A DNA stretch of 64,000 nucleotides from Verrucomicrobiota bacterium (GCA_037139415.1 JBAXGN010000004.1:1-64000), one strand, 5' to 3'; counted from the first letter of the stretch, positions 1 through 64,000 are shown. The notes: generated from the sequence alone by a model not told the origin. Translations and numbers: made by a program.

Positions 1-13
1 ATCGGCGTGTGAA

Positions 14-166
14 TTATTCGGCTTCACAGGTCAACTCCTTTCTCTTTTTCCGGCACCCCAGAAACAAACACAATGGCTTGCCAGGGTGCCAACCACGGCG
101 GATGGCGCGGTCAATTTTCTGTTTTTCGGTGCCGGTGAGTTTGGCCCAACCGTTTTTGGCTTTCAT
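14..166 (-). CDS. Small basic protein of an integrative element
   Basis: A 50-residue, Lys/Arg-rich protein of unknown function with one CxxxxxxxC-like pair of cysteines near its C terminus. Its ATG at 166 overlaps the stop codon of the preceding gene as ATGA, which implies translational coupling. This is the reason for preferring this start over the longer reading frame from 211. It is the last of three coupled genes that start with the excisionase-like gene. No family is recognised. Confidence 0.5.
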   Translation of the reverse strand: MKAKNGWAKLTGTEKQKIDRAIRRGWHPGKPLCLFLGCRKKRKELTCEAE

Positions 167-339
167 TGGCTTGCCTCCTGCTCGCGAAACGATTCGAGGA
201 AAGCCCGGCAACGTGTTTCTAAAAGGTCATCCGCAATTCGCCAGCGTGTTTCCGGCAGGGTGGCGCGGATAATTTCCGCGATTTCGCGCGCGGCGCTTTC
301 GGCGGTCGGCGGGGTGAGTGGGATGCTTTGCGGGCTCAT
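163..339 (-). CDS. Small hypothetical protein of an integrative element
   Basis: A 58-residue protein, predicted largely helical, of unknown function. The ATG at 339 overlaps the stop of the excisionase-like gene (ATGA), and its own stop overlaps the next start in the same way. This tight packing supports a real gene although it is short. A longer frame reaches 453, but that extension would lie inside the upstream gene and is not needed. Confidence 0.55.
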   Translation of the reverse strand: MSPQSIPLTPPTAESAAREIAEIIRATLPETRWRIADDLLETRCRAFLESFREQEASQ

Positions 340-548
340 ACGCTGCCCCCCCGGATGTACGCGGCCAACTCGGACTTGCTCACAAAAGCAGCCTTTCCGC
401 ATTTGTAAATCCGCAGCCCGGTTTTTGCGTAGGCGCGGAGAGTGTTTGGGCAAAGGTCAACGACCTCTTTTGCCTTGGTTAGTCGGAACAGATCGAAGTT
501 TTGTGCTTCGCTGCTCCCCTGCATCATATTTGGCGTTAGTGCGCTCAT
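336..548 (-). CDS. Excisionase-like MerR-type helix-turn-helix protein
   Basis: A 70-residue protein with the layout of excisionase/AlpA-type winged helix-turn-helix proteins: a segment reading LTKAKEVVDL, a turn and recognition segment (CPNTLRAYAKTGL), then a KCGKAAFVSKSEL wing and final helix. Proteins of this type bend or bind attachment-site DNA and set the direction of integrase reactions, or regulate element genes. The ATG at 548 is preferred over upstream GTG/TTG codons at 554 and 557. It is the first of three overlapping genes and shares the strand with the recombinase about 0.8 kb upstream. Confidence 0.7.
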   Translation of the reverse strand: MSALTPNMMQGSSEAQNFDLFRLTKAKEVVDLCPNTLRAYAKTGLRIYKCGKAAFVSKSELAAYIRGGSV

Positions 549-753
549 ATTCACCAATGGGGCGGGCAGGTGCCAAAAATGGCGAAAAACAGCGTTTTTG
601 TGGGCAGCAAACGAGCGGAAAGGCGGCTTTTTGCATCAGCAAACGAGCGCGGGAAGCCTTTTGGAAAGAAAAAACCGGGCGCGTTTGGGCGTCCGGTTGG
701 AGCAAATCCACTTTTTAGAGTGGTTTACAGTCAGCAAAAAGTGCGTGCCAAGT

Positions 754-1344
754 TTATTCCTTTGGGCTTCGGATCGGCGTCTTTCCGGTTGCGGACTGCT
801 CCCAATCGGCGGCCTCGACGACAACGCGGCTCGTGCGGGGCGCTTTTTGCTGTTTCTTGGCGGCCTTTATTGCTTTGGCTTGGCGCTCCTGGCTGGCCAA
901 CGCGGCTTTAACTCTACCCTCCTTGGTTTTGGCCTTACGCCAGATCGGAAATGCCGTTTTCCACAGTTCAAGCATTTTGGAAAGTACGCCATTTTTACGG
1001 TAATCTTGCTCCATTTCTCGAATGGCCTTTTCCTGTTCAAGCTCATCCGTTATTAGCCATTGGCCCTCGCCAAAACTGCTAATATATGCCCGCTTTTCGG
1101 CCAATAGGAATTGATGGAATTTTTTCTTTCGCATTGCCGGGCGCTCGTTTGGCATAAGCTCGGCTAGTACGTCATCAAGTTTTAAAACATGATACGTGTT
1201 TATGGGGTGTCGCGGCCCCTCCAAATGGACAGCGGCGGTATTCCATAGATCGTGCGCTATGGTCATTAACTTTTCCGGGTCGGTTGGATATTTTAGCGCC
1301 AGCGTTGCGGCAATTTGTGCGAGTTCAAACGGTGTTGGTTTCAT
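754..1344 (-). CDS. Hypothetical protein downstream of integrase
   Basis: A 196-residue soluble protein without a recognised domain. The N-terminal half is mixed. The C-terminal third (from about residue 135) is very rich in Lys, Ala, Arg and Gln and is probably a helical basic tail able to bind nucleic acid. The start lies 17 bases after the integrase stop, so the two are probably cotranscribed. It may be an element accessory or regulatory protein; the function is not known. Confidence 0.6.
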   Translation of the reverse strand: MKPTPFELAQIAATLALKYPTDPEKLMTIAHDLWNTAAVHLEGPRHPINTYHVLKLDDVLAELMPNERPAMRKKKFHQFLLAEKRAYISSFGEGQWLITDELEQEKAIREMEQDYRKNGVLSKMLELWKTAFPIWRKAKTKEGRVKAALASQERQAKAIKAAKKQQKAPRTSRVVVEAADWEQSATGKTPIRSPKE

Positions 1345-1361
1345 ATTTTTTTGGGTGTTGG

Positions 1362-2516
1362 TTATATGATTACTTCTGGCAGGGCCTGAATGGCCTTGGT
1401 TAGGGTTTCTTCCGGTAAATGTGTGTAAAGGTTGCTCACGACGTCGCTACCGTGGCCGGCCAGTTCCTTGGCAACGGCTTGGTTGCCCCCGGATACTTTC
1501 AACGCGGATACAAACGTATGGCGCAGGCAATGGAAGCTAACGCCGGTTGCTTGGCGTTTCCCGCCGCGGCCAACGCCGTCTTTGACATGCCGATAATTCC
1601 GGGCCTGCACCAAGCCGCACGGCAGCAAAATTTCATCGTAAAATTGATTCGAAAACGGGCCTGCCCCTCGCTTGACGTATAGCGCGGCCTGGTCGGGCCA
1701 TATAAAGTCGGTTGTTTTGAGGGTTCCCGACGCTGCATGGCGAGCCAGCAGCATGGCGCGCACTTTCGCGGCCATCGGTATGGCAACCGGCTTGGCTGTT
1801 TTCTGCATCATGGTGCGGATAAAGTTGGCGTTGAAGTCCACCGCCCCCCAGCGCAATGAAATCAGGTCGCCCAACCGCAGGCCGGTATAAAATCCGGCCA
1901 GGATGGCATAGCGCCAAAAGTCATCCGGGGCCTTGGCGTACATGAGCCCAACCTCCGCCAATGTGAAGGGGCGGCGCTCGCTGCCTGCCTCGGCTTTAAT
2001 TTTCAGGGGTTTGATGGCCGCCACGGGGTTTTTATCAAGTCGCCCGTTTGCCATTTCCCGGCTGAATAGCACTTTCAGTATCTTTCGGGCTTTATTGCAG
2101 GTGGTGGCGGATCGGGCCTTTAGGTAATGCGCCAGAAAGGCGCGGACATCTTCCGTGCCGATTTTGACCAGGGCCGGGCCGGTGTCGCTGGCGTGCATGA
2201 ATTCCAGAAAGGCGTCCGCAATGGTGCGGTATTCGCGCACGGTGCCCGGACTGTTCGCCCCCTCGCATTCGGTTAGCCATCCAGCCACGGCGGCCTTGAG
2301 CGTCAACTCCGCATTGCTTGCTCCGCCGGTTAAATGCCGGTAAAAAGTATCGGTTAGCGCCCCGGCTCGCTCGGTGGCGGCCAGTAGCTTTAACTTTTCC
2401 AGCGTCTTTTCCGCCTTTTCCCGGTCGGTGGTTTTGGTGCTTTCAAGGTACTGGCGGCCATTCTTGCGATAGCCAATCCACCAATATGACGAATTCTTGC
2501 GTTTGTATATCCACAT
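1362..2516 (-). CDS. Tyrosine recombinase / phage-type integrase
   Basis: A 384-residue site-specific recombinase. The N terminus carries a short AP2-like DNA-binding segment (WIYKRKNSSYWWIGYRKNG). A SAM-like core-binding domain follows (about residues 75-165), then the catalytic domain. Catalytic residues are visible: Arg in GFYTGLRLGDL, HxxR in FHCLRHTF, His in LAGHGSDVV and the nucleophile Tyr in SNLYTHL. The ATG at 2516 is preferred; the frame can be extended only to a TTG at 2552. It lies about 120 bases from a tRNA 3' fragment, as expected for an integrase beside its attachment site. It should catalyse integration and excision of the element at the left of the window. Confidence 0.93.
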   Translation of the reverse strand: MWIYKRKNSSYWWIGYRKNGRQYLESTKTTDREKAEKTLEKLKLLAATERAGALTDTFYRHLTGGASNAELTLKAAVAGWLTECEGANSPGTVREYRTIADAFLEFMHASDTGPALVKIGTEDVRAFLAHYLKARSATTCNKARKILKVLFSREMANGRLDKNPVAAIKPLKIKAEAGSERRPFTLAEVGLMYAKAPDDFWRYAILAGFYTGLRLGDLISLRWGAVDFNANFIRTMMQKTAKPVAIPMAAKVRAMLLARHAASGTLKTTDFIWPDQAALYVKRGAGPFSNQFYDEILLPCGLVQARNYRHVKDGVGRGGKRQATGVSFHCLRHTFVSALKVSGGNQAVAKELAGHGSDVVSNLYTHLPEETLTKAIQALPEVII

Positions 2517-2637
2517 ACTCGTTAAGGTACTCTGTATGCCAAGTGTATGCAAGCATTATGTTTCAAGGAAATTCACTATCGCGCAAAACCCTGTAAAATA
2601 GGCTTATTTGAAGCACTGTGAACAACCAAGGCAAACC

Positions 2638-2665
2638 GGGAGTTCGAATCTCCCTCTCTCCGCCA
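2638..2665 (+). other. Attachment-site remnant: 3' end of a tRNA-Ser gene
   Basis: The T arm (GGGAG stem, TTCGAAT loop, CTCCC) is followed by a TCTCTCC acceptor strand, discriminator G and CCA. This matches the 3' end of a class II tRNA, most likely tRNA-Ser. No D arm, anticodon arm or matching GGAGAGA 5' strand is found in the preceding 100 bases, so this is only a fragment. Its place between the integrase and chromosomal aroK marks it as the att site left by integration. Confidence 0.8.
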
Positions 2666-2735
2666 CTTCGCAGAATCACGTGTTCGGTTTCAAATTTTTC
2701 TGTCACCACCCGTGAGAATGGGATAATAAACAGCC

Positions 2736-3272
2736 ATGTCCGATACGCGAAACATCCGCAATCTGGCGCTCGTTGGGTTTATGGGCGTCGGCAAAACCAC
2801 CATCGGCCACTTGCTGGCCGCGCAGTTGGATTTTCGCTTTGTGGATACCGATCAACTGATCGAAGCTCAGGCCGGGCATACGATTGCTGAAATCTTTGCG
2901 AAATCCGGCGAGGCCACGTTCCGGGAATTGGAACGTCAAGTGGTGCAGGCGTTGAAGACGTATTCCAATACCGTGATTGCCACGGGGGGCGGATTGCCCT
3001 GCTTGGGGGATAATTTGGCCGAGTTGAAAACTCACGCGCTGACGGTCTGTCTCTGGGCGTCGCCGGAATCCGTTTATGAACGTGTTCGCCATCAGGCGCA
3101 TCGCCCGCTGTTGCACACGCCGGACCCATTGGGAAAAATTCGCGAATTGCTGGCCCTACGCGAACCCTATTATCGGCAGGCCGATATTCTGGTCAGCACC
3201 GATACACGGTCTCCGCGTGATTTGGTGTCCTTGCTGGCTTATGAGTTTCGCAGTGTCGTTCAGAAAAGTTGA
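2736..3272 (+). CDS. aroK: Shikimate kinase
   Basis: A 178-residue kinase that phosphorylates the 3-hydroxyl of shikimate with ATP, step five of chorismate and aromatic amino acid synthesis. It is cytoplasmic. The Walker A loop is GFMGVGKTT (residues 14-22). The DTD shikimate-binding motif follows (VDTDQLIE), then FRELER, the conserved GGG (ATGGGLPC) and a lid region with RPLL. Length is typical for the family. It is the first chromosomal gene after the tRNA fragment and ends before a strong terminator shared with the HU gene. Confidence 0.96.
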   Translation: MSDTRNIRNLALVGFMGVGKTTIGHLLAAQLDFRFVDTDQLIEAQAGHTIAEIFAKSGEATFRELERQVVQALKTYSNTVIATGGGLPCLGDNLAELKTHALTVCLWASPESVYERVRHQAHRPLLHTPDPLGKIRELLALREPYYRQADILVSTDTRSPRDLVSLLAYEFRSVVQKS

Positions 3273-3320
3273 GGTAAGCGGGGATGGCCGGGGGACATCC
3301 GGGTCTTTGGTTTGGACAAA

Positions 3321-3349
3321 AAAGGCGCTCTGAATTTCAGAGCGCCTTT
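3321..3349. terminator. Bidirectional rho-independent terminator between aroK and HU
   Basis: Arms AAAGGCGCTCTG and CAGAGCGCCTTT (3321-3332 and 3338-3349) form a perfect 12-base stem around a 5-base loop. An A run precedes it and a T run follows, so it can act on both strands. It sits between the convergent ends of aroK and the HU gene. Confidence 0.92.
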
Positions 3350-3366
3350 TGTTTCGAAAAACCGAA

Positions 3367-3660
3367 TTACTTCTTGGCCAGGATCGCGTCCTTGGCGGCC
3401 TTGAGGAAACGGAACTTCAAGACGCGCTTGGCTGGGACCTTGATCTTCTGACCTTTTTTCGGTCCGAACTGCATGATCATTTCACGAGCCGGGCGATTCT
3501 GCACCACGACTTTGCCAACGCCAGGGAACGTGAATGTGTTCTTGGCATTCTTGTACGCCAGTTCAGCCAGGACATCGAGCGCCTGGGCAGCCTGTTTCTT
3601 GGTGATCGCTACCTTATCGGCGACGGTCGCCGCGATTTGTGACTTAGAGAGTGTAGCCAT
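3367..3660 (-). CDS. HU/IHF family nucleoid DNA-binding protein
   Basis: A 97-residue histone-like protein of the bacterial DNA-binding (HU/IHF) family, which binds and bends DNA as a dimer. The N-terminal helices begin with LSKSQIAATVADK. The GVGKVVVQNRPAR region corresponds to the conserved FGxFxVxxRxAR beta-ribbon that inserts in the minor groove, and a Lys-rich tail follows. A TATAAT box lies only 5 bases before the ATG, so the message may be leaderless. The gene is flanked by the shared terminator and a long gene-free stretch, and is transcribed alone. Confidence 0.94.
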   Translation of the reverse strand: MATLSKSQIAATVADKVAITKKQAAQALDVLAELAYKNAKNTFTFPGVGKVVVQNRPAREMIMQFGPKKGQKIKVPAKRVLKFRFLKAAKDAILAKK

Positions 3661-3665
3661 AGTTT

Positions 3666-3671
3666 ATTATA
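3666..3671 (-). promoter_or_regulatory. Pribnow box of the HU gene, adjacent to the start codon
   Basis: A consensus TATAAT on the minus strand ends 5 bases before the ATG at 3660, so transcription should start at or within a few bases of the start codon. No clear -35 hexamer was found at the usual distance. Confidence 0.5.
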
Positions 3672-4013
3672 TTTTGTTTATTGTTTCGTACTCAGTCCGA
3701 AGACCTTGGGTGTTATTTAATCGTAACAAGCGTCCGGTGCAAGGGGAAAATGCAGAAAAATCAGGGTTTTTTTACAATGCAATGCGCCAAGTCACTGCCG
3801 GCTGAGCATCTGAACGACCGAAATGACACCATCCGCTTGCAGATTGGGGAGTTTCGGCCACCTTGGCAAAGCCCAGATTTGCTGGGTAAATGACCTCAAA
3901 TCACCGGGAATGCGGTAACGATGGCATGCGGTCAGGGACTGTATCCGTTGACGGCGCGCGGTCCTTTTATGCTTCATCACCAAAAATAGCGGGCAACCTC
4001 CACCGGCTGAGGA
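3672..4013. other. Gene-free stretch between HU and POT transporter
   Basis: About 340 bases without a supportable gene. Short open frames exist here on both strands but have no homology-like composition or start signals. The part next to HU should hold its upstream promoter region; nothing else stands out. Confidence 0.5.
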
Positions 4014-5354
4014 TCAAGCTGCTACCGGCAAAAACTTTTTCTCACGGTACTTCATGGCGATGAAAATAAACGCCACGGCGGTCAGGGCCATCAAGCCGGC
4101 AAAAAACAGGAAGTAGGCCGGCCCGCTCAGCAGGCTGGTGCCGTCCGGTTTTTGAATGAGCACGTTAATGAGCGCAGTGAAGGCGTTGCCCAGCCCAACG
4201 GAGGCCAGGTACAGCGACATGATCAGCGATTTCAATTCCCTGGGCGCTTGCGAATAGCTGAACTCCAGGCAGGTGATCGAGACCATGATCTCCGCTTGGC
4301 TGATGATGATGTACGACAGAATTTGCCAGCCAATGTTTGGCTTGTGCCCGAGGGAAATTTGCTGTTCCACCCAGGCGGTGAGCAGAAACGACGGTACCGT
4401 GAGGAAAAAACCCAGCGCGATTTTTCGTAGCGGAGTCAGTGGGAAAACCCGCGAGATCATTGGATAAACAAGGTATGTGCTGAGCGGGATGAGCAACAGA
4501 ATCAAAATGGGATTCGCCGCCTGCACCTGTGAGGGTAACCAGGTGAATCCCAAAAACCTGAGGTTCATTTTCTCGGCCTGCAATACCCAGGCGGACCCCG
4601 TTTGGTCCCAGAGCGACCAGAACATGGCCACCGCCAGGTAAATGGGAATCAGCCCGGCAATCAATTTGAGGTTATCCACGCGGAATAATTCGCGCACGAA
4701 CTGTTTGCCGGCGGGGGGCACCCGCACATAAGTATTTCGGCCCAGCCAAAAGATAATCGTGGCCAGCAGCATGAAAATGCCCGGCACGCCAAAGGCCACG
4801 CGCGGCCCATATTTGTCCAGCAGCCAGGGGGTGAGCATCGTGGAAAAAAAAGAACCGAAATTGATCGAGAAATAGAACCAACTGAAGATGCGCGGTAACA
4901 GGTGCTGGTTGCGCAGGCCGAATTGATCGCCCACGTTGGCGGAAACGCACGGCTTGATGCCGCCTGAGCCCAGGGAAATCAATATCAGCCCGGCCGTCAA
5001 ACCCAACCGGGTATCGTCCAACGCGAGTGCCAGATGCCCCAGGCAATAAACGAGCGACAGCCAGAAAATGGTCCGATATTTCCCCAGAAACGCATCGGCC
5101 ACAATTGCCCCCAGGAAAGGCAGAAAATACACGGCGGAGACAAACGTATGGAACCAGGCCTTGGCTTGTTCGGGCGACATGTGGTCCGGCTGCCCCATGC
5201 GGTCCACCAGGCACTTGGTCATGAACACTACCAAAATGGTGCGCATCCCGTAGAAGCTGAAGCGTTCGGCGGCTTCGTTGCCGATGATATAGGGAATGCC
5301 GGGCGGCATTCGGTCGGTCTCCAATGCCTTGGTCGGGTAAGTGTTGTTCGCCAT
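4014..5354 (-). CDS. POT family proton-dependent oligopeptide transporter
   Basis: A 446-residue inner-membrane MFS carrier of the POT/PTR family, importing di- and tripeptides with protons. The family signature ExxERFxxYG is present near the N terminus (NEAAERFSFYG), and many hydrophobic helices follow (about 12 expected). The charged cytoplasmic loop FLGKYRTI and the motif FSWFYFSINFGSF match the second PTR2 signature. The ATG at 5354 is preferred over 5435 because the longer start would add a polar leader overlapping the upstream gene. It lies 35 bases downstream of the prolyl oligopeptidase gene, which suggests a peptide-utilisation operon. Confidence 0.92.
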   Translation of the reverse strand: MANNTYPTKALETDRMPPGIPYIIGNEAAERFSFYGMRTILVVFMTKCLVDRMGQPDHMSPEQAKAWFHTFVSAVYFLPFLGAIVADAFLGKYRTIFWLSLVYCLGHLALALDDTRLGLTAGLILISLGSGGIKPCVSANVGDQFGLRNQHLLPRIFSWFYFSINFGSFFSTMLTPWLLDKYGPRVAFGVPGIFMLLATIIFWLGRNTYVRVPPAGKQFVRELFRVDNLKLIAGLIPIYLAVAMFWSLWDQTGSAWVLQAEKMNLRFLGFTWLPSQVQAANPILILLLIPLSTYLVYPMISRVFPLTPLRKIALGFFLTVPSFLLTAWVEQQISLGHKPNIGWQILSYIIISQAEIMVSITCLEFSYSQAPRELKSLIMSLYLASVGLGNAFTALINVLIQKPDGTSLLSGPAYFLFFAGLMALTAVAFIFIAMKYREKKFLPVAA

Positions 5355-5389
5355 GTGTATTTGTGGGTTCGGGAATGTTTTCTGGCACG

Positions 5390-7555
5390 TTACCAGTTTG
5401 GCTTGAGGTGCAACACCTTTACGAGAAAGGCCCATTTATCCGCCGCTTCCTCGATCAATTTGGTGGTGGGTTTGCCCGCCCCATGGCCGGCGCGCGTTTC
5501 AATGCGGATCAGCACCGGGGCCTTGCCCGCCTGGCTGGCCTGAATTTGCGCCGCAAATTTAAAGCTGTGCGCTGGCACCACACGGTCATCGTGATCCGCC
5601 GTGGTGATCAGGGTGGCTGGATAACGCACGCCGGGCTTCAGGTTGTGCAGCGGCGAATAGGTCAGCAGCGTTTTGAACTCGTCCGGTTTATCCGAGGAAC
5701 CGTATTCCACTGCCCAGGCCCAGCCGATGGTGAATTTATGGAACCGGAGCATATCCATGACCCCGACGGCGGGCAGGGCGGCTCCGTACAAATCAGGGCG
5801 TTGCGCCAAGCACGCACCCACGAGCAATCCGCCGTTGCTGCCGCCGCCGATGGCCAGCTTGTCCGTGCGGGTGTACTGGTTGGCGATCAGCCATTCCGCT
5901 GCTGCGATAAAGTCATTGAACACATTCTGCTTGTTCGCCTTCATCCCGGCTTGATGCCACGCTTCGCCGTATTCCCCGCCGCCGCGCAGGTTGGGAATCG
6001 CCAGCACGCCGCCCATCTCCATCCATACCAGGCTGGCCACAGAAAACGCGGGGGTGAGATTGATATTAAAGCCACCATAACCGTAGAGGTACGTGGGGTT
6101 GCGCCCATTGCGTACCAACCCCTTTTTATGCGTGATGAACATGGGGATCGGCGTGCCGTCTTTGCTCGGGAAAAAGACTTGCTCGGTTTCGTAATCTGCC
6201 GGGTTGAAATCCAGTTTGGGAGATTTGAAGACCGTGGTCTGCCCGGTTTTCATATCCAGCCGGTAAATGCTCGCCGGGGTAGTGTAACTGGTGAACGAAT
6301 AGAACGTTTCCGTATCGTCTTGCTTGCCGCCGAATCCGCCCGACGTGCCCAGCCCTGGCAACGGCAATTCCCGTTCCAAAGTGCCATCGAGACGGTGGAT
6401 TTTGACGGCCGTGTGCGCGTCTTTCAGGTAGTTCAGCACAAACCGCTGATCCAGCACGTTACCCGAAACCAGAGTATCACTGGTTTGCGCCACAAGTTCC
6501 TTCCAATTCGCCCGGTCCGGTTGTTGGACGTTGATGGCCATGAGGCGTCCGCGTGGCGCGTTTAAATCCGTGCGAAACCAGAATACCGGCCCGGTATTAT
6601 CAATGAACGTATAGTCCGCATCAAAGTCCTTAAGCAGTTCCACCACCGGTGCATTGGGAGCCCGCAAATCCTGGTAAAACAAACCGTTCTTCGTATCCGT
6701 GCCGCGGGAAACGGAAAGGATCAAGTATTGCCCGTCATCCGTAACCCCGGCGCTGAAACCCCAATCGGCCTGGTCGGGGCGATGGTAAATGAGGCGGTCC
6801 TCGGTTTGGGCGGTGCCGAGCCGGTGGTAATACACTTTTTGAAAGCGGTTGACGGCCTTGAATTCATTGGCCCCTTTCGGCTCGTCATAACGGCTATAGT
6901 AAAATCCCAGGTTGTCCTTGGTCCAGGAGGCGCTGGAGAATTTGATCCAGCGCAGTTCATCCGGCAAATCCTGGCCAGTGCGCACATCGCGCACCTTCCA
7001 CGTCTGCCAGTCCGAGCCAGCCCCGGAGAGGCCGTACGCCAGCAGGTTTCCATCCTCACTGACCGCCAGACCGGCCAGCGCCACCGTGCCATCTTTCGAG
7101 AGGGTGTTGGGGTCCAGCAATACACGCGGTTCCGCTGTCAGCGACTCGGCGGTGTAGAGCACAGCCTGGTTCTGCAGACCGTTGTTCTTGGAATAGAAGT
7201 AGCGTCCGCCTTTCTTGGACGGCGTGCTGTACCGCTCATAATTCCACAACCGGGTGAGCCGCTCGCGGATAGCCTGACGCTGCGGTATCTGACCAAGGAA
7301 ATCGAAGGTGACTTGGTTCTGCGCCTTAACCCATTCCACCGTGTCTGGTGCGTCTGGATCCTCCAGCCAGCGGTAGGGATCGGCCACCTTGACGCCGTGA
7401 TACACGTCTGCCTGTTCAATCGTCTTGGTGACCGGGTACGCGAGGTGATAGCGAGCCGAGGCGCAGCCGCTTAACAACGCCGCGCACAGGGCGGCCAGGA
7501 TGATGGTTGCCGCCGGGCAACCACCCAACAAACCAAGGTCATTCATGCGATGCAT
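5390..7555 (-). CDS. Prolyl oligopeptidase family serine peptidase, predicted lipoprotein
   Basis: A 721-residue S9A peptidase that cleaves short peptides after proline. The N terminus carries a hydrophobic signal and a lipobox (LLSGC), so the enzyme is probably membrane-anchored in the periplasm. An N-terminal peptidase_S9_N beta-propeller is followed by an alpha/beta-hydrolase domain. The catalytic Ser is in GGGSNGG (about residue 573), Asp in TADHDDRV (about 655) and His in RAGHGAG (about 691). Start ATG at 7555 (or 7546) is chosen because it begins the signal peptide; the frame extends to a GTG at 7642. The peptide transporter gene follows at once, so released peptides may be imported. 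Confidence 0.94.
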   Translation of the reverse strand: MHRMNDLGLLGGCPAATIILAALCAALLSGCASARYHLAYPVTKTIEQADVYHGVKVADPYRWLEDPDAPDTVEWVKAQNQVTFDFLGQIPQRQAIRERLTRLWNYERYSTPSKKGGRYFYSKNNGLQNQAVLYTAESLTAEPRVLLDPNTLSKDGTVALAGLAVSEDGNLLAYGLSGAGSDWQTWKVRDVRTGQDLPDELRWIKFSSASWTKDNLGFYYSRYDEPKGANEFKAVNRFQKVYYHRLGTAQTEDRLIYHRPDQADWGFSAGVTDDGQYLILSVSRGTDTKNGLFYQDLRAPNAPVVELLKDFDADYTFIDNTGPVFWFRTDLNAPRGRLMAINVQQPDRANWKELVAQTSDTLVSGNVLDQRFVLNYLKDAHTAVKIHRLDGTLERELPLPGLGTSGGFGGKQDDTETFYSFTSYTTPASIYRLDMKTGQTTVFKSPKLDFNPADYETEQVFFPSKDGTPIPMFITHKKGLVRNGRNPTYLYGYGGFNINLTPAFSVASLVWMEMGGVLAIPNLRGGGEYGEAWHQAGMKANKQNVFNDFIAAAEWLIANQYTRTDKLAIGGGSNGGLLVGACLAQRPDLYGAALPAVGVMDMLRFHKFTIGWAWAVEYGSSDKPDEFKTLLTYSPLHNLKPGVRYPATLITTADHDDRVVPAHSFKFAAQIQASQAGKAPVLIRIETRAGHGAGKPTTKLIEEAADKWAFLVKVLHLKPNW

Positions 7556-7592
7556 AGCAATGTAAGCCCACAAAAAAGCATAAATCCGGTGA

Positions 7593-7609
7593 AAACCAAG
7601 CTTTGGTTT
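7593..7609. promoter_or_regulatory. Small inverted repeat between divergent genes
   Basis: AAACCAA and TTGGTTT arms separated by 3 bases lie in the short region between the oligopeptidase gene (minus) and the secreted protein gene (plus). The position suits an operator, but no regulator is identified. Confidence 0.25.
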
Positions 7610-7628
7610 GCACAATTTGCCTTTCGTG

Positions 7629-7658
7629 TTGGCTAAGACCACATGAGCACGCTATAGT
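7629..7658 (+). promoter_or_regulatory. Sigma-70-like promoter, possibly leaderless transcript
   Basis: TTGGCT (7629-7634) and TATAGT (7653-7658) are spaced by 18 bases. The expected transcription start is about 7665, only a few bases before the ATG at 7669, and no Shine-Dalgarno sequence precedes that ATG. Confidence 0.45.
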
Positions 7659-7668
7659 TTGCCCCGTG

Positions 7669-9036
7669 ATGAAGTTGTTTCATAACGGTGTGCTGCCGGC
7701 CCTGTTGGTGTGGATGGGTGCGCTGGCTGCCGTAGCCGCAGCCAGCCAGACTAATGATATGCTCTGGCTGGACGGCGGCGAGCGTTTGCGCGGCGAACTG
7801 CTGGGCATTCGCCCGGATCAGACCGTTGTGTGGCGGCACCCGGAAATCGCCGAGGAGCTGACTTTTCCACTCACTTCCGTTCTCAAGGTGCGCTTGGGCG
7901 CGCGGCCGATTCCGGAAACACGGGCCACGAACGCCTGCATCGTGCGGTTTACCAACCGGGATGAAATTGAGGCCGAAGTGATCGGGATTGACGACACCAA
8001 CCTGGTCTTGAACACCTGGTTTGCGGGGCGCTTCCAAGTGCCGCGCGGGTTGGTGGATTGCGTGCAGCCGATCGTGGACAACCCGCGAATCGTCTTTGAA
8101 GGCCCCACGGGGCTGGAGGGCTGGACGCTGGGTAACTCCGCCATTCCGGGTGTGGAATCCAACGCGTGGGTCTATAGCCAGGGCGCGCTGGTGGCGGTTT
8201 CCTCTGGCTCCATTGCCCGCGACGTGAAATTGCCGAATCTGGCCTGCCTGGATTTTGACATCGCCTGGGCCAACTATTTGCAGATTGCCATTGCGCTGTA
8301 CGCTGATTCCCTGCAACCGGTGAACCTGGCCACCAAGGATGAGGCCCCGGAATTTGGCGGTTTCTACAGTCTCCAACTCAATGCCAACACGGTCAACATT
8401 CTGGCGGTCAAAAAAGGCGCGCCGCTCAACAGTCTCGGTATGGGGATTGTTCCCGGAATGGAAAGCAAGACCTCCGCGCATGTCACCGTCCGTGCCAGCC
8501 GGCCGGACCGCGCCGTCTATCTCTACCTGGATGGCGTGTTGGCCAAGGAATGGCGCGATCCGGTGGACACGCTGGGTCAAGGGACCTGCCTGCGCATTGT
8601 GAACCAAGTGCCTAATCCCTTCAAACTCAGCAACCTGGTCATCTCGGAATGGGATGGCCGCATGGACATGCAATCGCCCGGCAACCAGAATGCTGCGCTG
8701 GATTTCGTGCGCCTGTTGAATCGGGATACCGTCTCGGCCAACGTGATCGGCCTGCACGGCGGCAACGTGGTGATCTCGAACGCCACGGGACGGCTGGAGA
8801 TTCCCTTGCAGCGCATTGAACAGATTCACTTTAGCCAGCAGGGGCGATCGTTGGCCAGGAACGCTGGCGGCGAATGCACTGCCCTGTTTGCTCGGCGCGG
8901 TCGGCTGCTGCTCAAAGTGCAGAGCTGGGAGAAACAGCAGGTCGTCGCCCTCAACCCCAACCTGGGCAAAATCCAGTTGGACGCCGCCGCCCTGCGAATG
9001 TTGGAACTGAAGACGCCCGCGCCCGAGGTGCGGTAG
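7669..9036 (+). CDS. Secreted protein with four small beta repeats around a Lamin-G-like domain
   Basis: A 455-residue protein with a signal peptide (hydrophobic core ending AAVAAAS). Two roughly 50-residue repeats at the N terminus and two at the C terminus share the pattern hydrophobic-strand, D/E, IG-D-x-N-L-V-L, G, F-x-P-L-x-x-I, resembling small Sm-like or SHD1-like barrels. Examples are NRDEIEAEVIGIDDTNLVL and NRDTVSANVIGLHGGNVVI. Between them, about residues 145-320, is a concanavalin/Lamin-G-like segment (EGWTLGN, LYLDGVLAKEW). No catalytic site is visible; a binding or structural role outside the inner membrane is likely. The exact function is unknown. It is divergent from the oligopeptidase gene. 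Confidence 0.75.
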   Translation: MKLFHNGVLPALLVWMGALAAVAAASQTNDMLWLDGGERLRGELLGIRPDQTVVWRHPEIAEELTFPLTSVLKVRLGARPIPETRATNACIVRFTNRDEIEAEVIGIDDTNLVLNTWFAGRFQVPRGLVDCVQPIVDNPRIVFEGPTGLEGWTLGNSAIPGVESNAWVYSQGALVAVSSGSIARDVKLPNLACLDFDIAWANYLQIAIALYADSLQPVNLATKDEAPEFGGFYSLQLNANTVNILAVKKGAPLNSLGMGIVPGMESKTSAHVTVRASRPDRAVYLYLDGVLAKEWRDPVDTLGQGTCLRIVNQVPNPFKLSNLVISEWDGRMDMQSPGNQNAALDFVRLLNRDTVSANVIGLHGGNVVISNATGRLEIPLQRIEQIHFSQQGRSLARNAGGECTALFARRGRLLLKVQSWEKQQVVALNPNLGKIQLDAAALRMLELKTPAPEVR

Positions 9037-9128
9037 ACGTCGCGCCCGGTTGTGGGTTCCGTCTTTTCCAGATGAGTTAAACCGGTCTTGCCACGCCGCT
9101 TAAGGCGGGGCACCATGGCGGGACTATC

Positions 9129-10406
9129 ATGGAACGATTAATTGGTTTGATTGGGATCGGGTTGATTTTCGGCACGGCGTACTGGATGTCCAGTAATCGC
9201 AAAGCCATCAATTACCGGCTGGTGTTCAGCGGCATGTTGTTGCAAGTGTTGCTGGCGGTCTTCATTTTAAAAGTGCCGCTCGGGCAGAAGTTATTTGCGG
9301 TGCTGGGCGCGATTGTCACCAAGCTGCTGGATTATTCCAAGGAGGGTGGACGGTTTGTCTTCGGCATCTTCGGCAACGATGCCGCCTTGAACAAGGTGTT
9401 TGGGGACGGGGCCGGAGTGGTGTTCACCATCATGCTGTTGCCCACCATTATTTTTGTGTGCGTGCTCACGTCGGTGCTGTATCACTTGGGGATCATGCAG
9501 CGGGTGGTGGCGTTTTTTGCGCGGCTCATGCATGCCGCGATGCGGGTTAGCGGCAGCGAATCCCTATCGAATGTTTCCAGTACGTTTGTCGGGCAGGTGG
9601 AGGCGCAGATTATGATTCAGCCTTATTTGCGAGGCATGACGCAGTCCGAATTGCTGGCGTCCATGACCGGCAGCATGGCGTGCATTGCGGGCGGGGTAAT
9701 GGCGGTGTACATCGGCATGGGGGTGAAGGCCGAATATCTGCTGGCCGCCAGTGTCATGGCGGCGCCGGCGGCATTGGTCATCGCCAAAATCGTCATGCCC
9801 GAAACCCAAGCGTCGGAAACCAAGGGGCTGGTGAAAATCGAAATCAAGCAGACGCATGTCAACCTGCTGGATGCGATTGCCCATGGCGCAGGCAGCGGGA
9901 TGCGCGTGTCACTGAATGTCGTCGCGATGCTGATTGGTTTCATTGCCTTGATCGCGCTCATGGATGGGGTGCTGGGGCTCGTCGGGCGTTCGCTGGCGGC
10001 CCATCAGCATCTTTCGCTCGCGTTTATTGGCGTGGACTTGCAAACCCTGAGCCTGAAGCAAATCTTTGGGGCGCTCTTTTCCACCATCGCGTTTGTGCTG
10101 GGGGTGCCCGGCAGTGATTCGTTGCAAGTGGGCTCTTTGATGGGCACCAAGTTTGTGGTGAACGAGTTCGTGGCGTACAGCCACATGACTGCCATTAAGG
10201 CTTCGCTCTCCCCCAAGGCCCTGGTGATCGCCAGCTTTGCCCTCTGCGGTTTCGCCAACTTAAGCTCCATTGCCATTCAGATTGGCGGCATTGGCGAATT
10301 GGCCCCCGAACGCCGGCATGATCTCGCGCGGCTTGGTTTCAAGGCCATGATTTGCGGCACCCTCACGAACTACCTCTCCGCCGCCATCGCCGGGATTTTG
10401 ATGTAA
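9129..10406 (+). CDS. Concentrative nucleoside transporter (CNT/NupC family)
   Basis: A 425-residue inner-membrane symporter that takes up nucleosides with H+ or Na+. The three Pfam parts are in order: the N-terminal segment (GMLLQVLLAVFILK), the Gate domain, and the C-terminal segment. Family motifs are visible: FVGQVEAQIMIQPYL (usual G-Q-x-E-A-P), NEFVAY and the signature ALCGFANLSSIAIQIGGIG near the C terminus. The usual PLLV after GQxEA is replaced by IMIQ, so substrate preference may differ. It stands alone and converges with the kinase gene 11 bases downstream. Confidence 0.94.
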   Translation: MERLIGLIGIGLIFGTAYWMSSNRKAINYRLVFSGMLLQVLLAVFILKVPLGQKLFAVLGAIVTKLLDYSKEGGRFVFGIFGNDAALNKVFGDGAGVVFTIMLLPTIIFVCVLTSVLYHLGIMQRVVAFFARLMHAAMRVSGSESLSNVSSTFVGQVEAQIMIQPYLRGMTQSELLASMTGSMACIAGGVMAVYIGMGVKAEYLLAASVMAAPAALVIAKIVMPETQASETKGLVKIEIKQTHVNLLDAIAHGAGSGMRVSLNVVAMLIGFIALIALMDGVLGLVGRSLAAHQHLSLAFIGVDLQTLSLKQIFGALFSTIAFVLGVPGSDSLQVGSLMGTKFVVNEFVAYSHMTAIKASLSPKALVIASFALCGFANLSSIAIQIGGIGELAPERRHDLARLGFKAMICGTLTNYLSAAIAGILM

Positions 10407-10417
10407 CCGGGTGGACT

Positions 10418-11860
10418 TTATTTCCGGTGCAACATTCCCAACAGGCCCAGCAAGGCCATGATGGAGCCCAATACCATGCCACTCAGTGCCGCCCAGCGGC
10501 TGTTGTCCTTGGTATCCGCCCGCATCCAGCCAAAGACCCCGCAGCCCACGGCAGGCAACCCGAGCAACAGGTGCAGAAATGGGTTGGGCAGAAACGCCAG
10601 GATGGCCAGTGCGGCGGAAGCCCAGCCGAAGATATTGAATCCCGCCTCTTCCTCCGGCAGTTTAACCTGCTGCTTGCTGGTTGTGGCGATGATAGTGGAG
10701 GATTGCAGCGATTGGGTTTTGACCTCGCTGCCCGCGCCCCGATAGGCCGAGGGCGCTTGGGTTGCGGTATAGGCGCTGGCGGAACGTGTGCCGGATGGTG
10801 CCGGGCGGGTTCCAGGACTGGGCCGGGTTCCCATGCTCGGACGGGTTCCTGGACTCGGGCGCGTACCAGGCCGGCTGCCGGGGGTTTCCGGCGCACTGGC
10901 TTTAAGCCAATCCGGCGCGGCTGCCGGGGGCGGAGGCAAGGGAGCGGGTTCCGGCAGAGTGCCATTTGCCAGGGCGGTGAGCGTATCTTCGAACGCCGGC
11001 ACTTGCGCAATCGGCCAGATGCAGGCGCGTTCCAACACGGCCGTTAGCTTCTGCACCTGCGGGTCCGGGCTTTGTTTCAGGCGCTGAAAGACAATGGAGT
11101 TGCGGGGATCCTTATAATCATTGGACAACATGAGCAGGTTGTCACCGGTATTAAATTTCTGCCACAGCGCGGGTTCCTTGGCCAGCGCCAGAAAGCTGGT
11201 GTAGATGACCAGCGCTGCAAAGTTATCGAGATTCAGGTCGTAGTTATCCGGAGTGCGACGCGGATGCTGGTAATTGGCATGTCCTAGTTCCGGGCTGCGG
11301 CTTTGCCCAAAGGGCGGCACATACATGCCGTCGTAATCCACCAGTACAAATTGGCCGTCGGGCGAACACATCACGTTGCCATGTTGCAGGTCGCAATGGG
11401 CAATCTGGTTGGTGCTCAGTTCCTTGACCAGTTCATGCCATTGTTGGGCCAGGCGCAACATGGTTTCCGGCTCGTTGACGTGGTCTTCCACGTACATGTG
11501 CATCGGCGTGCCCTTGACCCAATCCATTTTCACGATGGGATACCATTCACCGCGGACCCGGATGCCGCGCAGGAGAAAATCGAATCCGACCAAGTGTTTG
11601 AGGGGGACAGACTGCAAGTGGCGCGTCAACATGCCGTAACGCACCTGTTGGTTGGTCACCTGGCGCACAAAGCAACGGATGGCGTAATGCTTGCCATCCG
11701 TGGTGTTCAACTCGTACACGCTGGCGAAATTACCGGACATCACGCGGGGCATCCCTAGCATGTCGCTGACCACAGTCGCGGTTTTCAACTCCTCCTCGCC
11801 GAAACAACTCGCCGGGTTTTGGATAGCGTCCTGGTAGTCAGTATGGTTAGGCCAGTTCAT
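10418..11860 (-). CDS. Membrane-anchored protein kinase of a vWA/PP2C/kinase triad
   Basis: A 480-residue Ser/Thr-kinase-like protein. The kinase-like domain covers about residues 25-290. SGNFASVYEL is the glycine-loop equivalent, HCDLQHGNV (about residue 155) is the catalytic loop with Asp and Asn, and VDYDGM takes the place of DFG. A Pro-rich linker with GTRP repeats follows (about 310-385), then a C-terminal membrane domain with at least two helices. The start at 11860 lies 5 bases after the PP2C stop. With the PP2C and vWA genes it forms a set like E. coli yegI-yegK-yegL. Known members often carry a C-terminal zinc ribbon; here a membrane anchor takes its place. Confidence 0.82.
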   Translation of the reverse strand: MNWPNHTDYQDAIQNPASCFGEEELKTATVVSDMLGMPRVMSGNFASVYELNTTDGKHYAIRCFVRQVTNQQVRYGMLTRHLQSVPLKHLVGFDFLLRGIRVRGEWYPIVKMDWVKGTPMHMYVEDHVNEPETMLRLAQQWHELVKELSTNQIAHCDLQHGNVMCSPDGQFVLVDYDGMYVPPFGQSRSPELGHANYQHPRRTPDNYDLNLDNFAALVIYTSFLALAKEPALWQKFNTGDNLLMLSNDYKDPRNSIVFQRLKQSPDPQVQKLTAVLERACIWPIAQVPAFEDTLTALANGTLPEPAPLPPPPAAAPDWLKASAPETPGSRPGTRPSPGTRPSMGTRPSPGTRPAPSGTRSASAYTATQAPSAYRGAGSEVKTQSLQSSTIIATTSKQQVKLPEEEAGFNIFGWASAALAILAFLPNPFLHLLLGLPAVGCGVFGWMRADTKDNSRWAALSGMVLGSIMALLGLLGMLHRK

Positions 11861-11865
11861 GCCGG

Positions 11866-12672
11866 TTATCGTGTTTGTTTGGTTTTGGTGGCCGCAGGTT
11901 TCCACTCGAGCATGAGCAGGGTGGTGTCGTCATTGCGCATGGATTGGTTGTCGCGTTGGGCGGCGACCAGGGTGGCAAAATCGGCTTCTGATTTCAGACC
12001 GCGCAGGAGATCCCAAGGCGGTTGTCCGGCTTCGTTATTGGCCAGAATCCATTTGGCCAGCGCATCGGTGGCCAGGAAAAAGGTCTCGCCCGGATGACAG
12101 ATGCCGTTGGCAGCCCGGATATCCTTCAAGGCCGACATGTTATTGATGACATTGCTGGCCAGCAGGATGGGGCGGCTGTTGAACTGTTCGGATTTATCGA
12201 GCGGGAAACTGCAGAGCAGCGATTGCTCACGCACATGAAAGAGGCAGGTGTCCCCCACCGCAAAGGCGTTCCAGGTCATTTCATCGGCGGGCAGACTGCG
12301 GGAAAAGACCCGTTGCCAGACCGTTTCGGTGCCACCGAATTCCAGTCCGAGCAGGGTCGCGAAAGCCCCTTTCTTGGCTTTTTCCTCCGCAAACCACGGG
12401 AGCGCGGCCCAGTTAATGCCTGACCGCCATTCTTCTTGCAGCGGGAGAATCCAGAGTTGGGTGGCATCCTCAGAGGGGGGCACGCCAAACGGCGGGTCAA
12501 GGACAAACTGTTTGACCAGGCTTTGCGCCCAGCGGTCTGCAAACGCCGATTCCGTGGCACCGTCTGCCAACGCCACACGCCGTTGTTCGAGCGAGAAGTC
12601 GAAGGCGTCTTCGCACTCGTCCATCGTGTTGCCCTTTTTGGGCAGCCTAAAAGCAGTGATGGATGCCTCCAC
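11866..12672 (-). CDS. PP2C-type protein phosphatase of the triad
   Basis: A 268-residue protein phosphatase with PP2C-fold motifs: NTMDECEDAF near the N terminus (metal-binding Asp), ALADGATES (the DGxG-like motif), FAVGDTCLF and NDDTTLLML near the C terminus (last metal Asp). It should remove phosphates placed by the neighbouring kinase, probably on the vWA protein or its partners. It starts with GTG 12 bases after the vWA gene, and an AAGGA sequence upstream can serve as ribosome site. It is cytoplasmic, with no signal or membrane segment. Confidence 0.82.
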   Translation of the reverse strand: MEASITAFRLPKKGNTMDECEDAFDFSLEQRRVALADGATESAFADRWAQSLVKQFVLDPPFGVPPSEDATQLWILPLQEEWRSGINWAALPWFAEEKAKKGAFATLLGLEFGGTETVWQRVFSRSLPADEMTWNAFAVGDTCLFHVREQSLLCSFPLDKSEQFNSRPILLASNVINNMSALKDIRAANGICHPGETFFLATDALAKWILANNEAGQPPWDLLRGLKSEADFATLVAAQRDNQSMRNDDTTLLMLEWKPAATKTKQTR

Positions 12673-12684
12673 GCAGCGTATTCC

Positions 12685-13521
12685 TTAACGCATGTTGCTC
12701 GAACGCGTGCCGATATCGAGGAAGCGGATCAGTTCCACCAGGTCGGCATTAAAGGCGAAACCGCGGGCTTCGTCTCCCAACTCAAAACCTTCCGCGCGTG
12801 CCATGTCCCGCATGGTGGGCGGCAGAAAACTGGAGATGGAAAAGAGCACTTTGGCAAAATCATCCGGCAACCCTTCGTCGGTGTCTGGAAAGACGATTGG
12901 TTGCAACGGTTTGCTGGAAATATGGCAGTTCAGCAGCAGCACGTTTCCGTCATCGGTTGCCAGGCTGCACAGTTCTTCGGCCTGAGGCACCGGGCCGGAG
13001 TCGGTGGCTTCACCGTCGCTGATGTTGATGACGATGGGCGGGAAGGAGGCTTTACGGCGTTGCACCCATTCGGAGAGCAGCTTGTGGGCCATGGTCAACG
13101 CGCCGCCCATTGGGGTGATGCCTTTGGCGGTGGGTTCAAACCAAAGCGGGAATTTGACTTTTTGCTCGATCAGACCTCCCATGCCGTCGTCGGTCTTCTT
13201 GATGCGCTCATCGATGCGGGCGGGGGAACTAGCCACTTCGGCAATGGGGACCAGATCGCGTCCGGCGAGCGGGCCACTGAAGGCGGGTGCCACGGTGCTG
13301 CCGTAGCCAATCACTGCCACCTCGTAGAAGTTACGCACCCCGTCGCCGCGGGCGCACTTAATGATCAGGTTGTGCAGCAGACGGTTGATGGCGTCGGCCA
13401 CGCTGTCGCACTTCCGTTTGTTTTCACTCCCGGAAATCGGCTCCACCATGGAACCTGATTGGTCAATTAAAAATACAAAACAACTGGGATTGGCCCGGCT
13501 GATTTCGGCTGAATAAGGCAT
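12685..13521 (-). CDS. von Willebrand factor A domain protein, TerY/YegL-like
   Basis: A 278-residue vWA protein. The metal-ion-dependent adhesion site is intact: DQSGSM (residues 19-24), a conserved Thr in GITPMGGAL and Asp in NISDGEATD. It resembles TerY/YegL, the phosphorylated vWA partner in TerY-P triads, where vWA, PP2C and kinase genes go together (Ter-dependent stress systems described by Anantharaman, Iyer and Aravind). It is the first gene of the three-gene run. AAGGA 10 bases before the ATG is a good ribosome site. No TerC/TerD genes are visible nearby. Confidence 0.85.
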   Translation of the reverse strand: MPYSAEISRANPSCFVFLIDQSGSMVEPISGSENKRKCDSVADAINRLLHNLIIKCARGDGVRNFYEVAVIGYGSTVAPAFSGPLAGRDLVPIAEVASSPARIDERIKKTDDGMGGLIEQKVKFPLWFEPTAKGITPMGGALTMAHKLLSEWVQRRKASFPPIVINISDGEATDSGPVPQAEELCSLATDDGNVLLLNCHISSKPLQPIVFPDTDEGLPDDFAKVLFSISSFLPPTMRDMARAEGFELGDEARGFAFNADLVELIRFLDIGTRSSNMR

Positions 13522-13696
13522 ATAGCGTTGTCCTTTTCAAGGGGTCAGCGTCATTACTTCGATGGGAGAGTTTTCCCCCGATGTTCTTTGCATACAGCCC
13601 ATAGGGGAAACAGATAGCCCCAATGCGGGATAAAATCAATGGAATATTTTGGTGATTTATCGACCTCTGCGTCAGAGGGATGGTTCGATGATGAGG

Positions 13697-14383
13697 TTAG
13701 CATATTTTTTCCGCAATAATCCGGGCAAAAGCTCTGGTTACATTATGCATTCCGATCTTGCCCTCAACGACTTGCAGCAGGCCGGCCTGGCGATAAAAGG
13801 CCAGCAACGGTTCCGTTTGTTGGTGGAAAGTGGCCAGGCGGGCCCGGACGGTTTCCGGACGATCATCCGAACGTTGGTACAGTTCATCGCCACAAATATC
13901 ACAGATGCCGGTCTGGCGCGGCGGTTTGGCGCTGAGGTTATAAGGCGTCTGGCAATGGCGGCAGATAAAACGTTCCGCTAATCGTTGGACGATTTCTTCA
14001 TCGCTGACCTGGATGTTGAGCACCGCGCACAATTGCATCTCCAACTCCTTGAGGATTGCATTCAACGCTTCCGCCTGCGCGAGGGTTCGGGGGAAACCGT
14101 CGAGCAGAAAACCGATGCAATTATCGCCCTGCTGGAGGCGTTGTTTCAGCATTTCATCCGTGACCGAATCCGGCACCAACCCGCCGCGCTCGATGTAAGT
14201 GCGCGCGAGCTTGCCCAGTTCAGAACCGCGCTTAAGATGTTCCCGAAAAAGGTCGCCGGTGGCGACATGGTGCATGTTGAAAAAATCGCACAGAGCCTCC
14301 GCTTGGGTGCCCTTACCCGAACCGGGTGCTCCTATGAGCAGGAAAACCCGGTTTGCCTTCAGATGTTTCAAGCTGTCGCTCAT
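13697..14383 (-). CDS. adk: Adenylate kinase
   Basis: A 228-residue nucleoside monophosphate kinase that converts ATP plus AMP to two ADP in the cytoplasm. GAPGSGKGTQ is the P-loop, DGFPRT the AMP-binding signature, and the LID domain carries a four-cysteine zinc site (CRHC and CDIC). The N-terminal extension of the longer frame to 14521 has no family character, so the ATG at 14383 is used; the few residues before the P-loop (KANRVFLLIG) are typical. It is transcribed alone, with a gene-free 200 bases upstream. Confidence 0.95.
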   Translation of the reverse strand: MSDSLKHLKANRVFLLIGAPGSGKGTQAEALCDFFNMHHVATGDLFREHLKRGSELGKLARTYIERGGLVPDSVTDEMLKQRLQQGDNCIGFLLDGFPRTLAQAEALNAILKELEMQLCAVLNIQVSDEEIVQRLAERFICRHCQTPYNLSAKPPRQTGICDICGDELYQRSDDRPETVRARLATFHQQTEPLLAFYRQAGLLQVVEGKIGMHNVTRAFARIIAEKIC

Positions 14384-14584
14384 CACTGTGCCAATCAGGA
14401 CGGCATGGTTCTCCTCGTCGCTGACTGAGTCATTCTTATAAGCATTTCCCGGACACAAATGCAAACCCTTTTTCGGTTTTTCGAGACTCATTGCAAATTG
14501 GGGAAACGGACTCAATGGCACGCGAAAGTGGGTAAAATTAATTTATTGATACTCTCAACTTTCCCCCTGCCGGAGTGACACGTT

Positions 14585-15721
14585 TTAACTGTTATTTTCC
14601 AGCATGGTGTCGGGATCAAGCCCGATGCTTTGACACCAGGCGCGGTAGGCAATGGGCGAAATTTCCGAGGGTTTGATTTCACTGCGCCCGCCCCAGAAGA
14701 CATTGGTGTAGCTGAAAGAAATGCCCGCGTCCTTCAGGTGCTGGTCAATGGCCGCCTTGTGCGCCAGCACCGTGGCTTTATCCGTGCCGTGCACCACGCC
14801 CATGATATTCACACCGCGAAACTCCGGCCCGGCAGGCCGCCAGTAGGCGTGAGTCATGATATGGTGGCGGCCCACTTCCTGGCCGGCTTCGACCTCTTGT
14901 CCCGGAGCAACCGCCCAATGAAACAGGGCGTTAAACCGCGTCACCCGTTCGCCGTCCGTCAGCGGTTTGACGTGTTCCAGAAAGGTGGAAAACCGGCCGA
15001 TGATTTTCCGATGATTCAAGTTTTCCGCCACCTGATAAAAGGTAGCCAGGGAAACCCCAGCCTCCTGGGCACGGCCAAGCCAGTGATCCAACACTACTTC
15101 CTGCGGCAGGAGTTCGCGTTTGAGGGCGACGAGGACTTTCCATTCCAAATCACTCAGGCGGGCAACGGAAACATCAGCCGGTTCGGCGGGCACGTCGGCC
15201 CGGCTGCCCAGTTCCAGCGTGCGCCGGCGCACATGGCCTACCCCCAACACAAATACTTTGCGGGCCGGCAGCAGGCAATATCGCAACGCGCCGGAACGGG
15301 ACTTCAAATAGTCGGCATGTTTGCCAAGGGAATAGCCTTGCGGCACCTTGAGCGTCGTCCATAACTTGAAGTGCGCGCCCGCCGCCGCCGGATCGGTGGA
15401 CCGCAACACGACATGACCGGAAAAGGGATCTTGCTGGAACATGAATTCAAAGGCAGCTTCCAAGCGAGCCTCGGGAACCTCCCACGCCACCAACGCCCCT
15501 TGGGCAAGATTGGTCGCCAACAGGGTTTGGCGCACCCGGCGAATGGTTCCGGCTTGCAGCATGGCACGGATTCGCTGCAATACCACCGTCACCCCCACCC
15601 CGGATTCCCGGGCAATCTGGTTCCACGGGTCCCGCTGGAACCCTTTCACCCGATCCTCACTGACCGCCAAAATGCGGGCGTTGATGGGATCACTCACCGC
15701 TACCGGCACATCGCTCATCAT
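14585..15721 (-). CDS. Two-module siroheme-decarboxylase-like (AhbA/AhbB, NirDLGH) protein
   Basis: A 378-residue protein made of two modules, each with a winged helix-turn-helix and an AsnC-type ligand domain. The first HTH includes PWNQIARESGVG and ends in GTIRRVRQT, close to the GxIRRxG motif of siroheme decarboxylases. The second HTH (about residues 190-255) is followed by a ligand domain with GVNIMGVVHG, like the YNxxxxxHG motif of that family. Related proteins decarboxylate siroheme in the alternative haem or haem d1 pathway, usually as AhbA plus AhbB heterodimers. Here both are fused, and no other haem gene is adjacent. A role as a regulator of the Lrp/AsnC type remains possible. Start MM at 15721 or 15718. 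Confidence 0.7.
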   Translation of the reverse strand: MMSDVPVAVSDPINARILAVSEDRVKGFQRDPWNQIARESGVGVTVVLQRIRAMLQAGTIRRVRQTLLATNLAQGALVAWEVPEARLEAAFEFMFQQDPFSGHVVLRSTDPAAAGAHFKLWTTLKVPQGYSLGKHADYLKSRSGALRYCLLPARKVFVLGVGHVRRRTLELGSRADVPAEPADVSVARLSDLEWKVLVALKRELLPQEVVLDHWLGRAQEAGVSLATFYQVAENLNHRKIIGRFSTFLEHVKPLTDGERVTRFNALFHWAVAPGQEVEAGQEVGRHHIMTHAYWRPAGPEFRGVNIMGVVHGTDKATVLAHKAAIDQHLKDAGISFSYTNVFWGGRSEIKPSEISPIAYRAWCQSIGLDPDTMLENNS

Positions 15722-15933
15722 GTGCGGAAGAATAGCACGGTTTGGTGCTGGTGCGACCGGGAAACACGAGGCGGCGCGGTTGCAGCCAATTAAATCCGAA
15801 ATCCAAGGACCGAAAATCGAAAGAACTCCGAACGCCGAATCCCGAAAACGGCAAACGCGCGCAGGCATAAAAATGGCAGGTAAACAATGCGGGCAGCAAC
15901 TTGCCCAAAAAAGGTGGGCGGCAGGTAAAAAAG

Positions 15934-15968
15934 AAAACCGGCTTCCGTTGACCACGGAAGCCGGTTTT
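15934..15968 (-). terminator. Rho-independent terminator of the Gfo/Idh/MocA gene
   Basis: A 15-base perfect stem (AAAACCGGCTTCCGT with its complement) around a 5-base loop lies 25 bases after the stop. On the minus strand a T-rich run follows. Confidence 0.9.
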
Positions 15969-15992
15969 GATGATTCCGATAAAATCGGCGTC

Positions 15993-17183
15993 TTAGATTT
16001 TCTTGGGCAGCTTGGTCCAAGCGCCCTTCTTGGCGGAACTCTTGACACACGTCTCAATGAACGCGATGCCCATCCAGCCATCTTCCACGTTGGCGTACTT
16101 GCTGCCGTCCGTGCTGAACTTCTCGCCCGCCTTCCATTTACGCACATCGGCTTCAAAGCAGCGATGCAGGCGCGCGAACGCGTCGTGGAACGCCTCGGGA
16201 TGTCCCGCCGGGATGGTGGGTTCCGCCATGAGATCGGCCGGCAGTTCCTTGGGCAGGAAACCGTCGCCCGCAGTCACCGCCCCGCGCCAATAGACCCGGT
16301 CAGGCTGATTGGCAAGGTGGATCGTGATGCTCTCGGGTTCCTCTTGGCGCCAGCGCAAAGTGCCCTTGGTGCCAGCCACCACAATGCCGAGATCGTTCTT
16401 GTGGCCGATGCAAATCTGCGAGGCACGCACGAGGGCCTTGCCGCCATTGCTCAGCTTGCCGTAGATGGTAAAATGATCATCCAACATGCGGCCCTGCACG
16501 AAGGTCTCGAGCTGCGCGGAAACCTCGGTGACATCCAGGCCGGTGACATAGCGGAGTTGCATGAGGGCGTGGGTGCCGATGTCGCCGCCGCAACCGGAGC
16601 CGCCAGCGCGCTTGGGATCCACGCGCCACGACGCCTGCTGCTGGCCAGTGGCTTCGAGTTTGGTGGCGAGCCAGCCCTGGATGTAGTAGCTATCCACCCA
16701 GCGGACGTCACCCAGCAAGCCACTCTGCACGATGTAGCGGCTAAAACGGCTGGTCCAGTGGCCCAAATAGGTATGCGCCACTCCGAACGGCACGTTCAGC
16801 TTGCGCGAGGTCTTCACCAGGTCGTTGGCTTCCTTCAGGTTCAGGCACAGCGGCTTTTCGCAAAACACCGCAATGCCCGCCTTCATCGCCTTCATGGCCG
16901 GATCGTAATGCACAAAATTGGGCGTCACGATCAGGATGTAGTCTAGCTTCTGATCTTCCGGCAGGCTGGCGTTGGCCGCGATCATCTCATCATAGGAACC
17001 ATAACCCTTGATCGGGTACGGCCACTTTTCCGCTTCTTCCATCGCGATCTTGGGATCGGGGAACAACGCGCCCGCGACGACGCGGCGGGTGCCGTCAAAA
17101 TGGATTGCTTTTTGGTGCGGATGCACGATGAACGCGCCTTTGCCGCCACCGACCAAACCGACATTAAGAACTTTTTGAGCCAT
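15993..17183 (-). CDS. Gfo/Idh/MocA family NAD(P)-dependent oxidoreductase
   Basis: A 396-residue dehydrogenase of the glucose-fructose oxidoreductase/inositol dehydrogenase family, probably acting on a sugar or cyclitol. The N-terminal Rossmann fold starts with VGLVGGGKGAF. The conserved EKP motif (VFCEKPLCLN, with Lys) is present. The GGDIGTHALMQLRY segment supplies the His of the catalytic region. No signal peptide is seen, so it is cytoplasmic. It has its own terminator. The substrate cannot be assigned from sequence. The same family occurs again at 27843 in a secreted form. Confidence 0.92.
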   Translation of the reverse strand: MAQKVLNVGLVGGGKGAFIVHPHQKAIHFDGTRRVVAGALFPDPKIAMEEAEKWPYPIKGYGSYDEMIAANASLPEDQKLDYILIVTPNFVHYDPAMKAMKAGIAVFCEKPLCLNLKEANDLVKTSRKLNVPFGVAHTYLGHWTSRFSRYIVQSGLLGDVRWVDSYYIQGWLATKLEATGQQQASWRVDPKRAGGSGCGGDIGTHALMQLRYVTGLDVTEVSAQLETFVQGRMLDDHFTIYGKLSNGGKALVRASQICIGHKNDLGIVVAGTKGTLRWRQEEPESITIHLANQPDRVYWRGAVTAGDGFLPKELPADLMAEPTIPAGHPEAFHDAFARLHRCFEADVRKWKAGEKFSTDGSKYANVEDGWMGIAFIETCVKSSAKKGAWTKLPKKI

Positions 17184-17279
17184 AGTCTTTTATGTTTTCG
17201 CTGTTGCTATGTTATCATTTATTTTCCCTTGAGGAAACCCATTTGCAGGATTTCACCCTCAAGGACCACTGGGTATTGC

Positions 17280-17303
17280 GCGGCCAGCATAAAGGCTGGC
17301 CGC
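17280..17303. other. GC-rich hairpin between genes
   Basis: Arms GCGGCCAGC and GCTGGCCGC form a 9-base stem with a 6-base loop between the coiled-coil gene and the dehydrogenase gene. No T run follows on the minus strand, so it is not a standard terminator; RNA processing or attenuation is possible. Confidence 0.3.
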
Positions 17304-17417
17304 ATGGTTTCAAGACATTTGTGGCGAATTTGCCAAGGATTCTGAAACGACGCACCGGGGTGGCCATAGTGCCGGTTAAATTGGCAAACTCCGCCAGCCG
17401 ATGCAGGCAAGGTAAAC

Positions 17418-20400
17418 TTATTTGGGCCGCGCCCATTCGATCATGATGTCTTTTTTGAGCGAGGCGGTTTTTTTCCCGGAAGCATCCAATAACTCAATCT
17501 CGAGGGTATCCACCCGAATCAAGTCCTGGGGAATACTCGCCGTTTCATCCACACCAACCTGGAGCACTTGCAGGCTGCGGCCGGCCGTCACCTCGGCGGG
17601 CGGGATGGCAAACCAGGAGGCCGTCACCAGTTTTCGGGAATCGTATATTTTAGCGGTCAGTTTACCCGCGCCACCCACCATGTTACAGCGCACCGCAATG
17701 GTGCCGTGAAACAAGTCGTTTTGCCGGAAATCTTCCAACTCGATGGTGCTGCTGGGAGCCACCGGGGCTTTGGCGGAAGAATCCGCTTCTGAATTACCTT
17801 TGGCGGTATCTGCCGCTGCTGCCCCCGGAGCCTTCCAGGTTAGGAGCATGGTGGCGGGATAAATGTTCTCCTGTTTGCCAGCACTCGCTTCCGACAGATA
17901 GACATAGACCTTATCGGTCGTGACGGCGCGAACCTCTGGATTGTCTGGATGGAATTTCACCGGAAAGAGGGCGAAATTGCGGCGGGATTTGGCAATTTGC
18001 ACCGGGGTAGCCTGGAAGAAACGGCTGACCTCGGGCTCGCGCGCCCGGGTAACGTTGACTCCCAGCATGGGCGAGGTCATATCATCCTTGTACTCGTACT
18101 CAACGCCAATGGTCATCTGGCTGCGATCCAGACTGCGATTGACCACATCCACGTTGGTAACCTTGCTCTTCAAGTGGGTGGCCATGACCGGCCCGCTCGA
18201 TGGTTGCGCCTCGGCCGCCTGATCCGCCCGCAAGCGGGCCATTTCTTTGGCCTTGGCGACGGCCTCGGCAGCGGCGCGCGCCTCGGCTTCGGCTTTCACC
18301 TTGGCTTCCGCAATGGCCCGGGCCTCGGCTTCCACTTTCGCCTTTTCTTCAGCCAGCCGTTTTTCTTCGGCCAGCCGTTTGACCTCTTCCTGGGCCTTGC
18401 GCTCCGCTTCCTCGCGAATTTTGGCTTTCGCGGACGCTTGCTCTGCCGCCAGTCGGCGTTCCTCAGCCAGGCGTTGGGCGGTTTCTTCAGCCAGGCGTTG
18501 GGCTTCCGCGCGTGCCTTGGCTTCCGCTTCGGCTTTTGCGCGCGCCAGTTCCCGCTGCCGCGTCTCTTCCTCGGCCTTCAATCGGGCCGCTTCCCGGACC
18601 TTGGCTTCCGCCACCGCCTGCTCTTCCGCCAGCCGTTTTTCCTCCGCCAACCGTTGGGCTGCCGCCTCCGCCTTGCGTTGGGCTTCCGCGCGGGCCTTGG
18701 CTTCCTCTTCGGCTTTCAACCGCGCCAGTTCCCGTTGCCGATCCTCTTCTTCGGCCTTTTTGCGCGCCTCGTCACGGGCCCTGGCTTCCGCCACCGCCTG
18801 CTCTTCTGCCAACCGCTTTTCCTCGGCCAAGCGTTTAGCCTCGGCCTCGGCCTTGCGTTGGGCGTCCGCGCGGGCTTTGGCTTCCTCCTCGGCCTTCAAC
18901 CGCGCCAACTCTCGTTGTCGCTCTTCTTCTTCGGCCTTTTTGCGCGCCTCGTCGCGGGCCTTGGCTTCCGCCACGGCCTTTTCCTCCGCCAGCCGCTTTT
19001 CCTCGGCCAGGCGTTTGGCTTCGGCCTCCGCCTTGCGCTGTGCTTCCGCGCGGGCTTTAGCCTCTTCTTCAGCCTTCAGCCGCGCCAACTCACGTTGCCG
19101 ATCCTCTTCCTCCGCCTTTTTGCGCGCCAGTTCCCGTGCCTTGGCTTCCGCCGCCGCCTGCTCATCCGCCAGCCGCTTCTCCTCGGCCAGGCGTTTGGCC
19201 TCGGCCTCGACTTTGCGTTGCGCTTCCGCGCGCACCTTGGCCTCCTCGGCTAAACGTTCACGCTCTTTGGCCACCGCCTCCGTGCGAGCCTGCTCTTCGG
19301 CCAGCCGCTTTTCCTCGGCCAGGCGTTTGGCTTCGGCCTCCGCCTTGCGCTGTGCTTCCGCGCGGGCTTTAGCCTCTTCTTCAGCCTTCAGCCGCGCCAA
19401 CTCACGCTGCCGATCTGCTTCCTCGGCCTGCTTGCGCGCCTCTTCCCGTGCCTTGGCTTCTGCCACCACTTTTTCTTCCGCCAGCCGTTTTTCCTCAGCC
19501 AAGCGTTTGGCTTCAGCCTCTGCCTTGCGCTGCGCTTCCGCACGGGCCTTGGCCTCCTCTTCGGCTTGCAAGCGTGCCATTTCGCGCTGCCGATCCTCTT
19601 CCGCTGCCTTCAAACGCGCCGCCACCCGCGCCTTTTCTTCCGCCGCCGCCCTTTCTTCCGCCAGCCGTTTTTCCTCGGCCAGGCGTTTGGCGTCTGCTTC
19701 GGCCTTGCGTTGTGCTTCAGCACGCACCTTGGCCTCTTCCTCGGCCTTCATCCGCGCCAGCTCCCGCTGCCGCTCCTCTTCCACCGCTTTCAACCGCGCG
19801 TCTTCCCGTGCTTTGGCTTCCGCCACCGCTTTTTCTTCCGCCAGCCGTTTTTCCTCGGCCAGGCGTTTGGCGTCTGCTTCGGCCTTGCGTTGTGCTTCAG
19901 CACGCACCTTGGCCTCTTCCTCGGCCTTCATCCGCGCCAGCTCCCGCTGCCGCTCCTCTTCCACCGCTTTCAACCGCGCGTCTTCCCGTGCTTTGGCTTC
20001 CGCCACCGCTTTTTCTTCAGACAAGCGCCGCTCTTCCGCCAGCCGTTTAGCCTCTTCTTCGGCCTTCATCCGCGCTTCTTCCCGCGCCTTAAGTTCAGCT
20101 TCCTGACGCGCTTTTTCTTCCGCCAATCGTTGGGTCTCCGCGTCCGCCTTGGCTTTGGCTTCAGCGAGTTCCTTGGCGTGCGCCTCGGCCGCCAGCCGCG
20201 CTTGCTCGCGCACTTCCGCCTCCGCTTTGGCCTTGGCTTCCGCCTCGGCCGCTTGCCGTGCGGCCTCCTTGGCTCGTTTTTCCTCTTCGGCGGCTTTTTG
20301 CGCCAGTTCCTTGGCACGGGCTGGATCAAAGGTGGACTCTTGGGGAGTTTCCGGCATGGGTACAGCCTTGGCATTCGCACTTCCCCACTTGACGGTCTTC

Positions 20401-20876
20401 AAAAAAGTAGTGACTGAAACAACGGAATAGCCATTGATGTCGGTCAAATATAGGTAAATACGGTCCGTGGTCAATTGCGGCGGAACCCCCGGCTCATCGT
20501 TGAAGTATCTGATGGTAAATGAAACCGGCGCACGCCCCCGCCCGATGGTAACAGAATCCGCCCCAAACCAAACAGAGACCGACGGCTGATCTTTTTTACG
20601 CACCACGGGAACCAGTTTGGCGGAAGACCCGGCCACACCATCATAGTTAAAATCCACCGTCACCACCACCTCGGTGCCATCGGCAGACTGTTTGCCCACG
20701 CGCAAATTACTAAAAACCGGCCCGCCCATGCCCATACCCATCTGACCTGGCCCCTGCATGTTATTAATCATCGGCGCCGCCCAAGCGGGCAACGCCATTT
20801 GGCAAATGAGCATCCAGATGATCATTCCCCGAATTAGACGCTCTCCAATACTTCTCAAATTATGGTCCGGCTTCAT
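17418..20876 (-). CDS. Giant TolA-like coiled-coil secreted protein with three related beta domains
   Basis: An 1152-residue protein. A signal segment (MIIWMLICQMALPAWAAP) is followed by a Met/Gly-rich stretch and a beta domain (about residues 53-165). About 700 residues of Ala/Glu/Lys/Arg-rich helix follow (about 183-890) with the motif AKRLAEEKRLAEE repeated. Two more beta domains close the protein (about 903-1020 and 1045-1152). The first two beta domains share the ending TTDRIYLYLTD / TTDKVYVYLSE. The third shares the GGAGKLTAK...ASWF pattern with DGVAGSSAKL...SVWF. The helix could be a coiled coil or a single stable helix spanning the periplasm. No catalytic motif is seen. Function is unknown; a structural or envelope-spanning role is inferred. 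Confidence 0.85.
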   Translation of the reverse strand: MKPDHNLRSIGERLIRGMIIWMLICQMALPAWAAPMINNMQGPGQMGMGMGGPVFSNLRVGKQSADGTEVVVTVDFNYDGVAGSSAKLVPVVRKKDQPSVSVWFGADSVTIGRGRAPVSFTIRYFNDEPGVPPQLTTDRIYLYLTDINGYSVVSVTTFLKTVKWGSANAKAVPMPETPQESTFDPARAKELAQKAAEEEKRAKEAARQAAEAEAKAKAEAEVREQARLAAEAHAKELAEAKAKADAETQRLAEEKARQEAELKAREEARMKAEEEAKRLAEERRLSEEKAVAEAKAREDARLKAVEEERQRELARMKAEEEAKVRAEAQRKAEADAKRLAEEKRLAEEKAVAEAKAREDARLKAVEEERQRELARMKAEEEAKVRAEAQRKAEADAKRLAEEKRLAEERAAAEEKARVAARLKAAEEDRQREMARLQAEEEAKARAEAQRKAEAEAKRLAEEKRLAEEKVVAEAKAREEARKQAEEADRQRELARLKAEEEAKARAEAQRKAEAEAKRLAEEKRLAEEQARTEAVAKERERLAEEAKVRAEAQRKVEAEAKRLAEEKRLADEQAAAEAKARELARKKAEEEDRQRELARLKAEEEAKARAEAQRKAEAEAKRLAEEKRLAEEKAVAEAKARDEARKKAEEEERQRELARLKAEEEAKARADAQRKAEAEAKRLAEEKRLAEEQAVAEARARDEARKKAEEEDRQRELARLKAEEEAKARAEAQRKAEAAAQRLAEEKRLAEEQAVAEAKVREAARLKAEEETRQRELARAKAEAEAKARAEAQRLAEETAQRLAEERRLAAEQASAKAKIREEAERKAQEEVKRLAEEKRLAEEKAKVEAEARAIAEAKVKAEAEARAAAEAVAKAKEMARLRADQAAEAQPSSGPVMATHLKSKVTNVDVVNRSLDRSQMTIGVEYEYKDDMTSPMLGVNVTRAREPEVSRFFQATPVQIAKSRRNFALFPVKFHPDNPEVRAVTTDKVYVYLSEASAGKQENIYPATMLLTWKAPGAAAADTAKGNSEADSSAKAPVAPSSTIELEDFRQNDLFHGTIAVRCNMVGGAGKLTAKIYDSRKLVTASWFAIPPAEVTAGRSLQVLQVGVDETASIPQDLIRVDTLEIELLDASGKKTASLKKDIMIEWARPK
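18601..20030. repeat. Tandem 180-base coding repeats in the coiled-coil gene
   Basis: Units with a 180-base (60-codon) period are marked by GCGTTTGGC-type anchors at about 18651, 18831, 19011, 19191, 19323, 19503, 19683 and 19863. One interval is only 132 bases. The two copies at 19652-19838 and 19832-20018 are identical along about 187 bases, showing a recent duplication or gene conversion. Confidence 0.85.
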
Positions 20877-21065
20877 AACCAGTTCATTATCAAATGCAAG
20901 TCAATTGAGATAGCATAACGGCAAACGGGCATCCGGTCAAACGAATAGGACAGGTTGTTGGTGGCGCAATCGGAACGCGTCGCAACCATATTCAATCCGC
21001 CATGCGCATGTAGTATTTGCATGTCTTCACCTTACCAAATCGCCGGGGCTGTCAAAGACCGGGTT

Positions 21066-24000
21066 TTACCGCACCTGGAACTGGTAGGAACCGGACGCAA
21101 TCTGGAAAACCGCATATCCCGGTTCCTGGCGCAGGAGCTGCACCCCGGGACTTGCTTGCGCCGCGAGGTTACTTTCCCGCACCTCGGCAGCGGATTTCGC
21201 CGGGACAAATACGGTGGCAGTGGTGTTTGGCGGGATGGTCACCTGCAAGGTGAATTGACCGTCGGTTTTCTTCCAGTCGGTGCGAATGCCTCCGTAGATC
21301 GAATCGTAACTGCCGCGAGCCCAGGTGAGATCCCCAACGAGTTGGGGTTTGATGAGGATTCTCTTGAAGCCCGGGCCGGCAGGATCGCCGCCAATTCCCG
21401 CGACGTCCTGATAAAACCACTCCAGAATATGGCCCAGCATGAAATGATTGTGCGACGATCCTCGACGGGCATCCCAGGCCTCGGTGAGGCTGGTGGCACC
21501 TTGCTTGAGTTGGTAGCCGTAACCGGGCCGCTCAGACTGGTTGTTCATATCAAACAGCACCTCCGAATGCCCGCCGTCAGCCAGGGCACGCACGAGGTAT
21601 CGGAAACCAACATCGCCGGCGGTGAGTGCGTTGGTGCGGGCGCGCACATCGGCGACCAATGCCGCGACCAACGCCGGTTTTTCTGCCAGATCCGCCAGGT
21701 CCAGCACACACGGGATGGCGTTCGCACACTGCGATCCGGTCGAATATTGGTGGGTGTCCGGGTTACGGAATTTTGTATTAAAAGCGGTGCGAATCGTATC
21801 CGCCAGAAGCGCATATTTTTCAGCGTCTTCTTGGTACCCAAGCAGTTTGGCGGCTTGCGCAATCACCCAGGCACCCTTGAAATAGAACGCGGTGGCGGTG
21901 AGCGCACGCGGCGTCAACTGCGCCTCGCCGGGGGGCTTGGGACCGATGTCATACCAATCACCCAAGCCGTGGTTGACAATGTGATCCGTAGCTTTACTGC
22001 CCAAGTAGATCACATAACGCTTCATGCCCGCATAATGGCGGCGCAGTAATGCGAGGTCGCCGGTCCATTCATACTGTTGCCAGGGCACCAGCAGAAAGGC
22101 GCTGCCCCATTCCGGCGAGTCACGGAATCCGCCGTTGAAAACGACATATTCCGGGGCAATGTCGGGCACCAAACCCGCTTCTGTCTGCGAGTCAGCCATG
22201 TCATTCATGCTTTTGGTGAAAAGTTGCGCCAGGTCCCATTCATAACGCAGCGAGGGGCCGTTGAGGTGATACTCTTCCAACCAGCCAAGGCGTTCGCGAT
22301 GCGGACAGTCGGTAAGCACACTGACCATATTCGCGCGCTGCGCCCACCGAATGAGCGTGCGGATGCGGTTGAACAGTTCATTCGAGCAGGAAAATTCACC
22401 CGCGGGCGGCGAGGCAGAATGCACCACCACACCTTCGAGGGATTCGACTGCGGGCAACGCGTCATTGCCGGCTGCCGGCTCAAGTTCCACCTGCAAATAA
22501 CGGCAGCCGTGATACCAGAATTTCGGGAACCAGGTTTCGCTGGTGTCGCCCGACAGCGTGTATTTCCAATAGGCCTCGCCACCACCGACGGAACCACGAT
22601 CCACAGGACCATCTTTCTTCAGCAGTTCTGCCGGGGTGATTTTTATCGACGTTCCAGGCGGGCCGTGAACCCGAAATCGCGGCATGAGAGGTGCGTTCTG
22701 GCCCAGATCATAGACCGTCACCCTGGGCGACAGTTCCTTGACACTCACAGGTTGCAACACGTCGAACGCGCGCAGCGGCGGAGCCGCGCTGCTGAGTCCG
22801 CGCAGCGTACCACCCGGCCCCGTGACGCACAGGGCGGGAAACCACTGGGTGGCGGCAAAACCAGGCTGGCTCCAGCCTTTGGGTTCCAGGCGGGCGTCAT
22901 AGTCTTCCCCACCATAAATGCAGGAGAACGTAATGGGGCCGGACGCAACCTGCCACTCCGGGCCGGTGCCAATGATCTGGCTGGTGCCATCGGCGTACTC
23001 CAGGTGCAGTTGGGCGATGGCTTTCAGCGGACCAAACGAACCTTTGAACTTGGTATAGCGTCCGCCGGACACGTTATACATTCCGTTACCCAGCAGCAGC
23101 CCCACCGCATTGCGTCCGGTCTGTAACATTGGAGTGATGTCATGAGTGTCGTACAGGCAGGTTTTGTCATACTTCGTCCAACCGGGAGCAAGCAGGTCGG
23201 CCCCGACTTTCTGACCGTTGACACTCAGCTCATACTGGCCCAAGCCGCATACATGCACAACGGCACGTTGTAAACCGGGTTTCAACGAGAACTCATGTCG
23301 GACCAGTAGCGTTTGATATTTTGCCGAAGCGCCGCCGATGAGACCCAAGCCATCCGTCAGGGAATCTTTGCCCCAACCGTAATTCTCCACACTGTCCTTG
23401 GCGGTGACCTTGGCACCCACCGCCGCGTTGGTATTGCCCGAAATCACTTCCAACTGTTGCAGCGCAAAACAGAACTTGGTGTCGCGCCGCCATGATTGGG
23501 TGACCGTCACCCGCACATATCGGGCCGTGACCTCCTTGGCCTTGAGCGTCACGGACCGATAACCCGGATTCTTATAATCCGCACCGGTATGGTCGGCCAC
23601 CACATCGGGCTTGGTGAATTCTGCATCCGTCGCAGTTTCCACCTTGAACCGGATGGGAAATCCGAAACCATCTTTGTTCTCGTGTCGCATCGGATGCAGC
23701 CGGAAGGCGGACACTGGCAAGGCCCGGCCCAAATCCACCTGTACCCACTTGGTGTCGTCGGCATGGCCTGCCTCGCTGGCATGATAGCCACGTGCCTTGC
23801 GGGGGGATATCTGTGCGCCCTCGGCGCTGATCCAGCGCGCCTGCCAGTCGGTTTCGCGCAATATACCCATCGTCCACGAAGCCGGCTGGCTCCAAGTGGA
23901 AGGCTTGCCATCTTTGTCCCAAACCCGGATTTTCCAGAAAACCCGTTGGGAAGACTTCAAGGGCGCACCGGCGTAGGGAGTCTGAATACTGCTTTCCGAA

Positions 24001-24311
24001 ATCACCTTGCCGCTATCCCACAGATCGCCTTGGTGATGTGCCAAAGTGTTTTGCGTGGTTGCCACGAGTACCTGATAGGCGGTTTGTTTTTGACCGCGTG
24101 TGCTGCTCTGCAGTTTCCAGAATACTCGCGGTTGCGCCGTGTCCACGCCCAACGGGTTGACGGCATATTCACAGCGCAAATCCATGACGGCCAGGGAATC
24201 GGGAGCTTGGGCAGCCGCCCACCCGCCGAGGAGAATGAGCATACCCACGCTCCAAGCGCCAAAGTTGCGGGACTTGGGCGTAGTTGGCAAACTAGTTTGA
24301 TATGAAAGCAT
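21066..24311 (-). CDS. Alpha-L-rhamnosidase (GH78) with inserted discoidin-like domain
   Basis: A 1081-residue glycoside hydrolase that releases terminal alpha-L-rhamnose by inversion. An N-terminal signal peptide ends near WAAAQA, so it acts in the periplasm or outside. The rhamnosidase N-terminal fibronectin-like domain (DLRCEYAVNPLGVD) comes first. An insert at about residues 170-320 resembles an F5/8 (CBM32-like) binding domain (WVQVDLGRALPVSAFRLHP, ARYVRVTVTQS). The beta domains and the (alpha/alpha)6 barrel follow. TDCPHRERLGWLEEYHL matches the conserved DCPxRxERxGW acid region, and PEWGSAF the following motif. It stands alone between gene-poor flanks. Confidence 0.93.
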   Translation of the reverse strand: MLSYQTSLPTTPKSRNFGAWSVGMLILLGGWAAAQAPDSLAVMDLRCEYAVNPLGVDTAQPRVFWKLQSSTRGQKQTAYQVLVATTQNTLAHHQGDLWDSGKVISESSIQTPYAGAPLKSSQRVFWKIRVWDKDGKPSTWSQPASWTMGILRETDWQARWISAEGAQISPRKARGYHASEAGHADDTKWVQVDLGRALPVSAFRLHPMRHENKDGFGFPIRFKVETATDAEFTKPDVVADHTGADYKNPGYRSVTLKAKEVTARYVRVTVTQSWRRDTKFCFALQQLEVISGNTNAAVGAKVTAKDSVENYGWGKDSLTDGLGLIGGASAKYQTLLVRHEFSLKPGLQRAVVHVCGLGQYELSVNGQKVGADLLAPGWTKYDKTCLYDTHDITPMLQTGRNAVGLLLGNGMYNVSGGRYTKFKGSFGPLKAIAQLHLEYADGTSQIIGTGPEWQVASGPITFSCIYGGEDYDARLEPKGWSQPGFAATQWFPALCVTGPGGTLRGLSSAAPPLRAFDVLQPVSVKELSPRVTVYDLGQNAPLMPRFRVHGPPGTSIKITPAELLKKDGPVDRGSVGGGEAYWKYTLSGDTSETWFPKFWYHGCRYLQVELEPAAGNDALPAVESLEGVVVHSASPPAGEFSCSNELFNRIRTLIRWAQRANMVSVLTDCPHRERLGWLEEYHLNGPSLRYEWDLAQLFTKSMNDMADSQTEAGLVPDIAPEYVVFNGGFRDSPEWGSAFLLVPWQQYEWTGDLALLRRHYAGMKRYVIYLGSKATDHIVNHGLGDWYDIGPKPPGEAQLTPRALTATAFYFKGAWVIAQAAKLLGYQEDAEKYALLADTIRTAFNTKFRNPDTHQYSTGSQCANAIPCVLDLADLAEKPALVAALVADVRARTNALTAGDVGFRYLVRALADGGHSEVLFDMNNQSERPGYGYQLKQGATSLTEAWDARRGSSHNHFMLGHILEWFYQDVAGIGGDPAGPGFKRILIKPQLVGDLTWARGSYDSIYGGIRTDWKKTDGQFTLQVTIPPNTTATVFVPAKSAAEVRESNLAAQASPGVQLLRQEPGYAVFQIASGSYQFQVR

Positions 24312-24376
24312 AAATTTGTGCTATTGATGCCATAAAGACAACCCGACCAAAAGCGTAAATGATATTTTCGAAACAC

Positions 24377-24405
24377 TTGCCACGGAGGCAACGGACGCCT
24401 ATGCT
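24377..24405 (+). promoter_or_regulatory. Sigma-70-like promoter of the YchF-related gene
   Basis: TTGCCA (24377-24382) and TATGCT (24400-24405) are separated by 17 bases. The inferred transcription start is about 20 bases before the ATG at 24432. Confidence 0.5.
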
Positions 24406-24431
24406 AGGCCCAGATTTAACCAAGCATACAC

Positions 24432-25133
24432 ATGAAAATTTGTCTGATTAGCATTACGGAAGTCAAAGCTGGCAAAGTGAATTTGAAGGATCCGCGGCTG
24501 GATCTGGCCGATAAGCTGGTTGAGGCGAAGAAAAAAGCCTATGCCCAAGTGGACGCGGTGGGGGAGGAAGACCTCGTGACCTCGGATGCGGTGTTGACCA
24601 ATGAGGAGGGCAAGGCAGACCTGATCCTCCGGGATCTGGAGTTTGTGGAAACCCGGCTAGAGCGCACTCCGCCAGAGGCTGAGCGTGCCGCATTGCTGAA
24701 AATCAAGGCTGCCCTCGAAGGTGAAAAATTTGTCAGCCAGGCTGGGCTGTCGCCCGAGGAGCGGGGAGCAGTAACGGTGCATAATTTCGTCACGGATCGT
24801 CCGATTGTCGTGGCGCGCGCGGAAGAGCTGGCCGAGCCGGATGCGTTGATGCTGCGCGCCGTGGCGGAAGGCGGCTACATCAGTTTCCTCACGGTGGGCG
24901 GCAAGGAAAACCGGGCCTGGCTGATTCGCAAGGGCGCGACCGCCTGGGATGCCGCTGGCGGCATCCATTCCGATATTCAGAAAGGCTTTATCCGCGCGGA
25001 AATCATCAGTTTCGCGGACTTTGAGGCGGCGGGCGGAGAGACGGAAGCCAAGCGCGCCGGCAAACAGCGGCTGGAAACCAAGACGTACGTGATGCAGGAT
25101 TATGATGTGGTGAATTTCCGGTTCAATAAATAG
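24432..25133 (+). CDS. YchF/OLA1-related protein lacking the GTPase domain
   Basis: A 233-residue protein. The C-terminal 90 residues match the TGS-like (DUF933) domain of the ribosome-binding ATPase YchF: GGYISFLTVGGKENRAWLIRKG, IHSDIQKGFIRAEII, then YVMQDYDVVNFRFN at the end. The middle (about 60-110) resembles the YchF coiled-coil region (LILRDLEFVETRLER), and KDPRLDLADKLV recalls YchF's PDPRLDxLA. The P-loop, switch regions and NxxE base-recognition motif are absent; YchF is about 363 residues. It cannot bind nucleotide as YchF does. It may bind ribosomes or compete with a full YchF elsewhere. A sigma-70-like promoter lies upstream, and nothing suggests a frameshift. Confidence 0.82.
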   Translation: MKICLISITEVKAGKVNLKDPRLDLADKLVEAKKKAYAQVDAVGEEDLVTSDAVLTNEEGKADLILRDLEFVETRLERTPPEAERAALLKIKAALEGEKFVSQAGLSPEERGAVTVHNFVTDRPIVVARAEELAEPDALMLRAVAEGGYISFLTVGGKENRAWLIRKGATAWDAAGGIHSDIQKGFIRAEIISFADFEAAGGETEAKRAGKQRLETKTYVMQDYDVVNFRFNK

Positions 25134-25193
25134 CGGGGGCCAGAAAAATTCTGGGCGCGGTTGCCGATGTCAAATCTCGTGTTAACTTCGCGT

Positions 25194-25754
25194 ATGGTAG
25201 TTATAAGGTTGTTCACCATCACAATGGTTGGTTGGTGGTTGGCCGCGTTCGCCTGCCCGGCGGCGGAAATGATTCCGGCTGACATCGAGAAACTGTCCAC
25301 GAACGCCCAACTCGTGGTTCAAGGTCGGGCCTTAAGCCTAACCATTCAGCGCAACCCGGCGGGCGTGATTTATACGGCGGTGGATTTCCAAGTGGACGAT
25401 GTGTGGCGCGGTCAACTTGGCACCAATCATATCGAAATCCGTTATGCCGGCGGCATCCTGGGCGAGCAGGGTCTTTATGTCACTAGCGAAGTCGAGTTCA
25501 ACGTGGGCGAGGAGGCAGTGGTGTTCCTGCTCCAAGCGCCTGAAAATGCCTGGGTTTGCGTGGGAATGTCCCAAGGTAAATTCGAGGTGCAGCCAGGGCC
25601 GGATAAAGCGCAGAAGCTGGTCCACAATCCGTTTCATGGGCAAGGGCAGGAGTTGCTGCCAATCAGCTCGCTTTCCAAAGGGACAGTTGCCCTCCCTGCA
25701 AGTTCGCCGTTAACCGTGGGCGATTTAAAAAAGAGCGTTCAGGAGGCCAAATGA
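25194..25754 (+). CDS. Secreted hypothetical protein coupled to a matrixin protease
   Basis: A 186-residue protein with a signal peptide (FTITMVGWWLAAFACPAAE). The mature part is beta-rich, contains VVQGRALSL and DVWRG, and has no catalytic motif. Its stop overlaps the protease start as ATGA, so the two are translationally coupled. A role as chaperone, propeptide-like partner or inhibitor of the protease is an inference from context only. Alternative starts are ATG 25167 and TTG 25161; 25194 gives the best signal-peptide position. Confidence 0.68.
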   Translation: MVVIRLFTITMVGWWLAAFACPAAEMIPADIEKLSTNAQLVVQGRALSLTIQRNPAGVIYTAVDFQVDDVWRGQLGTNHIEIRYAGGILGEQGLYVTSEVEFNVGEEAVVFLLQAPENAWVCVGMSQGKFEVQPGPDKAQKLVHNPFHGQGQELLPISSLSKGTVALPASSPLTVGDLKKSVQEAK

Positions 25755-27484
25755 AACGGTGGCAACGATTCTTTTGGGTGTTGGTCGTTGGTCTGCCGTG
25801 CTTCTCCGCGTTGGCATATGTGGACCGCTACAATGCGTACGCCCAGCCGTTGCAATGGAACCTGACCAATCCACCGGTCAGTGTCCCCACCAACTCATTC
25901 AGCCGCAGCACCAAGGCGATTCGTTTTTATATCGGGGCGGAAGCGTTCTCCACCAGCAACACCACGGCTGAGATCAATGCCATCAAGGCGGCGCTCGGGC
26001 AATGGCAGGCCATCCCGAATACCCTCATCAAATTTGAATTCGCCGGGTTGTTGAGCAACATCACCAACGTCAACCCTTCGGACGGAACCAATGTTATTTT
26101 TTGGAAGAAGGACACGAGCCTGTTGAATGGCACCACGGATATTTCCCAAAGTCTGGGCATCTGTTTTTATTCCTATTCGAGCAATACGATCACCGAGGCG
26201 GATATCGCCCTCAACGGCATCAATAAATCCTGGTTTACGGATATTACGGATGCCGCTAACACCAATTACTTCGTTGAGGGAGTGGTCATGCATGAGATGG
26301 GACACGGCCTAGGCATGGCGCATTCGCCGATTGGCGGCCAGATCATGTTTCCCACCATGGGCCGCGGCATTCAAGGGCAGATTCGATTGTTGTCCGATGA
26401 AATTGCCTTTGCCCGCAGCTTTTACGCCGCCACGAACCCAGCGGCCAATTATGGGTGCCTGACCGGTTACGTCACCCTGGCCGGTAGCGGTGTCAAGGGA
26501 GCCATTGTCACCGTGGAAAGCACCAATGGTTCCGTGCTGGCCTCCACGTTGACCTGGAGCAACGGCTATTATGCCGTGCCCCTGCTGCCGCCAGGTCCCG
26601 CCTGGTTGCGGGTGACGCCGATGGATGGGTTCGGCTTGGTCAACCCGGCGATGCTTAATGAGCCGTTTTTTACCAGCAGTCCACAGACGAACTTTTATCC
26701 CTCCACCAATTATTCTGTCACCCTGACGGCCGGCGTGACGAATGGGTTTAACATCAGTGTCACCAACGGCGCGCCACCATTCCGAATCCAATATATCCGC
26801 TATAATTATAGCTACGGCGGCGGGGCCATTAGTGTGAATCCCGGGGATAACAATGTCATCGTGGGGGTGATGTCCACCAACCTGCCTACCAATGGCGCGG
26901 TGCTGCAAATCCTGGGGGATGGCCTCACGATTGGCCCTACCGTCATCGAGCCTAACCTGGCTGGGCCTTTGAACTCGATTTCCGTGACGATTTCCGTCGC
27001 CACCAATGCCACGCCGGGCGTGCGCAGCCTGATTATTCTCCGCACGAACGATAATGTACTGGCACACGCCGTTGGTTTCCTGCAAATTCCCCCGGCCATT
27101 CCCGACCAGAATTTTGACGGTTTAAACGACCTCTTTCAGCGAAAATACTTTCCCGTGTTCACCGATCCGCAGGCCGGGCCGAACGCCGATCCGGATAACG
27201 ACGGCCTCAATAACCTGCAGGAATACATCGCCGGCACCAATCCAACCAATAAAGCTTCAGTCTTATCCGTGTTGAGCACCACCATTTCCGCCAGCGGCAC
27301 CACCATCAAGTGGCAGAGTGTGGCCGGGAAAAAGTACCAACTGTTCAGCCGCCCCGGACCTTCCCCCGCTGGGAATTGGACCCCGCTAGGGACACCCGTC
27401 ACCGCGACCAACGCCGGGGCGCAGTACTTCGACGCCGGGGCGCCTACGGGACGCAAGTTTTACCGAATCCAAGTGTTGCCGTAG
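25751..27484 (+). CDS. Matrixin-family zinc metalloprotease with C-terminal calcium-repeat tail
   Basis: A 577-residue secreted metalloprotease. After a signal peptide, the catalytic domain holds HEMGHGLGMAH (about residues 180-190, HExxHxxGxxH with three zinc ligands) and a following Met (MFPTMG) in the Met-turn position. A carboxypeptidase-regulatory-like beta segment (LTGYVTLAGSGVKGA) follows at about residue 237, then an IPT-like region. Near the C terminus is a thrombospondin type 3/dockerin-like calcium motif (DQNFDGLNDLF, DPDNDGLNNLQEY), followed by a last beta domain. Such tails are common in verrucomicrobial secreted proteins. It should digest extracellular proteins. Confidence 0.9.
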   Translation: MKRWQRFFWVLVVGLPCFSALAYVDRYNAYAQPLQWNLTNPPVSVPTNSFSRSTKAIRFYIGAEAFSTSNTTAEINAIKAALGQWQAIPNTLIKFEFAGLLSNITNVNPSDGTNVIFWKKDTSLLNGTTDISQSLGICFYSYSSNTITEADIALNGINKSWFTDITDAANTNYFVEGVVMHEMGHGLGMAHSPIGGQIMFPTMGRGIQGQIRLLSDEIAFARSFYAATNPAANYGCLTGYVTLAGSGVKGAIVTVESTNGSVLASTLTWSNGYYAVPLLPPGPAWLRVTPMDGFGLVNPAMLNEPFFTSSPQTNFYPSTNYSVTLTAGVTNGFNISVTNGAPPFRIQYIRYNYSYGGGAISVNPGDNNVIVGVMSTNLPTNGAVLQILGDGLTIGPTVIEPNLAGPLNSISVTISVATNATPGVRSLIILRTNDNVLAHAVGFLQIPPAIPDQNFDGLNDLFQRKYFPVFTDPQAGPNADPDNDGLNNLQEYIAGTNPTNKASVLSVLSTTISASGTTIKWQSVAGKKYQLFSRPGPSPAGNWTPLGTPVTATNAGAQYFDAGAPTGRKFYRIQVLP

Positions 27485-27842
27485 TGACGTGCTTGCCATT
27501 AGCAGCACGATTTGCAGAGTACAACCGTTTGCGTTGAGCCCGGCTCAGACTGCCCGGGACCATCCCACGCGACCATTTGACAACCTGAATCGCCACATCA
27601 ATTCCCGGTTTACCTGAATATCTACCCCGCGCTCACCGTCATATCAGTAGCACGGGTTATGGCCTCCTCCATGAGGTGGAAAAAAGTGCATTAGCCATGG
27701 AATGTTGATTGAATGACAATTTATGGCAAGTATGATGGCTCCGAAATTGGTAGGGAACTGCGCCCATTAAATAGTAGATGTTTGCCCGGTAGGGTGAAGA
27801 CTGGCCTGCGAATAATTTTTGGCAGGCTCAAAGTAAAATAAA
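27485..27842 (+). promoter_or_regulatory. Gene-free region with a candidate promoter
   Basis: About 360 bases without a gene. TTGAAT (27709-27714) and TATGAT (27731-27736), spaced 16 bases, form a plausible sigma-70 promoter for the Tat-dependent dehydrogenase. This leaves about 100 bases of untranslated leader. No terminator is evident after the protease gene. Confidence 0.4.
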
Positions 27843-29252
27843 ATGGTTATGAAATTGCCTAAAAAGCCAGTGATGACTTGGGGTTCCGACCTCAAGCGAC
27901 GTGATTTTTTACGCGGCACCTCCGCCGCCAGCTTGTTGACCCTCATGGGAGGTGTACCCATTCTGGCAGCCGATAGCGCCGCCCCTGCCCCCGCTGCGGA
28001 AAAGAAGACCGGGCGTCCGCCGCTGCAAGTGGCCGTGATCGGACTTGGTCTGCAAGGGCGGGATATCCTGACGGCCCTTTCCAAGATGCCTTCCGCCAAA
28101 GTGGCGGCCATCTGCGACACCTACGAGCCCATGGTCAAACGGTGCAAGGAACTGGCCCCGGAAGCAGATACGAACCCTGATTACAAGAAGGTACTGGAAA
28201 ACAAAGCCATCCAAGCCGTGGTGATCGCCACGCCGACCCATAAGCATCGCGAAATTGTGGAAGCCGCGCTGGCCGCCGGCAAGCATGTCTATTGTGAGGT
28301 TCCGCTGGCCTGGTCGCTGGAAGATGCCCGCGCCATTGCCCAAGCCGCCAAAAAATCGCCCCGCTCCAATTTCCAGACCGGTTTGCAGAAGCGCGCCGAT
28401 CCCCAGAACTACAAACTCATTGAATTCATCCGTAGCGGTGCCGCCGGAACGATCCTCAAAGCCCGCGCCCAGTGGGCCAAGAAGACCAGCGGACGCCGCA
28501 CCTCGCCGAATCCCGACCGCGAAAAGGACCTCAACTGGCGGTTGTATCAGGAAACCTCGCTGGGTCTGATCGGGGAAATGGGCATTCACCAGGTGGATTT
28601 GCTGTCCTGGTTCCTCAAAGCCAAGCCCAAATCCGTGTACGGGTTCGGCAATGTCGCGTTGTACAACAGCAACAAGGATAACGATGATCGCACGGCCTTC
28701 GACACCGTGCAGGCGTTGTTTGAATTCCCCAACAAGGTAGGGTTTTATTACGATGCCACACTGGGCAACTCGTACGAAAGTGAATACGAGGTGCTGCACG
28801 GCACGGATGCTGCCGTCGTGACTCGCGGGTCAAAAGCCTGGATGTTCAAGGAAGCGGACGCCCCGCTGCTGGGCTGGGAAGTCTATGCCAAGAAGGAAGA
28901 AGGCGTGGCCTACAAGGAAGCCGGCATCTCCCTCGCTGCCAACGCCACCAAGATCGTTACCGTCAAGGTCGAGGAATTGCCGTACGCCATCACCTCGCTG
29001 GCTACGGCCATGGAATCGTTCGTCCGCAACAGTGTGGTCCTCGGCCAGGAAGTCACCAACTTCGACGATGCCTTCGATCCGAAGGATGAGAAGGCCCTGC
29101 GCGAATACCTGGCGGATACCCTCAAAAAAGTGCGCCTGCCCGCCGCTGGTTGGCAGGAGGCCTATGAAGCCACCGTGATGGTCATTAAGGCCAACGAAGC
29201 CACCATCAAGGGCGAGCGCATTACCTATTCAAAGGAATGGTTCGAAGTGTAA
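27843..29252 (+). CDS. Gfo/Idh/MocA family oxidoreductase with Tat signal
   Basis: A 469-residue dehydrogenase exported folded with its cofactor. The twin-arginine signal KRRDFLRG (about residues 18-25) is followed by a hydrophobic stretch and an Ala/Pro-rich linker. The Rossmann motif VAVIGLGLQGRD and the cofactor/substrate region YCEVPLAWSLEDA follow. The usual EKP is EVP here, so the family's Lys is missing. Other family features (GEMGIHQVDLLSWFL) are present. It probably acts on sugars in the periplasm. It is followed by YceI, 54 bases downstream. Confidence 0.92.
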   Translation: MVMKLPKKPVMTWGSDLKRRDFLRGTSAASLLTLMGGVPILAADSAAPAPAAEKKTGRPPLQVAVIGLGLQGRDILTALSKMPSAKVAAICDTYEPMVKRCKELAPEADTNPDYKKVLENKAIQAVVIATPTHKHREIVEAALAAGKHVYCEVPLAWSLEDARAIAQAAKKSPRSNFQTGLQKRADPQNYKLIEFIRSGAAGTILKARAQWAKKTSGRRTSPNPDREKDLNWRLYQETSLGLIGEMGIHQVDLLSWFLKAKPKSVYGFGNVALYNSNKDNDDRTAFDTVQALFEFPNKVGFYYDATLGNSYESEYEVLHGTDAAVVTRGSKAWMFKEADAPLLGWEVYAKKEEGVAYKEAGISLAANATKIVTVKVEELPYAITSLATAMESFVRNSVVLGQEVTNFDDAFDPKDEKALREYLADTLKKVRLPAAGWQEAYEATVMVIKANEATIKGERITYSKEWFEV

Positions 29253-29306
29253 GCAAAATCATTTAAACAACAAACATAAATCATAACCCAACCAAAATAA
29301 CTATTT

Positions 29307-29933
29307 ATGAAAAAACAAATCATTCGTATCACCATGAGTCTGGCGCTGGTTTCCGCCCTGACGGCCTCCGCCCAAGTCCGGGACTTCAAGTCCAAGCCCG
29401 GCGAAGACACCAAGGCCCGCGTCGAGGGCACCTCCAACATCCACGACTGGTGGGTGGAAGGCAAACTGATCAGCGGCTTGCTCAAACTGGACGACGCCGC
29501 GCTCGCCAAGGTCGGCAAGGTCGCCGGCGAAGCCAAGGTCATCATCCCGATCAACACCCTGCATAGCAGCAGTGGCGCGAAAATGGACGACGTGATGTAT
29601 GAGCACATGGAAGTGGAGAAGCAACCCGAGTTCCGTAAAATCATGTACCTGCTCGAAGAATTGACCGTCAAGAAACCCGCCACCGCCACCACGGCGGCGG
29701 AATGTGATTCCAAGGGCAGCCTCGTCATTCACGGTGTGACCAACAAAATTGACATGCCGATTACGATCCAAAAGGTCGAGGAAGATAACCTGAAAATCAG
29801 CGGCACGGTGTCCCTTAAAATCACCCAGTTCGGCATCAAACCGCCCAGCCCTGCCTTGGCGATGGGCTTGATCAAGACCGGTGACGATATCAAAGTCATT
29901 GTCAATTGGCGCGTCGCTCCGGTTGCCAAGTAA
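29307..29933 (+). CDS. YceI family periplasmic protein
   Basis: A 208-residue protein with a Sec signal (MSLALVSALTASAQ) and a YceI lipocalin-like domain: VEGTSNIHDWWVEG near the N terminus corresponds to the SxHS/SNIHDW motif, and SLVIHGVTNKIDMP to the HGVTxPV motif. YceI proteins bind isoprenoid quinones or similar amphiphiles in the periplasm. It lies just after the Tat dehydrogenase on the same strand, possibly cotranscribed, and ends with a strong terminator. Confidence 0.93.
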   Translation: MKKQIIRITMSLALVSALTASAQVRDFKSKPGEDTKARVEGTSNIHDWWVEGKLISGLLKLDDAALAKVGKVAGEAKVIIPINTLHSSSGAKMDDVMYEHMEVEKQPEFRKIMYLLEELTVKKPATATTAAECDSKGSLVIHGVTNKIDMPITIQKVEEDNLKISGTVSLKITQFGIKPPSPALAMGLIKTGDDIKVIVNWRVAPVAK

Positions 29934-29978
29934 CCTGCCATAACCCATTTGCCCGTTTCCACCCCAACGGGCGAGACC

Positions 29979-30012
29979 ACCGCGATGAATGTCTCATTCA
30001 TCGCGGTTTTTC
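29979..30012 (+). terminator. Rho-independent terminator after yceI
   Basis: A 13-base perfect stem (ACCGCGATGAATG and its complement) with a 3-base TCT loop is followed by a T run. It closes the dehydrogenase/YceI unit. Confidence 0.93.
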
Positions 30013-30156
30013 TTTGGAGAAGGGCATCATGCGGTGGCTATGTCGCTTTGAATGGTTCATGCACCTGATCGTACGTTTATTTCAGGCGGACAACCAAGGT
30101 TGGAAACCAAAACCATAGTTATCGGCTCCAAAGCGCTTTACCATCCTTGACGGGCT

Positions 30157-30176
30157 TGTCAGGGAAATCCCTGACA
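30157..30176. promoter_or_regulatory. 20-base palindrome upstream of the glycan operon
   Basis: TGTCAGGGA and TCCCTGACA arms with a 2-base spacer are perfect. The site lies in a gene-free stretch (30013-30318) before the first gene of a long same-strand run. The loop is too small for a good RNA hairpin, so a dimeric repressor or activator site is more likely. No other gene is supported in this stretch; a 29-codon frame at 30029-30118 has an upstream GGAG but no other support. Confidence 0.45.
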
Positions 30177-30318
30177 CAGTTAGCGGCATCTTCCTGACTG
30201 CCGGGAGAATCTCATATATGGCACTGTCTGCACAGTGAACCATTCAATCACCAACACGAGTGAGCCAGGAAACGCGTTAAACGCCGGACCATCTGGGGGC
30301 ACCCAGGAACAGAATGCC

Positions 30319-30819
30319 ATGGATAAGCTGGTGGTGACGTGCCAGCAAGGCGCGCCAACCGCACAAGCACTGGAAGATAAAACGCAACGGCTGTTGATCA
30401 CCATTGCCTATCAGGATGAATTGACGCGCGCATGGGCAGCCACCGTTTGCGCCCGGGTGACGGAATTGGTGGGCGGCGACCATGCGGAGATTCATTGGTG
30501 GCACGTACCTGACGCAAAACTTTATGAAATTTCCACAACGGCGATAAAAGCAGCAGCAGCAGCAGATATTATCGTGGTTTCCGTATATGGAGAGAATAAA
30601 TGGCCCGTATCGCTTTGCGCCTGGGTGGACCACTGGGTGGCATTACGAACCGTAACGGGGGGGACCATGCTGGCGCTCGTCACCGTCTCCGACCCGCCAC
30701 ACGTTCATTTTGATGCGGTATCGGAATATTTGCGCGCGGTGGCGGACAAGGCGCATCTGGAATTTTGTTCCGAGTTTCGCAAGCATCCCGCTTCCAACGC
30801 CCATTCAAATAATACGTAG
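30319..30819 (+). CDS. Conserved hypothetical protein at the head of the glycan operon
   Basis: A 166-residue soluble alpha/beta protein. The sequence LLITIAYQDELTRAWAATVC is followed by WHVPDAKLYEISTTAIKAAAAADIIVVSVYG, a Rossmann- or flavodoxin-like alternation, with Trp-rich patches after it. No catalytic motif or known family was recognised, though similar short proteins appear in verrucomicrobial genomes as far as I recall. The frame also extends to a GTG at 30235; ATG 30319 has an AGGA site upstream. The GT2 gene starts 5 bases after its stop, so they are probably cotranscribed. Confidence 0.6.
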   Translation: MDKLVVTCQQGAPTAQALEDKTQRLLITIAYQDELTRAWAATVCARVTELVGGDHAEIHWWHVPDAKLYEISTTAIKAAAAADIIVVSVYGENKWPVSLCAWVDHWVALRTVTGGTMLALVTVSDPPHVHFDAVSEYLRAVADKAHLEFCSEFRKHPASNAHSNNT

Positions 30820-30823
30820 TAGT

Positions 30824-31939
30824 ATGAAATACACCAACGAACAACCCCGCTGGAATCCAGAACATCAGCCCCCCCCTCCCATTGGGTTCAATGAGCCAGA
30901 ATCTCCGCTGCCACTTGTCTCGGTAGTCATTCCGGTGTTCAACGCCGAGGGGAGCATCGAATCGCTTTGTGATCGATTGATTGACGAGCTAACCGGGTTC
31001 TGGCGCATTCAAATCGTGCTGGTGGATGATGGCAGCACGGATCGCTCGGCGGCGGCGTGCCAACGATTGCGCGAGACGCATGGCGAACGGATTACCTTTA
31101 TCCAACTTGCGCGGAATTTTGGCGAACACAACGCGGTGATGGCCGGACTGAACTACGCGGATGGCGACTACTGTGTCATCATGGATGATGATTTTCAAAA
31201 TCCACCTTCCGAGGTGCATAAAATGCTGGTGGAAATTGCCAAGGGGTATGATGTGGTGTATTCCCGCTATCAGGAAAAAATGCATCATCCGTTCAGAAAC
31301 CTGGCCAGTCGCCTGCACAACCGCATGGCGAGTTGGGTCCTGAATAAGCCGGCCGACCTGTATTTATCCAGCTTCAAAGTCATGTCCCGCTTTGTGGTTC
31401 AACAGGTCATTCAATACACCGGCCCCGATCCTTATCTGGATGCGATTATTTTGCGCACCACCCGCAATATTGGCGCGGTCACAGTTCAGCACCACAACCG
31501 CCAGCAGGGGGAATCCGGCTACACGCTGGCCAAACTGGTATCGCTTTGGGGAAATATGGTGGTCGCCTTCAGTTTATACCCGTTGCGGCTGGTGGGCACC
31601 TTTGGCTTCATCATGGCGGCGCTGGGGCTGTTGTATGGTCTTTACACCTTGGTTATTTGGGCCATTCCGGACATCCCGGAGCCCGGCGAGTATCAAAAGC
31701 TGAATGCGTCAATGTGGTTCTTTCGCGGATGCACCCTGCTGGTCATGAGTATTGTGGGGGAATACGTGGGGCGCATTTACATGCATCTGAACAGCGCACC
31801 GCAATACATCATCCGGCAGATGCTATCAGGACCGGTGCGCAACGGGGCCCGATTTTCCGCGAAACCCATGGTCGCGCGAGTGAATGGCAAATCCCGCAAG
31901 GAGGCCGCCATCGTCGGCGAAAGCGTATTATGCCATTGA
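30824..31939 (+). CDS. GtrB/ArnC-like glycosyltransferase family 2 (polyprenyl-phosphate sugar synthase)
   Basis: A 371-residue membrane GT2 enzyme that transfers a sugar from a nucleotide donor to a polyprenyl phosphate. The GT-A domain shows VSVVIPVFNAE, the donor-site VDDGSTD and MDDDFQNPP (DXD metal site). Two C-terminal membrane helices follow (about residues 240-335: LVGTFGFIMAALGLLYGL and FRGCTLLVMSIVGEYVGR), the usual GtrB/DPM1-like layout. Start ATG at 30824 is chosen because the longer frame overlaps the upstream gene. The next gene starts within or just after its end, implying one transcript for a surface glycan pathway. Confidence 0.92.
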   Translation: MKYTNEQPRWNPEHQPPPPIGFNEPESPLPLVSVVIPVFNAEGSIESLCDRLIDELTGFWRIQIVLVDDGSTDRSAAACQRLRETHGERITFIQLARNFGEHNAVMAGLNYADGDYCVIMDDDFQNPPSEVHKMLVEIAKGYDVVYSRYQEKMHHPFRNLASRLHNRMASWVLNKPADLYLSSFKVMSRFVVQQVIQYTGPDPYLDAIILRTTRNIGAVTVQHHNRQQGESGYTLAKLVSLWGNMVVAFSLYPLRLVGTFGFIMAALGLLYGLYTLVIWAIPDIPEPGEYQKLNASMWFFRGCTLLVMSIVGEYVGRIYMHLNSAPQYIIRQMLSGPVRNGARFSAKPMVARVNGKSRKEAAIVGESVLCH

Positions 31940-31953
31940 GCCTGGAGAACTTG

Positions 31954-32937
31954 ATGGCGCGGGAGTTTTCCGAACGGAGAGTGCTAATCACCGGCGGGTT
32001 GGGCTTCATCGGTTCAAGTCTGGCCCGCCGGTTGGCCGCGCATGAGGTCCGGATCACGTTAGTGGACAGCCTGATTCCCGAATATGGTGGCAATCTGTTC
32101 AACCTGGCCGGCATTGAGGACCGCGTGCTGGTCAATATCTCGGACGTGCGGGACGAACATAGCCTGTCATACCTGGTGCGCGGACAGGATTTCCTATTCA
32201 ATCTGGCGGGACAAACCAGCCATCTGGATTCGATGCATGATCCTTACACGGACATGGAAATTAATTGTCGCGCTCAACTATCCATCCTCGAAGCGTGCCG
32301 CAAATACAACCCCGGCATCCGGGTGGTCTTTGCCAGCACGCGCCAAGTCTATGGCGAACCCGACTATCTGCCGGTGGATGAAAAACATATCCTGCGCCCG
32401 GTGGACGTGAATGGCATCAATAAAATGGCCGGCGAGTGGTATCACATTCTCTATCACCGGCGTTACGGACTAACGACAAGCGCGTTGCGCCTTACCAATA
32501 CGTATGGTCCGCGCATGCGCGTCAAAGATGCCCGACAGACATTCTTGGGATTATGGATTCGGCAGTTGCTGGAAGGACAATCCTTTGAGGTTTGGGAAGG
32601 CCAGCAGCAGCGCGATTTTACCTATGTGGATGACGCGGTGGATGCGCTGCTCATGGCGATTATCAGTAACCAAGCCACGGGACAAATTTTCAACCTGGGC
32701 GGCGACCAAGTGATCAACTTGCAGGAACTGGCCGAAATGTTGGTGCGGATTAATTCCGGCGGCAACTTCGTGCAATGCGCGTTTCCCCCCGAGCGAAAGC
32801 AGATTGACGTGGGCAATTACTATGCCGACTTCAGCCTGATCCGTAAGGTGCTGGGGTGGCAACCACACGTTCCACTCCCGAAGGGGCTGGCGCTTACACT
32901 GGACTTTTTCCGGGCCAACTTGAACCAGTATGTTTGA
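31954..32937 (+). CDS. NAD-dependent sugar epimerase/dehydratase (extended SDR)
   Basis: A 327-residue extended short-chain dehydrogenase that modifies a nucleotide sugar. VLITGGLGFIGSSLA is the NAD-binding GxxGxxG. The active-site Ser/Thr region is FASTRQVYGE. The YxxxK tyrosine is replaced: the equivalent reads NGINKMAGEWYHILY, with Asn-Lys and no Tyr four residues before Lys, so catalysis may differ. RDFTYVDDAV and FNLGG are standard substrate-side motifs. GGAG lies 6 bases before ATG 31954; an upstream ATG at 31930 overlaps the preceding gene by 10 bases and is also possible. Confidence 0.9.
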   Translation: MAREFSERRVLITGGLGFIGSSLARRLAAHEVRITLVDSLIPEYGGNLFNLAGIEDRVLVNISDVRDEHSLSYLVRGQDFLFNLAGQTSHLDSMHDPYTDMEINCRAQLSILEACRKYNPGIRVVFASTRQVYGEPDYLPVDEKHILRPVDVNGINKMAGEWYHILYHRRYGLTTSALRLTNTYGPRMRVKDARQTFLGLWIRQLLEGQSFEVWEGQQQRDFTYVDDAVDALLMAIISNQATGQIFNLGGDQVINLQELAEMLVRINSGGNFVQCAFPPERKQIDVGNYYADFSLIRKVLGWQPHVPLPKGLALTLDFFRANLNQYV

Positions 32938-35116
32938 GCGCAGGAAGACCAAACATCCCGCCAGTGTGCAGTCGGCACCCGCGCAAGTGGAGACCGCCAC
33001 CCCAGGGTTTTTAACCGATCTCCGCGCGGTGCTGATTCCTGAACGGAAATGGCATTATGCGTTTCATGGGGTGGTGATTTTAACCGCGCTGGCGTATTGG
33101 ATCGGGTCATTCGTGCGCTGGCCCGAGGCATCCTGGGCGGAAATCATCATGTATCGGCATCAGGGTGATAATCAGGTCTGGCCGGTTATTACCGCCCTGA
33201 GCCAGCTCAATTTTGGGGATCCCGCTGATGTTGTCAACCATGGGAAAGGGATCGCTGGTACCCAGGTGGTGATCTTGTTGCCGAACGCGCTGGCCTATGC
33301 CGTATTTGGAGAGGCCGGCTACATGGTGGCGGACGTGCTGCTATCGCTGGTATATTTTCTTTCCGTGGTGCTGTTGTTGCGCCAGTGTCGCTTTGGCAAA
33401 TTCAGTAGTTTGTTACTCGGGACGCTCCTGGCCACCGGCGCGCTTCAGGCATTGTGCGGCAAGTTGGGTGGCAGCCTGGCCGAATTGGTAAAACTGTTTA
33501 ACACCACCGCCATGGAATGGTCCTTTCCCGCGCTGTTGGATCTGCATATTTTTGCCAAACGCATCCCACGCCCCATGGGCACAGAACCATTCGTGGTACT
33601 GGCGCTCTACTGGATGGTTCGGCAATGGCACGAGTTGCACCTGCCATCCGTGAAACAGGGGATCGCCGTGGGCGCTTTGCTGGTCTTATTGGTTCAGGGC
33701 GACCCGTATTCAGTTTCTGCACTGGGTTTGTTGCTGCTCGGAGTGCTCACTCGCACCATGCTGGCCAACCATGGCCGCGGTCCATGGCGGTTCCTTGGGG
33801 GAGCCATGCTCGGGGCATTGCTGTTCGGTTGGTATTTTCTGATGCAACGCTATTTTGAAAGTCCGGACAGCGCGTTGCGCATTGGGATGGCCACCTATTC
33901 GCGGTCAAAACTCTGGCTGCTGCCCGGCTATGCGCCCTGGTTGCGTTTAGGGGTTGTATGTCTGCTGGCCAGTTGTGTCATTTGGGCGGCCCGAACGTTG
34001 ATCCACCGCACCAAGGTGACCGGAGAAGATCGCGATCAGCCTGGCAGTGGAACACCAACCGACCACCGGAAACCTGCGGAAGGGGATGCAGGTTCCACGC
34101 CGCTGCCCACAACCATGGAAAACTATCAGGCAGAGCGCGATCTCGCGCTGTTCTGTCTCAGCATGGTCGTTGCAGCGTGGTTGGCGCAGCCCGTCCAATT
34201 ATTCCTGCTCGGTACCAGCACTCAGATCTACCATTATCTCATTGCCACACTCCCGCTCTTTTATTCGTATGCATTATTGATCCTGGCGGGGCGGCTGGTC
34301 ACAGTATGCACCCCGCGCGAATTGGCGGGCTGGCTGGATCGGTTTGGCCATGCACCGGGGGGGCCGGGGGCGTGCGTGGTGGGGGCAATGCTGGCGATGA
34401 CAGTGTTGTTGGGCAGCGAGAGTGCGTTGGCGGCGGTGGGGTTCACCAAACTTTCCCGCCAGGAAACCGTGGTTCCCTGGGCGGATTCAGGAAATCGTTA
34501 TCGGGAAAATTTCCGGGCGTTGGACCGTGAGTTCAGGGTGAACCCGGAATTGCAGCGAACCCGCTCGTTCGCCACTTTTTGTAATGAGGTGTACTTTCTG
34601 CTCACGGCGTTTCATGACAAACGAACCTTCCTGCCCGATAACGCCTATTCCACGTTAAGCGACGCGGAACTGGAACACCGGCTTTGCGAAGTGCTGAAGA
34701 TATTCAGCTTAAGTCCGGAGTGTTTTGGAGCGTTCATCGAGCAAAATCATGTCATGAACTATTGGCTGGGATGCGCCAAATATTGGTGTACCATGGATTA
34801 TAAATTTTCCCGGGAAGAAGATTATTCCACCGCCGCACTGGAGGTGGTGAAAAAAATGCCGAGCCAATCCCCGTTTTTACTGGTCATGCCGCGCAGCGAA
34901 AACGAGCGATTGGTCAATAAGTACGCTTCGATTTTATATAATGAAACCAAAATTGCCGATTGTCCCGACGTGTTCATTCTGACCATCCAAGAACTAAAGT
35001 CAGGGCTGATACCCACCACCAATATGTACCAGCTCGCCTATTCCAATGAAATCTTCCTGGCGTACACCAGAGTGATACACGAGGGAACGTATCGAGCACG
35101 CCCACCCAAACCATGA
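32930..35116 (+). CDS. Large multi-pass membrane protein of the glycan operon
   Basis: A 728-residue protein with about ten or more hydrophobic helices in the first two thirds (for example AYAVFGEAGYMVADVLLSLVYFLSVVLLL, FLGGAMLGALLFGWYFL, LGVVCLLASCVIWAA). A polar loop sits near residue 370-400, and a soluble C-terminal part of about 230 residues follows. The shape resembles GT-C type glycosyltransferases that use polyprenyl-phosphate sugars. That would fit the GtrB-like gene upstream, but no DXD/EXD motif near the first loop could be assigned. The start overlaps the epimerase stop by 8 bases. Confidence 0.75.
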   Translation: MFERRKTKHPASVQSAPAQVETATPGFLTDLRAVLIPERKWHYAFHGVVILTALAYWIGSFVRWPEASWAEIIMYRHQGDNQVWPVITALSQLNFGDPADVVNHGKGIAGTQVVILLPNALAYAVFGEAGYMVADVLLSLVYFLSVVLLLRQCRFGKFSSLLLGTLLATGALQALCGKLGGSLAELVKLFNTTAMEWSFPALLDLHIFAKRIPRPMGTEPFVVLALYWMVRQWHELHLPSVKQGIAVGALLVLLVQGDPYSVSALGLLLLGVLTRTMLANHGRGPWRFLGGAMLGALLFGWYFLMQRYFESPDSALRIGMATYSRSKLWLLPGYAPWLRLGVVCLLASCVIWAARTLIHRTKVTGEDRDQPGSGTPTDHRKPAEGDAGSTPLPTTMENYQAERDLALFCLSMVVAAWLAQPVQLFLLGTSTQIYHYLIATLPLFYSYALLILAGRLVTVCTPRELAGWLDRFGHAPGGPGACVVGAMLAMTVLLGSESALAAVGFTKLSRQETVVPWADSGNRYRENFRALDREFRVNPELQRTRSFATFCNEVYFLLTAFHDKRTFLPDNAYSTLSDAELEHRLCEVLKIFSLSPECFGAFIEQNHVMNYWLGCAKYWCTMDYKFSREEDYSTAALEVVKKMPSQSPFLLVMPRSENERLVNKYASILYNETKIADCPDVFILTIQELKSGLIPTTNMYQLAYSNEIFLAYTRVIHEGTYRARPPKP

Positions 35117-35226
35117 AACCTGAACTCCAGATGCCCGCCAGCCTCACAGTCCGGCCATCCGCCAAAAACCGGGCGTGGGTGGCCGATTTAGCCCGAGTGT
35201 TTGTTATGGACGGTGCCACATGCTAA
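35113..35226 (+). CDS. Possible 37-residue protein bridging two genes
   Basis: An ATG at 35113 overlaps the stop of the membrane-protein gene as ATGA. The frame (starting MKPELQMPAS and ending VMDGATC) runs 37 codons to a stop at 35224-35226, overlapping the methyltransferase ATG at 35220. Coupling at both ends suggests it is translated, either as a small protein or to carry ribosomes to the next gene. No domain is recognised. Confidence 0.4.
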   Translation: MKPELQMPASLTVRPSAKNRAWVADLARVFVMDGATC

Positions 35227-36023
35227 ACCGCCCGGAAGAATATCAGAAAATGGCGCGAGTCGAAGGCGACCTATGGTGGTATCGCGCACTCCATCAGCAG
35301 GTCGCGGACGCATTGGACGCCTGTCCAAGCCGGTTCGCCACCCGGATTGTGGATGCCGGTTGCGGCACGGGAGGCTTATTATTATTTCTGCAACATCAAG
35401 GCTATCGGTACATGCAAGGTTGCGATATTTCTCCCGAGGCCGTTCGGATCTGCCGACAACGAGGATTGCCAGTGGAACAGCGGGATTTGCGCGAACTTGG
35501 CCAGTTCTGGCCGGGAACAAAGGCCGAAGCGCTGATCAGCACTGACACATTGTATTTTTTTTCACGCGAGGAACAAATGACGGTGATCCGGCAGCTTCAC
35601 GAAGCGCTGTCTCCCGGTGGTTTATTGATCATGAACCTGCCCGCCTTGGCGGCATTCCGAGGTGCCCACGACCGGTGCGTGGGTATTCAGCAACGGTTCA
35701 CCCGGCGAGACGTGATCCGGTTGTTCCCCCCATCCCGCTTTGAACGGGTGCAGGCACGCTTTTGGCCGTGCCTCGTATCGCCTGGGATTTTTATGGCACG
35801 CGCTTGGCAGCGGCTTCGGCTTCGTTGCCTGCCGGACCAGGAAGCGCAATCAGACCTGGATTTGCCACCAAGCTGGCTAAACCGTTGGTTGGAACGAGTG
35901 ACGCGATTGGAGAATGCCTGGTTTCCCTGGAAACCGTTTGGCAGTTCGCTGTTTGTGACGGCACAAAAGCTTTCCAAATGCGTTTCAATAAATCCGACTG
36001 TAAAGCCGTCCAACCTGCCATGA
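35220..36023 (+). CDS. SAM-dependent class I methyltransferase
   Basis: A 267-residue methyltransferase. IVDAGCGTGGLLLFL is SAM motif I, GCDISPEAVRICRQRGL carries the acidic residue binding the ribose, and LISTDTLYFFSREEQ and LSPGGLLIMNLPAL are motifs II/III. The C-terminal 100 residues (MARAWQRLRLRCLP) are basic and may contact membrane or a partner. It follows the membrane protein and overlaps the histidine kinase start as ATGA, so it belongs to the same transcript. A methylated glycan or polyprenyl-linked sugar is the inferred substrate. Confidence 0.9.
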   Translation: MLNRPEEYQKMARVEGDLWWYRALHQQVADALDACPSRFATRIVDAGCGTGGLLLFLQHQGYRYMQGCDISPEAVRICRQRGLPVEQRDLRELGQFWPGTKAEALISTDTLYFFSREEQMTVIRQLHEALSPGGLLIMNLPALAAFRGAHDRCVGIQQRFTRRDVIRLFPPSRFERVQARFWPCLVSPGIFMARAWQRLRLRCLPDQEAQSDLDLPPSWLNRWLERVTRLENAWFPWKPFGSSLFVTAQKLSKCVSINPTVKPSNLP

Positions 36024-37735
36024 TGAATGCAGTACAATCTGGCGCGGCGCCGCCGCCGAAAGAGCCCGCGTTATGGATTTACCCGATCAAAAATTTGGGC
36101 GTGGCGATAATTTTCTGGCTGTTTGGGTTGTCGGGATACGTGCTGTCGCAAGCCAGTTCGGGAGTGACTCCCATCTGGTCGCCTATGGGCATCGGGGTCG
36201 CCATCGTTATCCTTTCCGGATATCGCTTCTGGCCGGGAATTTACGTGGGTGCCTTGATGGCGGATTTGGAAATTTCCCGGAATCCAGCCTTATCCTTCCT
36301 GCTCGCCGGAGGCAAGGTGATGGAATGCCTGCTGGCGGCCTGGATGGTGAACCGGTTCGCCAACGGACGGAAATTCTATTTACATCCGTGGGACATCGTG
36401 AAATTTGCAGTGCTCGCAGGGATGCTATGCCCTTTGGTGAGTCCGCCGGTCGGCGTGCAATATCCTTCGCTGCAGCACTATATTTTCTGGGCGGGGCGTG
36501 CGTATAGTTGGTTGAGTTGTTGGCTGGGTGAGGTGGTCAGCGTGCTGGTATTCACACCGCTCATTGTCATCTGGAGGGACAGCCCGCGCCATGCCTGGCT
36601 TCGCCGCCAGAGGCTGGAATACGTATTGCTCCTCAGCCTGCTGATCCTGTTTGGGGAAGTCGTCTTTGGCGATTTCCTGCCCCCCGAGGCGCGGGCCTAT
36701 TGGATGCCCAATTTTTGCCTGCCGTTTTTACTGTGGGCGGCGTTTCGCTTTGGTCCGCGCGAAACGATCATTACGACCTTTGTCCTGGGGGCACTGGCGT
36801 TATGGGGAACGTTTCACGGATACGGCTATTTTGCCAAGGCGCAGCCGGCGGAGTCGCTGCTGGTATTCCAGGTTTTCCTGGCGGTGAACTCGATTCTGGC
36901 ATTGTTGGTGGCCGCCATTATTGTCCAGCGCAACCAGATTCGCGAGGATCTGCGCCAGGCGCGCGATGAGTTGGAGATCCGGGTGCAGCAACGCACCAAT
37001 GAATTATCCGAAACCAACCGCCTCTTGGAGAAAGAAATGGTGCGGCGGCAACAGGCGCAAGATGCCCACTCGCAAGCCTTGCGCCGCTTGGTGGAAGTGC
37101 AGGAAATCGAGCGCCGCCGGATTTCGCACGAGTTGCACGATCGCATGGGCCAGGAGTTGACCGCCATCAAGCTCTCCCTGAAAATGCTCAATAAGCAGAC
37201 GGGCATGGCCGAATCGGTACAGGCCGGCTTCCATCGGCTGGACGGGTTGGCGGATAGTCTGATGGTAACCGTGCATCGTTTGGCCTGGGAATTACGTCCC
37301 GCCATTCTTGATGATTTCGGCCTGGATGTCGCGTTGCGACGCTATGTAACCGAGTGGGCCGGGCAAAATGGGGTGCAGGGGGATTTCCACAGTGATGGAA
37401 TGGAATCCGTGCGGCTGCCTGCCAAAGTCGAATCCATGCTGTACCGGATTACCCAGGAGGCCCTCACCAACATCAGCCGCCATGCCCGCGCCAAACGCGT
37501 AAGCGTCCTGTTGGAACGCCGGCATAATCAACTTTCCTTGATTGTGGAAGATGATGGCTGTGGCTTTGACGCCGAAACGGTATTGAAAAGCACCGACGTA
37601 AATATGAAGTTGGGGCTGATGGGAATGCAGGAGCGGGTCATGTTGGTGGGGGGGACTTTGGAGATTGAGTCCAGTCCAAGCCAGGGCACAACCTTGTTTG
37701 TCCGCGTTCCCCTGGACGCCCGGATGGTAGATTAA
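36020..37735 (+). CDS. MASE1-type membrane histidine kinase (NarL/LuxR class partner)
   Basis: A 571-residue sensor kinase. The N-terminal 300 residues form a MASE1-like membrane sensor with about eight helices (TPIWSPMGIGVAIVILSGYRFWPGIYVGAL is typical). A coiled linker (about 300-360) leads to a HisKA_3 domain with the phosphoacceptor in ERRRISHELHDRMGQEL. The HATPase domain has ITQEALTNISRHARA (N box) and VEDDGCGFD, then LGLMGMQERV. The response regulator gene lies 9 bases downstream. The ATGA overlap with the methyltransferase ties the signalling pair to the glycan genes. Confidence 0.94.
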   Translation: MMNAVQSGAAPPPKEPALWIYPIKNLGVAIIFWLFGLSGYVLSQASSGVTPIWSPMGIGVAIVILSGYRFWPGIYVGALMADLEISRNPALSFLLAGGKVMECLLAAWMVNRFANGRKFYLHPWDIVKFAVLAGMLCPLVSPPVGVQYPSLQHYIFWAGRAYSWLSCWLGEVVSVLVFTPLIVIWRDSPRHAWLRRQRLEYVLLLSLLILFGEVVFGDFLPPEARAYWMPNFCLPFLLWAAFRFGPRETIITTFVLGALALWGTFHGYGYFAKAQPAESLLVFQVFLAVNSILALLVAAIIVQRNQIREDLRQARDELEIRVQQRTNELSETNRLLEKEMVRRQQAQDAHSQALRRLVEVQEIERRRISHELHDRMGQELTAIKLSLKMLNKQTGMAESVQAGFHRLDGLADSLMVTVHRLAWELRPAILDDFGLDVALRRYVTEWAGQNGVQGDFHSDGMESVRLPAKVESMLYRITQEALTNISRHARAKRVSVLLERRHNQLSLIVEDDGCGFDAETVLKSTDVNMKLGLMGMQERVMLVGGTLEIESSPSQGTTLFVRVPLDARMVD

Positions 37736-37744
37736 CCCGTCACC

Positions 37745-38398
37745 ATGAAAAAAATTCACGTCATGCTGGCCGACGATCACCGCGTAGTCTGCGAAGGATT
37801 ACGACTCTTGGTGAACAGTCAATCGGACATGCAGGTCGTCGGTGAAGCACAGAATGGCCGGGAAGCCGTGCAATTGGCCCGCAAACTTCAGCCGGATGTG
37901 ATCGTGATGGACCTCACCATGCCGGAATTGAACGGCTTGCAGGCCACGCAATTAATCAAGGACGAATTGCCGGGAATTAAAATTGTGGCCCTGACCGTGC
38001 ATGAGGATGAAACCTATCTGCGCCAACTGTGTCAGGCCAAAGCCAGCGGGTATGTGCTGAAGCGGTCAGCGGGCGATGAATTAGTCCAGGCGATTCGTAC
38101 CGTCATGGAGGGCGGGCTTTATTTTGACCGCCAACTGGCAGGCAAGGCGTTGTCCAGTCAAGCCGGGGGCGGTTCCACCAATGGCGAGCCGGGCACCGCC
38201 GAGCCCAGCGAACGGGAAAAAGAAGTGCTGATCCTCTATGCCTGGGGTTATAGCAATAAGGAAATCGGCGTCCGCCTGGGGCTAAGCGTAAAAACCGTGG
38301 AGACTTACCGCGCCCGCATCGGTGAAAAACTCGGACTTCATAGCCGCACCGACATCGTCCGTTTTGCCCTGCGACAAGGATGGTTGAAAGAGAACTGA
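37745..38398 (+). CDS. NarL/FixJ family response regulator
   Basis: A 217-residue regulator. The receiver domain (residues 1-120) has acidic residues ADDH, phosphoacceptor Asp in VIVMDLTMPELNG, a Thr in VALTVHE and the Lys in YVLKRSA. A Gly/Ser-rich linker joins it to a LuxR-type HTH (about 155-215: SEREKEVLILYAWGYSNKEIGVRLGLSVKTVETY). It should be phosphorylated by the kinase encoded 9 bases upstream and act as a DNA-binding activator. Its targets may include the upstream glycan genes. Confidence 0.96.
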   Translation: MKKIHVMLADDHRVVCEGLRLLVNSQSDMQVVGEAQNGREAVQLARKLQPDVIVMDLTMPELNGLQATQLIKDELPGIKIVALTVHEDETYLRQLCQAKASGYVLKRSAGDELVQAIRTVMEGGLYFDRQLAGKALSSQAGGGSTNGEPGTAEPSEREKEVLILYAWGYSNKEIGVRLGLSVKTVETYRARIGEKLGLHSRTDIVRFALRQGWLKEN

Positions 38399-38715
38399 AT
38401 GCGCAGGGAACATGCGCGCCAGCGGTTGGCATCAATTCCTACTCGACCAGATGTCTCAGCATCGCGGCGACAGAGCGGTTCAGCGGGTAGTCAGTGCGTC
38501 CTTTTCGCGCAACCAAATAGCCAGACTGTTCAAGCTGCTACCCCGTCACCAAACCGGGCTGCGAGATGGCGGGGAGCCTAATCCCCTAATTACGCGGGAG
38601 GGCGACTTTGCCGGTGCGAGTGAGGTCCTGGATGCCGAAGGCTTTCATGAGGTCCAGGAATTTGTCCACCTTGACTTCTCCGCCGGTGATTCCGCAGGAA
38701 TACTGTCGGCCAGCC
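38399..38715. other. Intergenic region holding a displaced ilvN 3' end
   Basis: No intact gene. The first 130 bases after the response regulator show no recognisable signal. The rest contains the ilvN-related duplicate and its decayed downstream flank. Confidence 0.6.
38593..38691 (-). pseudogene. Displaced 3' end of ilvN (left direct repeat)
   Basis: These 99 bases match 41883-41981, the end of intact ilvN, with two differences. In the ilvN frame both are synonymous (Phe TTT/TTC and Thr ACC/ACT). The copy ends one residue past the match with its own stop (Asn-TAG, against His-TAA in ilvN). Weaker similarity continues through the downstream flank to about 38527. It lacks the rest of the gene. 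Such a copy is expected when an element inserts in the gene end and brings its own version of that end. Confidence 0.8.
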
Positions 38716-40314
38716 TTATGCCGGCTTGGCTTTCGCCGCCGCCGCCAAGAGTTCGGCTAAATTGCGCTGATAACGCTGAGTATCGCGATGCGTCTTGCCC
38801 AAGACCCGTTCCGCCGTTTCCAAGGCGCGACGGTACAGCGGTTCGGCGGCGACCAAGTCCCCTTTTTCACTCAACAAAATGGCCAGGTTGTCCAGACTCT
38901 TAAGCGTGTCGGGGTGCTCCGGCCCCAGCACGCGCTCCATGGTTTCCGCAGCGCGGTGGTACAGCGGTTCGGCGGCAGCCAGGGCGCCTTTCCCCTTTAG
39001 CAAATTGGCCAGATTGCTCAGGCTTTTAAGCGTGTCCGGATGCTCCGGTCCCAAAACGCGTTCGCGTGTTTCCAAAGCGCAGCGATACAGCGGTTCGGCG
39101 GCGGCCAAGTCCCCTTTGTCACGCAACAAAACAGCCAGGTTGTTCAGACTAGCAAGCGTGTCCGGATGCTCCGACCTCAGCACGCGCTCGCTCGTTTCCA
39201 AGGCGCGGCGGTACAGCGGTTCGGCGGCGGCCAGGTCCCCTTTGTCACTCAGCAAAATGGCCAGGTTGTTCAGGCTCGAAAGCGTGTCAGGGTGCTCCGG
39301 CCCCAGCACGCGCTCACGCGTTTCCAAGGCGCGGCGGTACAGCGATTCGGCGGCAGCCACGTCTCCTTTGCCACTCAGCAAAATGGCCAGGTTGTTCAGG
39401 CTCGAAAGCGTGTCAGGGTGCTCCGGCCCCAGCACGCGCTCCATGGTTTCCAAGGCGCAGCGGTACAGCGGCTCCGCGGCATCATATTGGCCCAGTTGGT
39501 GTAATTGCCGCGCCCGGCGGCCCAGCACATACGCGTCAGCTTTGGAGAGAGCGCGGTTTTCTCCCAAAGCTTCGGAACTCGCTTTGGCCTCGGCCATGCG
39601 TGCGTTGACCTGATCCAGCAAATCAGACGCTTCACGAATCAAACCGGCATCCAACAGCGAGTCAATGGCCGGTGCGGCCAGTTGCTCCCGGGCAGTCCAT
39701 GGGTTTTCCCCGGCCTTTAGGGCGTTGGCAAAGCGTTGCATGAGGTCAGCCGAGCGGCGGCGGGCATCGGCCACCGGCACGGTGGGTTTGAACTCCGCCA
39801 CGGACGGTTTCTCAGACGGCGGGGCGACCAGCGTCTCCAACAACTGCAGCCGCACCATGAACCAGGAGTTCAAATCGGGCACCGCCCGGAGAAAGACATC
39901 CGTGAACCAGGGGGACATCCACCAGATTTGCCGCAGGCCGGGCCGGGCCAGGTTCTCGCGGTTGAAATTAAAGGCGTAGAGGGCCTTGGCAAGTTCGAGT
40001 TCATCCTGCGGCAGGGCATTGCCAAGATTGGCAATGGAGACGACGCCATCCGGCAGGGCTTCCAACCGTTCCACCAGGAGCCGCACCAAGGCGGTGGGAG
40101 AGAGCCCCATTGGCAGTTCGATTTCGGTGAACGGCGTCTGGTCCTCCGCCAGCGCCAGGCGCAAAGATTGCAGCAGGGCTTTGCGCGCCGCCTCGGTGGT
40201 GTATTCCAGCCGGGCAAATCCTTTGGGCGCGTGCCGGCACCAAAGCCGCAGGCGGGCTTGAATCTCCGCCACGCTGCCAACGGCGCTGGAGTTAGGTGGT
40301 TCCACCGGGAACAA
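38716..40314 (-). CDS. TPR protein with degenerate NTPase-like N-terminal domain
   Basis: A 532-residue protein. The N-terminal part (about 25-180) contains FARLEYTTEAARKALLQSL, the stretch AKALYAFNFNRENLARPG and IWWMSPWFTDVFLRAVPDLNSWF. This LNxxRExL...LWLP...APDxWSW pattern is, as far as I recall, typical of proteins beside or fused to STAND-type ATPases, with no Walker A here. Six 42-residue kinesin-light-chain-like TPRs follow (about 250-520; LGPEHPDTLSSLNNLAILL). The start codon is probably TTG at 40314, overlapping the ATPase gene end by 23 bases; GTG 40305 is possible. A sensor or scaffold role with the ATPase is inferred. Confidence 0.8.
   Translation of the reverse strand: MFPVEPPNSSAVGSVAEIQARLRLWCRHAPKGFARLEYTTEAARKALLQSLRLALAEDQTPFTEIELPMGLSPTALVRLLVERLEALPDGVVSIANLGNALPQDELELAKALYAFNFNRENLARPGLRQIWWMSPWFTDVFLRAVPDLNSWFMVRLQLLETLVAPPSEKPSVAEFKPTVPVADARRRSADLMQRFANALKAGENPWTAREQLAAPAIDSLLDAGLIREASDLLDQVNARMAEAKASSEALGENRALSKADAYVLGRRARQLHQLGQYDAAEPLYRCALETMERVLGPEHPDTLSSLNNLAILLSGKGDVAAAESLYRRALETRERVLGPEHPDTLSSLNNLAILLSDKGDLAAAEPLYRRALETSERVLRSEHPDTLASLNNLAVLLRDKGDLAAAEPLYRCALETRERVLGPEHPDTLKSLSNLANLLKGKGALAAAEPLYHRAAETMERVLGPEHPDTLKSLDNLAILLSEKGDLVAAEPLYRRALETAERVLGKTHRDTQRYQRNLAELLAAAAKAKPA
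38760..39510. repeat. 126-base coding repeats for TPR units
   Basis: Six copies of a 126-base unit (42 codons) encode the TPRs; neighbouring units are nearly identical, for example around 39190-39250 and 39316-39376. The similarity at DNA level suggests recent expansion or homogenisation. Confidence 0.75.
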
Positions 40315-41725
40315 TGCTTTCGCCTTGGGCAGGCTTGAGTTTCTCTTGTGAAATCAGAATGTCCACCACCAAGGGATGCACCCCGAACCAAGTATCGCCA
40401 TTGACAAATTCCTGAACCGCGCGGGAACGCAATAGAGAATTGAGGGTCGGGTCAAAAATCTTGGCGGTCGGCTTGCCTGCGTAAATATCCAGCAAACGAG
40501 CGGCCTTTTTTTCGTAGGTGATCGGTTCACTGCGGGGCTTGCCTTCCTCGGTTTGGCGATCATAGAGGTCTTCGCCCAGAAGGCGCAGATAATCGTTGCG
40601 CAAATCCTTGATGACCGATGTAACGAAGGATGCCGCCAGTTGCTTCGCACCACCCACTAAGGCCAGGTCGCACGCAAGATTGATCATGGAGAACAAATTG
40701 CGCAGATTACCACCGGAAGCAACAATGAGCCGTTCGAGTTGATCGGGAGCAAAAAGCGCGAGGTCCATGCGGGCCGCAACCACCTTTGTCAAAACCTCCC
40801 GCCCCTTGGGGTGTCGGTCGTGCTTTTGATCAAAGATCATGGTGTCGGGAATGCAGACAACCAACTCGCGTTGGACTGGAAGCAGGTTGGCCCGTTGGGA
40901 GTAGCCCAGCGCAATGGGAATGGTAAAGATGAAGTGGGTTTCGAGTCGTTTGAAAAAGTTGGCGTAGGTGACCAGCAACTGTTCGGTGCGCGCGGCAATG
41001 AAATCCTTTTCAAACCCATCCCCCACAAAAAGCCATTCCCTACGCGCGGCATCACGCAGTGATTGATTGCATTCCTGGATGAGCCGATTGGCGATGTCCA
41101 CCAACGTATCCAACCGGTTTAGCCGATATTCAATGCGCTCTTTCTCCCGCACATTGCCAAACCGAATCTCGCCTTTGAGTTTTGCGAACAAACCCAGCGC
41201 TTTGCCCCACCACAGAGCCCCTTGAGTATCCATCCCGGCACCAGCAGCCACTTCCGTCGCGTTGGTTTGCTTGATGGTGGTTTCTTCTTTCGAAAACCAA
41301 TCCCAGATTTCCTTAAGTCGTTCCTCTGATGGCCGTTGCCCGGCACCGCCCTTTTCGATGGGTTTGGCCGTATGTTCCACAATCTCCATCATCATGAGCA
41401 GCAACACGTCGAAGGGCTGGAAACTCAATGGATCCAGGCATTTATCAGCACTGAATCGGATAACGCGATATTGTTCTTCGGCGAGATGTTCAAGCCGCGT
41501 CAATTCGGTGGATTTGCCGACCCCGACATGCCCCATTACCAGAGCCTTGAAAAAATTGGCGTGATAGGAACGCTCCAGTCCGCGTGCCAGCAAAGCGATT
41601 TTATCCATGCCGCGCAACTCATTGAGTTCTTTGCAATAAAACGCTTTATATTCCCTCGGGTCTTCCAAAGGTGTCGGCGTTAAGTTTTTAAAAACATCTT
41701 CCAGTTTTGTCGCGGTCGTAAACAT
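40292..41725 (-). CDS. AAA/STAND-like P-loop ATPase paired with the TPR protein
   Basis: A 477-residue cytoplasmic ATPase. Walker A is GHVGVGKSTEL (about residues 65-75). The preceding RGMDKIALLARGLERS and following RFSADKCLDPLSFQPFDVLLLMM segments fit a family of AAA ATPases with GHxGxGKSTEL. WLFVGDGFEKDF may act as the Walker B region, with other family features less clear (SGGNLRNLFSMINLA matches the AAA/ORC sensor-2-like helix). ATG 41725 is preferred over GTG 41731. The stop overlaps the TPR gene start, so both products should be made together. Defence, signalling or quality control are possible; the sequence does not decide. Confidence 0.82.
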   Translation of the reverse strand: MFTTATKLEDVFKNLTPTPLEDPREYKAFYCKELNELRGMDKIALLARGLERSYHANFFKALVMGHVGVGKSTELTRLEHLAEEQYRVIRFSADKCLDPLSFQPFDVLLLMMMEIVEHTAKPIEKGGAGQRPSEERLKEIWDWFSKEETTIKQTNATEVAAGAGMDTQGALWWGKALGLFAKLKGEIRFGNVREKERIEYRLNRLDTLVDIANRLIQECNQSLRDAARREWLFVGDGFEKDFIAARTEQLLVTYANFFKRLETHFIFTIPIALGYSQRANLLPVQRELVVCIPDTMIFDQKHDRHPKGREVLTKVVAARMDLALFAPDQLERLIVASGGNLRNLFSMINLACDLALVGGAKQLAASFVTSVIKDLRNDYLRLLGEDLYDRQTEEGKPRSEPITYEKKAARLLDIYAGKPTAKIFDPTLNSLLRSRAVQEFVNGDTWFGVHPLVVDILISQEKLKPAQGESIVPGGTT

Positions 41726-41739
41726 AATCACTGATACCG

Positions 41740-41808
41740 CATTGCCTTTGTTTGTTTACCAACACGGCACATGAGCCAAGCTATATTCCAATCACCGCAA
41801 AGGCAATG
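41740..41808. repeat. Inverted repeat upstream of the ATPase gene
   Basis: CATTGCCTTTG at 41740-41750 and its exact complement CAAAGGCAATG at 41798-41808 are 47 bases apart. They flank the likely promoter of the cassette and could be an operator pair, a large hairpin, or an element end. Confidence 0.45.
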
Positions 41809-41875
41809 GCAAAAAAGGCTTCAAAACTTCGGCCCGTCATCAACCAAACAGCGGCCGGGCGGGCCAGCTAACCCA

Positions 41876-42349
41876 TTAATGCCGCGGGAGGGCGACTTTG
41901 CCGGTGCGGGTGAGGTCCTGGATGCCGAAGGCTTTCATGAGGTCCAGAAATTTGTCCACCTTGACTTCTCCGCCGGTGATTTCGATGGTGAGGCTCTGGG
42001 GCTCGACGTTGACGATCTTGGCGCGGAAGATGTCGGTGATCTGCATCACCTCGGAGCGGGTCTCGGAGTTCACACCCACTTTGACGAGGACCAGTTCGCG
42101 ATCCACGTATTCGCCCTCGCGGTAGTCGGTGACCTTGATGACGTTGACGAGCTTATCCAATTGCTTGGTGATTTGCTCCATGGTGGCGTCGTCGCCCCGG
42201 GTGACGATGGTCATCCGGGAGACCTTGGGGTCGGAGGTGGGCGCCACGTTCAGCGTGTCAATGTTGTAACCGCGCCCGCTAAAGAGGCCGGCCACGCGGG
42301 TGAGCACGCCGAATTTGTTTTCCATGAGCACTGAGATCGTATGTCGCAT
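41876..42349 (-). CDS. ilvN: Acetolactate synthase, small regulatory subunit
   Basis: A 157-residue regulatory subunit that stimulates acetohydroxyacid synthase and gives valine feedback control in branched-chain amino acid synthesis. The N-terminal ACT domain is clear: [36 protein letters not shown]. The C-terminal ALS_ss_C domain includes [21 protein letters not shown]. Start ATG 42349 opens the ACT domain; the frame extends to 42388 without support. The last 99 bases are duplicated 3.29 kb downstream. No large-subunit gene is in the window. Confidence 0.95.
41883..41981. repeat. Right direct repeat (3' end of intact ilvN)
   Basis: Partner of 38593-38691, 97 of 99 bases identical; it lies inside the ilvN coding sequence and stops a few bases before its stop codon. 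Weak similarity continues leftward to about 41818. Confidence 0.85.
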
Positions 42350-42397
42350 AACGTGCAGTAGGTTACCAGCGATCCGGAGGCGGGGCAATTATGATTT

Positions 42398-43534
42398 TCA
42401 CAGCGACGCGAGAATTTTGGGGACATCCACATGCTCGGCGATCAGGTCGCGGATGGCGCAAATTTTCTCGGTGTCGTCCGGGCGGGTCTTGACGGTGAGG
42501 TCATGCACGCGGGAGGTCACTTCGTAGCTGTCGCCCCGGGCGAGCAGCACCGGGAACGGCAGTTTGGCAATGAGGCCCATCAGGTACGGGCCGGGCCGTT
42601 CATTGCCGGTGAGGATCAGCCCCGCCAACCCGGCGATGCCACCCGTGCCAATGGCGGCGGCGGTGGAGAGCAGGATGTCCTCGCGGTCGCCCGGAACGAT
42701 GGCCAGGACGCCCGGCTGAAAGCAGGGCAACGCCTGGTGGACGCTCATGGCGCCAATGACAATATCCGTCACCAGATTATTCATCTGCGGGCTTTGGTTC
42801 AAGGACTCCGCGTGAAGTTCCTCCTGAAGGGAACCCAAAGAGGGCCGCGTCAGGATGGGCAGGTATGGCAGCACTCCCAGCAGGTTCAGCCCTTTGCGCT
42901 TGAGCCCGCGCCGGGTGAACTCGGTGATGTAACCGAGCTTTTCCGGTAACACTTTATTGATGATCACGCCGATGATTTCGACGCCTTCCTTCTCGAACAG
43001 CGCCTGGTTGAGGGTGACTTCGTCAATCGGTTTGCCGATGCCGCCGCGCGCGACAATGATGACCTTGGCCCCGAGCGCCTTGGCCACCTGCGCGTTGGAG
43101 AGATCAAACACCGCCCCCACGCCCGCATGACCCGAGCCTTCGCACAGCACGAAATCGCGCTCCCACGCCACGCGATCAAAGGCGCGCTGGATTTTACCGG
43201 TCAACTCGCCGCTGTTCTCCGCCTCGAGGTAACGGCGCGTGAATTCCGGCTCCACCGCAATGGGCGACATATCCACCAAGGGGCAATTGAGCTTATAGAC
43301 GCTGTCCATCAGGACGGTATCTTCATCAATCTTATGCTCAGCGATCTCGACGAAACGCTGGCCGACGGGCTTGATGTAGCCCACGCGGGGATAATGCTTT
43401 TTCAGCGCGGCCAGCAACCCCAGGGAGACGGTCGTTTTGCCGTCGTTCTGCCGCGTGGCGGCAATGAACACCCGAGGCGTGGAAAGATTCTTCAGCCCGG
43501 ATTTACTGTTATGATTTCCGTTCTTGTCAGTCAT
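42398..43534 (-). CDS. Phosphotransacetylase N-terminal half (BioD-like plus DRTGG domain) as a separate protein
   Basis: A 378-residue protein. The first part is a P-loop BioD-like domain (ATRQNDGKTTVSLGL, Walker A near residue 28; then GYIKPVGQ and LCEGSGHAGVGA). The second part is a DRTGG-like domain (about 225-330), with PGDREDILL corresponding to its signature. Both occur as the N-terminal regulatory half of long Pta enzymes such as E. coli Pta (714 residues). Here the catalytic half is a separate gene 116 bases upstream, so the enzyme appears split. It may regulate phosphate acetyltransferase by binding metabolites or nucleotides. Confidence 0.85.
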   Translation of the reverse strand: MTDKNGNHNSKSGLKNLSTPRVFIAATRQNDGKTTVSLGLLAALKKHYPRVGYIKPVGQRFVEIAEHKIDEDTVLMDSVYKLNCPLVDMSPIAVEPEFTRRYLEAENSGELTGKIQRAFDRVAWERDFVLCEGSGHAGVGAVFDLSNAQVAKALGAKVIIVARGGIGKPIDEVTLNQALFEKEGVEIIGVIINKVLPEKLGYITEFTRRGLKRKGLNLLGVLPYLPILTRPSLGSLQEELHAESLNQSPQMNNLVTDIVIGAMSVHQALPCFQPGVLAIVPGDREDILLSTAAAIGTGGIAGLAGLILTGNERPGPYLMGLIAKLPFPVLLARGDSYEVTSRVHDLTVKTRPDDTEKICAIRDLIAEHVDVPKILASL

Positions 43535-43650
43535 GTAAAATAATGGTTGTCAGCCTGGGTTTATGGCCGCCGGGTTCCCACCACTTATGCACCAAGCCAA
43601 CCCGGTACGGCTTGGGATACAGCGTTCAAACGCAACCGCCAACCGCGGGC

Positions 43651-44703
43651 TTATTCCCCCGGAAGTGTATCCTCCGCTTCCGGATACAGTTTTCTGAACT
43701 CGATGGCTTCCACCCCGACAATCGCCGCCACACCAAGAATATCGTGCGCATTGGAACCGCGCGAAACATCCGCTGCCGGACGCCCCAGTCCCATCAGGAT
43801 TTGCCCATACGCATTGGCACGCGCCACATGCTGCACGAATTTATAGGCGATGTTCCCCGAATTCAAGTCGGGGAAAACCAACACATTGGCTCGGCCAGCC
43901 ACGCGGCTTTCCGGCAGTTTGCGCATGGCGATCTCAGGCACCAACGCGGCGTCCAACTGCAATTCACCATCGAAATCCGCCTCCAAACCTTTCGCCTTGG
44001 CCTTTTGCTCAGCCAGCGCGGTAGCGGCCTGCACTCTGCCAATCGAGGGATGGGAGGCGCTGCCTTTGGTGGAAAAGGATAGAAAGGCCACGCGGGGCCG
44101 GGTGCCCAACAGCTTCTGGGCCAGTTGCGCCGTGGTCACGGCAATATCCGAGAGTTGATCCACATCCGGCTCGGGGATGACACCGCAATCCGCCATGAAC
44201 ATCACGCCCTGATCGCCAAACCGGGTATCCTCGACCTCCATGACCATGCAACTGGAGGCGGTGGTGGTGTTGGGCGCCACCTTGATAATCTGAAACAGGG
44301 GCCGGAGCACGCTGCCGGAAATCTCATTGGTGCCCGACACCAAGCCATCGGCCTGATGCATCGCCACCATCATCGCGCCGAAATAATTCGGCTTCATCAT
44401 GGCCTCGCGGGCCTCGTGCAGCTTGATGCCTTTGGAGCGGCGCAACATCTCAAACCGTTGCGCGAAACCGGGCAGTTCCTCGCTCTCCTCGGGGTTAATG
44501 ATGCGAATACCGTCCAATTTGACGTTCAACCGCTCCGCCGCCTCTTTGATGCGCGTGCGTTCGCCCAACAGAATGGGGGCGCCCAATCGCAAGGAATGGA
44601 ATTGCCTGGCCGCTTGCAACACCCGCGGTTCCGTCCCTTCCGGGAAGACAATCCGCTTGGGGTGCCGCTGCAGCTTCTCGATCATGCTCCCAATGAATCT
44701 CAT
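43651..44703 (-). CDS. pta: Phosphate acetyltransferase, catalytic subunit
   Basis: A 350-residue PTA/PTB-domain enzyme that interconverts acetyl-CoA and acetyl phosphate. KRIVFPEGTEPRVLQAA is the usual beginning; later motifs include DGLVSGTNEISGSVLRP, ADCGVIPEPDVDQLSDIA, FSTKGSASHPS and VFPDLNSGNIAYK near the C terminus. It is the size of a stand-alone catalytic domain. No acetate kinase is visible in the window. The gene for the regulatory half follows, so the order is reversed relative to the fused protein. Confidence 0.94.
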   Translation of the reverse strand: MRFIGSMIEKLQRHPKRIVFPEGTEPRVLQAARQFHSLRLGAPILLGERTRIKEAAERLNVKLDGIRIINPEESEELPGFAQRFEMLRRSKGIKLHEAREAMMKPNYFGAMMVAMHQADGLVSGTNEISGSVLRPLFQIIKVAPNTTTASSCMVMEVEDTRFGDQGVMFMADCGVIPEPDVDQLSDIAVTTAQLAQKLLGTRPRVAFLSFSTKGSASHPSIGRVQAATALAEQKAKAKGLEADFDGELQLDAALVPEIAMRKLPESRVAGRANVLVFPDLNSGNIAYKFVQHVARANAYGQILMGLGRPAADVSRGSNAHDILGVAAIVGVEAIEFRKLYPEAEDTLPGE

Positions 44704-44902
44704 AACGTCGTAAGTATGCGGTCCCCCACGGGAAACTGCAAGCCAAGGTTATAATAAAACGGGAGGCAGGCTAAAACCAGAACAAGCGTAGTGCATCCCA
44801 AAATTTTGCAGAAATGAAGCGCCAGAACATGGGAAACCATCAGTTGGATAAGCTGAACTGCACCACGTCTCAGAGAGTTCCCCCGCGTTATCTCCAGCGC
44901 AG

Positions 44903-46978
44903 CTAGCGTGGCGGCTGGACAACTGCTTCTTCGGACAGTGGCAAAAACACCCGGAAAACACTTCCCTGGCCCAGTTTGCTCTCAACCGTAATCGCCCCGT
45001 TATGGGCCCGCACAATCCCCAGCACCACCGCCAACCCCATCCCCCGGCCAGCAAATTTGCTGGAGAAAAACGGGTCGAAAAGCTTTTCGATATCTTGATC
45101 CGCAATTCCGCAACCCGCGTCCGCCACTTCCAAGCAGGCATAAGTCGTGAATTGCGGCTGCCAGTCTATGGGGAAACAGCCAGCGGCCGGAATATCCGCT
45201 GCGGAAACCGTCTTGACGGTCAGACAAATTACTCCTCGGGCGTCACCCATGGCTTCCCACGCATTAACGACCAGGTTGGTCAGCACCTGCTGCATCTGGT
45301 TGGCATTGGCCTGGATGGCAGGACCGGGCAAGGCCAAAACGGCCTGCAAAATCATGCCTTGCGGCAGGCTGAACCGCAACACCGGCAAATGCCGCTGACA
45401 AACCTCGGAAAAATCCAGCCGCGTCCGATTGACCGGTGTCAACCCAAGGTAGGTTACCATCTCACGGCTCACTTCCGCCGCTTTCCGGGCAGACTGCATG
45501 GCTTCGTTCAAATTATCGTAGAATTCCGAGTCACGAGGCAGCTCGCTCATGGTCATCTCCAGGTATCCCATCACCGCATGGAGTTGGTTGTTGAAATGGT
45601 GGGCAATGGCCCCAGCCATGCGACCCAAGCTTTCAGACTTCTGAAACTGACGGTTTTGGATTTCCAGTTTTTCCTTCTCCGCATCAGCCTGCTTGCGCTC
45701 AGTGATATCTTGAATCGTGCCGTGCATTTTCAGGGGACGCCCCTGAGCATCGAATTCCAGTCTGCCCAATCCATGCACCCAGCGTTCGGCCTGATCATTG
45801 TGCCGGATGATACGGTATTCCTTGTTAAAAGGCCGCACCCGGCCAAGCACTTCATTCTTAAAGTGATCTAACATCATGGAACGATCCTCAGAATGAATCA
45901 GTGCTGTCCAGCCAGCCACCGAGCGGTCGTATGCCTTATCTATCCCAAACAACTTGTCCAGCACCTCCGAACTTTTCCACAAGCCAGTGGCGACATTTAA
46001 AACGTAACTGCCCAGACCCGCGATGACCTGCGATTCTCTGAGTAAGTTTTCGCTCTCGCGCAGCGCTTCCTCGCTCGCCAACCGTTCCAGTTCGCCAGCG
46101 GCGCGCACAGCCACCATTTTCAGCATGGCTTCGGCCAGCGAGCGGTTCGCCAACGGCTTTCGTCCAATGACCGCAATCAAACCGATCGGTTGACCGGTAT
46201 GGCCCCAGAGGGTCACGCCGACATAGCTCTCCGCGTGCAAATCCCACAGGACCTGATCGCGCGGAAAGAATTGGCACACGCTGGCCGGGAAACAACAGAC
46301 CTCCTTGCCCACCACATCGCCGCAAGGAGTATCTTTCAAGGCATAGGTCACATTGTCCTCGAAATGGCCATCGTGCCAGAGCGCCACCGTCCGGGCATTC
46401 AATCCATCCCCCTCCAAATGGTCAATGCAAACGAAGTCCATGCCTAGGCTCTTGGCCAGATAACGGGCCAACGCGTTGAAGAACGGTTCCTCGGTGGTCC
46501 CTCGACTGGTTTGAGCCAAAAAGGTTTGAACTTCTCCAATCCCTTTGTGCTCAGTGATGTCCACGATCATCACCTGGTTACACGGCTGCCCGTTGAAAAT
46601 CGTGCGAGTCATGGAAAGCAGGGCATCATAGGGGGAGCCATCCTTGCGTTTGAACTGCGCCGGATAATTCTTGAACACACCCTGCTTATGGAAACGTCCT
46701 AATATCTCCTCGCGCTGCTTGGGATCGTGATAAAGCGCGGCGAGGTTGCCAATCCGCCGAAGGTCTTCACGGCTGTAACCGCCGGGTTCCAACAGCGCGG
46801 CGTTCCAAACCAACAGATTGCCTGCCGCATCCACAATGCCGATACCGATCGGCGCGTTCTCAAAGAGAGCGCGGAATTGCTCCTCGCTTTTTTGCAGCAC
46901 CGATTCCACCTGCGTTTGCAGGCTGGCATTCTCGCCGGTTTCGGTGGCACTAACCATGGGTTGTACTATGCACGCCAT
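44903..46978 (-). CDS. PAS-GAF-PAS sensor histidine kinase
   Basis: A 691-residue soluble sensor kinase with no membrane segment. A PAS domain (about 30-145; FENAPIGIGIVDAAGN) is followed by a GAF domain (about 150-310; SLGMDFVCIDHLEG) and a second PAS with PAC (about 320-450; RWVHGLGRLEFDAQG). The kinase core has the H box AGAIAHHFNNQLHAVMGYLEM, an N box (QVLTNLVVNAWEAMG) and G boxes (VADAGCGIAD, GRGMGLAVVLGIVRAHNG). There is no receiver domain or adjacent response regulator. Start at 46978 or 46957 is open. It is divergent from the proline-rich protein gene 31 bases away. Confidence 0.92.
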   Translation of the reverse strand: MACIVQPMVSATETGENASLQTQVESVLQKSEEQFRALFENAPIGIGIVDAAGNLLVWNAALLEPGGYSREDLRRIGNLAALYHDPKQREEILGRFHKQGVFKNYPAQFKRKDGSPYDALLSMTRTIFNGQPCNQVMIVDITEHKGIGEVQTFLAQTSRGTTEEPFFNALARYLAKSLGMDFVCIDHLEGDGLNARTVALWHDGHFEDNVTYALKDTPCGDVVGKEVCCFPASVCQFFPRDQVLWDLHAESYVGVTLWGHTGQPIGLIAVIGRKPLANRSLAEAMLKMVAVRAAGELERLASEEALRESENLLRESQVIAGLGSYVLNVATGLWKSSEVLDKLFGIDKAYDRSVAGWTALIHSEDRSMMLDHFKNEVLGRVRPFNKEYRIIRHNDQAERWVHGLGRLEFDAQGRPLKMHGTIQDITERKQADAEKEKLEIQNRQFQKSESLGRMAGAIAHHFNNQLHAVMGYLEMTMSELPRDSEFYDNLNEAMQSARKAAEVSREMVTYLGLTPVNRTRLDFSEVCQRHLPVLRFSLPQGMILQAVLALPGPAIQANANQMQQVLTNLVVNAWEAMGDARGVICLTVKTVSAADIPAAGCFPIDWQPQFTTYACLEVADAGCGIADQDIEKLFDPFFSSKFAGRGMGLAVVLGIVRAHNGAITVESKLGQGSVFRVFLPLSEEAVVQPPR

Positions 46979-47009
46979 ACTGATAATGCGTCAAGGCACG
47001 AGTGAAAAT

Positions 47010-47720
47010 ATGGTGGTCTTTTTGAAACAGCAACGTTATAGTGATGTTGTGCAATGGACTGGAACATGGACGCGAAGGTGGATGGCCATCGGATGGCTGT
47101 CAGTGGGTTTAGTCGCTTTCGGGGCGGAATCCCAGGAAGAACGCTATAATACGATCTCCCAGCGTAACGCGTTTGGGTTAAAACCGCCACCGGAGCCGCC
47201 GCCGCCCCCACCACCACCGGCCCCCACCACCACCGTCAAGTTGACCGGCATCATCAAACTCAATAATAACCGGCGGGCCGTGCTGCTGATTCAGGAGCAG
47301 GGTAAACAGCCAGAATCCAAAGTGCTTACGGAACAGCAAACTTCCGGCCCGGTTGAGGTACTGGCCATTGACCCGGATGAAGGTACCGTTAAAATCAAAA
47401 ACGGCGACCAAGAGGTAACCCTGAACATGGTCAAGGATGGCGTGAAGACACCCCCTGCCCCGCCCCAACCGACAACCCAACCCCAGCCTGCGCCCGGTAT
47501 TCCAATCCCCGGGCAAATCGTGCCACCCGCCGCACCGCCTGGACAGCCCGCCAACCCCGGTGCGGCGCCCGTCCCAGGAGCGGTCAATCCCGAGAATCCA
47601 AACGGGACCGCGCCGCCGATGAATTTCCAACGCCCCATGCGCACTCCGTCCAGTTTTCGCCCCTACATGATGATGTCCACCAATCCATCGGCACCCCAAG
47701 TAGTCGAGCCACCACGATGA
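47010..47720 (+). CDS. Proline-rich secreted protein with a small beta domain
   Basis: A 236-residue protein. An N-terminal signal or anchor (MAIGWLSVGLVAFGAES, from about residue 25) precedes ISQRNAFGLKPPP, a run of prolines and a small beta domain (about 75-145; VKLTGIIKLNNNRRAVLLI). A long Pro/Gln/Gly-rich tail follows. The RNxFGL motif before a proline stretch is like the start of GspC/PilP-type periplasmic domains that bind secretins, but that is only a resemblance. ATG 47010 is used; ATG 47082 is an alternative. The LacI gene follows 60 bases later. Confidence 0.65.
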   Translation: MVVFLKQQRYSDVVQWTGTWTRRWMAIGWLSVGLVAFGAESQEERYNTISQRNAFGLKPPPEPPPPPPPPAPTTTVKLTGIIKLNNNRRAVLLIQEQGKQPESKVLTEQQTSGPVEVLAIDPDEGTVKIKNGDQEVTLNMVKDGVKTPPAPPQPTTQPQPAPGIPIPGQIVPPAAPPGQPANPGAAPVPGAVNPENPNGTAPPMNFQRPMRTPSSFRPYMMMSTNPSAPQVVEPPR

Positions 47721-47780
47721 ATTGGGCCGCATGACTTTCTCATGGTAAGTTTTCATGGACTGCATTAAAGTCACCGCCAC

Positions 47781-48791
47781 ATGGTAACGTTAAAGGATAT
47801 TGCGGAAAAAGCGGACGTCTCCATCATGACGGTATCCAAAGTCTTGCATGATGCTCCTGACATTTCCACCGAAACCAAAGCGCGCGTAAGCGCCCTGGCA
47901 CAGCAAATGGGATATGTTCCCAACACGATGGCCCGCAGCCTGCGAAGCCGAACCACGAAACTGTTTGGACTCGCCATTCCAACGATTACCCATCCAGGTT
48001 TTATTCGGTTGGTGTTGGCGCTCGAAGAAAAGGCGTTTGATGCCGGATATGACCTATTGATCACTCACACTCTGGGGTTGCCGGAACGGGAAGAGGCGGT
48101 TATCCGCCGCTTGCTGGCCCGCCGAGTGGACGGCATCTTCATTGCGCCGGTGTACCGTTTCGGCAACAGCGCCCCGGCATACCGCGAAATCCAGACGCGG
48201 CAAGTCCCGACAGTTATCTTGGGGCATCGTGCGCCGTTCTGCAGTCAGTTTTGCGGCGTGGAGACCGATGAACTGACCGCCAGCATCAAGCTAACCCAGC
48301 ACCTGATCGGCTTGGGGCATCGGCGCATCGCGTTCTTTGCCGGCCCCTCCCTCTCGCCTATCGCCCAAGAACGCATGGAAGGGTACCGGCACGCCTTGCG
48401 TGATGCGGGCTTGGAGCTGGATGACCGCCTGATATTTGAAGCGGGCATGACCATTGAAGAAGGTGAAAAAACCGCTGCCGCGATGTTACAAGAATCCACC
48501 CAGGCCACCGCGGTGCTGGCCGTGAACGACTTGGTGGCCATTGGCGCCATAAATGCCTTTACGAAAGCCGGCCGCCACGTTCCAAATGATTTGAGCGTGG
48601 CTGGCTTTGGCAACTTTATGGTCGGAGAATACTTCAAAGTGCCGCTCACCACCACCAGCCAGCCCAAATACCGATTAGGCACCGCAGCCTTTGAAGCGAT
48701 GCTCAATCTCCTGGCTGGCCAGGTGCCGGGATCCAAACGCCTACCCTCGGAACCGCTCGTCCGGCAAAGTGTGGCCGCGCCACCGCTTTAA
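47781..48791 (+). CDS. LacI family transcriptional regulator
   Basis: A 336-residue repressor. The N-terminal HTH reads TLKDIAEKADVSIMTVSKVLHD, with hinge helix MARSLRS. The periplasmic-binding-like sugar domain follows (FGLAIPTITHPGF, DGIFIAPVYR, GLGHRRIAFFAGP, VNDLVAIGAINAF). A sugar or nucleoside effector is expected; the target operon is not obvious from position. Its last 4 bases overlap the end of convergent valS. This LacI member may control carbohydrate genes elsewhere. Confidence 0.95.
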   Translation: MVTLKDIAEKADVSIMTVSKVLHDAPDISTETKARVSALAQQMGYVPNTMARSLRSRTTKLFGLAIPTITHPGFIRLVLALEEKAFDAGYDLLITHTLGLPEREEAVIRRLLARRVDGIFIAPVYRFGNSAPAYREIQTRQVPTVILGHRAPFCSQFCGVETDELTASIKLTQHLIGLGHRRIAFFAGPSLSPIAQERMEGYRHALRDAGLELDDRLIFEAGMTIEEGEKTAAAMLQESTQATAVLAVNDLVAIGAINAFTKAGRHVPNDLSVAGFGNFMVGEYFKVPLTTTSQPKYRLGTAAFEAMLNLLAGQVPGSKRLPSEPLVRQSVAAPPL

Positions 48792-51460
48792 GCTTCCAAC
48801 GCCTTGAGCGCATTTAGCGCCTGGGCTTGTTTACCCAGCCACTCTTCAAGACGCCGACGGTGCTCCTCCAAAACGGCAGACGGCACCTTCGACGTGAAGC
48901 TCGGGTTGTTGAGTTTTTGTCGAACTTTCTCAATCTCGAGGTTGATCTTTTCCAATTCCTTATTGAGACGGGCCTTTTGAGCGTCCACATCAATCAGGCC
49001 TTCCAGCGGCAGGAAAAGCTCTCCCAACGGTGAACGGGCGGATGGCGTGCCCTTCTTTGCCTGATAATTTGCGTCGAGTTCCAGCGTCTCAGCCGCCAAC
49101 AGGATTTTCAGCACTTCGACTTCATAATCGCCAAGCGTTGCCACCGGTTTGAAAATGAAACGCACTTTCTTTCCGGATTGGATACCAGCTTCCCGGCGCA
49201 AGTTGCGCCCCAACCGCACCAGTTCATACTTTTGCTCATTAAATTCGGCAATCTCAGGCAGCAGACCATAGTGCGAGTTGAAGTCCTCATCCAATGGCTT
49301 GGGCCAGTTGGCATACATGATGGTCTGCCCACCCTGCCCCGCCGGCAACTCTTGATTGAAGCCCATTCCCTGCCAGAGTTCCTCCGTAATGAAAGGCAAA
49401 AACGGATGGAACAACCGCATGGTATTTGAGAGAACAAAGTCAATCACCGCCAGCGTGTTGGCCTTGCTTCCCGCGTCCTGACCTTGCAGGACGGCCTTGG
49501 TGCTTTCAATGTACCAATCGCAATATTCGTTCCAGAAGAAACGATACAACACTTGGGCAGCTTCATTGAACTTGTAGTCTTCCAGCGCGGTGGTGACTTC
49601 ACGGATGGCGAGATCCAGCCGCCCCAGAACCCAGCGATCATCGGTGGTAAGTTTAGCCGGATTGATTTCACCTTCGGTCTCCCCGCCCTGCATCTGGCGG
49701 AACCGACAGGCATTCCACAGCTTATTGCAGAAATTACGGCCCAGCTCGACGGCCTGCTCATCAAACAACAGGTCCTGGCCCTGCGGCGCGGAACGCATGA
49801 TGCCGAACCGCAATGCGTCCGCGCCAAATTTGGCAATCAGGTCCAGCGGGTCCGGTGAATTACCCAGGCTTTTGGACATCTTACGTCCGAGTTTATCGCG
49901 AATAATGCCGGTAAAATAAACATTCTTGAAGGGCATCTCGCCCATATACTCGTAACCCGCCATGATCATGCGCGCGACCCAGAAGAAAATAATGTCCGGC
50001 CCGGTGACCAAGTCGGTGGTGGGATAAAACTTTTTGACCGTCGCGGTGGAGTCCGGCCAGCCCATGGTGGCGAATGGCCAAAGCCAGGAACTGAACCATG
50101 TGTCGAGCACATCGGAATCTTGCGTCCAGTTATCAGCATCCGGTGGCGGCGTCACATCACAATGCACCGCTCCAGTCTGCTTGTGATACCAAACCGGGAT
50201 GCGATGCCCCCACCACAACTGGCGACTGATGCACCAATCCTGCAGTTTACCCATCCAATGGTCATAGACTTTGGCCCACCGATCCGGATAAAATTTCATG
50301 GCTCCCGTGGCAACCACTCCACGGGAATTTTCCTGGCTCGGATATTTGAGAAACCACTGCTCGCTAAGATACGGTTCAATCGGCACGTGGCTGCGTTCAC
50401 TATAACCCACGTTATGCACGTAATCTTCAATCTTGAAGAGCAACTTCTGCGTTTCGAGTTCTTCCACCACGGCCTTGCGCGCCTCCATGCGATCCAAGCC
50501 GGCAAAATCCTCACCCGCCTCCGAAGTCATATTTCCATCCGGGCCAATGACAACGGTAAATGGCAAATTGTGACGCAAAGCCATCTGGTAGTCAGCCAGA
50601 TCGTGCGCGGGTGTCACCTTCACACAGCCAGTCCCGAATTTCGGATCCACCAGTTCATCGGCGATGATGGGTATGGGCCTGTTTTGCAGCGGCAACAGCA
50701 CTTTGCGCCCGATGATGCTCTTATAACGCTCGTCTGTGGGATTCACCGCGACCGCCTCATCGCCGAGCATCGTCTCCGGACGGGTCGTGGCAACGACTAG
50801 GAATTCATCCGCTTTGGGGTTGCCTTGCTCATCCAGCATCGGATATTTCAAATGCCACAAATGCCCGCGCTCCTCAATCATGTTCACCTCTTCGTCAGAC
50901 AAGGCCGTGCGCGCCGCCGGGTCCCAGTTCACCATGCGTTTGCCGCGATAAATCAGCCCCTTTTTGTAGAGATCCACAAACACGCGCTGCACACACTTTG
51001 AATATTCCGGATCCATCGTGAATCGCTCACGCGTCCAATCACAGGACGCCCCCAGCTTCTTGAGCTGCTGAATGATGATCCCCCCATGCTTGTCTTTCCA
51101 TTCCCAGACCTTCTCCAGAAATTTATCGCGCCCCAGATCGTCACGATGCCTGATGACATTCTGTTTGCGTAGTGTTTTTTCAACAACCGTCTGGGTGGCA
51201 ATCCCGGCGTGATCCGTGCCCGGCAGCCAAAGTACTTCCTTCCCATCCATGCGCGCCTTGCGCGCCAGGATGTCCTGAATGGTGTTATTAAGCACATGGC
51301 CCAACGTCAGCACCCCGGTGACATTCGGGGGTGGGATAACAATGGAGTAGGCTGGTTTGCTGGAGTGTTCGTCCGCCACAAAACATCGGTTTTGCGTCCA
51401 AAATTGATACCATTTGTCTTCCACCGACTGTGGCTCGTATGCCTTTGAGATTTCACGCAT
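48788..51460 (-). CDS. valS: Valyl-tRNA synthetase
   Basis: An 890-residue class I synthetase that charges tRNA-Val. The HIGH-type motif is PPNVTGVLTLGHVLN, and the KMSKS motif appears as GRKMSKSLGNSPDPLD near residue 525. The CP1 editing domain lies between them (TTRPETMLGD, then DYQMALRHNLP). The anticodon-binding domain and a C-terminal coiled coil (KARLNKELEKINLEIEKVRQKL) follow, as usual for ValRS. Length is normal. It is preceded by the VapBC pair and not obviously in an operon. Confidence 0.97.
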   Translation of the reverse strand: MREISKAYEPQSVEDKWYQFWTQNRCFVADEHSSKPAYSIVIPPPNVTGVLTLGHVLNNTIQDILARKARMDGKEVLWLPGTDHAGIATQTVVEKTLRKQNVIRHRDDLGRDKFLEKVWEWKDKHGGIIIQQLKKLGASCDWTRERFTMDPEYSKCVQRVFVDLYKKGLIYRGKRMVNWDPAARTALSDEEVNMIEERGHLWHLKYPMLDEQGNPKADEFLVVATTRPETMLGDEAVAVNPTDERYKSIIGRKVLLPLQNRPIPIIADELVDPKFGTGCVKVTPAHDLADYQMALRHNLPFTVVIGPDGNMTSEAGEDFAGLDRMEARKAVVEELETQKLLFKIEDYVHNVGYSERSHVPIEPYLSEQWFLKYPSQENSRGVVATGAMKFYPDRWAKVYDHWMGKLQDWCISRQLWWGHRIPVWYHKQTGAVHCDVTPPPDADNWTQDSDVLDTWFSSWLWPFATMGWPDSTATVKKFYPTTDLVTGPDIIFFWVARMIMAGYEYMGEMPFKNVYFTGIIRDKLGRKMSKSLGNSPDPLDLIAKFGADALRFGIMRSAPQGQDLLFDEQAVELGRNFCNKLWNACRFRQMQGGETEGEINPAKLTTDDRWVLGRLDLAIREVTTALEDYKFNEAAQVLYRFFWNEYCDWYIESTKAVLQGQDAGSKANTLAVIDFVLSNTMRLFHPFLPFITEELWQGMGFNQELPAGQGGQTIMYANWPKPLDEDFNSHYGLLPEIAEFNEQKYELVRLGRNLRREAGIQSGKKVRFIFKPVATLGDYEVEVLKILLAAETLELDANYQAKKGTPSARSPLGELFLPLEGLIDVDAQKARLNKELEKINLEIEKVRQKLNNPSFTSKVPSAVLEEHRRRLEEWLGKQAQALNALKALEA

Positions 51461-51524
51461 AAAATGTTCTTGTTATGAATAACCAAATGATTCCGTCAAC
51501 CCACCACGTTTTCTCCGAAAACGG

Positions 51525-51932
51525 CTAAGTAATGATTTCAAACTCACCAAATTGCCGAAAATGCTCATCGAAGGTAGCCGCCTTGCGTAGCCCAAGCCGG
51601 CGCATTACCACGAAAGAAATAGCGTCACAAAGCGAATAGCATTTGTCTTTGTGCAACCGCAACACGCGAATGGCCTCCGTCTCATCGGCATGGCTCACTG
51701 GTTCCCATTGCAGCACCGGATTGTTTTGCGCGTCGTCCAGCACCTGGTTCCGGATCAGTTCCGAACGGGAGAAATACGCGTGCGTTTCCGCCAGAATCAG
51801 GCTGGTGAAAACGAGCCCGTGGCGGTTGGCCAGCAATTGCCTGGCCAGACCACGCGCCCGACTGTGCCAGGGTTCGCGGCGATCTCGCAAGGCAATCCAG
51901 AAGGAAGCGTCAAGCAGTACACGCTGATTCAT
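51525..51932 (-). CDS. PIN-domain toxin (VapC-like)
   Basis: A 135-residue PIN-domain RNase of the VapC type. The four acidic residues are visible: Asp in LLDASFW, Glu in LAETHAY, Asp in LCDAISF and Asp in TFDEHF. VapC toxins cut tRNA or rRNA when the antitoxin is lost. ATG 51932 overlaps the antitoxin stop as ATGA; the longer frame to 51965 would overlap the antitoxin. The gene lies between valS and citramalate synthase. Confidence 0.9.
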   Translation of the reverse strand: MNQRVLLDASFWIALRDRREPWHSRARGLARQLLANRHGLVFTSLILAETHAYFSRSELIRNQVLDDAQNNPVLQWEPVSHADETEAIRVLRLHKDKCYSLCDAISFVVMRRLGLRKAATFDEHFRQFGEFEIIT

Positions 51933-52318
51933 ATTTTTCCCCGGGCGATGCGTTCGTTGCCGCAACCACTGTCTTGTTTGGTAAAATAGTCATCTGGAAG
52001 GGGCGGTGCCTCTGTCCATGCCTTCCCTTGCTTGACCCATTTCTTAGGGCTCCCATAAACATAATGGTCATGGTTAATAACCCCGTCCTCTGGTCCGGTG
52101 AATTCAGGGTCAGCAGGCGCATCCAGCAATGGATTATTTTCCCAAGCTTCGTTTGGCGGCGCCATTTTTTCTTCAATAAACGTGCGAATAACCGACGCCA
52201 TGGAAACGCTGCGCCGCGACGCTTCCACTTGCAAAAACTCATGTTCGCCACGGCTCAGATATATCTGCGTGCGCACCATGGCTTCCGCAGCCCCGACCGC
52301 ATCCATCACGGGCATCAT
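51929..52318 (-). CDS. Ribbon-helix-helix antitoxin (VapB-like)
   Basis: A 129-residue protein. The N-terminal RHH DNA-binding part reads VRTQIYLSRGEHEFLQVEASRRSVSMASVIRTFIEEK. The C-terminal acidic and aromatic tail (PEDGVINHDHYVYG...) should wrap the toxin. The ATG of the longest frame, 52405, lies inside the promoter (between -35 and -10), so it cannot be the start. ATG 52318 or 52315, with GAGAG upstream, or 52330 is more likely. It overlaps the toxin gene by 4 bases and probably represses its own promoter. Confidence 0.82.
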   Translation of the reverse strand: MMPVMDAVGAAEAMVRTQIYLSRGEHEFLQVEASRRSVSMASVIRTFIEEKMAPPNEAWENNPLLDAPADPEFTGPEDGVINHDHYVYGSPKKWVKQGKAWTEAPPLPDDYFTKQDSGCGNERIARGKI

Positions 52319-52393
52319 TTGCTCTCTCATCTCCAAGGGCTCGCTGGATGACAGTGGCAAGTTGTATCGTATTTTTTTAGTTTTCACACACCC

Positions 52394-52421
52394 AATATAC
52401 ATCATGCTGTATGTGTGTCAA
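52394..52421 (-). promoter_or_regulatory. Promoter and operator of the toxin-antitoxin pair
   Basis: On the minus strand TTGACA (52421-52416) and TATATT (52399-52394) are 16 bases apart. A near-perfect 16-base palindrome (52397-52412, ATACA...TGTAT) covers the spacer, and an outer imperfect inverted repeat flanks it (TTTTCACACAC at 52381-52391 and GTGTGTCAAA at 52413-52422). This fits autorepression by the ribbon-helix-helix protein. Confidence 0.7.
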
Positions 52422-52422
52422 A

Positions 52423-53991
52423 TTATTTTTTCATAAGCGCATATTCCATGCTGTCCACCAGCGCTTTCAGGGAAGCCGTGATGATGTTTTCGCTGACACC
52501 CACCGTGCCCCATTCCCGGTGTCCGTCACTGGACGTGATCAACACCCGGGTTTTCGCCGCCGTCCCAGTGCCGCTATCAATGATGCGTACTTTGTAATCA
52601 ATCAGTTTGATGTTTTTCAGTTGCGGAAAGAACTCCGCGAGTGCATTTCGGAGCGCGCCGTCCAAGGCATTTACCGGACCATCGCCTTCAGCGACGGTAT
52701 GGGAGGTTTTATCCCCCACGCGTGCTTTGACGGTGGCCTCGCACACCGAGTGGCCATTATTGCCCCGAATTGATACATGATATCCCTCCACCTTGAAGGG
52801 ATAGTCCTGATGTTTGAGATGCTTGCGAATCAGCAAGGCCAGGGACGCCTCAGCCGCCTCGAATTCATACCCCTGGCTCTCCAGTTCTTTGATCTGGACC
52901 AGCACGGCTTTCAATTCGGGAGTATCCTGAGAAATATTGAATCCCAACTCGCGCGCTTTCCAAAAGATGTTCGAGCGCCCGGACATATCGCTGACTAACA
53001 CCTTGCGCGCGTTACCCACGGTCTCCGGGTTAATATGTTCGTAGCTCTGCGCCACGCGTTCCACCGCATGAACATGCATCCCGCCTTTATGCGCAAAGGC
53101 AGTTGCTCCCACCCATGGTTGGCGCGTATCCGGCCTGAGGTTGGCAATCTCATCCACAAACTGTGACAGTTCCTTGAGCTTGGGCATGGACTTTGCCGGC
53201 ACATTGCTCAAGCCAAGTTTAAAATGCAGTGAAGGAATGACGCTGATCAAGTTGCAGTTTCCCGTGCGTTCACCGTAGCCATTGATCGTCCCCTGCACTT
53301 GGGTGGCGCCAGCCTCGACTGCCGCAATGGCATTCGCGACGCCAAAACCGCAATCGTTGTGGGTATGAATGCCCACGTTGGTATTTAATTTGCCTTTGGC
53401 CACGGAGGTGATACGCGCAATCTCCCTCGGCAAGCAGCCGCCATTGGTGTCGCAAAGCACGATGCAATCGGCCCCAGCTTTTTCCGCCGCCTGCCAGGTT
53501 GCCAAGGCATACTCAGGCTCATTCTTAAAGCCGTCAAACGAGTGCTCCGCGTCGTAAAATACGATTTTCCCGTGATCTTTGAAGAACCGGACGCTATCCG
53601 CGATCATGGCGATGTTTTCATCCGGCGTCACCCGCAGCACTTCGGTCACATGCAACAACCAGGTTTTGCCCACCAAGGTGATCACCGGGGTTCCAGCCTC
53701 AAGCATCTGGAGCATCAGTTCATCGTGTTCCACCGGAATACCCTTGCGCCGCGTCATGCTAAAAGCCGCGATCTTTGCGTTTTTGTAACGACGCCGCTTG
53801 GCCTGTTTAAAGAACTCCATGTCCTTGGGATTACTGCCCGGCCAGCCGCCTTCAATATAATGCACCCCAAAAGCGTCCAAACGCTCGGCAATGCGCAACT
53901 TGTCCATGGCCGAGAAATTGATGCCTTCACCCTGGCTGCCATCGCGCAGGGTGGTATCGTAGATTTCGACTTTGGGTCTCACGGTTTTCAT
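52423..53991 (-). CDS. cimA: Citramalate synthase
   Basis: A 522-residue HMGL-like/LeuA-family enzyme that condenses pyruvate and acetyl-CoA to (R)-citramalate, the threonine-independent route to 2-oxobutyrate and isoleucine. The N-terminal TIM barrel begins VEIYDTTLRDGSQGEGINFS, with metal ligands in HTHNDCGFGVAN and GYGERTGNCNL. The C-terminal LeuA dimer/regulatory domain follows (about 390-520). RDGSQ with a typical long spacing matches CimA rather than LeuA. ATG 53991 is used because the frame before it is not conserved-like. With ilvN nearby it serves branched-chain amino acid synthesis. Confidence 0.9.
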   Translation of the reverse strand: MKTVRPKVEIYDTTLRDGSQGEGINFSAMDKLRIAERLDAFGVHYIEGGWPGSNPKDMEFFKQAKRRRYKNAKIAAFSMTRRKGIPVEHDELMLQMLEAGTPVITLVGKTWLLHVTEVLRVTPDENIAMIADSVRFFKDHGKIVFYDAEHSFDGFKNEPEYALATWQAAEKAGADCIVLCDTNGGCLPREIARITSVAKGKLNTNVGIHTHNDCGFGVANAIAAVEAGATQVQGTINGYGERTGNCNLISVIPSLHFKLGLSNVPAKSMPKLKELSQFVDEIANLRPDTRQPWVGATAFAHKGGMHVHAVERVAQSYEHINPETVGNARKVLVSDMSGRSNIFWKARELGFNISQDTPELKAVLVQIKELESQGYEFEAAEASLALLIRKHLKHQDYPFKVEGYHVSIRGNNGHSVCEATVKARVGDKTSHTVAEGDGPVNALDGALRNALAEFFPQLKNIKLIDYKVRIIDSGTGTAAKTRVLITSSDGHREWGTVGVSENIITASLKALVDSMEYALMKK

Positions 53992-54320
53992 AGTTTCACC
54001 CGCCTCGGCGGGAAGAACACTTTTACTCCATCCGCTCAAACGATGCAAACTCCAAAAACAAATCAGTCAATTCGACGAAGCCTAAAAACCAACGTCAGAT
54101 CGGTTGCCAAACTGCGTTTAACCGGTTTTGAAAACAAGGAACGTGCTCAGGCAGAATCGCAAGGGAAGGTCGGCCACGGGAACTTCGCTGCCGCTCCTTA
54201 AGCCTGCGCGAATAACGTTGTCCTTGCCGGGTGGACTCTTCGACGGCGTGCCTCATAAACCGCAGAGATACCAGGAAACTGTCACTAACGTAATGCGCTA
54301 CACCGGTAGTCGAACGCCGG
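53992..54320. other. Gene-free stretch upstream of citramalate synthase
   Basis: About 330 bases between divergently arranged gene ends (cimA start and miaA end, both minus strand). A small hairpin (CCCGCC...GGCGGG) lies just before the cimA ATG and could include the ribosome site. No gene or other signal is supported. Confidence 0.45.
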
Positions 54321-55235
54321 TCAGCGTGCCGATGGGAGGTCTTCCTGCCATTCGCGGATGCGGGCGCAGGCGGCTTGGAAATAATCGCTAAAGGGGTCCA
54401 GCCAGATAATCCGGCGGTCGCGCTTGAACCAGGTGAGTTGGTCTTTGGCGAATTGGCGGATGGCGATGCCGAGTTGCAGCCGCAGGTCGTCGAGGCTGGC
54501 CAGTTCGCCGCAGAGGTACCGTGTGACATAGCGGTACTCCAGGCCGAGTTTTTCGAGCCGGAGGTCGGATACGCCCCGGGCGCGGAGGCCGGCGACTTCC
54601 TCAATCATGCCGTTGGCCAGGCGCTCGCGCAGGCGGTGTTCGATTCTTTGTTCGAGGATTTCCCGCGGCCAGGTCAAGCCCAACTGGAGGCAGTTGTAGC
54701 GCGGGGAGTGTTTGCGGGCGGCAGAGTGGGCGTGGCCGGCGGCGGCGATTTCAAGCGCGCGGATGAGCCGGCGCGGGTTGTTTGGGTCGGTCTGGCGGGC
54801 AGCCTCCGGGTCGGCTTTTTGCAGCCGTTCGACCAATTGCGCGGGTGAAAGGGTTTCCAGCTCGGCGCGCAGCAGGTCGTTCGGCGGCACATCCACCAAT
54901 TCATACCCCTCCACGATCGCGTTGATGTACAGGCCGGTGCCGCCCACCAGGAAGGGCAGTTTTCCGGCGGCCGCCAGCGAGTCAATGGAGCGGTACGCGG
55001 CCTGTTGGTATTGCGCCAGGGAGTAGTACTCGGCCACGTCTGCGACATCAATAAGGTGATGTTTAACCTTGCCCGCTTGGGCGGGCGTGATCTTGCCGCT
55101 GCCCAGGTCCAGACCGCGATAGACTTGGCGGGAGTCGGCGGAGACGACTTCGCTGCCGAAGTGGGCGGCCAAGCGAATGCCGAGTTCGCTCTTGCCGGAG
55201 GCATTGGTTCCGAGGATGACGACAAGCTTTTGCAT
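54321..55235 (-). CDS. miaA: tRNA dimethylallyltransferase
   Basis: A 304-residue enzyme that adds dimethylallyl to N6 of A37 in tRNAs reading UNN codons. The P-loop GTNASGKSELG, then SADSRQVYRGLDLGSGK, HHLIDV and GGTGLYINAI are diagnostic. DPNNPRRLIRALEI and the C-terminal QFAKDQLTWFKRD complete the family pattern. It starts only a few bases after the ATP-grasp-like gene, in an apparent operon with sulfatase and that gene. Confidence 0.96.
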   Translation of the reverse strand: MQKLVVILGTNASGKSELGIRLAAHFGSEVVSADSRQVYRGLDLGSGKITPAQAGKVKHHLIDVADVAEYYSLAQYQQAAYRSIDSLAAAGKLPFLVGGTGLYINAIVEGYELVDVPPNDLLRAELETLSPAQLVERLQKADPEAARQTDPNNPRRLIRALEIAAAGHAHSAARKHSPRYNCLQLGLTWPREILEQRIEHRLRERLANGMIEEVAGLRARGVSDLRLEKLGLEYRYVTRYLCGELASLDDLRLQLGIAIRQFAKDQLTWFKRDRRIIWLDPFSDYFQAACARIREWQEDLPSAR

Positions 55236-55237
55236 GG

Positions 55238-56794
55238 TTAAAGGAAGCGCTGAAGGGCATTGCCGCGCAACGAAGCGGGCAGCGTCAGCGTGGGGCCGAC
55301 TTCAAAGGTGGCCAGGCACACCTGGGCCTGCGCGGGATCATTCAAGCAGATGGCTCCGTGGCGAATGCTTAATGGGATTTCACGGGCGCGCGGAAGCGAA
55401 ACATCGGGCGGGACGTCCAGTGAACTCGCCGACGGGACGTCGGTGCCACGCGCGGAACTGGAAACCGATTCAGCCCCGGGTTCGGCTTCGATGCGCAGCG
55501 GGAGGCGCGTGGTTAGGAACCGGGCGTAGGCGGAAAAATCGGCGCAACCCTCGGCGCGCGCCTGGGCGTGGTTGACGAGGCGGAACAGCCCGCAGGTTCC
55601 AGGACTGGCATGGCGCATCAGCTCGACGGTCAGGCGGCCCATGGTGTAGCGAGGGTTAATTTCGACCACGGGCTTCAGCCGGCAGTCACCCTGAGGCGTG
55701 CGATACACGAACGCGTCGAGGCTGATCGGGCCGACAAAGCCGACGCGTTGCAGTTCCTCGGCGAGCAACGAGAAGATTTCGCTGTAAAGCCGGTGGAGGT
55801 GCGTGGAAATGTCCGGGCGTGAGGAAAATAAACCCGCCACGGCTGCGGGCAGGCTTCGGGTGTAATCGTCCGCCGCCCAGTTGGCCAGGAATTGCCCCTT
55901 GCGATCATTGACCAGGCCGGTGTAGCCGCAGAGGTCGAGGCCGCGCGGCCCCATTTCCAACTGGATGGAAAAATCCAACACGCGCTCCAACCACGGTTCA
56001 ACCACCAATAACTGGCCGTGGCTCAAAGTATGGATCAGCCACTGGCGCTGGGCTGGCAACAGCTCGGGTTCCCAGAGCCGGATGGCATTGTGGCCCGCCA
56101 AACCGTAGGCGGTTTTGACGACCACCCGATGGTGGCCGCGACCGCGAATGGCGGCAATGGCCGCAAGCGCGTCTGTCAGGGTGTCCACCGGGGTGCCGAC
56201 TTCCTGCTCGGAACAAAGCCAGGCAGCGTCCCCTGTGCCACCGTGCGCCAGGACTTGCCGCAGGAAGCCAGCGCTCCAAGCCTTGGAATAGAGCCGGGCG
56301 ATGCCATCGTTGAAATATCGGTCGGCGCTGCGCGGTCCCTCGGCCACCTGGGCAAAGAGCGGGGCGAGCAGTTTGAGGCTATCGGGGCCCCAAGCCCAAG
56401 GGCGCAAACCGCCCAGCTTCCGCTGCGCGAGCTGGTGGGCCAGATCGAGCCGCCCTTCGCGAAACTCGACGAACTCCGGCGGCGGAAATCCGGCTTGCTG
56501 GAGGCTTTCGAGAAAGTCCACCGACGGTCGTTTCGCCAACAGCACGACGTCATCCGGGCGGCAGAGGAATTGCGGCAGGTTGGCCAAGTCCCCGGCCAGC
56601 ATCGCCTGGTGCTTTACCGGGGTAAAGGCCGTGCCTTGGGCAAGGTACCCCTCGGCAAAAGGATTGAAGACAAAGACACCAGTATCCCGAGGCACGAGCG
56701 ATGGGGAACCCGGGCGCTCGTCAGCGAGGAGTGGCGGCGCTAGGAGATGCCTGTCACCACTCGCATACAGGTTAATTGGAGCGGGTGCCGGCAC
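55238..56794 (-). CDS. ATP-grasp-like protein of unknown substrate
   Basis: A 518-residue protein. The region about 210-390 resembles an ATP-grasp fold: RVVVKTAYGLAGHNAI (Lys in the first strand), VVEPWLERVLDFSIQ (adenine side), and LKPVVEINPRYTMGRL, with the Glu-x-Asn pair that binds magnesium. An N-terminal domain of about 200 residues and a short C-terminal part have no match that I can name. ATP-grasp enzymes form amide or thioester bonds using ATP; here substrates are unknown. It probably starts with GTG at 56794, overlapping the sulfatase end by 23 bases. Confidence 0.75.
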   Translation of the reverse strand: MPAPAPINLYASGDRHLLAPPLLADERPGSPSLVPRDTGVFVFNPFAEGYLAQGTAFTPVKHQAMLAGDLANLPQFLCRPDDVVLLAKRPSVDFLESLQQAGFPPPEFVEFREGRLDLAHQLAQRKLGGLRPWAWGPDSLKLLAPLFAQVAEGPRSADRYFNDGIARLYSKAWSAGFLRQVLAHGGTGDAAWLCSEQEVGTPVDTLTDALAAIAAIRGRGHHRVVVKTAYGLAGHNAIRLWEPELLPAQRQWLIHTLSHGQLLVVEPWLERVLDFSIQLEMGPRGLDLCGYTGLVNDRKGQFLANWAADDYTRSLPAAVAGLFSSRPDISTHLHRLYSEIFSLLAEELQRVGFVGPISLDAFVYRTPQGDCRLKPVVEINPRYTMGRLTVELMRHASPGTCGLFRLVNHAQARAEGCADFSAYARFLTTRLPLRIEAEPGAESVSSSARGTDVPSASSLDVPPDVSLPRAREIPLSIRHGAICLNDPAQAQVCLATFEVGPTLTLPASLRGNALQRFL

Positions 56795-58355
56795 GGATTT
56801 TTTCCAGCAATTCCTTCAACTCACCGGCCTTGGCCGGTTCCTTGGCCAGCAGGTCGTGCGCCTCGGAAATGTCTTCCGATAGGTGAATCAGCACGGGCGG
56901 TGCCTTGCCGCCTTTGCCCTTGGCTTTGGGCATGGGGGCGGGCTCTTTGCCGACGCCCGGGATTTCCCGAGTATCCGCCGCCCGCAGCGGTTGGGCAATT
57001 TCCAGATATTTCCAATCCCCAGCCAGGATGGCAAACGGTCCCGTAGTTCCGCCATTGTGGGCGACGAAGTGAGGTCGTACCGGCCGGTCGGTCTTTTCCC
57101 CCAGCAACGCTGGCAACACGTTGAAGCTGTCACGGCATTGTCCGGCGGGAATGTTCACGCCAGTGATCGCCGCGAAAGTGGCCGCCATATCCAAGTGGGC
57201 GATAAGCGCGTCGCAGGCGCTGGCGGGTTTGATTTTGCCGGGCCAGCGGGCGATGAATGGCACCCGGTGCCCGCCTTCCCAGATGGAGCCTTTATAGCCG
57301 CGCAGTGGTTGGTTGGGGTGATAGTTAAAGCTGCCGACATCCTCGTAGCCGTCGTCCATGACGCCGCCGTTATCGCTGGTGAAAATGACCAGGGTGTTCT
57401 CGGATAATTTCAGCCGGTCCAGGGTGTCCAGCACCCGTTGGACGATGGCGTCCAGTTCCTGGATGGCATCGCCGCGCGTGCCGGATGGGCTGACGCCCTT
57501 GAACCGCAGGTGGGGAACGCGTGGCACGTGAATATTATGGGTGGCCAGGTAGAGGAAAAACGGTCCTTGTGAGTTATTTTCAATAAAGCTGATCGCCTTT
57601 TGGGTATAGGTATCGGCCATGTCTTCATCCTTCCAGCGTGCCGCCTTGCCACCGGTCATCCAGCCAATGCGTCCCACGCCGTTAATGATGGTCATGTCGT
57701 GGCCATGGGTGTGCTTGAGTTTAAGCAATTCCGGGTTTTCCTTGCCGGTGGGGTCATTACCCACTTTTTGTTTGTAACTGATCGTGATGGGGTCGTTGGG
57801 GTCCAGACCCACGACGCGATGATTTTCGATATAGACGCATGGCACGCGGTCGCCGGTGGCGGGCATGAAGAACGCATAGTCGAACCCGATTTCCAGCGGA
57901 CCGGGCAGGATGTCTTTATTCCAGTCCGGCCCGCCCTCGGGTCCGAGACCGAGATGCCACTTGCCCACCACCCCGGTGCGGTATCCCGCCTGTTTGAGGA
58001 TGGACGGCACCGTGGCGGTCCCCACCGGGATGGAGAGCGGAGCATCCCCAGGCGCGATGCTGGAACCCGGTTTCTGCCGCCACGAATACGTGCCGGTCAG
58101 AAAGGCGCGGCGCGTGGGCGTACAGGTGGAAGCGGGCGCGTGAGCGTTGGAGAATTTGACGCCCTGGCTGGCGAGTTTATCAATGGCCGGGGTTTTTGCG
58201 TGTTGCGCGCCGCAGCAGGAAATATCCGCGTAGCCAATGTCATCCGCGAGAATGAATACGATGTTGGGTTGGGCGGCTGAAGCCGAAGGGATCAGCCCGA
58301 TAGCCAAGCCGACGGCGGCACCCAGCGGGACAATAAGTTTCAGGCAATCGTTCAT
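56772..58355 (-). CDS. Secreted type I sulfatase (S1 family)
   Basis: A 527-residue exported arylsulfatase-like enzyme. The signal peptide ends near SASAAQ. NIVFILADDIGYADISCCG gives the metal Asp pair, and CTPTRRAFLTG is the C/S-x-P-x-R motif in which Cys becomes formylglycine (anaerobic or FGE-dependent maturation). KWHLG and FTSDNGG are the usual later metal or active-site segments. It should remove sulfate from polysaccharides in the periplasm. It lies first in a likely operon with an ATP-grasp-like gene and miaA; the maturase is not in the window. Confidence 0.94.
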   Translation of the reverse strand: MNDCLKLIVPLGAAVGLAIGLIPSASAAQPNIVFILADDIGYADISCCGAQHAKTPAIDKLASQGVKFSNAHAPASTCTPTRRAFLTGTYSWRQKPGSSIAPGDAPLSIPVGTATVPSILKQAGYRTGVVGKWHLGLGPEGGPDWNKDILPGPLEIGFDYAFFMPATGDRVPCVYIENHRVVGLDPNDPITISYKQKVGNDPTGKENPELLKLKHTHGHDMTIINGVGRIGWMTGGKAARWKDEDMADTYTQKAISFIENNSQGPFFLYLATHNIHVPRVPHLRFKGVSPSGTRGDAIQELDAIVQRVLDTLDRLKLSENTLVIFTSDNGGVMDDGYEDVGSFNYHPNQPLRGYKGSIWEGGHRVPFIARWPGKIKPASACDALIAHLDMAATFAAITGVNIPAGQCRDSFNVLPALLGEKTDRPVRPHFVAHNGGTTGPFAILAGDWKYLEIAQPLRAADTREIPGVGKEPAPMPKAKGKGGKAPPVLIHLSEDISEAHDLLAKEPAKAGELKELLEKIRAGTRSN

Positions 58356-58512
58356 ACCGGAACACTAATAGGTTGGAGCCTGGTCATCAAGGACAAACCC
58401 TTGCGGTATTTGACACCTGATTCACTTAAGGGTGACTCGTTCCTCACGACCTTGGGTTGGAGGACCTAATCCCGATCCGCCTACGTCCGTCCAGTGATTC
58501 CGTTGGCTGCAC

Positions 58513-58989
58513 TTACTCATCTTCTCTGAAAATTCGCGCATAATCCCCAAACTCCGTGCCCCGTAAATCCGCCTGGATCATTTCCATGGCAATGTCGAAG
58601 TCCACAACAAGGCAACAGACTTCCATCGTGCCGCTGCCAATACTTCCACCGTCGCAGTGGCCAAGGCCAGTCCAGCCCAGAGTTTCGTCCATGCGCTCTT
58701 GAAGACGGTGACGCTTGTCCAGATCAGTCGTGGTTCCCATGCCCTGCACGGCATACTCAATCATTAAGACATGATGCTGCTCAATAGAGACTTCCTGATA
58801 TCCTTCGGCTTTCTTCTTTTCTATCTGTGACTGCACATCCTTTTCAACAGATCGAAAAAAGAAGTTCTTCAGCACCTTGTTTTGCCCACGCTCCCCAAGC
58901 TTACCCCAATGAACCGTGTGGACGCCGTCATCATCCCACGTCTCCCAGTAATGGATGCCCTCTTCGGATTTACGATAGAGCTTGGTCAT
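58513..58989 (-). CDS. WGR-like domain protein
   Basis: A 158-residue cytoplasmic protein. The N-terminal 45 residues (HYWETWDDDGVHTVHWGKLGERGQNKVLK) resemble a WGR domain, found in poly(ADP-ribose) polymerases and in stand-alone bacterial regulators, where the WGR sequence here reads WGK. The remainder is a mixed alpha/beta domain with LGHCDGGSIGSGTMEVCC, whose role is unclear. It lies just upstream of the sulfatase gene on the same strand with a 157-base gap, so cotranscription is uncertain. Confidence 0.65.
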   Translation of the reverse strand: MTKLYRKSEEGIHYWETWDDDGVHTVHWGKLGERGQNKVLKNFFFRSVEKDVQSQIEKKKAEGYQEVSIEQHHVLMIEYAVQGMGTTTDLDKRHRLQERMDETLGWTGLGHCDGGSIGSGTMEVCCLVVDFDIAMEMIQADLRGTEFGDYARIFREDE

Positions 58990-59014
58990 TCTGATTTGAA
59001 TTCGGACTTCGGTT

Positions 59015-59632
59015 TTACTCCACCTTCCTCACCACCAGATCATCATACCGTATCGGGGTGGTGGAAAATGGGCTACCCCAGATGGCGGGACGGCCGGCGG
59101 CGGGCGGTTCTTTGTCGGTGAAGCTCAGCGGCCAGCCTTTCGGTTCCTCCGCGCCCTGTTTCCAGGCCTTGCCTTCCACCGTAACACTGCCATCGGCACC
59201 CTTGCGGCTTTGCAGCTTGAAGCAGGTCCAATTGCCGCTTTCCCAGGCAAAGGCGATGAAGGCCACGGGCACGTCGCCCTTGAACAGTTCCAGCCGCCCT
59301 TTGGCCGGGGCGACCTGGAGCCGGTAGCCGCCCACGCCGTTCAAGCCCACGCCGAAGGTGGGGAACCGGCGCTTGGTGTTCGTGCCGTAGATGCGGGCCG
59401 CGACGGACAGGTTGGCGACTTCCGACGGACCGAACAGCGCGCCAAAGGTATCCAGCGGCGCCTCGGCCAGTTCGAGGAACTGGTCGGCGCCCTCGGCTTT
59501 GACGGCAAAACTGCCCTCAATGACCATGAGGTCATCGGGAACTTTGCCCACGCCGGCCTTCTGAAAATCATTTTCATAAACCGGCTGGTCGGCGGCAACG
59601 GCAGCGATGGCGAACCAGCATAAACTGAGCAT
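59015..59632 (-). CDS. Secreted Lamin-G/concanavalin-like protein
   Basis: A protein of about 205 residues with a signal peptide (MLSLCWFAIAAVAADQP) and a jelly-roll-like domain: VYENDFQKAGVGKVPDD near the start, GVGLNGVGGYRLQV in the middle and PIRYDDLVVRKVE at the end. This pattern fits Lamin-G/DUF1080-like domains common in verrucomicrobial secreted proteins. The start is uncertain: ATG 59632 begins a clean signal peptide; ATG 59710 and 59782 would read through a repeated hairpin. It follows the ABC permease gene and may share its transcript. Confidence 0.68.
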   Translation of the reverse strand: MLSLCWFAIAAVAADQPVYENDFQKAGVGKVPDDLMVIEGSFAVKAEGADQFLELAEAPLDTFGALFGPSEVANLSVAARIYGTNTKRRFPTFGVGLNGVGGYRLQVAPAKGRLELFKGDVPVAFIAFAWESGNWTCFKLQSRKGADGSVTVEGKAWKQGAEEPKGWPLSFTDKEPPAAGRPAIWGSPFSTTPIRYDDLVVRKVE

Positions 59633-59682
59633 GAGGAAACCGTTCCAGGCAGACCGGGACACGCGCGTGATCTCCAATCGTA

Positions 59683-59749
59683 GGAGCCGACGTAAGGAGG
59701 CTGTGACCATCTCCAGAAAAATATGGAGCCTCCTTGCGTCGGCGGCTCC
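59683..59749. repeat. Long imperfect hairpin, repeat-element-like
   Basis: GGAGCCGACGTAAGGAGGCT at 59683-59702 pairs with AGCCTCCTTGCGTCGGCGGCTCC at 59727-59749, with one mismatch and three extra bases. An inner hairpin (CTCCA...TGGAG) adds to it. Sequences of this kind look like REP/BIME-type intergenic repeats. It falls between the ABC permease and the secreted protein gene. Confidence 0.6.
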
Positions 59750-59798
59750 AGAGTTCATGGGAAGAAACGTGGGTGCTTTCATAAATTTTGGGGATGGA

Positions 59799-62700
59799 TT
59801 ATTCGTTGCGCAGGGCGTTCAGCAGGTTTCCGCGCAGAGAGAGAGTGGCGGATAGCCACGTCCAGACCAGGCCGCTCAAGGCGATGCCGGCCAGGGTGGG
59901 AAGCAGCGTGGCGTATGGCAGTTGGGAATCCGTCGCCAGCAGCGCAGGGAGCACGGCGATGGCCGCCGCCAATACGCCCACGCCCAGGCCGGCAGCCAAC
60001 AGCGGCAGATGCTCCAGCAAAACCAGGCGCAGGATTTTTTTGCGGGTGAAGCCCACGGCCAGCAGCAGCGCCAGTTCGTTACGCCGCTCCAGCACGTTGC
60101 GCAAGACCACCACGCCCAACCCGGCGCTGCCCAGCAAAAGCCCCAAACCGCCCAGCAACTGGAACGTGCCCAGGTACGTGTTTTGCACGGCATTGAACTG
60201 CGCCAGCCGCTTGGGGGGGGGCACCCATTCCGCGCCCACATCCTGGAAGGCCCGCGATAGGAGCGCGGCGACGGAAGCCCCCTGCTCCGGCGGCGCGTCC
60301 ACTAGCAACAGGCGATATCCGGCTTCGCTCGGGAACAGGCGTAAAAACTCCGCCTCCTCGATCAGGAGATTGCCTTGCAGAATGGAGGCTGCCACGCCAG
60401 CGACCAGGCGCAGTTTGACCGGCTTCCCGCGCTCATCCTGAATTTCCAGGGTGTCGCCGATTTTTTTGCCCAACGCATATTGGATCGAAGTCGCGTCGCC
60501 AATCGCCGGGATTTCATCCGGCGCAAGGGCCACGGTCTGGTTGGTATAAAAGGCGCGCCGCAGCGATTCCCAGCCGGCCTTGGGAACCATGGTCCCGGCG
60601 AACGAAAACGCCCGGCGCTGGGCGAGCAGCGCGGAATTGACGCCCAGAATGCGCGGCCGCTGCGCGCGGTTCAGGTTCAGGCAACTGGCTTCATCGCCAT
60701 CCCGCACCCGGAACGGCACAAAGGCGACGCGCTGCAGGTCGCTTTCCGGCAGATTATAAAACTCCCGGCCTTCGCGCGTATTCAGATCTTTCAAAATGGG
60801 CAGCGAACTTTCGCCCAGCAGGGCAAAGCCGCCCGTGCCGGAGTCGCGCCGGGTGGCGTCGCGGGTGGCATCCAGCCGGAATGCGCCAATCGCCGCCACC
60901 AGAAAACTGCCGCAGGCCAGCAGGCTGATGACCGCCAGACTGCGCCCGTGCCGCCGGGTTACGCCGCTCAATCCCAGACTGACCAGCGAGAACCGTGCGC
61001 CAGCGGATGGAACGTCATCCGTGGCCTGCTCGCGGCCCGCCATGAGCCGGGAGATCCCCGCCAGCCCGGAGATCAACAGCAGGCTGCCAGCGCCAAAGAA
61101 CAGACCGGGGTTCAGGTTGCGCGCGGCCAGGCTGTATCCCACCATGGCCAGGGCGCCAAGAAACGACAGGCCGGCAATCCAGCCATCCCGCTTCCGGGCG
61201 CGGGCCATCGGCGCGGGCAACGCTCCCGCCAACAACTCACGGGCGGGCTGCCGCTTGAGTTTGCGCAGCACCAGCCAGATGGAGAAGGTCGCCATGCCCG
61301 TGCTGGCCAGCAGCCCGATGAGCAGCGTGGCCGGTTTCGCATGGTACTGCAATGACGCGGCGCTGATCGCCGCGCTCCAGATCGTCGTCAGCCCGTGCAG
61401 CATGAGTTTGGCGTACGCAATGCCAGCCAGACTTCCCACCGCACTCCCGATGAAGGACAGCATCAGCCCTTCCAGCAAAAACAGGCGCACCACCGTCTTG
61501 GGTTTAAAGCCCAAGGCCAACAGCGTGCCCGCCTCGGCGGCCCGCTGCTCGATGGAAAAGCGGAACAGCAGGGCAACCAGGATCAGCGCGGCGGTGATCA
61601 GGAAGAAGCTGAACCCGATGAACAGCCCGGCAAAATCCTGCGAGTTCTGCGCCGCGTTCAGGGCCTGCTCCCGCACCGGTTCAAAGCGCAGCCCGAGGGA
61701 TTCGGGCCTCAGTTGTTTCAATATACGGCCTTCCAGCTCGGTGGTATAATTTTTGGCAGACTTGCCGGCGGGGATCGGGAAACGAATCGCCGTGGTGGTG
61801 CCATAGCGGTTGGCCCACATACGCTGACCGGCCGCCAGGGTGACAAATGCCTTGGGCGTGCCGCGCCAGTTTTTCCAGTAGAGATCGTCCTCGGGACGGA
61901 TTTTATGCACCAGGGTGAATCCCGCATCCCAATCATGCGCGCTCTCGGCCTTGGCGATGCCGGGAAACTCCGGCATCAGCGAGCGGTCGGCGAAGGGCAG
62001 TTGCATGGGAACCACGGCTTTGACGCGGAACTGGTTGGTGACCTCGATCAGCCGCGACCCGCTATCCGCCAGAAAGTAACTGAGGGCGATGGTCGCGCCG
62101 GATTGCACGCCTAGATCCCCGGCCAGCCAAGTGTTGATCAGGATTTCATCATCGCGCAGCATCGGGTCCAGCGCCAGCGCCGAGACCATGGAGTACGGCG
62201 TGGATTTCTCCCCCGCCTGGATCAGGTTGACCAGGTAGGTCAGCACCGGTTGCGCGTCGGGAGTGGTGGCCAGCGCGGCTTGCGCCAGTGGTGCATCCAG
62301 GAAAATGCGGGAGGAAATCAGCTCCACCGAATTTTGATTGGGCACCGGGCGCAATTCGGCCTCCGCATCGGCCAGCCCCCAATGTACGGCCAAGGCGCCG
62401 TTCAGGATTGGGGCGGCGCTGGTCAGTGTCCCGGGGGGCTTTTCCCTGGCGCCAACCAGCATGAGGTTGGCACGATTGGTCATCTGCGTTAGCGTTTGCA
62501 ATTGGGCTAGATTTACAAACGCATTCGCCGGCGGGATTTGATTGGCGCGCAGGCTGAACCGTCCAAACTCCTCATCCCGCACAATTCGAATGACCTTGGC
62601 CCGCAGCGCCACTTCGGCGTCGCCCTTCGTGGCAAGCGTGGCTTCCCGTGAGAGGTGGGATGGCTTCTTCACCCGCACGACCACGGTTTTCCCCGGCGAC

Positions 62701-63137
62701 TTGACCTGGAGTTGATCCGCCAGCGTCTGGCTCAACACGATGGAATCCGCCGGGATACCCGTGACGCCAGGTGTTTGCAGTGCGAGCTTCCAGAAGGCCG
62801 GATCCACCCCCAGCACCTGCACGTGGTTGGCCCGCACCGGACCATCGGGCGTGCTGGCGGTACCGGGGAGTTGGAGCACCGCAGCGGTGTCCATGAATAA
62901 GTCGGTCTTCAGGGCGCGATCCAATCCCTCACGGAAAAACCGATCGCCACTTTGCAGCGCGAACTCCACGCGCCCCAGCCGCAGCAATCCCATCCGGACC
63001 AGACTTTCCCGCACCGAGTCCCCGACGATCAACGCGCCAGTCAGCGCGGCAGCGGCGACGATTGATCCCAGCACCACCCCCAGATGGGAGCGCGCGTGAT
63101 AGACCAAACTGCGCCAGATGAGGAGCCAATGCGTCAT
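59799..63137 (-). CDS. ABC transporter permease with two FtsX regions
   Basis: An 1112-residue membrane protein. It starts with an N-terminal anchor (LGVVLGSIVAAAALTGALIVGDSV), then a large extracytoplasmic region (about 50-500). An FtsX-type four-helix set follows near 510-640 (IGFSFFLITAALILVALLFRFSIEQRAAEAGTLLALG), with the family motif around the EAGTLLALG loop. A second extracytoplasmic part and a second FtsX set close it (VLERRNELALLLAVGFTRKKI, about 1020-1100). This matches MacB/LolE-like permeases fused in tandem. Its ATPase is encoded 7 bases upstream. It may move lipoproteins or export peptides or lipids. Confidence 0.9.
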   Translation of the reverse strand: MTHWLLIWRSLVYHARSHLGVVLGSIVAAAALTGALIVGDSVRESLVRMGLLRLGRVEFALQSGDRFFREGLDRALKTDLFMDTAAVLQLPGTASTPDGPVRANHVQVLGVDPAFWKLALQTPGVTGIPADSIVLSQTLADQLQVKSPGKTVVVRVKKPSHLSREATLATKGDAEVALRAKVIRIVRDEEFGRFSLRANQIPPANAFVNLAQLQTLTQMTNRANLMLVGAREKPPGTLTSAAPILNGALAVHWGLADAEAELRPVPNQNSVELISSRIFLDAPLAQAALATTPDAQPVLTYLVNLIQAGEKSTPYSMVSALALDPMLRDDEILINTWLAGDLGVQSGATIALSYFLADSGSRLIEVTNQFRVKAVVPMQLPFADRSLMPEFPGIAKAESAHDWDAGFTLVHKIRPEDDLYWKNWRGTPKAFVTLAAGQRMWANRYGTTTAIRFPIPAGKSAKNYTTELEGRILKQLRPESLGLRFEPVREQALNAAQNSQDFAGLFIGFSFFLITAALILVALLFRFSIEQRAAEAGTLLALGFKPKTVVRLFLLEGLMLSFIGSAVGSLAGIAYAKLMLHGLTTIWSAAISAASLQYHAKPATLLIGLLASTGMATFSIWLVLRKLKRQPARELLAGALPAPMARARKRDGWIAGLSFLGALAMVGYSLAARNLNPGLFFGAGSLLLISGLAGISRLMAGREQATDDVPSAGARFSLVSLGLSGVTRRHGRSLAVISLLACGSFLVAAIGAFRLDATRDATRRDSGTGGFALLGESSLPILKDLNTREGREFYNLPESDLQRVAFVPFRVRDGDEASCLNLNRAQRPRILGVNSALLAQRRAFSFAGTMVPKAGWESLRRAFYTNQTVALAPDEIPAIGDATSIQYALGKKIGDTLEIQDERGKPVKLRLVAGVAASILQGNLLIEEAEFLRLFPSEAGYRLLLVDAPPEQGASVAALLSRAFQDVGAEWVPPPKRLAQFNAVQNTYLGTFQLLGGLGLLLGSAGLGVVVLRNVLERRNELALLLAVGFTRKKILRLVLLEHLPLLAAGLGVGVLAAAIAVLPALLATDSQLPYATLLPTLAGIALSGLVWTWLSATLSLRGNLLNALRNE

Positions 63138-63144
63138 GGCCGGT

Positions 63145-63837
63145 TCACTGTAACTTGCCGTCCTTCAATTCCAACACCCGGCCCATCATGCGGGCAAGGG
63201 CCGGGGCATGCGTGACCATGATCAGCGTCACGCCATCCTCCCGATTCAGGTCCGCCAACAGTTTGACCAGTGACGTGGCATTGGCCCGGTCCAGTGCGCC
63301 GGTCGGTTCATCGGCCAGGATCAGCCCCGGCTGATTGATCAAAGCCCGGGCGACCGCCACCCGCTGGCGTTCGCCGCCGGAAAGTTGGCCGGGCCGGTGC
63401 TGCAGCCGTTCGGATAAGCCCACCCGCTGCAATATTTTCTCCGCCCGCGACTGGATTGTCTTGGCATCCGGCTTCACCCGCAGCGCCAGCGTAGGCACCA
63501 GGACATTCTCCCAGACACTGCAATGCGGCAGCAGATGATGTGATTGAAAAATGAAACCGATCTTTTCGCTGCGGAGCGCCGCCAGGTCCAGGTCGTTCAA
63601 CGCCGCCAGGTTTTGCCCGGCCAGCCAGACTTCACCGGCATCCGGGCGATCCAGCGTGCCCATCAGGTTCAACAGCGTGCTTTTACCGGACCCGGACGGG
63701 CCGATGATCGCCAGCGATTCCCCCTGGCGCACCTCCAGATCAACGCCGTTCAGCACCGGCAGCACCGGCGCGCCCTCCGCCACCGCGAACTGTTTCTTGA
63801 CCCCGGCCAATTTCAGCATGGATGCGGGTGCAGGCAT
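63145..63837 (-). CDS. ABC transporter ATP-binding protein, MacB/LolD type
   Basis: A 230-residue ATPase. Walker A is IGPSGSGKSTLL, the Q loop follows as GFIFQSHHLLPH, the signature LSGGERQRVAVARAL is intact, Walker B is LILADEPTGALD and the H loop is MVTHAPAL. Length and EPTGALD are typical of LolD/MacB subfamily ATPases. The permease gene follows 7 bases later. It starts only a few bases after the GltD-like gene, so all may be cotranscribed. Confidence 0.95.
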   Translation of the reverse strand: MPAPASMLKLAGVKKQFAVAEGAPVLPVLNGVDLEVRQGESLAIIGPSGSGKSTLLNLMGTLDRPDAGEVWLAGQNLAALNDLDLAALRSEKIGFIFQSHHLLPHCSVWENVLVPTLALRVKPDAKTIQSRAEKILQRVGLSERLQHRPGQLSGGERQRVAVARALINQPGLILADEPTGALDRANATSLVKLLADLNREDGVTLIMVTHAPALARMMGRVLELKDGKLQ

Positions 63838-63840
63838 AGG

Positions 63841-64000
63841 CTATTTCGCCTTCACAATGGCCACCGGTTCGGCGGTCAGGAACTCATCAATGTCATTGGC
63901 GGCACGCGTGCCTTCCGCTACCGCCTGCACCACCGTGGTGCCGCCGTTGACCACATCGCCGGCGGCAAAGACGCCCGACCGTGAGGTTTCCAGCCGGTCG
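63841..64000 (-). CDS. C-terminal end of a GltD-like FAD/NAD(P)H oxidoreductase (partial)
   Basis: Only the last 52 codons are present; the start lies beyond the right edge. RSGVFAAGDVVNGGTTVVQAVAEG is the typical C-terminal FAD-binding segment of glutamate synthase small subunit (GltD)/dihydropyrimidine dehydrogenase-like flavoproteins. The stop TAG is at 63841. It lies a few bases upstream of the ABC ATPase gene. The exact substrate cannot be told from the fragment. Confidence 0.8.
   Translation of the reverse strand, partial: DRLETSRSGVFAAGDVVNGGTTVVQAVAEGTRAANDIDEFLTAEPVAIVKAK

Follow-up and report, generated by a model that had tools for sequence, protein, structure and literature searches.

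A sparse, widespread pair of active and Walker-less AAA+ proteins whose repeat sensor appears to be exchanged between modules

What might an ATPase with an intact P-loop do when the gene overlapping its own encodes a protein that has lost the nucleotide-binding motifs and ends in a stack of near-identical repeats? Such a pair lies in a stretch of 64,000 nucleotides (the window) on contig 4 of a Verrucomicrobiota bacterium, whose genome comprises 7.9 Mb in 378 contigs (GCA_037139415.1, JBAXGN010000004.1:1-64000). A preliminary description of this DNA had proposed a conflict or signalling system within a candidate mobile cassette. Pairs of active and inactive STAND proteins have already been predicted from sequence; what is new here is a sensor array that appears to be interchangeable. 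The core and the sensor part measurably, in that the ATPase and the dead domain co-diverge and the sensor, on the same chain as the dead domain, seems to have been exchanged between modules. We found no literature report on how sensing is built into active/inactive STAND pairs, or on how sensing changes.

The gene pair and its position beside ilvN

The features of the locus are as follows.

40292..41731, minus strand: gene for a predicted ORC/STAND-clade AAA+ ATPase, 479 aa (open reading frame, motifs, AlphaFold2 and Foldseek)
38716..40314, minus strand: gene for a protein with a predicted Walker-less AAA+ domain (WLD) and TPRs, 532 aa (open reading frame, Pfam, profile)
39811..40272, minus strand: the WLD, inactive STAND-like by prediction, approximately residues 15-168 of the 532-aa protein (profile, model)
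38740..39478, minus strand: TPR array, six units of 42 aa (126 bp) (Pfam, TRF)
38568..38694, minus strand: partial copy of the ilvN 3′ end (direct repeat)
41858..41984, minus strand: matching 3′ end of the intact ilvN (41876-42388), upstream of the ATPase gene (direct repeat)

Both open reading frames lie on the minus strand and overlap by 23 bp, as had been described. The ATPase gene starts with GTG at 41731 or ATG at 41725, and the WLD-TPR gene begins with TTG. In the latter, Pfam finds six TPR_10 units (E 2.6e-73) and TRF detects 5.3 copies of a 126-bp unit with 81% matches, so that the earlier wording of six near-identical TPRs is a fair one. The FxSxx_TPR model matches the TPR half of the protein and not its WLD. 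Elsewhere in the window, positions 18343-20018 hold a long tandem-repeat array with periods of 180 bp and 18 bp, which probably codes for a low-complexity helical protein.

The pair is flanked by a 125-bp direct repeat (92%), one copy of which is the 3′ end of the intact ilvN ahead of the ATPase gene, while the other, a partial ilvN, lies 21 bp downstream of the TPR gene. The partial copy reads through 34 residues and then a stop, its last residue being N, not H. This is what the entry of a segment next to ilvN, with duplication of the end, would leave. Both other genomes of the family carry ilvN and lack the pair. The G+C content of the pair is 57.6%, against 57.5% for the window, and no integrase, transposase or recombinase was seen beside it. 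The repeat and the absence from the rest of the family argue that the pair is accessory and was probably inserted at ilvN, but with neither a recombinase nor a shift in G+C, the candidate mobile cassette of the preliminary description is borne out only in part, as a probable insertion.

Direct repeats, sought at the other pair loci as a sign of a shared insertion mechanism, were not found there. A second pair beside ilvN occurs in another genome (G048, contig 45, locus L094), where a broken pair of a different subfamily (3835-5399 and 5579-6046) sits directly upstream of the gene, possibly by chance.

Fold class and linkage of the two proteins

The P-loop of the window ATPase is intact, as first noted (GHVGVGKSTEL), and so is its Walker B motif (WLFVGDGFEK, D238). 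Across 30 aligned ATPases, GxxxxGK[ST] is present in 29 and the Walker B aspartate is kept in 29; two arginines are also conserved, R344 (in SGGxxR) in all 30 and R321 in 27. The AlphaFold2 model (pLDDT 82.0) was compared with the PDB using Foldseek, where ORC1/Cdc6 gave the best match and CED-4, TnsC and RdrA also ranked high. With Walker A and B set in an AAA+ fold, the model places the protein in the STAND/ORC-Cdc6 clade, in line with the STAND-type ATPase suggested earlier. Profile searches were less telling: none of the named STAND models (NACHT, NB-ARC, nSTAND1-5) scored above cut-off on the window ATPase, the Pfam matches to AAA_16 (E 0.0021) and AAA_22 (0.054) are both below cut-off, and a sequence search of solved structures gave no meaningful match. 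The ATPases of relatives have weak matches to AAA_16, NPHP3_N, KAP, NACHT and nSTAND_NTPase5.

The partner had been described as Walker-less, and GxxxxGK[ST] occurs in none of 30 WLD sequences. The motifs quoted for it are present with one amendment: the LNxxRExL region reads FNFNRENLA in the window protein, and is followed by WWMSPWF and PDLNSWF as reported. The wider pattern is LNxxRD ... APDxxxWR; in the 30 sequences R119 and D147 are invariant and N116 is found in 29. No model listed in the Pfam and NCBIfam scans covers the domain.

Structure prediction of this N-terminal domain, proposed in the preliminary description, was performed with AlphaFold2 from 30 aligned sequences and gave a mean pLDDT of 84.6, with values of about 90 or more across residues 11-160. 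The model shows a five-strand core with the AAA+ order of strands and helices. Its best PDB matches by Foldseek are TnsC, NSF, ClpC and the clamp-loader delta subunit, with RecA-type P-loop proteins ranking lower; the TM-scores are modest (about 0.5) and support the fold class but not an exact clade. By model and matches the partner thus carries a degenerate AAA+ domain, and the concern that it might belong to an unrelated enzyme family was not borne out. The model places the WLD as an AAA+ fold that has lost its P-loop, and an AAA+ core with eroded Walker A and B motifs is what would be expected of an inactive STAND domain. A direct profile comparison of the WLD with the ATPase was not significant (probability 6.8%), and gives no support to the two being recent duplicates of each other.

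Whether the two genes belong together was asked by searching for them in other genomes. Single-sequence ATPase searches matched 7 of 196 genomes of the order and 4 of 289 of the phylum, and behind nearly every matched ATPase lay a gene with the LNxxRD ... APDxxxWR N-terminus, even at approximately 15% identity to the window. Genome contigs scanned with the window ATPase as sole query yielded no match, and an alignment of eight divergent ATPases contained no stretch conserved enough for scanning. A wider scan of four chosen ATPases against 84,980 species genomes recovered 11 more loci outside Verrucomicrobiota (Methylovulum, Dolichospermum, Oscillatoria, another cyanobacterium, Oscillospiraceae, Saprospiraceae, Acidobacteria and Campylobacterales), with identical gene order in all. 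Searched with a WLD profile derived from nine Verrucomicrobiota loci, all 11 show the domain directly behind the ATPase, with E-values from 3.9e-31 (Acidobacteria) to about 4e-4 (Campylobacterales, Oscillospiraceae). Plasmids of Nostoc, Acaryochloris and Acidisarcina also bear the pair.

When 293 genomes of the order were searched with each profile separately, 15 proved to have the ATPase and 15 the WLD, with 14 common to both. This co-occurrence greatly exceeds chance; its hypergeometric probability, 8e-22, is a rough guide only, because of the kinship among the genomes and because neighbours of the ATPase had supplied the WLD profile. WLDs of another sort elsewhere could escape such a profile. 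The one ATPase-only genome (G034) has a partial match close to a contig end, and the one WLD-only genome is G048, whose broken pair has its ATPase in N-terminal and C-terminal pieces. Of the 39 ATPase loci that could be read, 34 have a WLD gene as their immediate downstream neighbour; these come from seven phyla and include plasmids. Where the spacing was measured, the two genes overlap or sit within 30 bp of each other in 30 of 32 cases. At the other five ATPase loci (L020, L070, L074, L075 and L096) no WLD neighbour was detectable; three of them (L074, L075 and L070, in G571 and G511) belong to a genus in which a complete pair occurs as well.

The two genes therefore form a conserved pair, given the 14 shared genomes and the adjacency at 34 loci. 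Conservation in all relatives as a core housekeeping system, the contrary outcome considered at the outset, is not what we see, since the pair is present in 15 of 293 genomes and is accessory. These searches indicate a genuine, sparse and widespread two-gene module, and the WLD motif LNxxRD...APDxxxWR offers a recognisable handle for finding further such systems.

Core and sensor array

The part of the protein behind the WLD varies. It consists of TPRs in most loci; in Dolichospermum and another cyanobacterium the WLD is followed by nSTAND1 and WD40 repeats (cut by contig ends), and in one genome (G151) by a nucleotide cyclase, NACHT and HEAT repeats. The domains attached to the WLD are sensor or switch parts of known conflict proteins, and none is a plain killing enzyme.

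Mantel tests over 21 loci compared how the parts diverge. Identities of ATPase and WLD are correlated (r 0.41, P 0.0005), those of ATPase and repeats weakly so (r 0.17, P 0.02), and those of WLD and repeats are uncorrelated despite their common chain (r 0.02, P 0.36). The ATPase and the WLD co-diverge; the repeat array does not.

The window genome (G000) itself contains three pairs, which fall on different branches of the ATPase tree. In addition to that of the window on contig 4, these are:

contig 201: second pair (locus L015, 6706-9690)
contig 133: third pair (locus L065, 5703-8797)

In the tree, the contig 201 ATPase has a sequence from Acidobacteria as its fully supported sister, that of contig 133 groups with a sequence from G172, and that of the window forms a long branch of its own (2.16). 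The arrays tell a different story. Those of the window and contig 201 share 84.7% DNA identity over 757 bp, a match that runs from the first TPR unit to just before the stop codon, and no DNA similarity between the two pairs was found beyond it. At the protein level the window and contig 201 are 28% identical in the ATPase, 27% in the WLD and 76% in the repeats, whereas contig 201 and its Acidobacteria sister are 43%, 42% and 27% identical, respectively. Simple duplication of one module into the window and contig 201 pairs is ruled out by that sister relationship.

Codon choice points the same way. At identical residues of the window and contig 201 arrays, 75% of codons agree, against 53% expected under the same codon usage; with the arrays of two other genomes the agreement is 41-45%, against 38-39% expected. 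The shuffle test behind these expectations did not control for position within the repeat unit, so that it shows common descent of the units but not the exact route. The simplest account of these sequences is that a repeat array moved between modules, in this genome or in recent ancestors. The sensor array would then behave as an interchangeable part, and it is this finding that goes beyond the expected.

Candidate role and described relatives

With moderate confidence, we read the pair as a two-protein STAND-type switch, consisting of an ATPase, a dead AAA+ partner and an exchangeable repeat sensor, and probably serving in conflict. The first gene would supply a working ATPase, and the second a dead AAA+ domain that pairs with it and bears the C-terminal repeat sensor (six TPRs here). 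The two would form a mixed ring in which the WLD probably holds the ATPase off, with its invariant R119 possibly offered in trans. A foreign or stress ligand on the TPRs would free ATP-driven assembly, and the assembled ring would either set off a response encoded at another place or produce the response on its own. The likeliest role would be anti-phage defence or programmed death. Contact between the two proteins is suggested by the gene overlap, the co-divergence and the common fold class; a role in conflict is suggested by the sparse distribution, the plasmids, the fusions to nSTAND1 and NACHT, the exchangeable arrays and two plasmid neighbourhoods. On a conjugative plasmid of Acaryochloris the pair lies beside TIR and NB-ARC genes. 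On plasmid p057_J of Nostoc sp. C057 (L096, 5342-8266) the ATPase forms the rear part of a fusion with a vWA-like (SAV_2336 N-terminal) region and adjoins a MoxR ATPase; HEAT-repeat, formylglycine-generating-enzyme and restriction-endonuclease genes occur near this fusion.

Direct matches to defence systems were weak. PADLOC offered no meaningful model fit for the window proteins, and a search of 50,697 phage records gave no match. Six ATPases of relatives matched the NCBIfam model DS41_1, of the validated anti-phage system DS-41 (PMC13092281); membership was rejected, as the scores were 20-35 bits (at most 35.5) against a cut-off of 370 and covered short stretches. No recurring third gene was seen beside the pairs when neighbourhoods were inspected by eye, most neighbours being ordinary genes.

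The nearest described kind, judged by published descriptions, is the nSTAND2 two-gene systems (PMC8195603, section 15 and Figure 6C). That the pair belongs to these counter-invader systems, described in 2021, and has TPRs where they have a glycosyltransferase or HEPN effector, is a serious possibility that we nevertheless think less probable than not; the mechanism would be broadly alike and the family not new. According to that source, nSTAND2 systems are mobile two-gene operons in which an active STAND protein is accompanied by an eroded one that carries variable fused modules, all of which fits, as does the adjacency of active and eroded genes at the 34 loci. A conserved arginine finger is described there in both proteins; R344 and the nearly invariant R321 of the ATPase and R119 of the WLD are at most candidates for one. 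The inactive STAND domains are proposed there as nucleic-acid sensors, whereas here the repeat array is the obvious sensor. The variable module is described there as most often a GT4 or HEPN effector, which is not an absolute requirement; the pairs collected here instead carry sensor-like repeats (TPR, WD40, HEAT), sometimes with an NTPase of their own, and no GT4 or HEPN was found on any WLD protein scanned, among the families listed (25 of 67 in one scan). Nor did any of 20 ATPases match the DAP3 or RNA12 families.

Other known systems resemble the pair in part. The MoxR-vWA ternary conflict systems with iSTAND or iSTAND2 parts (PMC7159879, PMC8195603) likewise set a Walker-less STAND domain, as the proposed sensing part, beside an active AAA+ ATPase, and the vWA-like fusion with MoxR on p057_J corresponds to their core (PMC7159879); they have three components, however, against two here, and no MoxR or vWA gene is among the window genes beside the pair, that arrangement being seen for the one relative only. 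LypABC, the CARD-NLR-like system of Caulobacter and a shown lysis switch (PMC13236601), joins an Orc1-like AAA+ ATPase, which there also bears the TPRs, to a partner without Walker residues in its ATPase domain; here the TPRs are on the dead partner, and the peptidase domains of LypA and LypC have no counterpart. The single-chain antiviral STAND proteins, Avs and bNACHT among them, share a STAND-type switch and a C-terminal, often repeat-built sensor (summarised in PMC10907252 and PMC12169576); they are one chain and usually have their own effector, whereas here there are two chains and no effector was seen. BrxB and BrxF, the inactive STAND proteins of BREX (PMC12839542), couple such a fold to a defence complex, but BrxB is described as compact and as having no repeat sensor, unlike the WLD-TPR protein. 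No BREX genes were seen near the pair.

The preliminary description had also found no obvious effector domain in either protein, and our scans agree. This would suit a signalling or scaffolding module outside conflict, in which the ATPase remodels a TPR-bound host protein complex as a regulator of physiology, in the manner of the STAND transcription regulator MalT. Host proteins are frequent partners of TPRs, the neighbours of the pairs are mostly housekeeping genes, and the window pair adjoins a histidine kinase and response regulator (35762-38398). Patchy presence and plasmid carriage would be unusual for a regulator of host physiology, as would several distant copies per genome and exchange of the sensor array, and we regard such a role as unlikely. 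It is very improbable that the pair is now a functionless cassette, in decay or parasitic, which came in when the ilvN 3′ end was copied: the long branch of the window ATPase, the partial ilvN and the clearly broken pair in G048 would fit, but across 3 kb neither window frame is interrupted, and all ATPase catalytic motifs and the invariant WLD residues are kept.

The reading as a two-protein conflict switch can be extended, doubtfully, to a whole two-chain immune-switch family in which the ATP switch and its dead partner form a fixed core, R119 completes or blocks the ATPase site, and entire repeat arrays are moved between distant modules of one genome. If true, the array movement would parallel in bacteria the shuffling of repeats in fungal NLR genes, whose incompatibility proteins have repeat-built sensors (PMC10907252). 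One further arrangement concerns the ratio of the two parts: in one genome (G107, L069), a single ATPase gene lies between two WLD-TPR genes (2669-4288 and 5873-7651), so that one switch may serve two sensors.
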